From NCBI GenBank assembly GCA_002343455.1, contig DDSR01000490.1, forward strand, positions 1 to 39,565: a stretch of DNA of 39,565 bases. The letters are read 5' to 3'. Shown in pieces: positions 1-39,565 of the stretch. This stretch comes from Deltaproteobacteria bacterium UBA2385 (lineage in GTDB: Bacteria > Myxococcota_A > UBA796 > UBA2385). The notes under the pieces are model-generated. The model was not told the origin of the DNA. It worked only from the letters and a program-made list of their open reading frames with translations, and made no database searches. The translations under genes and the position numbers were made by a program. Positions within the stretch are counted from its first letter, which is position 1. Each line of letters begins with the position of its first letter.

Positions 1-1248
1 CCCTCGGACCCCTCGGCCCGGCCCTCCACCGTCGTGCTGGTCATCGCCTGCACCGCCCGCGCCGACCGCTTCGGCGCCTGGGGCCACGAGCGTGACACCA
101 CGCCCCACGTCGACGCCCTGGCCGCCGCCGGCACCCGCTTCGCGCGGACCCTCTCCAACGCCGGCTGGACCCGCCCGGCGGTCGGCTCGCTGCTGACCGG
201 CCTGCACCCCTACGCCGCCGGCGTCGACCCCGACGATCCCGGCGAGGCCTTCTCTGCCGGCCTCGCCCCCGAGGCCCTGACCCTGGCCGAGCGCTTTCAG
301 CAGGCCGGCTGGGCCACCGTCGGCCTCACCGCCAACCCCAACGCCAACTCGCGGCTGGGCATGGCCCAGGGCTTCCAGCGCTACGTCGACACCGAGGAGT
401 GGCGCAAGGTCCGCATCAAGCAGCCCGGGACCGAGATGGTCGCGCGCTTCCTGGAAGAGAGCGCCGACATCGAGGGCCCCCTGTACGGCCAGCTCCTCCT
501 CGTCGACGCCCATGGGCCGCTGGACAGCGAGCGCCTGCGCCGGGCGAGCCTGGGCCTCTCCCCCCTGAGCGAGGGCACCCTCGCCGAGCGCTACGACGCC
601 GCCCTCACCCGGCTGGACGACGCCATGCTGGCCCTCGACCGCGGCCTGGAGGCGCAGGGCCGCGGCGACCGCCTGCTGGTCCTGATCGGCGACCACGCCG
701 AGGGCCTCAACACGCCCAGGCACGCCGGCAAGGGCCACAGCCACCACCTCTACGACGCCAACCTGCACGTGCCCTGGCTCCTGCACGGCCCCGGCGTCGC
801 CGCGGGCGGGGTCGTCGAGGGCCTCACAGGCAGCGTCGACCTCGCCCCCACCCTGGCCTCTCTCGCCGGGCTGCCGGAAGCCCCCGGCGACGGCCTGGAC
901 CTCTCCCCCTGGGCGCGGGGAGAGGCCGAGGACCTGCCAGCGCGGGAGATGATCGCGATGACCCGCTACGGCCCCGTCGACAAGGGCCGCGTCACCGGCG
1001 AGGGCTTCACGCTGATCCAGACCTGGGCCGCCGGGGGCGAGGCCGTGCGCGGGGAGGTCGAGCTGTACGCGGCAGAGGACCGGGTTCAGCGGCGGGAGGT
1101 CTCGGCCCAGCACCCGGAGGAGACCATGCGGCTGAGGCGGCGGCTGGCCGAGGAGAAGGCGGCCTTGGAGGCGCGAGCGCTGCGCTGGCAGGGCGAGGTG
1201 GACGACGAGGTGCGGGGGCAGCTCGAAGCGCTGGGGTACGTGGAGTAG
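1..1248 (+). CDS. Sulfatase / alkaline phosphatase-fold protein, 5' end outside window
   Basis: The reading frame is open to the left edge, so the start lies upstream; the first residues seen already form the first beta strand of the sulfatase fold. The arrangement is that of the sulfatase family: strand plus CTARADRFGAWG, then DTTPHVDALAAAG, then WTRPAVGSLLTGLHP, and later GDHAEGL and GKGHSHHLYD followed by a VPWLLHGPG segment. Compared with the usual LDTLRADRLG the first metal-binding Asp is a Cys, and the nucleophile position (Cys or Ser in C/S-x-P-S-R) is Thr in WTRPA. The later Asp/His residues of the metal site are present. It may therefore be a phosphodiesterase-like or inactive relative rather than a true sulfatase. 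The C-terminus is Arg/Glu-rich and probably helical. It is convergent with the prenyltransferase operon. Family is fairly sure, substrate unknown. Confidence 0.75.
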   Translation, partial: PSDPSARPSTVVLVIACTARADRFGAWGHERDTTPHVDALAAAGTRFARTLSNAGWTRPAVGSLLTGLHPYAAGVDPDDPGEAFSAGLAPEALTLAERFQQAGWATVGLTANPNANSRLGMAQGFQRYVDTEEWRKVRIKQPGTEMVARFLEESADIEGPLYGQLLLVDAHGPLDSERLRRASLGLSPLSEGTLAERYDAALTRLDDAMLALDRGLEAQGRGDRLLVLIGDHAEGLNTPRHAGKGHSHHLYDANLHVPWLLHGPGVAAGGVVEGLTGSVDLAPTLASLAGLPEAPGDGLDLSPWARGEAEDLPAREMIAMTRYGPVDKGRVTGEGFTLIQTWAAGGEAVRGEVELYAAEDRVQRREVSAQHPEETMRLRRRLAEEKAALEARALRWQGEVDDEVRGQLEALGYVE

Positions 1249-1393
1249 CGAGCGGAGGCGAGGAGTGGTTGGCCCGCAGGGCGACAGCCCGAAGGGGCAA
1301 CTGCGACGAGGCGGAGCGAGCGGAGCCACGGACCCCAGCGCGTAAGAGACAGAGCGCTGGGGTATCTGGAGTAGCGAGCGGAGGCGAGGAATG
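1228..1393. repeat. 40-bp direct repeat duplicating the sulfatase gene end
   Basis: The stretch 1228-1267, covering the last codons of the sulfatase gene and the bases after the stop, recurs at 1354-1393 with about three mismatches. Both copies contain GGAGTAGCGAGCGGAGG. The first copy carries the real TAG stop; the second lies in the gap before the convergent prenyltransferase. The 86 bases between are rich in related GAGCGGAG words. A segmental duplication or a dispersed 3'-end repeat would give this pattern. Confidence 0.8.
1332..1363. terminator. 10-bp perfect inverted repeat between convergent genes
   Basis: ACCCCAGCGC (1332-1341) and GCGCTGGGGT (1354-1363) are perfectly complementary around a 12-base loop. 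The element sits between the sulfatase stop and the prenyltransferase stop, so a bidirectional transcription end is likely, although there is no T run. Its right arm is the beginning of the second direct-repeat copy. Confidence 0.5.
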
Positions 1394-1401
1394 CGTCGGG
1401 C

Positions 1402-2355
1402 TCAGATCACCCGCCCCAGGGAGAGCCCTCCGGCGAAGAGCAGGACGGAGAGCAGGGTCCAGCCCTGGGCCGGCACCACCCGGGCGGTCTGATCGGGGTC
1501 CGCCAGGAGGCGGCGGCAGGCGGCGAGCCCGTGGGGCAGGCCGGCCAGGCCGAGCAGGGCGGTCCAGGGCAGGTCGAGCAGCGGGACCAGCACGACCAGG
1601 CTGCCGTAGGCCGCGAGCACGATGGCGGTGAAGGCGCGGGCGGCCCGATCGGGGCCCAGCTGCACGACCAGGGTGCGCTTGCCCGCCGAGGCGTCCGCCT
1701 TGCGGTCGGGGAACTCGTTGATCCACAAGAAGGCCGTGATGAGGAGGCCCAGCGGGAGCGACAGCAGCACGACCTCGACCGACACCGTGCCCCGCTGCAC
1801 CAGGAAGGTGCCGGCGGTGATGACCGGACCGTAGGCCAGCCCGACCGCCAGCTCGCCGAGCCCTCGGTAGGAGAGCTTGACGGGGGGGGCGTGGTAGAAG
1901 AAGGCCAGGGCCATGCCGACCAGCCCGAACCAGAGCACCGCGGGCTGCCGCCACAGCACGATGGCCAGGCCGGCCAGCGCACAGAGCAGGTAGGCCACCA
2001 GCGCCACGCCGAAGGCCTCCCGGCGAGACATCAGCCCGTCCACCAGGACCCGCTTGCCGCCGGAGAAGGGAGAGCGGTCGGCCTCGGCCACGGCCTGGTC
2101 GGTGCCCGAGTCCCAGTCGTAGACCTCGCCCGAGGCGTTCTTGGCCGCCTCGACGCAGAAGACGCCGGCCACCGTCACGGCCAGCCACCCCCAGCTGAGC
2201 GCCCCCTCGGCCGCCGCCAGGGCGGTCGCCAGGGTCATGCCCGCCACGCTGGCCAGGGTGATCTTGGGGTCGGAGACCCGCCAGACGCCTCGCCAGAAGG
2301 CGCGGCCCGGGCGCGCAGGAGCTTGGGAGGGAGCAGGGGGAGGAGCCTCCTTCAC
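1402..2355 (-). CDS. UbiA-family prenyltransferase, MenA-like
   Basis: Integral membrane enzyme of 317 residues that should join a polyprenyl chain from its diphosphate to an aromatic or other acceptor. The two Asp-rich motifs of the family are visible: NASGEVYDWDSGTD, close to the MenA form N-x-x-x-D-x-x-x-G-T-D, followed by SPFSGGKRVLVDG, and the second motif NEFPDRKADASAGKRTL. About eight hydrophobic segments follow. The GTG start at 2355 is chosen because it overlaps the TGA of the upstream kinase gene (GTGA), the usual sign of translational coupling. It is last in a three-gene operon with a phytol-kinase-like protein and an FAD oxidoreductase. The acceptor could be dihydroxynaphthoate (menaquinone) but the neighbours point rather to a dedicated prenyl lipid. 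Family sure, substrate not. Confidence 0.88.
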   Translation of the reverse strand: MKEAPPPAPSQAPARPGRAFWRGVWRVSDPKITLASVAGMTLATALAAAEGALSWGWLAVTVAGVFCVEAAKNASGEVYDWDSGTDQAVAEADRSPFSGGKRVLVDGLMSRREAFGVALVAYLLCALAGLAIVLWRQPAVLWFGLVGMALAFFYHAPPVKLSYRGLGELAVGLAYGPVITAGTFLVQRGTVSVEVVLLSLPLGLLITAFLWINEFPDRKADASAGKRTLVVQLGPDRAARAFTAIVLAAYGSLVVLVPLLDLPWTALLGLAGLPHGLAACRRLLADPDQTARVVPAQGWTLLSVLLFAGGLSLGRVI

Positions 2356-3020
2356 GCGATCACCTCGAGCAGGACCCAGACGGCGGCGGGCAGCAGGAGA
2401 TTGTCGGAGGAGCGCGGCGACAGGGCCTCGGCGCCCGCCGCGACCAGGCCGGAGAGGACCAGGAGCAGGGGCGGTGTGCTCGCGCCCAGGACCAGCCCGG
2501 CGATGCCGACCCCGACCGCCGCGAAGACCCCCACCGCAATGCTGCCCTCGATCGTCTTCTGCTTGGCGCCGGGCACCCGGAAGCGGTGGCGCCCGAAGCG
2601 CAGGCCGACGGCGCCCCCCAGCCCATCGCCGAGGGCCAGGGCCAGCAAGGCCGCCCCGGCGGGGAAGGCCTCCACCGTGAGGCCGAGGGTGGTGAAGACC
2701 GCCACCGAGACGGTGTAGAGCGCCACCCCGGTCCAGGTCTCCGCGCCGGTGGCCAAGGTGTGGCGCAGGGCCCGCGCGGGCGCCGAGTCCGGCAGCAGCC
2801 GGGGGAGGCCAACCGCCACGAGGACGGCCCCGTAGGCGATGCCGAGCGGCCAGGCCCGCCCCTCCCACCAGGGCCAGCCCAGCACCCAGCTTCCCGCGCC
2901 GACGTGGACGAGATCGCGGGCGTGGGTGGAGGGGAGGCCCAGGGCGCGCAGGCCACCCACCAGCAGCAGCCCGATGGCCAGGAAGCCGAGCCAGGCGGCG
3001 GCCAGCAGCGGATCGCTCAT
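2352..3020 (-). CDS. Phytol/farnesol/dolichol kinase-like membrane protein
   Basis: Protein of 222 residues with about six or seven hydrophobic segments. It has the pattern of the VTE5/SEC59/DGK1 group of CTP-dependent lipid kinases, related to phosphatidate cytidylyltransferases: RDLVHVGAGSW near the N-terminus, an ALGDGLGGAVGLRFG segment, then KTIEGSIAVG and EALSPRSSDNLLLP near the end. Members phosphorylate polyprenols using CTP; some relatives make CDP-lipids. The ATG at 3020 overlaps the stop of the FAD oxidoreductase gene (ATGA), and its own stop overlaps the GTG of the prenyltransferase. The operon suggests it supplies or activates an isoprenoid alcohol for the UbiA enzyme. Family assignment is from motif reading only. 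Confidence 0.78.
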   Translation of the reverse strand: MSDPLLAAAWLGFLAIGLLLVGGLRALGLPSTHARDLVHVGAGSWVLGWPWWEGRAWPLGIAYGAVLVAVGLPRLLPDSAPARALRHTLATGAETWTGVALYTVSVAVFTTLGLTVEAFPAGAALLALALGDGLGGAVGLRFGRHRFRVPGAKQKTIEGSIAVGVFAAVGVGIAGLVLGASTPPLLLVLSGLVAAGAEALSPRSSDNLLLPAAVWVLLEVIA

Positions 3021-4564
3021 CCGGGCCTCCCCGCGACGGCCTGCGGCGAACCGCCCGCCCGGATCCGCTCCACCGCCTCCATCGCGGAGGCCGCCGCCAG
3101 CTCGGTCCCGATGCCCCGGCCGCCTGCCCCGTCCCCCACGAGGTACAGCCCGGGCACAGGGGTCTCGACCGGGAGCCGCGCCGCGCCGACCTGCCCGGGC
3201 AGCTGGCCGTTGCAGATCGCCGCGTTGCTGGACTTGCCCATCCAGGCACCGATCGAGGGCACCGGCCGGAGCTCGCAGAAGAGCAGGTGTTCGTCCAGCT
3301 CCGGCAGGATCTGCCGCAGCGAGGCGAGGGCCGCCTCGCGCCACGCCTCTGGCGGGTCCGCCGGGTTCGAGGTGGTGGGGCCGTAGGCGCTGACCAGGAT
3401 CAGCTGCTGTCCGGGCGGACCCAGGGTGGGGTCGTAGTTTGTTGGCACCGTCGCGTAGAGGGGCAGGGGGTCGGCGACCAGGCCCATGTCGATGGCCGCC
3501 ACCATGCGCTCCAACAGCGGCAGGTCCAGGTCCATCAGGCCGAGACCGCGGCGGCTGACCCCGCCGATGAAGCAGCCCTCCTCCACCAGGGGGCGATCGA
3601 GGCCGAGCTTGAGCTGGTGGGCAGCGCCCGAGGGTCGGATGGCGGCTACCCGGTCCAGCCAGGCCTGGGGCAGGGGCTCGTCGCCCAGCAGGGGCAGCAG
3701 GTCCACCGGCGCGAGGTTGGCGGCGACCACGCCCGCCCGAAGCTCCAGCCCCTGGGCCGTCTGCACGGCCAGGCGGCCATCGGACCGCCGGCGGATGGAG
3801 ACCGCTCGCTGTTCGACCAGCACCTCGCCCCCCCCTCGAAGCACCCTGCCCAGGAGGGCGTGCGGCAGGGAGTCCATGCCCCCCTCCACATAGGAGAGCT
3901 GGTAGTCCAGCAGCAGATCCCGCAGGGCGCGCACCGACTCGCCGGCAGAGACCTGCCAGGGGGGCAGGACGAAGAAGATGCTCGTCAGGAAGGCCAGCAG
4001 GGTGTAGGCGCGGGGGTCCCGCGTATGCGCCAGGATGAAGCTGTGGAGCGACCGTTCGTCCCACCGCCGCAGCTCCCGCTCGGTGAGGGTGAAGACGTGG
4101 AAGAGCAGGCGCGCGGCCGCCAGCGCCTGGGAGGGCGACAGCCCAAGGTCCCGGGCCACCTGCAGCCCGACCCGGGGCAGGCCGCTGCGGCGGGCAGGCG
4201 CGGTCGCCCCGAACAGGCCGCGACTGCGCACGGGGATGGCGTGGGTCAGGAAGCGCGGCGCCGGCAGGCCCAGCGAGGGCAGGTCGAGCGTCCGGAAGAC
4301 CGACCCGAGGGGGCCGGCCGCGCCTCGCGCGATCAGGTGGCTGCCCAGGTCCATCTTGAAGCCGTCTCGCTGAACCGAGGCCAGGATCCCCCCCACCCGG
4401 GGGTTCTTCTCGAGGACCAGGACGCGCAGCCCCGCGTGCGCCAGCAGGGCCGCCGAGACGCACCCCCCGACCCCCGTGCCGACGACGACGGCATCCCACT
4501 CGACCGCGCTGGGGAGCTCGCGCGTGACGGGTGCCGGAATCGCGGTTGGGAATTCGGAGATCAC
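3017..4564 (-). CDS. FAD-dependent oxidoreductase, phytoene-desaturase/CrtISO/retinol-saturase type
   Basis: Protein of 515 residues with an N-terminal dinucleotide-binding motif VVVGTGVGGCVSAALLAHAG followed by LRVLVLEKNPRVGG, the KMDLGSHL segment typical of CrtI-like proteins, and a C-terminal FAD-closing motif GLYLVGDGAGGRGIGTELAAASAM. Such enzymes desaturate, isomerise or saturate isoprenoid chains. The GTG at 4564 is chosen because GGAGG lies four bases upstream and a perfect 14-bp palindrome sits just before that; the frame stays open to 5071 but runs through the divergent gene. It is first in the operon, with a 4-base overlap into the kinase gene. A role in reducing or isomerising the prenyl chain handled by the next two genes is inferred. 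Confidence 0.82.
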   Translation of the reverse strand: MISEFPTAIPAPVTRELPSAVEWDAVVVGTGVGGCVSAALLAHAGLRVLVLEKNPRVGGILASVQRDGFKMDLGSHLIARGAAGPLGSVFRTLDLPSLGLPAPRFLTHAIPVRSRGLFGATAPARRSGLPRVGLQVARDLGLSPSQALAAARLLFHVFTLTERELRRWDERSLHSFILAHTRDPRAYTLLAFLTSIFFVLPPWQVSAGESVRALRDLLLDYQLSYVEGGMDSLPHALLGRVLRGGGEVLVEQRAVSIRRRSDGRLAVQTAQGLELRAGVVAANLAPVDLLPLLGDEPLPQAWLDRVAAIRPSGAAHQLKLGLDRPLVEEGCFIGGVSRRGLGLMDLDLPLLERMVAAIDMGLVADPLPLYATVPTNYDPTLGPPGQQLILVSAYGPTTSNPADPPEAWREAALASLRQILPELDEHLLFCELRPVPSIGAWMGKSSNAAICNGQLPGQVGAARLPVETPVPGLYLVGDGAGGRGIGTELAAASAMEAVERIRAGGSPQAVAGRPG

Positions 4565-4571
4565 CCTCCCT

Positions 4572-4585
4572 CCGCTTGCAAGCGG
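4572..4585. promoter_or_regulatory. 14-bp perfect palindrome before the prenyl-lipid operon
   Basis: CCGCTTGCAAGCGG is its own reverse complement. It ends seven bases before the GTG start of the FAD oxidoreductase, directly abutting the GGAGG ribosome site. It could be an operator or an RNA hairpin controlling translation. It is more AT-rich at its centre than the surroundings. Confidence 0.45.
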
Positions 4586-4721
4586 CGGGCCCCCCCTCGC
4601 CGGGCGTCGAGCGGCCGATCCTCGCCCGCAGCCGGGCCAGATCACCCAGCGAGGGTGTGCCAGCTGACACGGACCATCGCCTCTCCTACCCGTGTCCAGC
4701 CCCCACTCCCCCCCCTCCGGC

Positions 4722-4734
4722 CACGATACGCTCC
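4722..4734 (+). promoter_or_regulatory. Promoter-like element CACGATACGCTCC, copy 1
   Basis: A 13-base word identical to one at 25913-25925 before pfaD. It contains TACGCT, a fit to TAnnnT -10 boxes. Transcription would begin near 4740, giving a short leader with GGAG (4751-4754) before the ATG at 4761. No good -35 box is seen. Confidence 0.35.
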
Positions 4735-4760
4735 CCACGAGCCTCACCCCGGAGCCCCGC

Positions 4761-5204
4761 ATGCCCAGGCCCTCCTCCGCCGCCCTGGTCGCCGCTGCCC
4801 TCCTCGCCGCCCTCCTCCTCAGCCCGGCCCAGGCCGCCACCGACATCAACGTCGGCGAGCTCAGCGTCGACGGCCTCGTCGTGCGCGAGCTGAAGTGCAG
4901 CCTGAACAGCGGCGGCTTCATGGGCCCCATCACCGTGGTGGGCGCGCTCGCCCAGCAGCGCGGCACCATCGACGCCTGCACCCCGACCGGCGGCGCCTTT
5001 CGGGCGACCTGGACCTGGGCGGCCGGCAAGGTCGTCTCGCTCAAGGTGGACGCCAGCAGCCCCGCCGACAAGGCCGGCTGCTTCGAGAAGGCCCTGCAGG
5101 CCGCCTCGCCCTCGCTGGACGGGAGCTGCTCGGCCCTGGTCCTGGCCGGTGACGCCGCCGGCGCCGAGAAGGCCGCCGCCGCGCTGAAGCCCCCTCCCCC
5201 CTAG
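4761..5204 (+). CDS. Secreted four-cysteine protein, function unknown
   Basis: Protein of 147 residues. The ATG at 4761 is chosen because GGAG lies six bases before it and because a clean signal peptide follows (MPRPSSAALVAAALLAALLL, cleavage probably after AQA). The mature part has four cysteines in the contexts LKCSL, DACTP, AGCFE and GSCSA, with a GPITVVGALAQQRGTIDAC region and a VSLKVDASSPADKAGC region. The spacing of G, V and C residues is reminiscent of the C-terminal domain of myxobacterial AgmX/PglI-type proteins, but this is only a resemblance. The tail is proline-rich. It is divergent from the prenyl-lipid operon and convergent with the S4 protein; both stops lie in one CTAG. Confidence 0.72.
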   Translation: MPRPSSAALVAAALLAALLLSPAQAATDINVGELSVDGLVVRELKCSLNSGGFMGPITVVGALAQQRGTIDACTPTGGAFRATWTWAAGKVVSLKVDASSPADKAGCFEKALQAASPSLDGSCSALVLAGDAAGAEKAAAALKPPPP

Positions 5205-5404
5205 AGCTCCATCCCCGCCTCGACGCGCAGCTGCCGCTCGCCGAGCTGCACCAGCTCGCCCCCCTGGAGCTGCCGCCCGCGGCGGGTCTCGACCTGGCCG
5301 TCGACCAGGACCTCGCCGCCCTGGACGCGGACCTTGGCCTCGCCCCCGGACTGCACCATGCCGGCGAGCTTGAGGAGGTGGTCGAGGCGGATGGGGAGGG
5401 TCAT
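5201..5404 (-). CDS. S4-domain RNA-binding protein, YbcJ/YaaA type
   Basis: Protein of 67 residues matching the small S4 family: IRLDHLLKLAGMVQSGGEAK, then VQGGEVLVDGQVETRRGRQL and a closing beta hairpin. S4 domains bind structured RNA; the exact target of these stand-alone versions is not established. The ATG at 5404 starts a protein of the expected family length. It lies 27 bases downstream of exonuclease III on the same strand, so the two are probably co-transcribed. Its TAG stop shares the palindrome CTAG (5201-5204) with the TAG of the opposing secreted protein. Confidence 0.85.
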   Translation of the reverse strand: MTLPIRLDHLLKLAGMVQSGGEAKVRVQGGEVLVDGQVETRRGRQLQGGELVQLGERQLRVEAGMEL

Positions 5405-5431
5405 GGGGAGTCCGAGCGAGAGGGGGGGAGC

Positions 5432-6205
5432 TCAGTCGCCGTACTCGACCAGCACCGGGCAGTGGTCGGAGAGGGCGGGCTGGCGGCCGACGATGACGGC
5501 CCGGCGAGCCTTGGCGGCGAGCGAGGGCGAGGCGAGCTGGTAATCCAGGCGCCAGCCGCGGTCCAAGAGGCGGGCTTGCCCCCGCTGCGACCACCAGCTG
5601 TACTCCTGCGCCCCCGGGTTGAGCGCCCGCCAGACATCGACCCAGCCCTGGTCGAGCAGGCGGCTGAACCAGGCGCGCTCGTGCGGAAGGAAGCCGCTGT
5701 TCTTCGCGTTGGCCTTGGGGTTGTGGATGTCCCGCTCGGTGTGGGCGATGTTGAAGTCCCCGCAGATCACCACCGGGCGCCCCTCGCGCAGCAGCTCGGC
5801 CGACCAGCCGAGCATATGCTCCATGAACTCCTCCTTGCGGGCCTGTCGCTCCTCGCCCGAGCTGCCGCTGGGCAGGTAGAGGCTGATCACCGTCGCGGGC
5901 TCCAGGTCGACCCGCAGCACCCTGCCCTCGGCGTCGGCCCAGGGCAGGCCGCAGTGAGAGGCCGCCTCTCGAACCGGCAGGCGGCTCCAGACGGCCACGC
6001 CCGAGTAGCCCTTCTTCTCGGCGTCGACCTGGTGGTGGTGCCACCCCTCGGGGGGCCGATGATCCGCGCCGAGCTGGCCTTGCTGCATCCGCACCTCTTG
6101 CAGGCAGTGCACGTCGGCGCCGCTCTGCTCCATCCAGGTGCGCAGCCCCTTGGAGGCCGCCGAGCGAACGCCGTTGAGGTTCAGCGTCGAGAGGGTCCAG
6201 GTCAT
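5432..6205 (-). CDS. xthA: Exonuclease III / AP endonuclease
   Basis: Protein of 257 residues, the normal length of the ExoA/Xth family. It repairs abasic sites and 3'-blocked ends in DNA. Visible motifs in order are STLNLNGVRSA, CLQEV (metal-binding Glu), KKGYSGVAVWSR, LYLPSGSS, GDFNIAHTERDIHNP (catalytic Asp and Asn), RGWRLDYQLAS, and the final SDHCPVLVEY (catalytic Asp-His). All catalytic residues are intact. The ATG at 6205 has GGAGG five bases upstream. It is followed by the S4 protein on the same strand and is divergent from the sigma factor, with about 135 bases between the two starts. Confidence 0.95.
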   Translation of the reverse strand: MTWTLSTLNLNGVRSAASKGLRTWMEQSGADVHCLQEVRMQQGQLGADHRPPEGWHHHQVDAEKKGYSGVAVWSRLPVREAASHCGLPWADAEGRVLRVDLEPATVISLYLPSGSSGEERQARKEEFMEHMLGWSAELLREGRPVVICGDFNIAHTERDIHNPKANAKNSGFLPHERAWFSRLLDQGWVDVWRALNPGAQEYSWWSQRGQARLLDRGWRLDYQLASPSLAAKARRAVIVGRQPALSDHCPVLVEYGD

Positions 6206-6251
6206 TCATCCTCCGAGGGCGGGTTCCATGGGTGGGACAAGTCGTTTTCGC

Positions 6252-6279
6252 TTGCCCTGGCCACGGGGGAGCCTATGCT
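6252..6279 (+). promoter_or_regulatory. Sigma-70-like promoter before the sigma-factor gene
   Basis: TTGCCC (6252-6257), 16 bases, then TATGCT (6274-6279). The surrounding run GTCGTTTTCGCTTG is unusually AT-rich for this window. Transcription would begin near 6286, which rules out an in-frame ATG at 6275 and supports the GTG at 6341. Confidence 0.4.
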
Positions 6280-6340
6280 GTTGCAACCGACCCGCTTTCC
6301 GGGCATCGTAGCCGAACCGGACTCCACCCCAGGGCACCCC

Positions 6341-7339
6341 GTGACCGAATTCGTCCCCAGCCTGCGCTCCGTGAACGACGGCCGCGACATCCGCCTCAAC
6401 GCCCAACAGGAGGCCGATCTCGGCCGCGCCATCCGCGCCGCCGAGCGCGAAGCCCGCGACGCCATCGGTGGCTGGGACGTGGCCGAGGCCATCCTCCGGC
6501 GCCGGCCGACCCGGGCCGAGCGGACCCGCGGCGGGGCCATCCGGCGCCTGCGCGAGGCCATCGACGCCATGCAAGAGGCGGCGCGCGTCTCCAGCGCCGA
6601 CCCCGAGCTGCGACAGGACCTCGGGAAGGCCCTGAAGGCCTGGGACGAGAGCGAGAACCTGCGCTGGCAGCTCGCGATGAGCGGGATCCGCATCGCCCGG
6701 GGCGAGGCCCGCAAGCTGACCTGCGCCCTGATGAGCGAGGAAGACCTCGTGCAGGAGGGCTTCATCGGCCTGCTGCGCGCCGCCAGCCGCTTCGACCCCG
6801 ACCGCGGCATCCGCTTCAGCACCTACGCCCGCTGGTGGGTCCGCGCCCAGATGACCCGCTCGATCGAGACCAAGGGCCGCATGGTCCGCCTGCCCGGCGG
6901 CGCCGTCGAACAGCTTCGCAACCTGCGCCGCGCGGCCGACCGCTTCGAGACCGACGGCGAGGTCTACGACACCGCCACCCTGGCCCAAGAGGTCGGCATC
7001 GAAGAGGCCCGGGCCCGCTTCCTGCTGGCGATCGGCGGCGTGGTCAGCTCCTCGCAGGAGGACGAAGAGGGTCACCGCCTGGAAGACCGCTTCGAAGCGG
7101 AAGAGGACGGCGACCGCATGGAGCTCTCGACCGAGGCCCGGCGCGTCTTCGTCAAGGTGGCCGACGTCTTCGACGATGTCCTCGACGAGCGCGAGAAGTT
7201 CATCATCAACCGCCACTACGGCCTGCACGGCGAGGACGAGCACAACATGGCCTCGATCGCCCGCGAGCTGGGCCTCTCCCGCGAGCGGGTGCGCCAGATC
7301 GAACGTCGCGCCCTGCGGCGGCTGCGCACCTCGATCTGA
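6341..7339 (+). CDS. RNA polymerase sigma factor, sigma-70 family (non-primary)
   Basis: Protein of 332 residues. Region 2 is clear from about residue 105 to 175, with SEEDLVQEGFIGLLRAASRF, then GIRFSTYARWWVRAQMTRSI and KGRMVRLPGG. Region 4 closes the protein, with LDEREKFIINRHYGLHG and SIARELGLSRERVRQIERRAL. The first 100 residues are Arg/Ala-rich helices and not typical of RpoD. Lack of a long region 1.1 suggests a group 2 or RpoH-like factor. The GTG at 6341 is chosen over the in-frame ATG at 6275: the intervening codons (TTG, CAA, TTT, GTA, CCA) are unlike the gene, and a promoter -10 overlaps that ATG. Targets are unknown. Confidence 0.88.
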   Translation: MTEFVPSLRSVNDGRDIRLNAQQEADLGRAIRAAEREARDAIGGWDVAEAILRRRPTRAERTRGGAIRRLREAIDAMQEAARVSSADPELRQDLGKALKAWDESENLRWQLAMSGIRIARGEARKLTCALMSEEDLVQEGFIGLLRAASRFDPDRGIRFSTYARWWVRAQMTRSIETKGRMVRLPGGAVEQLRNLRRAADRFETDGEVYDTATLAQEVGIEEARARFLLAIGGVVSSSQEDEEGHRLEDRFEAEEDGDRMELSTEARRVFVKVADVFDDVLDEREKFIINRHYGLHGEDEHNMASIARELGLSRERVRQIERRALRRLRTSI

Positions 7340-7354
7340 GGCGGGGGCCGCTCA
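7337..7354. terminator. Hairpin holding both stops of sigma factor and AI-2E permease
   Basis: TGAG (7337-7340) and CTCA (7351-7354) pair, with CGG/CCG inside around a GGG loop and one bulged G. The first TGA is the sigma-factor stop; the TCA at 7352-7354 is the permease stop. A compact bidirectional end without a T run. Confidence 0.45.
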
Positions 7355-8416
7355 GGCAGCCGGCGGATCCAGGCTCTCCTCGTAGATGCGCAGCAGGGCC
7401 AGCAGCATCGCCATCAGCACCGGGCCGACCAGCAGCCCGATGACGCCGAAGGCGGCCAGCCCGCCGAAGACCCCCAGGAAGACCAGCAGCGTCGGCATGT
7501 CGCTGCGGCCGCGCACCACCAGCGGCTTGACCAGGTTGTCGATGGTGCCGGTCAGCAGCAGCGACCAGATGGTGACGAAGACAGCCGCGCCGGGTCGGCC
7601 CTGCAGCAGCAGCAGGAGCCCGATCGGGACCCAGGCCGCCGCCGTCCCGACCAGGGGTACGAAGGCCAGCACCCCCGTCAGCAGCGCGAAGAGGACGGCG
7701 CGCTCCAGGCCCACGATCATGTAGCCGAGCCAGGCGACCAGCCCCTGCACGATGGCGGAGACCAACCCCGCGAGCACGACGTTGCGGGCGAACTCGGCGA
7801 AGACCTCGAAGAGGCGCTTGGTGTGCCGAGCCGGCAGGGGGCTGAGGCGCACGGCCCAGAGCAGCAGCTCCTGGCCGCGGTAGAGCAGGGTGGCCAGGGT
7901 CAGCAGGAAGACCGTCGACTTGAGCACGGCGCGCGCCGTCAGCCCGACGATGTTCGGCACGGACTGCCCGATGGAGCGCGCCAGGTCGGTCAGGGCCTCG
8001 CGCGCCGCGACCTGCATGGAGTGGGTCAGCACCTGGGGGCCGCCGGCCTTGTCGATCAGCCAGGCGACCAGCGGGACCCGCTGCAGCCGGGCCACCTGGC
8101 CGGAGAGATCGCCCGAGTCCAGGGCGCTGGCGAGCTCGTTGGCGAGGGCGACCAGCTCGCTGGAGACCAGCCAGAGCAGGCCGCTGACCGGGGCGACCAC
8201 GCCGACGCTGATCCCCGCCATCGAGAGGGCCGTCGCCGGGATGGGCCGCCCCCCCAGGCGGGCCATCGTACGGCGGTGCAGGGGCCAGGCCAGCACGGTC
8301 ACGACCGCGGCGATCAGGACCGCGTCGGCGAAGGGCTGGACCAGCCAGGCCGACAGCCCGATGGCCGTCAGCAGCATCAGCCGTAGCGAGAGGCTCGGCT
8401 CGGAGGAAGCGGTCAC
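7352..8416 (-). CDS. AI-2E family transporter (PerM/YdiK type)
   Basis: Membrane protein of 354 residues with about eight hydrophobic segments in the pattern of the AI-2E/PerM family: paired helices at the N-terminus, a soluble amphipathic stretch around residues 85-150, then LLTGVLAFVPLVGTAAAWVPIGLLLL and the end segment FLGVFGGLAAFGVIGLLVGP that is highly typical. Members export small molecules or act as Na+/H+ antiporters; the substrate cannot be read here. The GTG at 8416 begins just after the divergent lipid kinase gene and gives a family-length protein. Its stop is in a hairpin shared with the sigma factor gene. Confidence 0.88.
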   Translation of the reverse strand: MTASSEPSLSLRLMLLTAIGLSAWLVQPFADAVLIAAVVTVLAWPLHRRTMARLGGRPIPATALSMAGISVGVVAPVSGLLWLVSSELVALANELASALDSGDLSGQVARLQRVPLVAWLIDKAGGPQVLTHSMQVAAREALTDLARSIGQSVPNIVGLTARAVLKSTVFLLTLATLLYRGQELLLWAVRLSPLPARHTKRLFEVFAEFARNVVLAGLVSAIVQGLVAWLGYMIVGLERAVLFALLTGVLAFVPLVGTAAAWVPIGLLLLLQGRPGAAVFVTIWSLLLTGTIDNLVKPLVVRGRSDMPTLLVFLGVFGGLAAFGVIGLLVGPVLMAMLLALLRIYEESLDPPAA

Positions 8417-8436
8417 CCTTCACCTCGAGCGCAAGC

Positions 8437-8442
8437 TATCAT
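8437..8442 (+). promoter_or_regulatory. -10-like box seven bases before the lipid kinase ATG
   Basis: TATCAT ends seven bases before the ATG at 8450 and no ribosome site lies between, so a leaderless transcript beginning at the ATG is possible. No convincing -35 box is present. Confidence 0.3.
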
Positions 8443-8449
8443 CCGGCCG

Positions 8450-9487
8450 ATGCCCACCCACATCCTCCTCGTCGGCAATCCCACCGCGCAGACCGGTCGC
8501 GCCGCCGCGCGCATCGACGCGGCCCTGTCGGCGATGCGGGCCCGCGGCTGGGACGCGCGCCTGCTGCCCACCGAGCCCGAAGGCCGCACCGTCGCCGCCG
8601 TGGCCGGCGCCGTCGACGAAGGCCCCTGGGAGATCGTCGTCTACCTGGGCGGGGACGGCACCTTCGCCGAGGTCGCCAAGGGCCTGTTGCGCGCCAGCCG
8701 GGTGGTGCCCATGGGCATGCTGCCCAGCGGCACCGCCAACAACCAGGGCCGCTCCTTCGGGGTCTCCGCCGATCCCGAGGCCCTGCAGGCCAACCTGGAG
8801 GTCATCGAGGCCGGCAACATCACCCGGCTGGACGTCGGCCAGGTCGAGAAGGTCGACGAGCACGGCGAGGTCCTGGGCCGCGAGCTCTTCTTCGACTCGA
8901 TCGGCTGGGGCTTCCAGGCCGATGTGCTGGAGCAGCGCAACCGCGACCGCGAGGTCGTCGGCCGCATCCCCCTGCTGCGCGAGCTGTACCGGGACCAGGC
9001 CGTCTACGCCGGCGCCGCCCTCAACCGCTACCTGTCGAGCTGGGTCGAGCCGACCGTCTTCGACGCCGAGGTCGAGACCCGCGGCGCCCTGCACCGCTAC
9101 ACCCGCCTGACCGACCTGATCATCAACGGCACCCCCGTCTACGCCGGCGACTGGGTCCTCGACCGGCGCAGCGAGCCCGACGACGGCCGGATGGAGCTGG
9201 TCCCGGTCAAGGGCCGCCGCGAGCTGCTGACCAAGGCCGTGCTGGACTTCCGCCGCTCCCCCCTCTGGCGCGAGCACATCGACGCGATCGGCGCCTTCCA
9301 CAGCGATGGCTACTCCGCCGACGCCTTCGACGTACGCCTCAGCCGGCCGGGCAAGTACGACATCCCCTGCCAGATCGACGGCGAGGAGTGGCTGGGAGGC
9401 GACAGCTTCAAGGTCCGGGTGCTGGCCAACCGCCTGCCTCTGCTGACCCCGCCCGAGTTCGTCCCGCCCTGGCGGGAGTCCAGCTGA
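8450..9487 (+). CDS. Lipid kinase of the diacylglycerol kinase catalytic (YegS/LCB5) family
   Basis: Protein of 345 residues. The ATP-binding core is typical: HILLVGNPTAQTG, the signature YLGGDGTFAEVAKGL, then MGMLPSGTANNQGRSFG. The second domain includes FFDSIGWGFQADV, TDLIINGTPVYAG and the family's closing acidic element, here CQIDGEEW. Such enzymes phosphorylate diacylglycerol, sphingoid bases or related lipids at the inner membrane face. The ATG at 8450 is the only sensible start; no ribosome site precedes it and a -10-like TATCAT lies seven bases upstream. Divergent from the AI-2E permease by 33 bases. Lipid substrate is not readable. Confidence 0.9.
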   Translation: MPTHILLVGNPTAQTGRAAARIDAALSAMRARGWDARLLPTEPEGRTVAAVAGAVDEGPWEIVVYLGGDGTFAEVAKGLLRASRVVPMGMLPSGTANNQGRSFGVSADPEALQANLEVIEAGNITRLDVGQVEKVDEHGEVLGRELFFDSIGWGFQADVLEQRNRDREVVGRIPLLRELYRDQAVYAGAALNRYLSSWVEPTVFDAEVETRGALHRYTRLTDLIINGTPVYAGDWVLDRRSEPDDGRMELVPVKGRRELLTKAVLDFRRSPLWREHIDAIGAFHSDGYSADAFDVRLSRPGKYDIPCQIDGEEWLGGDSFKVRVLANRLPLLTPPEFVPPWRESS

Positions 9488-9499
9488 GCCGCGACTCTG

Positions 9500-9514
9500 G
9501 CCGGCTGCGCCGGC
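9500..9514. terminator. 6-bp hairpin between lipid kinase and PEGA-partner genes
   Basis: GCCGGC, loop TGC, GCCGGC, in the 32-base gap between the two convergent stops (TGA at 9485-9487, TAG read from 9522-9520). Probable bidirectional transcription end without a T run. Confidence 0.45.
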
Positions 9515-9519
9515 GACGC

Positions 9520-10350
9520 CTACCAGGCCAGCCCGATCCCCAGGCAGAGCGCGCTGGCTCCGGCGAGGCCGTAGCTGCCGTAGGCCATGGCCTTCTGCCG
9601 GCCGTAGTGCGCGTCCAGCGTGTCGACCTCGCCGGCCGCGTCCATGCCGCCGTTCTGCGAGACCGCCAGCAGCGCGCTGGTCCCCGAGAGCAGGGCCGCC
9701 GCCCCGGCGCCGATGTACCAGCCCGTTCCCTTTCGCTTTCGCTCCGGCTCCACCGTCGCCGTCCCCCCCGAGGCCACCGGCGCGCCCGCCGGCGCCTCGA
9801 CCCGCACCACCAGCGTCTGCTCGTCCGGCACCATCACGATCCGCGAGAAGACCGGCCCCTGCCCCTGCTCGCCAGCCTGCACCAGGTACAGCCCCGCCTC
9901 CAGGTCGATCGGCACCGGCAGCGGCGCCCCGTCCACCCGGGCGGTCTGGCCCTCGGCCATTCCTTGCAGCTCCAGCCTCCCCCTGCCGCGCTCCTGCTTG
10001 CCAGCCTCTCGCCAGAGGGCCTCCAGATCGGGGCCGAAGGACTGGGTCCAGTGATGGGGCGCCACCCGCCAGGCGCTGGCAAAGGCCTGGTCCCGCCCGA
10101 TGCTGTCGCCCTCGACGTGCGCCATCGCCCCCTCCGCCAGCCAGAGCCTCGCCAGGACCTGCGCCTCGGCCGAGCCGGTGCAGCCGAAGGCCGCCTCGGC
10201 CCGATCCGCCGCCTCCCGGGCCAGATCGAAGCGGGTGGAGAGCACCGCCGCTTCGACCTCCCCGACGATCTCGCCGGGGTCTTCGCAGTCGGCGGCCCGC
10301 GCGGTGGAGGAGAACAACACGGCAAGGGAGAGGGTCACTCGGAGCGCCAT
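9520..10350 (-). CDS. Secreted/membrane protein with TM hairpin, partner of PEGA kinase
   Basis: Protein of 276 residues, function not recognised. It begins with a signal peptide (MALRVTLSLAVLFSSTARAA). A helical region with Cys at the mature start and in FGCTGS follows, including ARLWLAEGAMAHVEGDS. A beta-rich PEGA-like stretch spans roughly residues 115-185 (RLELQGMAEGQTARVDGAPL, then GLYLVQAG). Two glycine-rich hydrophobic helices close the protein, WYIGAGAAALLSGTSALLA and AYGSYGLAGASALCLGIG. This design is common beside Ser/Thr kinases in Myxococcota. The ATG at 10350 lies 16 bases inside the end of the kinase gene, so the two are co-translated. A role in sensing or scaffolding for the kinase is inferred from context only. 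Confidence 0.75.
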   Translation of the reverse strand: MALRVTLSLAVLFSSTARAADCEDPGEIVGEVEAAVLSTRFDLAREAADRAEAAFGCTGSAEAQVLARLWLAEGAMAHVEGDSIGRDQAFASAWRVAPHHWTQSFGPDLEALWREAGKQERGRGRLELQGMAEGQTARVDGAPLPVPIDLEAGLYLVQAGEQGQGPVFSRIVMVPDEQTLVVRVEAPAGAPVASGGTATVEPERKRKGTGWYIGAGAAALLSGTSALLAVSQNGGMDAAGEVDTLDAHYGRQKAMAYGSYGLAGASALCLGIGLAW

Positions 10351-12137
10351 ACGTTTGACTCCTTGTTCCAGGTGTGGACAGTGGGATTGCGGCCGCCGAC
10401 CGTGATCGTTCGGGTGATCGAGGCGCCATCCAGGGCCATGCTGATCGTGTGCTTGCCGGCCGTCAGGGGCAGGTTGTACAGCGGCGTGTTCTTGAAGGTC
10501 TTGCCGTCGATCACCACCTGCGCCCCCCAAGGCTCGGAGGCGAGGTTGACGAGGAAGGTGGCCACCGCAGGAGGCTCGGCGGCGGCGGACGCGGGCGAGG
10601 ACCCCGCCGACGCGCTGGGCGCGACGACCGCAGGCGCGGCGGGAGCGACCTGCTCCACGGGAGGCGAGGGCGCGGCGGGTTCGACGCTGGCGCGCCGAGG
10701 GCTGGAGCGCGCTGCGGCGGGCTCGGCGGCGGGCTGCTGAGGCTCGGCAGGGGCGGGCTCGGCAGGGGCGGCCTCGACAGGGGCTGCCTCGACAGGGGCC
10801 GGCTCGACAGGGGCCGGCTCGACAGGGGCGTCCTCCGCCAGCGCGTCCAAGACCACCGGGGGCTCCGCGACCAGCTCCGCGGTCTGCTCGACCGGCGCCG
10901 GCAGCAGGCGAGGCACCAGGAAGAACGCGCCCAGGATCAGGATCAGCGCCGCCGTCAGGCCCGAGACCAGCGGCACGATCGGGCGCCTCCAGCGGGCGCT
11001 CTGCGTCGAGGAGGAGGCGCCGTGCAGCGAGGATGCGCCCTGCCGAGAGGAGGCCAGCGTGTCCGGCGGCCCCGGGTTCGGCCGGGAGAGGACGGTTCGC
11101 CCGCCGGAGGTGCTCGGGCGCAGCGGCGCCGGCTCCTCGGGTGCGGGCGGCGCCCCCCCGCCCAGGCGAGCCAGCGGCCCCTCGCCCAGCTGCGGAGGAG
11201 GGACAGCCGCCCAGCGCTGCCGCTGCTCCTCCAGCATCGGCGGCAGCGTGCGCCGCGCCCAGCGGATCAGCGCCTCGTCCGGCGCGAGATCGGCGAGGTG
11301 GGCCAGCGCCTCGTAGGCCTCGCCCGCGTCGGGGCGCGCCTCCGGCGAGAAGGCCAGCATCCCCGACAGCAGCCGGTCCAGGCCCTGGCGGAAGGCCAGC
11401 GGCCAGCGGCTGTCGAGCACCGCCTCGCGCACGGCCTCCATATGGGCGTTGAAGGCCGCCTCGTCCAGCGGCGCCCGCTCCATGTGCATGCCGGTGCTGA
11501 TCTCGACCAGGGTCACGCCCAGGGCGTAGATGTCGACCTTGTTGCTGGAGGCGCCCAGCAGCCACTGCTCGGGGGCCATGAAGCGGGCCGTGCCGAACTG
11601 CACAGAGCCGGTCTTGCCCTCGCGCTCGAAGTCGGCCCGGGCGATGCCGAAGTCCAGCACCTTGACCCCGCCGTGTACGCTGACCAGCAGGTTGGCCGGC
11701 TTGATGTCCCGGTGGATCACCCGCAGCGGCTGGCTGCCTCGCAGGCCGGGGCTGCTCCAGGCCGCGTCCAGGGCGCTGGCGGCGGCCGCGCAGATCTGCA
11801 CCGCCGCCTTGACCGGCAGGGCGCCCTTGCGCAGCAGCTCGGCGCAGTCCACGCCCTCGACGTACTCCATCAGGACCGCCGGGCGGCCGTCCAGCTCGGT
11901 CAGATCCATCACCCGCACGATGTGGTCGTGGTTGAGGCGAGCCAGCAGGCGGGCCTCGTCGCGCTGCCGGGCCGCCACGTCGGCGTCCGCGCTCATCTCG
12001 ACCGAGAGCACCTTGACCGCAAGCCGCTGGACGAAGTCCTCGCGGCTGTAGACGTCGGCGAGGTACACAGAGCCAAAGCCGCCCTGGCCCAGGGTCTGGA
12101 GCAGCTCGATGCGGCGGCGAGGGGTGGGATCGGACAT
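10335..12137 (-). CDS. Transmembrane Ser/Thr protein kinase with C-terminal PEGA domain
   Basis: Protein of 600 residues. Cytoplasmic Hanks-type kinase domain at about 10-280: glycine loop GQGGFGSVY (17-25), LAVKVL with the ATP-binding Lys (42), HRDIKPANLL (142-151), DFGIA (162-166), GTARFMAPEQ and VDIYALGVTLVEI; all catalytic residues are present. A proline-rich juxtamembrane stretch leads to one membrane helix near 385-410. The outer part is a Pro/Ala/Val/Glu tandem repeat, then a PEGA domain at about 525-590 (PWGAQVVIDGKTFKNTPL, LTAGKHTISM). It phosphorylates unknown targets in response to an outside signal. The next gene overlaps by 16 bases. A -10-like TACCCT inside an inverted repeat lies upstream (12158-12179). 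Confidence 0.92.
   Translation of the reverse strand: MSDPTPRRRIELLQTLGQGGFGSVYLADVYSREDFVQRLAVKVLSVEMSADADVAARQRDEARLLARLNHDHIVRVMDLTELDGRPAVLMEYVEGVDCAELLRKGALPVKAAVQICAAAASALDAAWSSPGLRGSQPLRVIHRDIKPANLLVSVHGGVKVLDFGIARADFEREGKTGSVQFGTARFMAPEQWLLGASSNKVDIYALGVTLVEISTGMHMERAPLDEAAFNAHMEAVREAVLDSRWPLAFRQGLDRLLSGMLAFSPEARPDAGEAYEALAHLADLAPDEALIRWARRTLPPMLEEQRQRWAAVPPPQLGEGPLARLGGGAPPAPEEPAPLRPSTSGGRTVLSRPNPGPPDTLASSRQGASSLHGASSSTQSARWRRPIVPLVSGLTAALILILGAFFLVPRLLPAPVEQTAELVAEPPVVLDALAEDAPVEPAPVEPAPVEAAPVEAAPAEPAPAEPQQPAAEPAAARSSPRRASVEPAAPSPPVEQVAPAAPAVVAPSASAGSSPASAAAEPPAVATFLVNLASEPWGAQVVIDGKTFKNTPLYNLPLTAGKHTISMALDGASITRTITVGGRNPTVHTWNKESNVWRSE
10741..10830. repeat. Six tandem 15-bp repeats inside the kinase gene
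   Basis: Six consecutive 15-base units, of the form GGCTCGACAGGGGCC with small variations, encode five-residue units such as PVEPA and PVEAA in the extracellular linker of the kinase. Because 15 is divisible by three, copy-number change would alter linker length without breaking the frame. Confidence 0.85.
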
Positions 12138-12157
12138 GAACGATCCAAGGTCAACAA

Positions 12158-12179
12158 GGGTGCCCGCAGGGTAGCACCC
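12158..12179 (-). promoter_or_regulatory. Inverted repeat around a -10-like box before the PEGA kinase
   Basis: GGGTGC (12158-12163) and GCACCC (12174-12179) flank ten bases. Read on the minus strand they enclose TACCCT, a TAnnnT box about 30 bases before the kinase ATG at 12137. No clear -35 box. Possible operator over a promoter. Confidence 0.3.
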
Positions 12180-12216
12180 GGGGTACCGTCAGAGTCCAGT
12201 CGCGTCATGTCACGGC

Positions 12217-13989
12217 TCACCAGCCCCCACGATTCCGGGCCGGCCGGATCAGCGTCGGCAGATCGACCACCTCGGCTTCCTGCTTCCGCGTCCAGGCCTC
12301 CTCCCGCCAGGCGGCGCCCTCCTCGGGAGACGCTTCAAACGGCGCCTCCCCCTCCCCCAGCCACCAGGCCAGCGCACAGCCCAGGTCCACCGGCGGGCCC
12401 AGCAGGCTGGTCAGGGCCTCCTCCGTGCGCAGCAGGTCCGTGCGCCGCAGCAGCACCCCCGGCTCGGCGTCCAGCAGCAGCACCGCCACGCCCGAGGCGC
12501 GCAGGGCCTCCACCTCGGCCTCCCCCACCGCGCTCAGCGAGGCCTTGTCGAGCCGATCCAGGGCCCGCAGCAGGGGCTGGTCGTCCTGCCAGGCCTCCCA
12601 GGCCTCTGGCGGACGCGCCCCTGGGGGAAGCAGGATCGGGTTGGCGCTTGGCCGCCCATGAAAGCGGCGATGCACGCCGGGGCGCTGCGACATCATGCCC
12701 GGTCGGCGCAGGGGCAGCTCCAGGACCGCCCCCGGGGCGCCGCCCTCCAGCTCGGCGTGGCAGGAGCGATCGGCCAGATCGACGGCCTGCAGCGGCAGGT
12801 TGCGGCTCAACGCGAAGCTCTCGATCACCAGGGCCAGCCCCCACAGCGCCGGTCGGGGCGCCCGCACCGCCAGGGCGCCCAGGCCCAACGGGATCAGCAC
12901 GCCGAAGCGCTCCGGCCAGGTCAGCCGCTCCAGGAAGGGGTGCAGGGCGCGCAGCCATGCGAAGGGCAGCGGGATCGTGTGGCCGCCCACCCGCAGCGGC
13001 TCCTGGGCCCACATCAGCACCGGGCCCAGCACCATCACCGCACCCAGCCCGGCCATCCACAGCCAGGGGCCCCGACCGCTCTGACGCGCCCCCAGCACCG
13101 CCGCCAGCAGCAGCACCGGGCTGACCCGGTTGCTGATGTCCATCGGCTCGCGGCGCAGGAAGAACGCTGGGTCGTTGCCATGCCAGGCCACGAAGCCCTC
13201 GCGGGCGCCCAGCGCGGCGATGCCCTCGGGCATGCCCATCGCCGGTGGAGGCTCCGCTCCCGCAGTCAGGGGGATCTCCCCCCAGCTCAGCAGGAAGGGG
13301 AGGAGGAAGGGGGCGCTGACCGCCGCCGTCACGAGGCCCAACTGGAAGAGGCGGAGCGCCGGGATCCCCCAGAGCAGCGGCAGGCAGCCCAGGCCCAGGA
13401 AGAGCGCGCCATACCAGTAGGAGAGGCCCGCCAGCCCCAACAGCGCGCCCGCCAACGCCGCCGCCGCCGCCGTGGGCCTCTCCCGGAGGCGCAGCAGCGC
13501 CAGCACGAACCAGGGTCCCCAGAAGGCCATCGCCTGGGGGGCGTGGTGCAGGTTGGCCTCGCGGGCGATCGGCTCGGAGAGGGCGAAGGCCGCCGCGAAG
13601 AGCCAGCCCGCGCCCTCGCTCCCGCCCAGCTTGCGGCCGAGCGCGTGGGCGGCCAGCCCGTTGAGGCTGAGCACCACCAGCCACCACAGCCCGTCGGAGA
13701 GCGGGAAGGGCAGCAGCAGGTCGAAGAGCGCGCCCGTGAGGTGGTCGAGCAGGTTCGGGGTCAGCTCCAGGATCGGGTAGCCGCCCGGCGCGAAGACCGC
13801 CTCGCTCCAGGGGGCCCGGGCGGGGTCCCGCAGCAGCTCGGCGACCGCCCCCCGCAGCATCACCGTGTCCCACAGATCGACGTTGTCGAAGCCCGGCAGC
13901 GAGCTGAGCGGGGCGGTGGCCCAGCGGCCCATCATCGCCAGGGCGAGGGCCAGGCAGCCGAGCACGCGTACAGGGGAGGAGCGATCCAT
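12217..13989 (-). CDS. Large multi-pass membrane protein, GT-C glycosyltransferase-like
   Basis: Protein of 590 residues with roughly ten hydrophobic segments in the first 400 residues and a soluble C-terminal part. The N-terminal loop after the first helix carries NVDLWDTVMLRGAVAELL, and later FAPGGYPILELTPNLLDHL, acidic and aromatic residues placed like the catalytic loop of GT-C membrane glycosyltransferases; LREANLHH-type and GYPIL segments recall dolichyl-phosphate-sugar-dependent enzymes. No family name can be given with confidence. The soluble tail contains a segment like VEALRASGVAVLLLDAEPG. The ATG at 13989 follows only 36 bases from the divergent MutM start, so the two share a promoter region. 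Confidence 0.6.
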   Translation of the reverse strand: MDRSSPVRVLGCLALALAMMGRWATAPLSSLPGFDNVDLWDTVMLRGAVAELLRDPARAPWSEAVFAPGGYPILELTPNLLDHLTGALFDLLLPFPLSDGLWWLVVLSLNGLAAHALGRKLGGSEGAGWLFAAAFALSEPIAREANLHHAPQAMAFWGPWFVLALLRLRERPTAAAAALAGALLGLAGLSYWYGALFLGLGCLPLLWGIPALRLFQLGLVTAAVSAPFLLPFLLSWGEIPLTAGAEPPPAMGMPEGIAALGAREGFVAWHGNDPAFFLRREPMDISNRVSPVLLLAAVLGARQSGRGPWLWMAGLGAVMVLGPVLMWAQEPLRVGGHTIPLPFAWLRALHPFLERLTWPERFGVLIPLGLGALAVRAPRPALWGLALVIESFALSRNLPLQAVDLADRSCHAELEGGAPGAVLELPLRRPGMMSQRPGVHRRFHGRPSANPILLPPGARPPEAWEAWQDDQPLLRALDRLDKASLSAVGEAEVEALRASGVAVLLLDAEPGVLLRRTDLLRTEEALTSLLGPPVDLGCALAWWLGEGEAPFEASPEEGAAWREEAWTRKQEAEVVDLPTLIRPARNRGGW

Positions 13990-14025
13990 CGCCGCGCAGG
14001 CTACCCGCTTTCGCTTGGAGGAGCC

Positions 14026-14847
14026 TTGCCCGAGCTGCCCGAGGTCGAGCTGATGTGCCGCGCCTTGCACCGCTGGTGCGCGGGACGCGAGCTGCTGGGC
14101 CTCGACGTGCTCGACGAGAAGCTGCTGCCCGCCCAGGACCTGCGGGGACAGCGCGTCTCCCGGGTGGAGCGCCGCGCCAAGCTCGCCCTGCTCTTCATCG
14201 ACGCGCAGGTCCTGGTCCTGCACTTCCGCATGACCGGCGGCGTCTGCGCCCTCCCCTCCCCCGAGGCGCGGCCGCCCCACGCCCGCCTCCGCCTGCGCCT
14301 GGGAGGTCCGGGCTCTTCGGGCGAGGGCCCCCCCGCCGTCGCCCTGGTCGACCCGCGCCGCTTCGCCACCGCCCGCTTGCTGCCCGAGGAGGAGCTCCCC
14401 GCCCTGCTGGCCGGCTTCGGCCCCGAGCCCTGGCCCGAGCCTCGGGACGGCGCCTGGTGGGCGGCCCGCCTCGCCGGCCTGCGCGGCCCGCTCAAGCCCG
14501 CCCTGCTGCACCAGGAGCGCGTCGCTGGCATCGGCAACATCCTGGCCAGCGAGTGCCTCTTCCTGGCCCGGATCGACCCGAGGACGCCGGTCCCCTCCCT
14601 GCAACCCGCGCAGTGGGAGGCCTTCGCCGCCGTCGTCGGGCCCTTCATCGACGCCGTCCTGGAGGCCGAGCAGCGCAGCTTCGACGACGAGAGCGGCATC
14701 GCCTACGTCAACACCGGCGGCCCCAACCCCTTCGCCGTCTACGGGAGGGAGGGCCAGCCCTGCCCCCGCTGCGGCGCCCCCCTCCAGCGCATCGTCCAGG
14801 CCGGCCGCGGCACCTGGCTCTGCGAGGGCTGCGTGGGGTCTATCTAG
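14026..14847 (+). CDS. mutM: Formamidopyrimidine-DNA glycosylase (Fpg/MutM)
   Basis: Protein of 273 residues, the normal family length. It removes oxidised purines such as 8-oxoguanine. The TTG at 14026 is the start because the enzyme needs Pro as residue 2, and the codons after it give PELPEVE with the catalytic Pro2 and Glu3; GGAGGAG lies a few bases upstream. Also visible are RRAKLALL with the conserved Lys, HFRMTGG, VDPRRF, RVAGIGNILASE and the C-terminal zinc finger CPRCGAP...WLCEGC. It is divergent from the GT-C-like protein and convergent with the PilB-REC gene. Its TAG stop is inside a perfect hairpin. Confidence 0.95.
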   Translation: MPELPEVELMCRALHRWCAGRELLGLDVLDEKLLPAQDLRGQRVSRVERRAKLALLFIDAQVLVLHFRMTGGVCALPSPEARPPHARLRLRLGGPGSSGEGPPAVALVDPRRFATARLLPEEELPALLAGFGPEPWPEPRDGAWWAARLAGLRGPLKPALLHQERVAGIGNILASECLFLARIDPRTPVPSLQPAQWEAFAAVVGPFIDAVLEAEQRSFDDESGIAYVNTGGPNPFAVYGREGQPCPRCGAPLQRIVQAGRGTWLCEGCVGSI

Positions 14848-14868
14848 CTAGTGCCTGGCACTAGCTAG
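14844..14868. terminator. 11-bp perfect CTAG-rich palindrome holding both stops of mutM and PilB-REC
   Basis: CTAGCTAGTGC (14844-14854) and GCACTAGCTAG (14858-14868) are perfectly complementary around CTG. The mutM TAG (14845-14847) is in the left arm and the PilB-REC TAG (read from 14863-14861) in the right arm. It contains four of the few CTAG words in the window. No T run; either a bidirectional terminator or a protein-binding site. Confidence 0.55.
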
Positions 14869-17140
14869 TCACACCTCGACCCGCCCGCCGCAGCAGGGCC
14901 CGCACCCGCAGCTCCAGCTCCTCGGGGTCGAAGGGTTTGGGCAGGTAGTCGTCGGCGCCCGCCTGCAGCCCCTGCTTGATGTGGGCGGCGTCGCCTCGGG
15001 CGGAGAGCATCAGGATCGGCAGCGCGGCCGTCGCCGGATCGTGCTTGAGCCGCTCGCAGACCTCGTAGCCCGAGAGCTTCGGCATCATCACGTCCAGCAC
15101 CAGCGCGGCGGGGGCCTTGCGCGCCACCTCGGCCAGGGCCTCCTCGCCGTCGCGGGCGAAGCGCACCTCGAAGCTGTCCTCCAGGGCGATCCCGACCAGC
15201 TGGAGGATCTCCTCGTGGTCGTCGACCACCAGCACCTCGGGCCGGGAGGCCGTCTCGGCGCTCGGCGTCACCACCGCGACCGGCACCGCCTCCGGCGCGT
15301 CCGCGGCTGCCGCGCTCTCCACCGGGGCTACCTCTTGCCCCGCCGAGGGCAGCTCCACCCGCCAGCCCTCCGAGATCACCGCGCCGCGCTCCCAGCGGTC
15401 CACCGGCACGGCGCGGGCCACCTCCTCCAGGGTCGTCTGGCCGGCCGCCACCTTGTCCAGGGCGTCCTCCAGCAGGGTGCGCATGCCTCCCCGCCGGGCG
15501 ATCGCCCAGAGCTCCCGATCCGTACGCCGCTGGTGGATCGCCTCGCGCAGCTCCTCGTCGACGCGCATCACCTCGAAGACGCCGATGCGACCGCGGTAGC
15601 CGACGTACTCGCAGGCCGGGCAGCCATCCCCCACCCGCCGCACCCCGGGCCCGAGCTCCAGGGGAGGTACACCCAGCCGCTGCCAGTCCTCCTCCCCCGG
15701 CGCCGACACCACCGAGCACTCCGCGCAGACCTGCCGCACCAGCCGCTGGGCCACCACGCCGAGCAGGGCCGAGCCCACCAGGAAGGGCGCCACCCCCAGG
15801 TCCACCAGCCGCGTGACCGCGTCGACCGCGTGCCCGGTGTGCACGCTGGAGAGCACGAGGTGGCCCGTGTTGGCCGCCTCCACCGCCGCGTCGGCCGACT
15901 CGTGGTCGCGGATCTCGCCCACCACCATCACGTCCGGGTCCTGCCGCAGCAGCGAGCGGATGCCCGCCGCGAAGCTCATCCCGATCTGGGCGTGGACCTG
16001 CACCTGGGAGATGCCCGGCACCCGGTACTCGACCGGATCCTCCAGGGTCACGATGTGGGTCGACTCGCTGCGCAGGCGGTTGATCGTCGCGTACAACGTC
16101 GTCGACTTGCCCGAGCCCGTCGGCCCCACCACCAGCACCAGCCCTTGGGCCTGGCTGACCAAGCGGTACCAGACCGCCAGCGCGCGGCGATCCCAGCCCA
16201 GACTGCCCAGGTCCACCTGGAGCATGCGCGGGTCGAGCAGCCGCACCACCGCCGTCTCGCCGAACTGGCCGGGCACCGTCGAGACCCGCAGATCGATGTG
16301 CCGCTCACCCAGGGTCACCGCCAGGCTGCCGTCCTGCGGGCGGCGACACTCGTAGACGCTCAGGCCGGCGATCACCTTGAGGCGGCTGGTCAGCGGCGCC
16401 GTCGCCCAGGGCGGGAGCTGCAGCACGTCGCGCAGCATCCCGTCGACCCGGTAGCGCACCCGCAGCCCGTCGGGGGTCGGGCTGAGGTGCACATCGCTCA
16501 CCCCGCGCTCGATGGCCTGGGCGAAGACGAAGTCCAGCAGCTGCACATAGACCTGGCCCTCGTCCTCGCCGGAGGAGAGGCGATGGCCCGCCGAGCGGGA
16601 GAGCTCTCGGCCCGTGCGAGGAGGAGGCGCCACGCGCATGGCCTCGGGCACGCTGTCCAGCAGCCGGCGGGCCATCGGCTCCAGGTCGTAGTGGCGGTTC
16701 ACCGCCAGCAGGATTCGCGAGGGGGCCGCTACGACAAGCACCAGCGGGGCCCCCAGGATGAACTGGAACTCCGCCTGGGCCCCCATGTTGCGCGGGTCGG
16801 CCATCGCCACCCGCACCGGCGCCCCCTTGGGGATCGAGCCGTCGGCGGCCGGCACCCGGTGCATCGGGATCGCCTGGTGCTGCTCGGCCATCTCCCGGGG
16901 CAGCCGCCAGATCAGGCTGGCCTCGATGCCCTCCGCCACCGGGTCCACATAGGGCAGGCCCGCCTGCACGGCGACCGCCTTGGCCACCGCCACATCGTCG
17001 CAGGCGCCCATACGGATCAGCAATGCGCCCAGGCGCTCGTGCTTGCGAAGCTCTCGCTGGGCGCGCACCGCCTGCTCCAGGGCCTCGGCCCCCACCGCCC
17101 CCTGCTCCCGCAGCAGCTCCCCGATCCTACGCTCGTTCAT
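14861..17140 (-). CDS. PilB/GspE-type secretion or pilus ATPase fused to a response-regulator receiver domain
   Basis: Protein of 759 residues. An N-terminal MshEN/GspE N domain (RIGELLREQGAV, AVQAGLPYVD) is followed by the hexameric motor: SDVHLSPTPDGLRVRYRVDG, Walker A GPTGSGKSTT (339-348), VTLEDPVEYRVPGI, Walker B region VMVVGEIRDHESADAAVEAA and SSVHTGHAVDAVTRLVDLG. The PilB-type zinc cysteines CAEC and CPACEYVGYRGR are present. After a linker, residues 635-755 form a receiver domain with VVDDHEE, the phosphorylatable Asp683 in VLDVMMP and Lys735 in YLPKPF. The receiver is normally a separate protein; here phosphorylation may gate the motor directly. The gene overlaps the upstream histidine kinase by 14 bases. 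Confidence 0.92.
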   Translation of the reverse strand: MNERRIGELLREQGAVGAEALEQAVRAQRELRKHERLGALLIRMGACDDVAVAKAVAVQAGLPYVDPVAEGIEASLIWRLPREMAEQHQAIPMHRVPAADGSIPKGAPVRVAMADPRNMGAQAEFQFILGAPLVLVVAAPSRILLAVNRHYDLEPMARRLLDSVPEAMRVAPPPRTGRELSRSAGHRLSSGEDEGQVYVQLLDFVFAQAIERGVSDVHLSPTPDGLRVRYRVDGMLRDVLQLPPWATAPLTSRLKVIAGLSVYECRRPQDGSLAVTLGERHIDLRVSTVPGQFGETAVVRLLDPRMLQVDLGSLGWDRRALAVWYRLVSQAQGLVLVVGPTGSGKSTTLYATINRLRSESTHIVTLEDPVEYRVPGISQVQVHAQIGMSFAAGIRSLLRQDPDVMVVGEIRDHESADAAVEAANTGHLVLSSVHTGHAVDAVTRLVDLGVAPFLVGSALLGVVAQRLVRQVCAECSVVSAPGEEDWQRLGVPPLELGPGVRRVGDGCPACEYVGYRGRIGVFEVMRVDEELREAIHQRRTDRELWAIARRGGMRTLLEDALDKVAAGQTTLEEVARAVPVDRWERGAVISEGWRVELPSAGQEVAPVESAAAADAPEAVPVAVVTPSAETASRPEVLVVDDHEEILQLVGIALEDSFEVRFARDGEEALAEVARKAPAALVLDVMMPKLSGYEVCERLKHDPATAALPILMLSARGDAAHIKQGLQAGADDYLPKPFDPEELELRVRALLRRAGRGVTS

Positions 17141-18923
17141 GTTCGTCGCTCCCCGCGACCGGAAGGTGAATGAAGAAGCAGCTCCCCTCGCCCACTCGCG
17201 AGCGCACCCCGATGCGCCCCCCCATGGCCTCGACGAGCTGCCGGCAGATGAAGAGGCCCAGCCCCGAGCCCCCCGCCAGCCGGGTGTCGGCGCGCTCGGC
17301 CTGGAAGAACTTGTCGAAGATGCGGTCGAGCTTCTCGGGGCCGATCCCCCGCCCGCTGTCTTCGACCTCGATCACCGCGCTGGCCGCAGGCGCCTCGCCC
17401 TCCAGCCTGGCCCGCACCGCGATGCGCCCGCCCCGTGGGGTGAACTTCAGCGCGTTGCCGACCAGGTTGCCCAGCACCTGCTGCATCCGGAAGGGATCGA
17501 CCTGCACCTCGACCCCCGGGGGCGCCTCCCCCTCGACCACCAGGCTGAGCTCCCGGGCGCTGGCCCCGCCCTGCCAGGTCGCCTCGACCTCCGCCAGCAG
17601 GGCCGCGAGCTCCACGCGCTGCAGCTCCACCGGCAGGCGCCCGGACTCCAGGCGAGAGGTGTCCAGCATGTTCTGCACCATCGACTTCAGCACCGCCGAC
17701 TGGCCGGCGATCGTCTCCACGAACTCGAGCTGGCGAGGCTGGAGCTCGCCCGCCTTGCCCCGCAACAGCAGCCGCGCGTAGCCGTCGATCGCCGTCAGCG
17801 GCGTCTTCAGCTCGTGCGTCACGACGCTGAGGAACTCCGCCTGCAAGCGGTCCAGCTCCCGCTCGGCCGAGATGTCGCGCAGCATCAGCAGCCAGGCCCC
17901 CGCCTCGCCCTGCTGCAGGGGCGGCACTGGCCGCAGGCTGGCCCGCAGCGAGACCCGCGGCTGCCCGGGGCTGCCCTCCCGTGACAGCTCCAGCTCGCCT
18001 GCCTCCCGGCGGCGCAGCCGGGCCTCGTCCAGCTCGGGGGCCAGGGTCTGGATCAGCACCCCGACCTTCGGCTCGACGCCCGCGGGCACCACCTGCCACA
18101 GAAGCGTCTCCGCCCGCGGGTTGATCTGTAGCACCCGCCCCCCCCGGTCGATCAGCAGCACCCCGTCGTTCATATGGGCCAGGATCGCCGTCTCGCGGGC
18201 CGAGCGGGCCTCCTGCTCGTGCAGCGAGGCCACCAGGTTGTCCCGGGCCTGCCGCATCGCCACCGCCAGGGCGGCGATCTCCGGGGCGCCGGTCGGCTCG
18301 GGGATCTCCGCCGAGAGATCCCCCCGCGCCACCGCCCGCGAGGACTCCGCCAGGGCCAGCAGCGGCCGGTAGAGCAGCCCGTGCAGGCTGCCCGCCGCCA
18401 CCATCGTGATCGCCCCCACCAGCAGCACCCAGGCCACCCCCCAGGGGAGGTAGGGCAGCACCTGCTCCACCCAGATCGGCCGGGGTGAGGCGATCGCCAG
18501 CTGAGCGCTGCCGCGCAGGTGCCGGTGCGTCTGGAGGATCTCCACCAGCGCCGCTGGCGGCGGATCGGAGGCCGCCGCGCCCGTGGTGTACGAGGCCATC
18601 GCCCGCTGCCAGGCCTCCAGATCGGCCACGACCGTCGGCACCTCGGCGGCTACCGGCAGGAGCAGCGGCCCTGCCGCCTGCCGCCCCCAGTCCAGCTCCT
18701 TCCGCACCGCCGGATCGCTCAGATCCCCCGTCAGCGCCAGCTCCTGCGTCGTGTCCACCATCCCCTGCATCGCCAGCACCGCGTCCAGCACCTGCCGCGG
18801 CGGGCTCTGCGCCAGGGCCGAGAAGAGCACGATCGCCAGCGCGAACAGCGCCACCGAGTTCAGCGCCGCCAGCAGCAGCACCACGCTCAGGCGGTAGCGG
18901 ATCCCGTGCCGGATGCTCTCCAT
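17127..18923 (-). CDS. Membrane-bound hybrid-free sensor histidine kinase (HAMP-PAS-HisKA-HATPase)
   Basis: Protein of 598 residues. Two membrane helices (about 11-38 and 165-190) enclose a periplasmic sensor region. A HAMP linker follows (YRPLLALAESSRAVARGDLSAEIP), then a PAS-like segment (ILAHMNDGVLLIDRGGRVLQ). The dimerisation domain has the phospho-acceptor His370 in VVTHELKTPLTAI. The catalytic domain shows the N box NLVGNALKFTPRGG, G1 VEDSGRGIG, F box IFDKFFQAE and G2 GGSGLGLFICRQLVEAMGG. All catalytic boxes are intact and there is no receiver of its own. The stop overlaps the PilB-REC start, so its likely phosphate partner is that receiver. The ATG at 18923 has AGAGGAG upstream. Confidence 0.92.
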   Translation of the reverse strand: MESIRHGIRYRLSVVLLLAALNSVALFALAIVLFSALAQSPPRQVLDAVLAMQGMVDTTQELALTGDLSDPAVRKELDWGRQAAGPLLLPVAAEVPTVVADLEAWQRAMASYTTGAAASDPPPAALVEILQTHRHLRGSAQLAIASPRPIWVEQVLPYLPWGVAWVLLVGAITMVAAGSLHGLLYRPLLALAESSRAVARGDLSAEIPEPTGAPEIAALAVAMRQARDNLVASLHEQEARSARETAILAHMNDGVLLIDRGGRVLQINPRAETLLWQVVPAGVEPKVGVLIQTLAPELDEARLRRREAGELELSREGSPGQPRVSLRASLRPVPPLQQGEAGAWLLMLRDISAERELDRLQAEFLSVVTHELKTPLTAIDGYARLLLRGKAGELQPRQLEFVETIAGQSAVLKSMVQNMLDTSRLESGRLPVELQRVELAALLAEVEATWQGGASARELSLVVEGEAPPGVEVQVDPFRMQQVLGNLVGNALKFTPRGGRIAVRARLEGEAPAASAVIEVEDSGRGIGPEKLDRIFDKFFQAERADTRLAGGSGLGLFICRQLVEAMGGRIGVRSRVGEGSCFFIHLPVAGSDEHERA

Positions 18924-18960
18924 CCTCGCTCCTCTGGGGCATCATGCACCAAGGCGCCTC

Positions 18961-19000
18961 GCCCTGTCCTCTGCCCGGAAGCCCTGTCCTCTGCCCGGAA
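18961..19000. repeat. Exact 20-bp tandem duplication before the oxygenase gene
   Basis: Bases 18961-18980 and 18981-19000 are identical, and a partial third copy begins at 19001. Each copy ends in CCCGGAA, which supplies the ribosome site for the oxygenase GTG at 19006. The unit is not divisible by three, so it cannot be coding in one frame. It lies in the region between divergent histidine kinase and oxygenase genes. Confidence 0.9.
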
Positions 19001-19005
19001 GCCCC

Positions 19006-19662
19006 GTGCCCAGCCTGCTCCCCCTCGACCTGCCCACCGCCCGCGCCCTCACCGAGCGGCCCGATCCGAGCGGGCCTGCCGCGACCCTCCCCGCCGCCGT
19101 CGACGAGCTGGCAGTCTTCAGCCCCGAGGAGTGCCGGCGCATCGTCGCGCTGCGAGACACGCTGGGCTTTGACCAGGCCCGGGTCGAGTCGCGCGAGCAG
19201 ACCCACGAGGGCCCCCTGCGCCGCGACCTCAGCCCCGAGATCCGCAACACCGAGCGCACCCACGTCCTGCACAGCCGCGAGCACGCCTGGATCTACGACC
19301 GCCTCGCCGCCCTCGTCGAGCGCATCAACGCCGCCACCTGGGACTTCCGCATCCACTACATGGAGCCGCTGCAGCTGCTCAGCTACCCGCTCGGCGGCCA
19401 CTACGCCTGGCACACCGACCTCGGCGCCCGCGGCCTCCTCGCCCTCCGCAAGATCAGCGTCACCGTCCAGCTCTCCCCCGGCGAGGACTACCAGGGCGGT
19501 GACCTGGAGATCCTCCACGGCGGCCGGGTCCACATCCCGCCTCGCCCCGTCGGCTCGGCGGTGCTCTTCCCGTCCTGGCAGCCCCACCGGGTCACGCCGG
19601 TCACCGGAGGGGTGCGGCGGGCGCTGGTGCTGTGGGTCGTCGGGAAGAAGAGCCTGCGCTGA
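19006..19662 (+). CDS. 2-oxoglutarate/Fe(II)-dependent dioxygenase, P4H/PKHD-hydroxylase type
   Basis: Protein of 218 residues with the double-stranded beta-helix pattern of prolyl-4-hydroxylase-like enzymes. The iron ligands are visible as His136 and Asp138 in HYAWHTDLG, and His194 in WQPHRVTPV, followed by Arg in VRRALVLWVVG for 2-oxoglutarate. KISVTVQLSPGEDYQGGDLEI and GSAVLFPSWQPHRV are typical sheet segments. The GTG at 19006 is chosen because GGAAG precedes it by five bases; the open frame further upstream runs through the 20-bp tandem repeat and is not credible. It hydroxylates an unknown protein or small-molecule substrate. It is divergent from the histidine kinase and convergent with parE. 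Confidence 0.9.
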   Translation: MPSLLPLDLPTARALTERPDPSGPAATLPAAVDELAVFSPEECRRIVALRDTLGFDQARVESREQTHEGPLRRDLSPEIRNTERTHVLHSREHAWIYDRLAALVERINAATWDFRIHYMEPLQLLSYPLGGHYAWHTDLGARGLLALRKISVTVQLSPGEDYQGGDLEILHGGRVHIPPRPVGSAVLFPSWQPHRVTPVTGGVRRALVLWVVGKKSLR

Positions 19663-19671
19663 GGGGTGCCC

Positions 19672-19675
<4 letters not shown>
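19659..19675. terminator. 7-bp perfect hairpin holding both stops of oxygenase and parE
   Basis: CTGAGGG (19659-19665), loop GTG, CCCTCAG (19669-19675). The oxygenase TGA is at 19660-19662; the parE TGA is read from 19674-19672. Each stop lies at the same place in its arm, so the junction is mirror-symmetric. Confidence 0.55.
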
Positions 19676-21600
<1,925 letters not shown>

Positions 21601-21601
21601 C

Positions 21602-24055
21602 TCACTCCTCCCCGCCATCGGGCGTGTCGCGGTGCGGGACGATCAGCGGCTGCTGACCGGCGGGAGCCTCGGGTTGGCGGTAGAGCTCGTCGAAGCGCAC
21701 CGGCTCGACCGTCCACTCCACGAAGCGGTCGCGCCGCAGCACCTCGCGCCCCTTGCCGCCGCGGGCCGCCTCGTACTTGTTGGGGCGGACCACCTCTTCC
21801 CGGCCCTGGCGGGTCTTGACCACCACGCCCCCCATCTTGTCGCGGGCCAGGCCGAAGGCCATCACACGGTCCTCTGCGGTCAGCTTGATGGCCGTCACAC
21901 CCTTGGCGGCCCCCTTGGCGAAGCTGATCTCCATCACCGGGAAACAGAGCGCCCGGCCCTCGACCGTGGCCAGGCTGACATTCTCACTGCCGTCGGCGAT
22001 CAGCACAGCGATCACGCCGTCCCCGGCCTCGTCCGGCTTCAGATAGCGGCGGCCCGCGCGGGTGCTGGGCTCGGCGTGCGAGTTGAGGTCGAAGCGCACG
22101 CAGCGGCCCTTGCGGGTCAGGGCCACGCCCCAGGGAGGCGGTGTCTCATCCGTCATGAGGCCGGCCATCCAGCCCGGGCTGAGCTTCGGCAGAGCGCGGC
22201 GGTCGTTGACCACCACGCCGATCACCCGCTCTCCGTCGCTGAACTTGAAGTGCCGTTGTACCGGCTCGCCATGGCCGGTCGTCGCCGTGATGCCGTCCAG
22301 GCGAAGCACATAGGCGCTGCCCTGGTCGGTGTAGAAGGTCGCCGTGCTGCGAGTACCGGCCCGTGCGATCCAGCCGATCGCGTCGCCCTCGCGGATGCGG
22401 ATCTTGTCGATGCCGGTGAAGCTGCTCTGCCGCTTGATCCAGCCGTCGCGGGTCACGATCAGGAAGGTCTCTTCGTCGACGATGTAGGCCGACTCGTCGA
22501 AGGCGGCCACCGCCGCCTCTTCCCCGCCCAGCTCGGTGCGGCGCTTCTCGCCGTAGGTCTTGCGGATCTCCAGCAGCTCGGCCCGCACCACCGCCCACAG
22601 CTCGGCATCGCTGGAGAGGATCGCCTGGATCCGCGCCGCCTCGGCCCGCTTCTCGGCCAGCTCGGCCCGGATCTCCAGGATCGAGAGCTTGGCGAGCTTG
22701 TAGAGCTGGAGATCCAGCACCGCCTCGGCCTGCACATCGGAGAGGTCGAAGCGCGCGATCAGCCGCTCGGCGGCGTCCCGCTTGCCGTCCGAGGCGCGGA
22801 TCAGCCGGATGGCCTCATCCAGCGCGTCGAAGAGGATGACCAGCCCTTCCAGGATGTGGATGCGCTCCAGCAGCTTGCGCAGCTCGTACTCGAAGCGCCG
22901 CCGCACCGTCAGGAAGCGGAAGTCCAGCCAGTGCCGCAGCATCGCCCGCAGGTCCAGCCGCTCGGGCGCGCCCACCAGCGGGTTCTCGGTCGGCACCAGG
23001 GCCGTCATGTTGACCGGGAAGGTCGTCTGCAAGGGCGTGTGCTTGCAAAGGAAGGCCATGGCCGCGTCGGCGTCCTGCTGGACCCCGGCCACGTCCCCGG
23101 CGCTGCGGCGGCTGCGCAGCTCGCAGACCACCCGGATCTCCTCGGTCGACTCGTCCCGCACGTCCACGAGCTGGGGCAGGCGCCGCTCGGCGACGAGCTG
23201 CCCGATCTTCTCGACCAGGCTGGCCTTGTTCACGCCGTAGGGGATCTCGGTGATGATGACGTGGTCCTTGCGGGAGACATGCTCCAGCACCCAGCGGCCG
23301 CGCAGGCGCACGCTGCCGTGACCGGTCTCGTAGATCTCCCGCAGCTCCAGGGCCGAGTTGAGGATCACCCCCCCGGTCGGGAAGTCGGGCGCCTTCAGCT
23401 TGCGGCAGAGGGCGCTGACGTCGGCGTCGGGCTGGTCGATCAGCAGCACCGCCGCGTCGATCACCTCGCGCAGGTTGTGGGGCGGGATGCGGGTCGCCAT
23501 GCCGACGGCGATGCCCTCGACCCCGTTGACCAGCAGCTGCGGGAACTCGGCCGGCAGGACCACCGGCTCCTGGTGCTGGCCGTCGTAGTTGACCCGGAAG
23601 TCGACGGTCTGCTTGCCCAGCTCGTCCAGCAGCTCCATCGCGATCGGCCGCAGCTTGCACTCGGTGTAGCGCATGGCCGCCGCGCCATCGCCGTCCAGGC
23701 TGCCGAAGTTGCCCTGGCCATCGACCAGCGGGTGCAGCAGGCTGAAGGGCTGCGCCATGCGGACCATGGCGTCGTAGATGCTGGTGTCGCCGTGCGGATG
23801 GTACTTGGCCATCACCTCGCCCACGACCGCCGCGCTCTTGCGGAAGCGCTCCTCGGGCCGCAGGCGCAGGTTGTGCATCATCGCGTAGAGGATGCGGCGC
23901 TGCACCGGCTTGAGGCCGTCGCGCACATCGGGCAGGGCCCGGGCCGTGATGACCGACAGCGCGTAGTTGAGGTAGCGCTCGCGCGTCGCCTCGTGCAGCG
24001 CGACCGTATCGCCGCTGGGGGGGTCGTCGTGGGGAGGATCGTCGTGGAGGGTCAT
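21602..24055 (-). CDS. parC: Type IIA topoisomerase DNA-cleavage subunit (ParC/GyrA)
   Basis: Protein of 817 residues. The N-terminal breakage-reunion domain has [32 protein letters not shown], the quinolone-pocket segment [19 protein letters not shown] with Thr at the position of GyrA Ser83, and the catalytic Tyr in [11 protein letters not shown]. The coiled tower and a C-terminal beta-propeller follow. A canonical GyrA box is not found where expected, but ARGGKG occurs near the end (about 764-769). Together with the ParE-sized partner this favours topoisomerase IV over gyrase. The ATG at 24055 has no clear ribosome site and is preceded by a purine/pyrimidine tract with a G-quadruplex motif. 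It is 238 bases downstream of asd on the same strand. Confidence 0.9.
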
Positions 24056-24062
24056 CGGCGGA

Positions 24063-24087
24063 GGGTCGGGAGGGAGAGGGAGAGGGG
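24063..24087 (+). other. G-quadruplex motif just upstream of parC
   Basis: Five runs of three or four G separated by 2, 1, 3 and 3 bases lie on the plus strand, 8-32 bases before the parC ATG, so on the template strand for parC transcription. The purine bias continues to about 24115. Quadruplex formation behind or under RNA polymerase could respond to supercoiling. Confidence 0.5.
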
Positions 24088-24293
24088 CAGCGGGAGGCGG
24101 GAAGAGCGGCGGGAGCCCCTTCCTGCCACGGCGGGGCCGAGATGTCCAGCCGGAGCGCGAGGGTCGCTCGGACGGAATTTGTCCGGGGCGCGCGGAGGCA
24201 GCCAGAAGACCACGGACCCTGGAGCGGACCGCGCGGAGCGGCGTCGCACATTTGGGTTGATCAACGGCGGTCCGAGCTCAGGCCCGCCCGCAC
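24088..24293. other. Gap between asd and parC
   Basis: With the G-rich tract before it this gap totals 238 bases and has no credible gene. It holds a perfect 10-bp palindrome GTTGATCAAC (24256-24265) in an AT-richer patch and a weak stem CGGAC/GTCCG around GAATTT near 24169-24187, which could end asd transcription. No convincing -35/-10 pair for parC is visible. Confidence 0.35.
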
Positions 24294-25352
24294 TCATCCG
24301 CGCCCACTGACCCCCGGCACCAGCCCCCGCTCCACCAGCAGCTCGGCGTTTCCGATCGCCGCACCCGCCGCCCCCCGCACCGTGTTGTGCGCCAGGGCGT
24401 AGAACTTCAGCCCCATCACCGCACACTCCTCCAACCGACCGACCGTCACGGCCATGCCTCCGCCGGCGTCGACGTCGAAGCGGGTCGAGGGCCGATCCCG
24501 GCGCTCGGTCAGCTCCAGCAACGGCCGGGGCGAAGAAGGCAGGCCCTGCACCTCTCCCTGCCACTCGCGCATGGCCTGGGCGGCCTCCGCCACCGAGGGC
24601 GATCCCTGCAGCCGCGCGTGTACGCCGACCAGGTGCCCGTCGGCGGTCGGCACCCGCACGCAGCGGGCGCTGACGGCGAAGTCGGCGGGCTGGCCGGGCT
24701 GGCCGAGGATCTTCTGCGGCTCGACGTTGAGCTTGTCCTCTTCGTCCCCGGGGTGGGGGTGGACGCTGCCGACCATGTCCCAGGCGCTCTCGCCGGGGTA
24801 GCCCGCCCCGCTGACCGCCTGCCAGGTGCTGACCAGCAGGGCCTGCACCGGCCAGCGCGCATGCAGGGGGGCCAGGGCCAGGGCCAGCGGCAGGGCGCAG
24901 CAGTTCGGGTTGGCGAGGATGTAGCCCCGATCGGGGTCCCCGCCGGTCTGCCGATCGAGCAGGGCGAGGTGCCCCGGGTTGAGCTCGGGGATCACCAGCG
25001 GCACATCGGGGTCGGCCCGGAAGGCCGAGGCGTTGGTGACGACGGCGAAGCCCGCCTCGCGGAAGAGGGGCTCCAGCTCGCGCGCGGCGCCGCTGTCCAG
25101 CGCGCTGAGCACCAGCCGCACTCCCGCGGGCATTGCCTCGGGCCGGCAGGGGAGGACCTGCATGGCCGCGACCTGGGGAGGACAGCGGCCCGGCAGGCGC
25201 CAGGGCGCGGCCTGGTCGAAGCGCTGACCGGCCGAGCGCTCGCTGGCGGCGAGGGCGACCAGCTCGAACCAGGGGTGGTCCTGGAGGAGCTGGATCATGC
25301 GCTGGCCGACCATTCCGGTCGCGCCGAGGATGGCGATGGGGGTGCGGGTCAT
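24294..25352 (-). CDS. asd: Aspartate-semialdehyde dehydrogenase, archaeal/fungal-type subfamily
   Basis: Protein of 352 residues. It reduces aspartyl phosphate to aspartate semialdehyde with NADPH, for lysine, methionine, threonine and diaminopimelate synthesis. It begins with the nucleotide-binding ILGATGMVGQRMIQLL and WFELVALAASERSAGQRF. The catalytic Cys is in ANPNCCALPLALAL, preceded by VIPELNP, and the active-site His is in RVPTADGHLVGVHARL. These forms fit the archaeal/fungal-type branch, not the Escherichia coli type. The ATG at 25352 gives a normal-length protein. It is divergent from the CsbD-like gene and upstream of the topoisomerase genes on the same strand. Confidence 0.92.
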   Translation of the reverse strand: MTRTPIAILGATGMVGQRMIQLLQDHPWFELVALAASERSAGQRFDQAAPWRLPGRCPPQVAAMQVLPCRPEAMPAGVRLVLSALDSGAARELEPLFREAGFAVVTNASAFRADPDVPLVIPELNPGHLALLDRQTGGDPDRGYILANPNCCALPLALALAPLHARWPVQALLVSTWQAVSGAGYPGESAWDMVGSVHPHPGDEEDKLNVEPQKILGQPGQPADFAVSARCVRVPTADGHLVGVHARLQGSPSVAEAAQAMREWQGEVQGLPSSPRPLLELTERRDRPSTRFDVDAGGGMAVTVGRLEECAVMGLKFYALAHNTVRGAAGAAIGNAELLVERGLVPGVSGRG

Positions 25353-25402
25353 GAGGCTGCTGCTAGCCCGATCCGCGCGCCGCGCCGAACGGTGGGGTTG
25401 CC

Positions 25403-25426
25403 GTTGTCTTTCTCCTTCAGGTGTAT
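25403..25426 (+). promoter_or_regulatory. Stress-sigma-like promoter candidate for the CsbD gene
   Basis: GTTGTC (25403-25408), 12 bases, then GTGTAT (25421-25426) resembles a SigB-type GTTT-N12-GGGTAT arrangement in a locally AT-rich stretch; a sigma-70 reading (TTGCCG 25398, TATAGC 25423) has an over-long 19-base spacer. Known CsbD genes are stress-induced. Weak evidence. Confidence 0.3.
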
Positions 25427-25461
25427 AGCCACTACCCAAGGGCCATCGCGAGATGCCCCTA

Positions 25462-25535
25462 CCGGTCGGTCCCGACCGGGGACACGCTGGCCCACCCCCC
25501 TCGTACTGGGAGGCGGCCAGAGGTCTGTCCAGACC
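25462..25535 (+). promoter_or_regulatory. Two hairpins in the leader of the CsbD gene
   Basis: CCGGTCGG (25462-25469) pairs with CCGACCGG (25472-25479), and GGTCTG (25522-25527) with CAGACC (25530-25535). Both lie in the roughly 200-base region between the divergent asd and csbD-like starts, the second 20 bases before the ATG. They could be operators or RNA structures. Confidence 0.4.
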
Positions 25536-25555
25536 ATCCCCCAATGGAGTCCACC

Positions 25556-25861
25556 ATGACGACATCGAACACGAGTGCGCGCGCGGACGGCAAGGCCAAG
25601 GAGATCGGCGGCACCATCAAGAAGAAGGTCGGTGTCCTCATCGGCAACGAGCAGATGCAGGCCGAAGGCAAGGCCAAGGAGCTGCAGGGCAAGTCCAAGC
25701 AGGCGACGGCCAAGGCCGGCGAGCGCGTCAAGGGCACCATGGAAGAGCTGACCGGCGGCGTGAAGGGCAAGGTCGGCGATCTGATCGGCAACGAGCAGAT
25801 GGAAGCCGAGGGCAAGGCGCGGAAGCTGAAGGGTCAGCTCCGGCAGAAGATCAACGAGTAG
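25556..25861 (+). CDS. CsbD-like stress protein with two repeats
   Basis: Protein of 101 residues, highly charged and Lys/Glu/Gly-rich, matching the CsbD family (general stress response, function unproven). Two copies of the domain are present: KEIGGTIKKKVGVLIGNEQM with AEGKAKELQGK, and LTGGVKGKVGDLIGNEQM with AEGKARKLKGQ. The DNA of the two copies is also similar, for instance around ATCGGCAACGAGCAGATG, indicating a duplication inside the gene. Usual CsbD proteins have one such unit in about 60-70 residues. The ATG at 25556 has GGAG seven bases upstream. It stands alone, with a structured leader, and is followed after 69 bases by pfaD. Confidence 0.88.
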   Translation: MTTSNTSARADGKAKEIGGTIKKKVGVLIGNEQMQAEGKAKELQGKSKQATAKAGERVKGTMEELTGGVKGKVGDLIGNEQMEAEGKARKLKGQLRQKINE

Positions 25862-25912
25862 CGGGCGACCAATCCCGAGCAGGAGGACGGTCAGGCACAG
25901 CGGAGCGCCCCG

Positions 25913-25925
25913 CACGATACGCTCC
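25913..25925 (+). promoter_or_regulatory. Promoter-like element CACGATACGCTCC, copy 2
   Basis: Identical to 4722-4734. The TACGCT it contains (25918-25923) ends seven bases before the pfaD ATG at 25931 with no ribosome site between, so a leaderless message is possible. Confidence 0.4.
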
Positions 25926-25930
25926 GCCCC

Positions 25931-27784
25931 ATGTCTGACCGCGCCGAACACCTCCTGCAGCTCACCCGCGCCCGCCGCGTCACCTTCTCCACCGGGGGCC
26001 AGGCCAGCGGGCCCGGCGGGGGCCTCGCCGCCTCGGTCGACCGCCTCGGCATGCCGGCGATGGCCGCCGACCTCGCCGAGGGCGAGGAGCTGCGGCTGGA
26101 GGACGAGGGGGTCAGCCTGGTCCTGCGGCGCGAAGGGCCCGCCCACGGCCGGATCCGGGTGAGCTGGGAGGGCGGGCCCTCCTACGAGGAGCAGCTCGTC
26201 CTGCCTCCGCTCGCCGCGGCTCCCCTCCCCGCTCCGGCACCCCAGCCCTCTCCCTCCTCCTCCCAGCCCGTCCCGGCCTCCGCCCTAGCATCGCTAGACT
26301 CCCCCCTCTGGGCCCACGCCGACGGCCTCTACGGCGACGGGCCCGGCCCCGGACCGCTGCGCGCCTTCATCCCCCCGACCCCCACCTCCAGCCTGGGCTC
26401 GGCCTCCTTCCTCCAGGCCCACGGGGTGCGGGCGACCTACGTCGCCGGGGCGATGGCCGGCGGCATCTCCAGCGAGGAGCTGGTGATCGCGATGAGCAAG
26501 GCGGGGATGCTGGCCTGCTTCGGCGCCGGAGGGCTCTCGCTGGAGCGGGTCGAGCAGGCGGTCGAGCGCTGCCGAACAGCGCTAGGCAGCGCTCCCTACA
26601 GCTTCAACCTGCTGCACAACCCGGTCGAGCCCCAGGTCGAGGAGCGCACGGTCGACCTGTACCTGAAGGGCGGCGTGCGGACGATCTCCGCCAGCGCCTA
26701 CATGCGCCTGACCCCGGCGGTGGTGCGCTTCCGTCTAGCAGGCATAGGTCTGGAGGGGGGGCAGATCCGGACCCCCCATCGGGTCATGGCCAAGGTCAGC
26801 CGACCCGAGGTGGCCGAGCAGTTCTTCCGTCCCGCCCCCGAGGCCATCCTGCGCGAGCTGGTGGCCAGCGGCGCCATCAGCGAGGCCCAGGCGAAGCTGG
26901 CGGCCCAGGTGCCGGTGGCCGAGGACGTCACGGTCGAGGGCGACAGCGGCGGCCACACCGACCACCGACCGCTGGTAGCCCTGCTCCCGGTGATCCGGCG
27001 GCAGCGCGATCGTATCGCCACCGAGCAGGACTACGCCTCCCGCGGGATCCACCTGCGGGTCGGCGCAGGCGGCGGCCTGGGCGACCCCAGCAGCGTCCAC
27101 GCGGCCTACGCGCTGGGCGCCGACTACGTCATGACCGGCTCGATCAACCAGAGCTGCGTGGAGGCCGGCACCAGCGACGTGGTGCGGCAGATGCTGGCCC
27201 AGGCCGGCATCGCCGACTGCACCACCGGACCGGCCCCCGATATGTTCGAGCTGGGCGCCCACGTCCAGGTGCTGGGCAGGGGCAGCATGTGGGCCCAGCG
27301 GGCCCAGCGCCTCTACGAGATCTACCGCAGCGCAGAGGGCCTCGACACGATCCCCGCCGCCGAGCGCGAGCGCATCGAGAGCCAGATCATGCGCCGCCCC
27401 CTGGCCGAGGTCTGGGCCGAGACCGCCGCCTTCTGGGCCGAGCGCGACCCGCGCGAGCTGGAGCGGGCGCAGAAGGACGAGAAGCACCGGATGGCCCTGA
27501 CCTTCCGCTGGTACCTGGGCATGTCCAGCCGCTGGGCGCGCAACGGCGACGCCGAGCGCAAGCGGGACTACCAGATCTGGTGCGGGCCGGCGATGGGCCT
27601 CTTCAACGACTGGGTCCGCGGCACCTGGCTGGAGCCCCTGCCCGCGCGCGGGGTGGTCGAGGTGGCCCACGCCCTGCTGCACGGGGCGGCCGTGCTGCGC
27701 CGGGTGGACGCCCTGCGCGGCGCCGGGATGGCGGTGCCGCCCGAGCTGGACACGCCAGCCCCCTGGCGAGGAGCTGCCCGATGA
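25931..27784 (+). CDS. pfaD: PfaD-type enoyl reductase (2-nitropropane dioxygenase-like, FMN)
   Basis: Protein of 617 residues. It has the complete PfaD pattern: GAMAGGISSEELVIAMSKAG followed by MLACFGAGG, YSFNLLHNPVEP, GVRTISASAYMRLTPAVVRF, VEGDSGGHTDHRPL, GAGGGLGDPSSVHAAYALGA, MTGSINQSCVEAGTSD and the late YQIWCGPAMGLFNDWVRGTW. PfaD reduces enoyl intermediates in trans during polyunsaturated fatty acid or trans-AT polyketide synthesis and normally sits in pfaABCD or PKS clusters; none is seen here. The N-terminal 110 residues plus a Pro/Ser linker are extra. Several CTA leucine codons in CTAG contexts stand out. The stop overlaps the next ATG (ATGA). Confidence 0.92.
   Translation: MSDRAEHLLQLTRARRVTFSTGGQASGPGGGLAASVDRLGMPAMAADLAEGEELRLEDEGVSLVLRREGPAHGRIRVSWEGGPSYEEQLVLPPLAAAPLPAPAPQPSPSSSQPVPASALASLDSPLWAHADGLYGDGPGPGPLRAFIPPTPTSSLGSASFLQAHGVRATYVAGAMAGGISSEELVIAMSKAGMLACFGAGGLSLERVEQAVERCRTALGSAPYSFNLLHNPVEPQVEERTVDLYLKGGVRTISASAYMRLTPAVVRFRLAGIGLEGGQIRTPHRVMAKVSRPEVAEQFFRPAPEAILRELVASGAISEAQAKLAAQVPVAEDVTVEGDSGGHTDHRPLVALLPVIRRQRDRIATEQDYASRGIHLRVGAGGGLGDPSSVHAAYALGADYVMTGSINQSCVEAGTSDVVRQMLAQAGIADCTTGPAPDMFELGAHVQVLGRGSMWAQRAQRLYEIYRSAEGLDTIPAAERERIESQIMRRPLAEVWAETAAFWAERDPRELERAQKDEKHRMALTFRWYLGMSSRWARNGDAERKRDYQIWCGPAMGLFNDWVRGTWLEPLPARGVVEVAHALLHGAAVLRRVDALRGAGMAVPPELDTPAPWRGAAR
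26578..26593. repeat. AGCGCT inverted pair with CTAG inside pfaD
   Basis: AGCGCT, AGGC, AGCGCT forms a six-base stem within coding sequence and uses the rare leucine codon CTA. A related motif, CTAGC-ATC-GCTAG, lies near 26285-26297 in the same gene. Confidence 0.45.
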
Positions 27785-28365
27785 CCCCGATGGACATCTA
27801 CAAGCGGGCCTGGGAGGAGATCCAGCCTCACCTGATCGGCTGGATCGTCTTCTACACGGTCTTCACGGCGATCACCTTCGCCACCTGCGGCCTGGGCGGG
27901 CTGCTGATGCCAAACGTCATGCGCGAGCTGCGCGACACCCGCCTGGAGGGCCGGGGGCCCTCGATCGGCCGGCTCTTCGACATGCAGCGCGCCGCCAACG
28001 ACCTGGTCAACTACCTGATCTGGTACGGCGCCATCATCGTCGGCAGCGCCGCGGGCGGCATCGGGGGCACCATCGCCGCGGTCGCCCTGCAGTTCCAGAT
28101 GGCCCTGGCCGCCGACGACCGCTACGCCCCGATGGACAACGCAAAGCTCTCGATGAAGCACGTCGGCGCGCACCTGGGCGACCACGTGATCTTCATGGTC
28201 ATCAGCTCGGCGATGGCGATGTTCGCCGTGATGCTCTGCCTGCTGCCCCTGCCGCTGATCGGCCCCATCATGGGGATGGCCACCTGGCTCTGGTACGAGC
28301 AGTCCCGGGAGGAGCTGGAGCGCATGGCCGCCGAGGGCGGGATCAAGCAGCTCAGCGTTTCCTGA
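27781..28365 (+). CDS. Small membrane protein coupled to pfaD, function unknown
   Basis: Protein of 194 residues, not recognised. It has about four hydrophobic segments: GWIVFYTVFTAITFATCGLG, LIWYGAIIVGSAAGGIGG running into TIAAVALQFQMAL, and VIFMVISSAMAMFAVMLCLL followed by PLPLIGPIMGMATWLWY. The end is charged (EQSREELERMAAEGG). The pattern recalls membrane proteins of the DUF4013 kind but no family is claimed. The ATG overlaps the pfaD stop, so the two are translated together and probably act together, perhaps anchoring the reductase at the membrane or handling its lipid product. Its TGA is directly followed by the stop of the opposing gene. Confidence 0.75.
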   Translation: MTPMDIYKRAWEEIQPHLIGWIVFYTVFTAITFATCGLGGLLMPNVMRELRDTRLEGRGPSIGRLFDMQRAANDLVNYLIWYGAIIVGSAAGGIGGTIAAVALQFQMALAADDRYAPMDNAKLSMKHVGAHLGDHVIFMVISSAMAMFAVMLCLLPLPLIGPIMGMATWLWYEQSREELERMAAEGGIKQLSVS

Positions 28366-28373
28366 TCACTCAG
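28362..28373. terminator. Palindromic zero-gap convergent stops TGATCA
   Basis: The TGA of the membrane protein (28363-28365) and the TGA of the opposing gene (read from 28368-28366) together form TGATCA; CTGA/TCAG at 28362-28365 and 28370-28373 can form a small four-base stem. A weak structure. Confidence 0.25.
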
Positions 28374-29076
28374 CCAACAACGGCCCCCAGGCCCGGGCGG
28401 CGACCTGGAGCTCGTAGGCGACGCGGTCCTTGTGCTCGGGCAAGCCCTGGGCCCAGAGCAGGGCCTGGGTGGAGAGGCCCGAGAGGCGCGGGGCCAGCTC
28501 GCTGCCGCGCACGACGAAGTCGGCCTGCTGCCGGGCCTGGCCGGAGAGGGCGCCGAGCAGGGAGGCGACCTCGTCGACCCGGCCCTCGACCAGCATGGCG
28601 TGCAGGCCGATCAGGCGCTGCTGGGCCCAGGAGCGGGCCGCCTCGATCCGCCGGGCGGGGGCGCCAGGGTCCTCGTCGACGCTGCCCGGCGTGAACTCGG
28701 TGACGGCCAGGAAGAGCTTGCCGCCGCCGCCGGTCGGCGCGGCGTAGAGGAACTGGGCGTTGACGAGCTGGGCGGACTGGCCGGCCAGCTCCTGGGCGAG
28801 GTCCTCGTCGACCTCGGCGAGGTAGGGCTCCTCGCCCTCGGGCCCCGGCAGGCAGGGCACCCCTGCCTTCTGGAAGGCCTCGATCGCCTCGGCCCACATG
28901 ATACTGTGGTTGGTGGCGGCCCAGGAGAGGATCGCGCGGCAGCGGGCGTGGGCGACGATGCGGCCGTCCCCGTCGGTCCAGTGCATCCGGCCCTCGGGCA
29001 GGGCGGCGGCGAAGTCCTTGACCCCCAGCGAGTCGAAGAGGGACTGGACTTCCTTGAACTTGAGCGGCTCGGGCAT
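28366..29076 (-). CDS. Soluble protein of unknown function
   Basis: Protein of 236 residues without signal peptide or membrane helix; not recognised. It is acidic and Trp-containing, with the segments MHWTDGDGRIVAHARCRAIL, SWAATNHSIMWAEAIEAF, AQFLYAAPTGGGGKLFLAV and a helical C-terminal half rich in Ala, Leu and Gln (ARSWAQQRLIGLHAMLVEGR). The paired statement-like WTD, SW and MWAEA elements look like a domain of unknown function seen in uncharacterised cytosolic proteins. The ATG at 29076 has GGAG five bases upstream and is 63 bases from the divergent MNIO gene, so both may share a control region, with TAGCCT as a possible -10 on this strand. Confidence 0.7.
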   Translation of the reverse strand: MPEPLKFKEVQSLFDSLGVKDFAAALPEGRMHWTDGDGRIVAHARCRAILSWAATNHSIMWAEAIEAFQKAGVPCLPGPEGEEPYLAEVDEDLAQELAGQSAQLVNAQFLYAAPTGGGGKLFLAVTEFTPGSVDEDPGAPARRIEAARSWAQQRLIGLHAMLVEGRVDEVASLLGALSGQARQQADFVVRGSELAPRLSGLSTQALLWAQGLPEHKDRVAYELQVAARAWGPLLAE

Positions 29077-29139
29077 GAAGACTCCACGGGGTCGGCAGAG
29101 GCTAACGCAGGCGGAGGGCGGCAGGTTACCGGGCGCGCC

Positions 29140-30822
29140 ATGGCTCTGCACGACGCCACCTTCCTCGACCGCCTCCCTGCGCTCCCCCGGCTCGGGCTGG
29201 GGATCTCGACCGAGCACGGCGCCGGCGATCGCCCCGGGGCGCTGGACCTGCTCGCCTTGCGCGCGGGGCACCCCCACCTCGCCGGCTTCCTGGAGGTCGG
29301 CCTCGAGGTGGAGCGGGGCTTCGACCGGCACACCCGGGCCTGGATCGAGGCCGGCGGCCGGACCACCCTGCACTTCCTGGATCTGAACCTCGAAGACCCC
29401 CAGGACCTCGACCCGACCTGGCTGGCGGGCTTCCGGGCGGCCATCGGCCAGCTCCGGCCGGCCTGGATCTGCGGGGACGCCGGGCTCTGGCACACGGGCG
29501 GGCGAGAGCGTGGACAGATGCTGCTCCTGCCGCCGATCCTGACCGACGAGAGCGCCCGGCAGATGGCCGAGGGCATCATCGCTCTGCGCGAGGCGACCGG
29601 GCTGGAGGTCCTGCCCGAGAACCCGCCGGGCACCGTCTACGTCGGCGATCTACACCTGATCGAGTTCTTCGCCCGACTGTGCGAGTACGCCGATACGGGG
29701 ATGCTGCTGGACCTCGCCCACCTCGCGATCTACCAGGCCGCCAGCGGCCACGAGCTGATGGACGGGCTGGACAGCCTGCCGGCCGACCGGGTGATCGAGT
29801 GTCATATCGCCGGGGGTGTGCACCGCGAGACGCAGGGCTGGCCCTGGATCGACGACGACCACGGCACCGACATCCTGCCGCAGACCTGGGCCCTGACCGA
29901 CGCGGTGCTTCCCCGGGCGCAGAACCTGCGCGCCATCGTCTACGAGTGCGAGCGCAACCCGCTGGAGGCCTGCCTGCCCGGCCTGCGGGAGATCAACGCG
30001 CGCTGGCAGGGAACCGTCCTCCGCCCGGTCGCCCGCCGCCCGGCCCTGCCCCCGGCTCCGAGCCCTCCCCGGGATCCGCGTCGCATCCAGCGGGCGGTGG
30101 TCAGCCTGTTGCACGATCCGACCCTAGAGGACTTCCCCACGCTCACCGAGGCCGAGCGCGCCCTGCTGCGGGACATCGAGCCCCGGGCCCTGCGGACCGA
30201 CCCATACCGTCGCGGGCGGGTGCTGACGGCCCTGCTGGAGGAGGCGCCGACCAGCGCCGCCCTGGCCCTGGGCGGCGAGCCTGCCGCCGCCCTGGATGAC
30301 TTCTTCTCCAGTAAGCGTTTCCACCGGGCCGTCGCCGAGGAAGAACGCTTCGCCCTGGCCTTCCTGGACTGGCTGCAGCCCAAGGCCGGGGGGCTCGCCC
30401 TGCTCGAAGCCGCCATCGCCCGGGCCCGTCGGGACCCTCCTCGTCAGGCCGGGACGCTGCTCCAGCGCGCGCCCGGCCTGCTGCCGGTCTGCCTGCCCGC
30501 GGGAACCCTGGCCCGCTTCGCCTCCCTCTCGCAGCAGCTCGGGACCGAGCCCCTAGCAGCGCTAGCGGAGGGCCTCCCGGTGACGCCCCCTCCCCTGGAG
30601 AGCGGGGAGGAGTGGCTGCTGGTCGACCTGCGCGCCGGCCTCTCCGAGTGCGGGGAGGAGCTGGCCCGCTTGATCCTGGCTGCGGACCAGCCCCAGAGCG
30701 ACGAGCACCTCGTCCAGCTCGCCCGGGAGCTCGGCGCCGACGACGCCGCCGCCGAGGTGATCGCCGACCTGGTGGCCGACGGCAGCCTCGTGCCCGCGGG
30801 AGGCGCCCTTGTCTCTCGCTGA
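29140..30822 (+). CDS. DUF692/MNIO iron oxidase fused to a helical partner-like domain and a PqqD/RRE-like C-terminus
   Basis: Protein of 560 residues. Residues 1-290 fit DUF692 (multinuclear non-haem iron-dependent oxidase): LGLGIS, FLEVGLE (50-56), LHFLDL with His78, CGDAGLWH (111-118), the LPEN pair (158-161), MLLDLAHLAI, ECHIAGG (220-226), IDDDHG (237-242) and YECERNP. After a Pro-rich linker (about 293-312) a helical region begins with SLLHDPTLEDFP, ERALLRDIEPRAL and RRGRVLTALLEEAP, similar in style to HvfC/DUF2063 partner proteins. From 487 on, EEWLLVDLRAG plus three helices ending in IADLVADGSLVP looks like a PqqD/RRE winged helix. MNIOs modify ribosomal peptides; here enzyme, partner and recognition parts seem fused. 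It overlaps a 127-aa gene. Confidence 0.82.
   Translation: MALHDATFLDRLPALPRLGLGISTEHGAGDRPGALDLLALRAGHPHLAGFLEVGLEVERGFDRHTRAWIEAGGRTTLHFLDLNLEDPQDLDPTWLAGFRAAIGQLRPAWICGDAGLWHTGGRERGQMLLLPPILTDESARQMAEGIIALREATGLEVLPENPPGTVYVGDLHLIEFFARLCEYADTGMLLDLAHLAIYQAASGHELMDGLDSLPADRVIECHIAGGVHRETQGWPWIDDDHGTDILPQTWALTDAVLPRAQNLRAIVYECERNPLEACLPGLREINARWQGTVLRPVARRPALPPAPSPPRDPRRIQRAVVSLLHDPTLEDFPTLTEAERALLRDIEPRALRTDPYRRGRVLTALLEEAPTSAALALGGEPAAALDDFFSSKRFHRAVAEEERFALAFLDWLQPKAGGLALLEAAIARARRDPPRQAGTLLQRAPGLLPVCLPAGTLARFASLSQQLGTEPLAALAEGLPVTPPPLESGEEWLLVDLRAGLSECGEELARLILAADQPQSDEHLVQLARELGADDAAAEVIADLVADGSLVPAGGALVSR
30553..30565. repeat. CTAGC-AGC-GCTAG motif inside the MNIO gene
   Basis: A five-base perfect inverted pair around AGC, written with CTA leucine codons that are otherwise rare in this window. 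The same layout with ATC as the centre occurs in pfaD near 26285-26297. Confidence 0.45.
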
Positions 30823-31192
30823 GACAGCGCGGCGCTTCCGGGCCACCGCCACCCCCCCGGCGACCCAAGCCCAGGTCCGCGCCGAGCTGCGCCTCGCCCG
30901 CCGCCAGCTGCTTCGCGCCCGGGCCGAGGCGGCCCGCCCCCACGTCAGCGAGGCCCACGACGCCAGCCAGAACAGCCCCCTGCTGCACTGCCGCGCCCAC
31001 GCCCAGCGCCTGGCCCTCCACCTGCTCGACGGTCGGCCTGCCCTCGCCCTGCGCGAGCTCCCCCTCTGCCTGATGGCCGCCCCGGCCGCCTTCGTCCGCC
31101 GCGCCGCCGGCCTCGCCCCGGGTCAGCCCGGGGGGGTCGGCCTCCTCGCTACCTGGCGAATGCGCCACACCCTGGATCCCCCATGCGCCTGA
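30809..31192 (+). CDS. 127-aa orphan protein in the MNIO operon
   Basis: Protein of 127 residues, not recognised. The TTG at 30809 has GGGAGG six bases upstream and lies 14 bases inside the end of the MNIO gene; its stop lies 10 bases inside the pseudouridine synthase gene, so it is translationally locked between them. The sequence is helical and Arg/Ala/Leu-rich (VRAELRLARRQLLRARAEAA) with three cysteines, in LLHCRAH, LPLCLM and at the very end, DPPCA. No signal peptide or membrane segment is seen. It could be an accessory protein, or a substrate of the MNIO enzyme because of the terminal Cys; neither is shown. Confidence 0.65.
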   Translation: MSLAETARRFRATATPPATQAQVRAELRLARRQLLRARAEAARPHVSEAHDASQNSPLLHCRAHAQRLALHLLDGRPALALRELPLCLMAAPAAFVRRAAGLAPGQPGGVGLLATWRMRHTLDPPCA

Positions 31193-32121
31193 TCGATCTC
31201 CTGATTGCCCGCGGCCTCTCCCGCGGCGACGCCCGTCGGGCCTTGCAGTCCGGCAAGGTCTCGCTCGACGGCGTGCCCACCGCCGACTCCGGTCGAGAGG
31301 TCGAGGACGACCCCCGGGTGCGCTACGACCCCAACGCCCCGCGCCTGACCCCGGGCCGCGACCTGGTCGTCCTGCGCAAGCTGCCCGGCCTCGTCGTCGC
31401 CTGGAAGCCGACCGGGATGCTGTCGGTGCCCGCGCCGCGCGAGGGCGGCCACAAGAACGCTCTGGCGATGATCCGACGCTGGTTCGGCGCCGGCCTGCCC
31501 GTACACCGCCTGGACGAGGACACCAGCGGTCTGTTCATGGTCGCCCTCGACGAGCCCACCCAGCTCGGGATGAAGGAGCTGCTGGAGCGCCACGAGGTCC
31601 ACCGCGGCTACCTCGCCCTGGTCGCCCAGCACTTCCCCCGCGGCGCATGGAGCGTCGAGAGCGAGTTCGTCCGCGATCGCGGCGACGGCCTGCGGGGCAG
31701 CCGGGTCATCCCCGCCGCGCCGGGCAAGCCCCCCAAGCCGCGGCGCTTCCAGCCCGAGCCCGACCAGGAGACCCGCCGGGCCGTCACCCACTTCTCCCTG
31801 GTCGAGAACCTCGCCCGCGACGCCGCCCTGATCTCCTCCCGCCTGGAGACCGGCCGCACCCACCAGGTCCGCATCCACCTCGCCGAGATCGGCCACCCCG
31901 TGCTGGGCGATCCTCTGTACGCGACCCGCCGGATCGCCGCCCGCGCCCCGCGGCTGGCCCTGCACGCCAGCCGGCTGGCCTTCACCCACCCGCTGACGGG
32001 CGAGGCCGTCGAGGTGGTGGCTCCGCTGGCGGACGACCTGGAGGCGCTGCGGCGCAGCCTGAGCGCGCGAGAGGAGGAGGACCAGCCCCCTACCAGACGA
32101 GCACGCGCAGGCGGTCGGTAG
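31183..32121 (+). CDS. RNA pseudouridine synthase, RluA/RluD family
   Basis: Protein of 312 residues. An N-terminal S4 domain (LIDLLIARGLSRGDARRALQ, GKVSLDGVPT) is followed by the catalytic domain: LVVAWKPTGMLSVP, the signature LPVHRLDEDTSGLFMVA with the catalytic Asp, and SSRLETGRTHQVRIHLAEIG then HPVLGDPLY. It converts uridine to pseudouridine in rRNA or tRNA. An extra loop (VIPAAPGKPPKPRRFQPEPD) separates catalytic elements. The ATG at 31183 overlaps the end of the 127-aa gene. The 3' end runs 32 bases into the convergent alpha-2-macroglobulin gene. Target position cannot be deduced. Confidence 0.93.
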   Translation: MRLIDLLIARGLSRGDARRALQSGKVSLDGVPTADSGREVEDDPRVRYDPNAPRLTPGRDLVVLRKLPGLVVAWKPTGMLSVPAPREGGHKNALAMIRRWFGAGLPVHRLDEDTSGLFMVALDEPTQLGMKELLERHEVHRGYLALVAQHFPRGAWSVESEFVRDRGDGLRGSRVIPAAPGKPPKPRRFQPEPDQETRRAVTHFSLVENLARDAALISSRLETGRTHQVRIHLAEIGHPVLGDPLYATRRIAARAPRLALHASRLAFTHPLTGEAVEVVAPLADDLEALRRSLSAREEEDQPPTRRARAGGR

Positions 32122-35100
32122 CGCTGCGGCCGAAGGTCTCGGGCTGGTACATCTCCTCGGCCCGCGCAGGCGGCACGATGTAGCTGCCCGGCGTGGTCGC
32201 CCGCGCGACGTAGCTGTACTCGTACACGCCGGCCGGCAGGTAGGCGGTGAAGGCCTCGGCCCGCTCGTCGCGCAGGTTCTGGTGCTGGTACCAGGGGCCC
32301 CACCACCACCCGCGGCCCTCCTCCCTCGCAGCGGTCGGCACGTCCTCGCTGACGGCCAGGGCGGCGTTGATGGCCTCCAGGCCGGCGGCCAGCGGGTCGA
32401 CCAGGGCGACGTGGGTGCGGCGGCTGTCGGCGACCATGCTCAGCTTGACGCGGACCCGGGCCCCGGCGCGGACCTCCCAGGCGCCGTCCTCGGCCCGGCG
32501 CAGGTCCGTGGGATCGTCGACGGCCTCGAAGGTGCGCAGCACGACGAAGCCGCGGTCGGCGGCCTCCAGCTCAAGGCTCTTGGGGGCGTAGCGCAGGCCC
32601 AGGCGGTAGTACAGTCGGCCGCTGCCTTCGCGCTGCAGCAGCAGATCGGCTCCGGAGGAGGCCAGCTCGGACAGATCGGCCATCGGCACGCTCAGGCTGA
32701 CGTTCTCGGCGGTGCGGCCCTTGAAGGCATGCTGGCCGGCGAAGGCGGGGCCGAGCCAGGCGCGGGCGACGAAGTCGGGGGTCTGGGCTTCGTAGGTCTG
32801 GAAGTAACGATCCAGGGCCAGCAGGACGAAGGCGTTCTCCTGGGTGCTGCCCCAGCGGCCCTTGACCCGGTGGCCCAGCAGGCCACGCACCAGGGCGGGA
32901 GGCAGGTCGCTGTCCGGCGCGACCCGCAGCAGGGCTTCGAGGACCGCGGCGTCGGTGCGACGGTCGCTGTGCAGCAGCAGGTAGGCGCCTTCGCCGTAGG
33001 TGGTGGTGAAGGTGGCGGTGGCGGCCGTCTGGTCGAGGCGGCTGTTGAAGAAGGCGAGGATCTCGGTGACGGCCTTGGCCTCGCCGCCCGCGTGCAGGGT
33101 CGGCAGCAGCCAGGCCTTCGCTTCGATGGAGAGGTCCTCGCGGGACAGCGCCAGGGCCGCGCGAGCGTCGGCGTCGCCCAGCAGCTCGCGGACGTAGAGC
33201 GCATAGGCCTGCAGGCTGTGGCGCACGGCGACAGGGTAGTCCGCGGGGATGTGTCGCTCGATGACCCGCAGGTAGGCCAGCGATCGGCTGCGCATCTGGG
33301 GCGGCACGGCGAAGCCCTTGGCCTCGGCGCGGGCCAGGGCGTGGGCGACATGCAGGCTGACGTAGGGCCAGCTCTGTTCACCTTGACGCCAGAAGCCGAA
33401 GCCTCCGTCCCCGTTCTGCTGGCGGGCCAGCTCGGCGATGTCCACCTCGACGGCGGCCTGGAGGGCCTCGGCCGAGGGGAGGTCGGGAACGGCGAAGGCG
33501 GTCAGCACATCGCGCAGGGCGGCGATGGCCAGCACCCGGGAGGCGCGCTGCTCGGCGCAGAGGAAGGGGTAGTCGACCAGGTAGATCAGGGCGTCGGTGA
33601 GGGCCTGCAGGGCGGTCGAGGAGGTCGAGATCTCCAGCCCGCCGTGCTCGGGCCAGACCTCGGCGGGGGCCTGGATCCGGTAGGAGGCGAGGCTCTCGTC
33701 GCCGCCCAGATCGCCGTAGGTGGCGAAGGCCTCGGCGGTGGCCGGGGTCCAGACGGGCAGGCTGAGCATGGCGGCGTCGGCGCCCTTCAGGCTGGAGCCC
33801 TTGCCGCTGCTCTGGCCACTGATCGCGGCCTGGACGGTGGCGGTGCCGACGGAGTCGGCCAGGGCGGGCAGGCGGACCTCGACCCGATCGCGGGCGGGGA
33901 CCTCGAACTGCAGGCCCGTGGCGGGCAGCTCCAGCCCGGAGCCGCGGGCGGCGAGGACGACGCTCATGGGCTGGTCGGTCTGGTTCTGTACGACGAAGGG
34001 CAGCTCGGCTTCGTCGCCCAGGTTGAGGAAGCGCGGCAGCGAGGGCCGCAGCATCAGGGGCAGGCGGGCGGTCAGGGTGGTCTCGGCCGAGCCCATCTTC
34101 TGCCCGCCGTGTACGGCGAGGACGGTGACCCGGTAGCGGGTGAGGTTGTCGGGCAGGGTGACCGGGACGGAGAGGCGGCCCTGGGCGTCGGTGCGGCCCT
34201 CGGGGAGGAAGAGGGCCAGGGCGGAGAGGTCGCTGCGCAGGGCGATCGCGGGGCCCGAGGGGTCGGCCTCGGCGTTCTTCTGCTGAACGCCGGCGGCCAT
34301 CGGCGAGGGCGGGGGCATGGCGCCGTCTGCTGCGTATCCCAGGCTCCGAAGCTCCATGCTGGACTCGGCCACCATACCGAAGGGCTCCTCCGGCGGGAGC
34401 ATCCCCGTGGCGTCGCCCCCCTGGGGATCGCCCAGCCAGACCAGGGCGCGCAGATGCTCCTCGCGCACATCGCCGCTGCGCTGCACGTAGAAGGCCGCCA
34501 GCGGATCAGCGATGCGGTAGCCGGTCAAGGCCAGCACCGCCTCGTCGACCACGACCACGACCAGCTCGGCGCCCGAGACCGGCGCTCCGGCGGCGTCCTT
34601 GACCTGCAGGTCCAGCGCGGTGCGAGCTCCGGGCTCCAGCTCGGGCTGCTGGGGCGAGAGCTGGACCTGGAGGGCGCGCTGCAGCGGCGGGACCTCGATG
34701 GAGAGGGTGCCGCGGGCGAATGCGGGGCGAGTAGGACCGTCCGGCAGGCCCTGGCGCTCGGCCTGGCCGACCAGGTCGACCTGGAGCTCCAGATTGGGCA
34801 CGTGGGCGTCCAGCAGGGGCAGGGTCAGGACGGTGCTGTCGCCCTCGATCGTGAAGGCGCGGGTCTCCAGCAGGCCGCTGCGGCGGACGGTCAGCACGCC
34901 GCTGGCCGGGCCGAACGGGCTCTGCACGAGGATCTCGGCGCTGTCCCCGGGGGCATAGTCCTCCTTGTCGGGGATCAGCAGCACGCTCTCCAGCGGCAGG
35001 CCGCGCTCCTCGGGCACCGCGCCGGTGTCGCCGGCCACCCACAGGCTCAGCTCGGTGCGGTTGGGGCGGCCCTCTTCGTCGGTGACGGTGGCCTGAACGG

Positions 35101-38100
35101 TGTAGCGACCGCCCAGGGTCGGCCTGAAGCTGCAGGACTGGGGCTCGTCCCCGCTGCTGCTGCGCTCGCAGCCGCCGCGGTCCTGCTCCTCCTCTACAAA
35201 GGCGCCGCGCTTGTCGCGCAGGCTGCGGGTGGTCCACCAGCTCAGGTTCAGCGCACGCCCTCGCAGGACGGCTCCGTCGATGTCGACGGCGATGGCCTCG
35301 ACCTCGACCTCCTCGCCGACCCGGCCGTAGGCGCGATCCAGCTTGAGGCCGACGTAGGCCCGCCCCGGGTGGACGAGCAGGGAGGTGGAGGCCGCCCAGG
35401 CCTGCCGGTTCACGTCTTCCACGACGGCCTGGGCCTGGACCTGGACCGGGCGCGGGGTGCCCAGGGCGGCGAAGTGGATGTCCAGGTGGTGGTCGCCCTG
35501 GCTGTCGGTGCGGGCCTGGAAGGCCTCGGGCGCCGGCAGGGGCGGCTCGGGAGGGGCCCACCAGCTGCCCCACCAGCGAGGGACCCAGACGCCGAACTGC
35601 CAGCCCTCGTGGCCCGGCGGGCGATACTCGGCCCAGGAGGGGCTCAGCCGCCAGGTGGTGCTGGCGTTCGGCAGCCCACCGCCGGCGTAGTAGCGAGCCG
35701 AGACGGTGGCGGTGGCGCGCTCGCCCAGCATGTGGGGCCCCGGCGAGGCCGAGGCGCTGACCTCGTACTCGGGCCGCCGGAACTCCTGGACCTCGAAGCT
35801 GTGGGAGGTGGCGTCCTGGTCGAAGCCGCCGCCGTCGACGCTGAGCTGGACCCAGGCGCTGCCGAGGTTGATCGTGTCGGGCAGGGCCAGCCGGAGATCG
35901 AAGCCGCCCCGGGCGCTCAGCGCGGCGGTGCCCTTGCTGATCTCGGCCCCTCGCGCGTCGTTGAGCACCCAGCGCAGGCCTCGCACGGTCTCGGCCAGGC
36001 CCAGATCCCCCTGCGGGCCGGCGCCCACCCGGCGCAGCCAGCCCTTGATCCGCACCTCCTCGCCCGGCTTGTACATCTTGCGGTCGTCGAAGACGAACCA
36101 GCTCAGCGAGTCGGAGGGCTCCTGACGCAGCCAGGAGGCGTCGTCGCGGTAGCCGCCGTCCAGGGCCAGCAGGGCGCTGTCCTCGCCGCGGCGGGCGATC
36201 AGGACCTGCGGTCCGCTCCCCGAGGCGGGCAGCGCCCCTCGGGCGAGGCCCTGGGCGTCGGTCTCCAGGCGAGGGCCAGTCGGCTCCAGGGTGAGGCTGG
36301 CTCCAGAGATCGGCGCGCCGGTGCTCAGCTCGTTGACCCAGCCGACCATGGTGGCAGCGTCAGCCCAGGCGGCCAGCCCGAGCGAGGTCCGCTGCGCCCA
36401 GACGGCCGACTGTTGCCGCCCCCGGTCGCTGTCCTTGTACTCCAACCAGACCAGCAGGTGGCCGGGTCCCTCGCCCAGGTGGGGGGCGAGATCGACCACG
36501 GTCTCGACCAGGCGGTCCGGCTCGGCGGCGATCGGGAGCTGCCGGTCCACCAGCCGGACGCCCGGCGGCTCGCTCATGGCCTGGCGCCCATCCCACCAGG
36601 CCCGCTGGTTCCTCCAGGCCCGGTAGGCGGCATGGTCCTCGGGCTGCACCCGCTGGACCCGCAGCCGCACCCGGTCGAGGTTGACCGTGTAGAAGGCCAG
36701 CGAGGGCGCGGCCTGCGGGTCCAGCACCCGCAGCTCGGGACCGGGCACGAAGAGCGTCGGGCTGGCCGGCTGGCCCTCGCCGGTGGTGACGGAGGTCTGG
36801 ACGGCCTTGGCGGGCTGCTGGCCGTAGATGTCGCGCAGCTCGTTGGAGACGGTGATCGTGTAGCGGGTGCGGGCCTGCTTCAGGCCGTCGATCTGGATGC
36901 TGGAGCCGCTGACGTAGATCTGGGCCTGGGGGAGCTGCGGCTCGATCTGGACGAAGGAGGTCTCGAAGCGCTCGGCGTCGAGCGGGTTGCTCATCACCAG
37001 GGAGACGGTGTCCCAGGGCGAGCACTGTTCACGGTAGCCGCAGCGGGTCGACTCCAGGCCGAGCGGGCCGTAGGTCTGGAAGGAGAAGCCCTGATCCGTC
37101 GTCGTCCGCAGCGGCCCCTCGGCGGAGGAGCTGCCGGCGGGCAGGACCAGGGTGAAGCGGGTGTCGCCGGGCAGCTCCGTGACCGGCTCGACCGCCAGCC
37201 AGCGACCGGGACCGCGGGCCTCGCTGGCCTCGACCAGGGGGCGCAGCTCCTCGCCCGGGGTGGCCTCGCGCAGGGGGAGACGCTTGCCGCCGGCTTCGAG
37301 GCGCAGCCCCTCGCGCAGGGCAGAGGGGTCGATCTGCTGGTCGAAGGCCAGGAAGAGCGTCGGCTGCAGGGAGGTGGGGACAGCGCCCGGAGAGGAAGCC
37401 ACCAGCTTCGGCGGCGGCGTGCGCAGGGTGGCGACGAATTCCTCGGCCAGTTTGCTCCCGTCGGCAGCCGCCGTGCCGGCCGGTACGCGGAGCTGGAACT
37501 CCGTGGCCATCGGCAAGCGACCGCCCTGGCCGGAGGGTTCGAAGATCAGGGTGCGCGTGCCCAGCCAGCGCCACTGGCCCTCGGGCTGAGGGCTGAGGAC
37601 CGCCGGCACGACCCTGGCCGCCTCATCCTGGGACATCAGGGCCACGAAGGGGCGGTCGAAGGTCAGCGACAGGTGCGGCGCCAGCTCGACCTCTCCTTCG
37701 GGCGAAGCACGCAGGACCCTCAGCGGCCCGCTCACCGCTGTGGGGGCTTCGGGCTGCTCGGCAGGGGGAAAGGCGAGCTCGACCTCGACACCGGGGCGAG
37801 GCGCGGGGAGGCTGTCCTGCCGCCGGTTGAAGCTCTTGGCGGCCTCCTCGGGCAAGGGAGGCAGGCGGGAGAGCAGGGCCTGGACCTGCTCGGCGCTGGC
37901 GGGGCGGGTGGGGGTCTCGGGCAGCCGCTCGCCGCCGGCGCCCTGGGGGCTGGCCGAGGAGAGCTCGATTCGCAGCCCGGGTTCGTCGGTGGGGGTCTCG
38001 AAGCGCACGGGCGGGCTCCCGGAAACGATGGGGAGAGGGGCGTCGTGCTTCCCGCAGGAGAGGACGACCAGGGAGGCCAGCGTGGCGAGGCGGTGAAGCA

Positions 38101-38101
38101 T
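32090..38101 (-). CDS. Bacterial alpha-2-macroglobulin lipoprotein with intact thioester
   Basis: Protein of 2003 residues. It begins with a lipoprotein signal (LATLASLVVLSCGKH, Cys15 or 16 as the acylated residue), followed by a Pro-rich region, Ig-like BIG/MG segments (HLSLTFDRPFVAL, LFLAFDQQIDPSALREG), bacterial MG domains (FDDRKMYKPGEEVRIKGWLR), the bait region near SMELRSLGYAADGAMPPP, and FLPEGRTDAQGRLSVPVTLP. The thioester motif CAEQ is at about residue 1515 in YPFLCAEQRASR, followed by the helical TED domain (QNGDGGFGFWRQGE) and the receptor-like end. Such proteins trap proteases in the periplasm. The usual partner gene pbpC is not beside it. Convergent overlap of 32 bases with the pseudouridine synthase. 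Confidence 0.93.
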   Translation of the reverse strand: MLHRLATLASLVVLSCGKHDAPLPIVSGSPPVRFETPTDEPGLRIELSSASPQGAGGERLPETPTRPASAEQVQALLSRLPPLPEEAAKSFNRRQDSLPAPRPGVEVELAFPPAEQPEAPTAVSGPLRVLRASPEGEVELAPHLSLTFDRPFVALMSQDEAARVVPAVLSPQPEGQWRWLGTRTLIFEPSGQGGRLPMATEFQLRVPAGTAAADGSKLAEEFVATLRTPPPKLVASSPGAVPTSLQPTLFLAFDQQIDPSALREGLRLEAGGKRLPLREATPGEELRPLVEASEARGPGRWLAVEPVTELPGDTRFTLVLPAGSSSAEGPLRTTTDQGFSFQTYGPLGLESTRCGYREQCSPWDTVSLVMSNPLDAERFETSFVQIEPQLPQAQIYVSGSSIQIDGLKQARTRYTITVSNELRDIYGQQPAKAVQTSVTTGEGQPASPTLFVPGPELRVLDPQAAPSLAFYTVNLDRVRLRVQRVQPEDHAAYRAWRNQRAWWDGRQAMSEPPGVRLVDRQLPIAAEPDRLVETVVDLAPHLGEGPGHLLVWLEYKDSDRGRQQSAVWAQRTSLGLAAWADAATMVGWVNELSTGAPISGASLTLEPTGPRLETDAQGLARGALPASGSGPQVLIARRGEDSALLALDGGYRDDASWLRQEPSDSLSWFVFDDRKMYKPGEEVRIKGWLRRVGAGPQGDLGLAETVRGLRWVLNDARGAEISKGTAALSARGGFDLRLALPDTINLGSAWVQLSVDGGGFDQDATSHSFEVQEFRRPEYEVSASASPGPHMLGERATATVSARYYAGGGLPNASTTWRLSPSWAEYRPPGHEGWQFGVWVPRWWGSWWAPPEPPLPAPEAFQARTDSQGDHHLDIHFAALGTPRPVQVQAQAVVEDVNRQAWAASTSLLVHPGRAYVGLKLDRAYGRVGEEVEVEAIAVDIDGAVLRGRALNLSWWTTRSLRDKRGAFVEEEQDRGGCERSSSGDEPQSCSFRPTLGGRYTVQATVTDEEGRPNRTELSLWVAGDTGAVPEERGLPLESVLLIPDKEDYAPGDSAEILVQSPFGPASGVLTVRRSGLLETRAFTIEGDSTVLTLPLLDAHVPNLELQVDLVGQAERQGLPDGPTRPAFARGTLSIEVPPLQRALQVQLSPQQPELEPGARTALDLQVKDAAGAPVSGAELVVVVVDEAVLALTGYRIADPLAAFYVQRSGDVREEHLRALVWLGDPQGGDATGMLPPEEPFGMVAESSMELRSLGYAADGAMPPPSPMAAGVQQKNAEADPSGPAIALRSDLSALALFLPEGRTDAQGRLSVPVTLPDNLTRYRVTVLAVHGGQKMGSAETTLTARLPLMLRPSLPRFLNLGDEAELPFVVQNQTDQPMSVVLAARGSGLELPATGLQFEVPARDRVEVRLPALADSVGTATVQAAISGQSSGKGSSLKGADAAMLSLPVWTPATAEAFATYGDLGGDESLASYRIQAPAEVWPEHGGLEISTSSTALQALTDALIYLVDYPFLCAEQRASRVLAIAALRDVLTAFAVPDLPSAEALQAAVEVDIAELARQQNGDGGFGFWRQGEQSWPYVSLHVAHALARAEAKGFAVPPQMRSRSLAYLRVIERHIPADYPVAVRHSLQAYALYVRELLGDADARAALALSREDLSIEAKAWLLPTLHAGGEAKAVTEILAFFNSRLDQTAATATFTTTYGEGAYLLLHSDRRTDAAVLEALLRVAPDSDLPPALVRGLLGHRVKGRWGSTQENAFVLLALDRYFQTYEAQTPDFVARAWLGPAFAGQHAFKGRTAENVSLSVPMADLSELASSGADLLLQREGSGRLYYRLGLRYAPKSLELEAADRGFVVLRTFEAVDDPTDLRRAEDGAWEVRAGARVRVKLSMVADSRRTHVALVDPLAAGLEAINAALAVSEDVPTAAREEGRGWWWGPWYQHQNLRDERAEAFTAYLPAGVYEYSYVARATTPGSYIVPPARAEEMYQPETFGRSATDRLRVLVW

Positions 38102-38182
38102 GCGCCAAAGCTAAACGATTGGCGTGGCGCCCGGGGGGCCCGCCGGGCTAGGGGCGCCGGCCAACCACCCCGGGAGTTCCCC

Positions 38183-38686
38183 ATGTCCCTCATCCAGACC
38201 GACAAGGTCGTCCTCATCCACTACACCCTGCGCAACGACGAGGGCGAGGAGCTCGACTCCTCCGCGGGTGGTGAGCCGCTGCCCTACCTGCAGGGACACG
38301 GCAACATCGTGCCCGGGCTGGAGCGCGCCCTCGACGGCAAGGCGGTCGGCTTCAAGGACATCATCGTCGTGGCCGCCGAAGAGGCCTACGGCGAGCTCGA
38401 CGGCACGGACCCCCAGGGCGTGCCCCGCGACGCCTTCCCCGAGGAGCTGGAGCTCGAAGAGGGCATGCAGTTCGTGGTCGAGAACGACCTGGGCGAGCAG
38501 ATCCCGGTCTGGGTGATCGGCATCGAGGGCGATGAGATCCTGCTGGACACCAACCACCCGCTGGCCGGCGAGGAGCTCCACTTCGAGATCGAGGTCGTCG
38601 GCGTTCGCGACGCCACCGCCGAGGAGCTCCAGCACGGGCACCCCCACGGCGTCGGCGGCGACGAAGGCCACCACCACGACCACTGA
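38183..38686 (+). CDS. slyD: SlyD-type FKBP peptidyl-prolyl isomerase
   Basis: Protein of 167 residues. It matches SlyD: KVVLIHYTLRNDEGEELDSS, the PLPYLQGHGNIVPGLERALDG FKBP core, then EAYGELDGTDPQGVPRDAFP and the insert-in-flap region ending in NHPLAGEELHFEIEVVGVRD. The C-terminus HGHPHGVGGDEGHHHDH is His-rich, as in SlyD proteins that bind nickel for hydrogenase maturation. It acts as a cytosolic chaperone and prolyl isomerase. The ATG at 38183 has GGGAG about six bases upstream. It is divergent from the alpha-2-macroglobulin gene, with 81 bases between starts including a GC-rich dyad. Confidence 0.94.
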   Translation: MSLIQTDKVVLIHYTLRNDEGEELDSSAGGEPLPYLQGHGNIVPGLERALDGKAVGFKDIIVVAAEEAYGELDGTDPQGVPRDAFPEELELEEGMQFVVENDLGEQIPVWVIGIEGDEILLDTNHPLAGEELHFEIEVVGVRDATAEELQHGHPHGVGGDEGHHHDH

Positions 38687-38773
38687 GGGCGGAGCCCCCA
38701 TAGCGGGGAACCATTGGGCGACATGGCGCGACGCTGAGCTTTCGGGCGTCTGCGCCTCGCAATAGCGGTCCGC

Positions 38774-39565
38774 ATGGACACGCCCATCAACCCCCTGGTC
38801 GACTACGCCTTCAAGCTCCTGCTCGGGGCGCAGCGAAACGCCTCGATCCTCGTCGACTTCCTCAACGCCGTACTGAAGCCCGAGCCTCCGATCCAGAATG
38901 TCCACGTTCTCAACCCATTCAACTCCCAGGAGTTTGACGAGGACAAGCTGACTATCGTGGACGTCAAGGCCACCGACGAGGCCGGCCGCACCTACCAGAT
39001 CGAAGTTCAGCTCGACCTGCGCAAGACCCTACAAGCGAGGGCCTTGTTCAACTGGGCGAGGATCTACGGTGCGCAGCTCGAGAAGGGCGAAGACTACTCA
39101 ATCCTGAAGCCGGTAATCTCCATCTGGATCCTCGATGGCGTGCTGTTCCGGGACTCGACCTGGGTCCACCACCGCTTTCGCATGGTGGACGAGCGCTCGG
39201 GCACGCTCTTCAGCGATCACCTCCAGGTTCACCTGCTGCAGCTGGGTCGCTTCGAGGCCCAGGTCCCCCTGGACGACGAGGACCAATGGGTCTATTTTCT
39301 AAAGGAGGCTCGCAATTGGACCGAGTTGCCTGCCGAACTGGAAACCCCCGCGCTGAGGTTGGCCATGGACCAGCTCAAGACCATCAGCCAGAGCGCCCGT
39401 GATCTGGAGCGCTACCGGGCGCGTGAGGACTACTTGCGCCTGCAGCTGACCATCGAGAATGAGCGTAAGCAAACGGAGCAAGACGCTGCCCAGGCTCGAG
39501 AGGACCTGGAGCGGACGCGGCAGGACATTGAGCGGACGCGACAGGCCCTGTCGCAGACCGAGCAG
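38774..39565 (+). CDS. Rpn/PDDEXK_2 transposase-like nuclease, truncated by the right edge
   Basis: The first 264 residues of a longer protein. It fits the Rpn/PD-(D/E)XK family: DYAFKLLLGAQRNASILVDFLNAVL, TIVDVKATDEAGRTYQIEVQL with the catalytic D-x-K, E-x-Q elements, RALFNWARIYGAQLEKGEDY, and KPVISIWIL. Members are DNA endonucleases that promote RecA-independent recombination. The tail is a coiled coil of seven-residue repeats (DLERTRQ, DIERTRQ, ALSQTEQ) made of 21-bp repeats (39503-39565), still continuing at the edge. Codons such as CTA, CAA, TTT, AAT, GTT and ATT are common here and rare nearby, suggesting transfer. The ATG at 38774 has no clear ribosome site. Confidence 0.88.
   Translation, partial: MDTPINPLVDYAFKLLLGAQRNASILVDFLNAVLKPEPPIQNVHVLNPFNSQEFDEDKLTIVDVKATDEAGRTYQIEVQLDLRKTLQARALFNWARIYGAQLEKGEDYSILKPVISIWILDGVLFRDSTWVHHRFRMVDERSGTLFSDHLQVHLLQLGRFEAQVPLDDEDQWVYFLKEARNWTELPAELETPALRLAMDQLKTISQSARDLERYRAREDYLRLQLTIENERKQTEQDAAQAREDLERTRQDIERTRQALSQTEQ
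39503..39565. repeat. 21-bp tandem repeats encoding coiled-coil heptads
   Basis: Two close copies (39503-39523 and 39524-39544) share GAGCGGACGCG, followed by a degraded third up to the window edge. Each unit encodes seven residues of the coiled coil in the Rpn-like protein. Confidence 0.75.

Follow-up and report, generated by a model that had tools for sequence, protein, structure and literature searches.

A natural single-chain protein joining an MNIO enzyme to predicted partner-like and RRE-like domains, from a widespread clade with a variant metal site

The window, by which we mean the whole stretch of 39,565 nucleotides that was analysed, contains a fused enzyme gene followed by a 127-codon open reading frame that overlaps its end by 14 bases. 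The features of this region are as follows.

29140..30822, + strand: fused enzyme gene, 560 codons, ATG start (open reading frame, motifs, and PF05114)
29140..30024, + strand: MNIO/DUF692 TIM-barrel domain, residues 1-295
29476..29478, + strand: Asp113, in the place of TglH iron ligand His107 (alignments)
29719..29721, + strand: His194, in the place of TglH iron-3 ligand Asn187 (alignments)
30061..30435, + strand: helical domain, residues 308-432, predicted to be TglI N-terminal/DUF2063-like (AlphaFold2; VIA-align with TglI and 3dee)
30451..30804, + strand: predicted RRE-like winged-helix domain, residues 438-555 (VIA-align rows)
30809..31192, + strand: 127-aa DUF3703-like gene, TTG start, judged to lie outside the conserved enzyme unit (relatives and PF12487)

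Upstream lie a PfaD-family gene (window 25931-27784, + strand; TIGR02814, 606.8 bits) and, divergent from the enzyme gene, a DUF6882-like gene (window 28366-29106, - strand). No other gene for polyunsaturated fatty acid synthesis was noticed among the part of the open reading frames covered in window 24000-36000. The DUF6882-like gene and a membrane protein gene at 27766-28365 are also present at an MNIO locus of the same genus, at 80 and 66% identity. Downstream, a 2003-aa open reading frame occupies window 32090-38101 on the - strand; judged by eye, its product is presumably a lipoprotein with a CAEQ motif, resembling the alpha-2-macroglobulin of bacteria.

An earlier note on this DNA had proposed an MNIO enzyme with the motifs LPEN, ECHIAGG, and IDDDHG, and this assignment was borne out. 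All three motifs lie in the frame of the 29140-30822 gene, whose base use is coding-like. In a profile search, PF05114 matched residues 48 to 269 of the 560-aa protein with 71.8 bits against a curated cut-off of 25, which together with the TIM-barrel fold places the protein among the MNIOs. The equivalog cut-offs were all missed by far, with scores of 68.3 bits for the BufB profile of NCBIfam (cut-off 310), 41.1 for HvfB (360), 54.7 for ApyH (400), 17.2 for ChrH (600), and 11.7 for MbnB (325). The fused enzyme is the sole MNIO match in its own genome, the assembly of which is 87.6% complete. Strong MNIO matches (E value of 1e-70 or better) were obtained in 52 of the 377 genomes sampled from the phylum; given these genomes and 80 named loci, the observation goes beyond chance.

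The C-terminal half was assigned by structure prediction. In the AlphaFold2 model, helices at residues about 313 to 430 are followed by strands and helices, and residues 438 to 555 are predicted as three strands and then three helices, matching known RREs. VIA-align rows over the RRE-like part comprise TglI, 3dee, TigE, MibB, McbBCD, MadB, TbtB, TruD, TbiB1, and PqqD. A structure search with the full-length model gave barrel matches only, among the matches listed, and is therefore silent on this half. The view that a partner-like helical domain and an RRE-like domain follow the MNIO in the same chain is nevertheless supported by prediction and by comparison with relatives, and residues 313 to 560 do find structural matches among partner and RRE folds. 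No Pfam family scored above cut-off on the helical domain of the window protein in a Pfam search. DUF2063 was absent among the 13 families matched at an E value of 0.1 by 49 partner sequences, which speaks against PME-type 1. PME-type 2 is defined by a position after the MNIO, the lack of a Pfam signature such as DUF2063, and an NGO1945/TglI-like fold (PMC12452194, whose Fig. 6 legend includes a Plesiocystis example). The window protein shows all three traits, the fold being predicted, and differs in that its partner is fused to the MNIO. Two other likenesses of the partner half were seen: the family profile of its first ~50 residues (window 30055-30210) resembles the nitrile-hydratase-type chain 6lk7 (E value of 7e-4), and Frankia_peptide is touched by 3 of 49 family members (best E value of 5e-4). 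Both may be chance resemblances between helical hairpins.

By model comparison, the same parts would be present in TglHI, the MNIO and partner of 3-thiaglutamate synthesis, namely, the TglH barrel and the helical domain and RRE of TglI. The tgl pathway works on a ribosomal scaffold peptide (PMC10880893). However, TglH and TglI are separate chains, whereas the window enzyme is a single one. MovX is likewise a single-chain MNIO with a C-terminal wHTH/RRE; it is set apart by its description, which in the available parts of PMC13419390 and PMC12452194 mentions no helical partner domain. The available parts of PMC12452194 describe MNIO-nitroreductase fusions and the MovX wHTH, and no MNIO-PME chain. 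In the literature searched, as far as its text was available, no MNIO-PME fusion was seen described, although this absence is not proven. HvfB and HvfC joined artificially in the same order, as a construct for studying HvfBC, are active (PMC13419390).

Among relatives, the two halves of the enzyme are more often separate genes. The locus set comprised 80 named loci kept from 89 found, or 81 with the window; taken together with an overlapping set of 53 loci, there are 88 different MNIO sites, or 89 distinct loci once the window is counted. By position, as read from a simple gene caller, the 81 loci are 58 split, 8 fused, 9 "MNIO alone or contig cut," and 6 without an MNIO call; at L104 and L106 at least, the gene after the MNIO is not partner-like. 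When the MNIO frame alone was followed in the 81 loci, window included, 9 were fused and 71 stopped early, and 1 could be placed in neither class. Of 53 loci, 40 gave a homolog of the C-terminal part and 13 did not, some of the latter being cut by a contig end. In at least 24 genomes, this region is a separate match adjoining the MNIO. The start of the following gene overlaps the stop of the MNIO in 45 of the 58 position-split loci, by exactly 4 bases in 32 of them.

Fused relatives P0002 and P0003, 71 and 59% identical to the window enzyme, form one clade with it in the tree (support, 100/100). Next to this clade stands the split pair L092 of the same genus (support, 98/86), and the same-genus genome G241 has the split form. 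Judged by such kinship, the window's genome is that of a myxobacterium. The tree holds 115 rows, made up of 76 loci from the set of 81 (the window among them), 33 proteins picked for fused length, and 6 outgroup rows; on it, the fused label requires 19 changes, at least 10 of them on well-supported branches, with a bootstrap that is not fully settled and "split" rows that include loci without a called partner. The partner alignment used 48 of the 58 partner genes, ten having been omitted as truncated, near-duplicate, or doubtful. The domain order, the split form in relatives, and the repeated switching between split and fused forms were observed directly. Because of the split neighbors, the gene overlaps, and this switching in the tree, we conclude that the MNIO and the C-terminal half function as a unit and that the single chain is a recurrent choice and not an assembly error.

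The metal site was compared in an alignment of the window, 75 clade members, and 51 other MNIOs, the last drawn from the matches listed and not sampled at random from the family. Ligand positions of the window enzyme in this alignment are His78, Asp113, Glu160, Asp191, His194, His222, Asp239, His241, and Glu269. TglH binds iron through His71, His107, Glu151, Asp184, His216, and Glu258, and its third iron through Asp184, Asn187, Asp229, and His231 (PMC10880893). Seven of the nine TglH positions are identical in the window enzyme; the remaining two, His107 and Asn187, are replaced by Asp113 and His194. All 76 clade rows, that of the window among them, carry the Asp/His pair, with one row gapped at the first position, and His194 is invariant over 56 alignment rows (the window plus 55 fused-length relatives, some of them truncated). 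Among the 51 other MNIOs, 39 have His/Asn, 12 have Asp/His, and none is mixed, indicating an all-or-none pair. The Asp/His clade extends through Myxococcota, Planctomycetota, Acidobacteriota, and others. No mention of the pairing was seen in the available text of the literature searched, an absence that is not proven; as read from aligned sequences, the joint swap of two iron-ligand positions is a new observation.

The same Asp/His pattern occurs in the AlphaFold3-predicted ligands published for the Phe ortho-hydroxylase PbsC (H97, D133, E178, D213, H216, H247, D260, H262, and E290; PMC12257519). PbsC/PbsD, likened here by this published ligand list, differs in that it consists of two chains and has a linked precursor bearing an FHAFRF motif (PMC12257519). 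HvfB without its Asn175 is inactive (PMC13419390). Because PbsC shares the pattern while HvfB needs Asn175, our guess by analogy is that Asp113/His194 might mark carbon hydroxylation, as in PbsC, and not Cys oxidation, as in TglH, MbnB, and HvfB. This guess is weakened by a second Asp/His group, the precursors of which keep Cys next to Tyr. The statement that Asp/His means a non-Cys substrate was therefore rejected as a rule and retained as a guess. ApyA illustrates that a Cys can be essential without itself being modified (PMC10635010).

In the second Asp/His group (motif NEDLG), a precursor-like gene with CY repeats (NCYGPC and YCYNLPC; L180:6179-6742 and L181:6745-7239) lies just upstream of the MNIO and its partner gene. 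Its profile matched 9 of the 377 genomes, in 7 of which it adjoins an MNIO among the matches listed, and it is possibly a new MNIO precursor family. With so few genomes and no match in the window's own genome, it was rejected as the substrate of the window enzyme. The gene came to light when genes were read through and a profile was then run, and not through the clustering applied to the window clade; its discovery shows that such genes are visible here, not that clustering never misses one. A related Asp/His group (motif AQDV) also includes a natural fusion with a long C-terminal part, 650 aa in total (L179:5517-7469, - strand).

Across the 81 loci, no neighbor besides the MNIO and the partner is conserved at a fixed place. 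Clusters covering most of the 80 named loci and the window consist of the MNIO, the partner, and frames overlying both. The largest cluster outside this cassette, protein-kinase-like by eye, spans 14 loci at scattered places and on both strands; the next span 7 and 6, and most others represent five syntenic Nannocystis regions. Matches to SNKEWQE- or FRF-type precursors in the loci examined were two in number and chance-like, none being convincing. A RiPP gene cluster, in the sense of a precursor gene linked to the enzyme, did not emerge across the 81 loci. As no neighbor is kept at a fixed place, the substrate of the fused enzyme is probably encoded elsewhere in the genome.

We therefore regard it as reasonably likely that the single chain, made up of the MNIO and the predicted partner-like helical and winged-helix domains, grips the leader of an unlinked substrate and oxidizes this substrate at a multi-iron center. 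The RRE-like unit would bind the leader peptide, the helical domain would maintain MNIO activity in the manner of a partner, and peptide oxidation would take place at the multi-iron center of the MNIO domain, on a substrate that would be encoded elsewhere.

It appears unlikely that, as in bufferin or methanobactin systems, the fused enzyme oxidizes the Cys of a Cys-rich protein encoded elsewhere. Cys is considered the target of most MNIOs (PMC12452194), and precursors of the second Asp/His group contain it. Cys-rich genes are also somewhat commoner among genes adjoining the cassette (8 of 139) than among those farther away (17 of 656), but the enrichment is not significant (p 0.06) and the eight adjacent genes are mostly unlike one another, except those of L086 and L153, so that these neighbors were rejected as substrates. 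Furthermore, the window's own genome (87.6% complete in this assembly) gave no match to DUF2282, every MNIO equivalog cut-off was missed by far, and the ligand set differs from that of Cys-oxidizing TglH and HvfB. TIGR04222 had two matches in this genome, at 12.6 and 11.7 bits, far below the cut-off of 43.

We consider it quite improbable that a short precursor does adjoin the cassette and is too divergent between loci for clustering. Room for such a gene, that is, a flanking gap of at least 150 nt or a neighbor of at most 150 aa, is present in 38 of 61 loci. The other 23, including 4 of the 5 Nannocystis loci, leave little, as both gaps are below 150 nt and both neighbors exceed 150 aa. Short-ORF clusters outside the cassette span at most 4 of 53 loci, and neither clustering nor the gap survey revealed a conserved short open reading frame beside it.

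The 127-aa gene had been taken for an orphan and for a possible substrate, and neither description was borne out. Six relatives were found (59 to 76% identity), five with PF12487 (DUF3703) and the sixth named DUF3703 by its source. The 127-aa protein itself, coding-like in composition by codon position, scores 21.1 bits against a cut-off of 22.3, and relatives P0122 and P0125 score 25.3 and 30.7. It is very improbable that the enzyme takes this protein as its substrate and modifies the terminal Cys: the gene overlap, the three Cys, and the PPCA end would fit, but a profile of the seven DUF3703-like proteins places such a gene beside the enzyme in only 1 of the 89 distinct loci, the window, and the last Cys is shared with P0122 alone and missing in the other five relatives. 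Cys87 (LPLCLMA) is common to three of the six. The word DUF3703 was not found in the literature searched. The 127-aa gene is thus a neighbor by local habit, a red herring, and not the substrate of the class. The expectation that relatives of the enzyme occur with this gene or with another short Cys-containing gene failed for the former; as to the latter, a few loci have unrelated Cys-rich genes next to the enzyme.

On another contig of the same genome (G000:C371), a 70-aa Frankia_peptide RiPP precursor gene (L226:8688-8897, + strand) has in its vicinity a gene for an M50 peptidase and two genes that match no Pfam family. The NHLP leader profile gave one weak match on this gene and one at chance level. 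There is hardly any chance that this precursor is the substrate, since its single PF14407 match over threshold in the genome (52 bits; cut-off, 48) recurs in G241 but such precursors and the MNIO clade co-occur only weakly (10 of 52 genomes versus 36 of 325 others, p 0.11, excluding matches of G286 and G170 located on the MNIO partner gene itself) and the nearby M50 peptidase hints at a system of its own.

The window thus holds a natural single-chain protein of MNIO, predicted partner, and predicted RRE in a broad clade with a variant metal site. Matching of MNIOs to substrates normally relies on an adjoining precursor gene. A large clade with a partner and an RRE but without a linked precursor suggests substrates in trans, possibly whole proteins, and such substrates have been proposed for certain MNIOs that lack an easy precursor (PMC12452194). 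Natural fusions provide a ready 1:1 construct of enzyme and partner, and the all-or-none swap of ligands gives a direct approach to the determinants of MNIO chemistry. As a tentative possibility, the widespread Asp/His clade may be a stand-alone, often single-chain protein hydroxylase with its substrate in trans, so that MNIO chemistry would reach beyond gene-cluster peptides to ordinary cell proteins.
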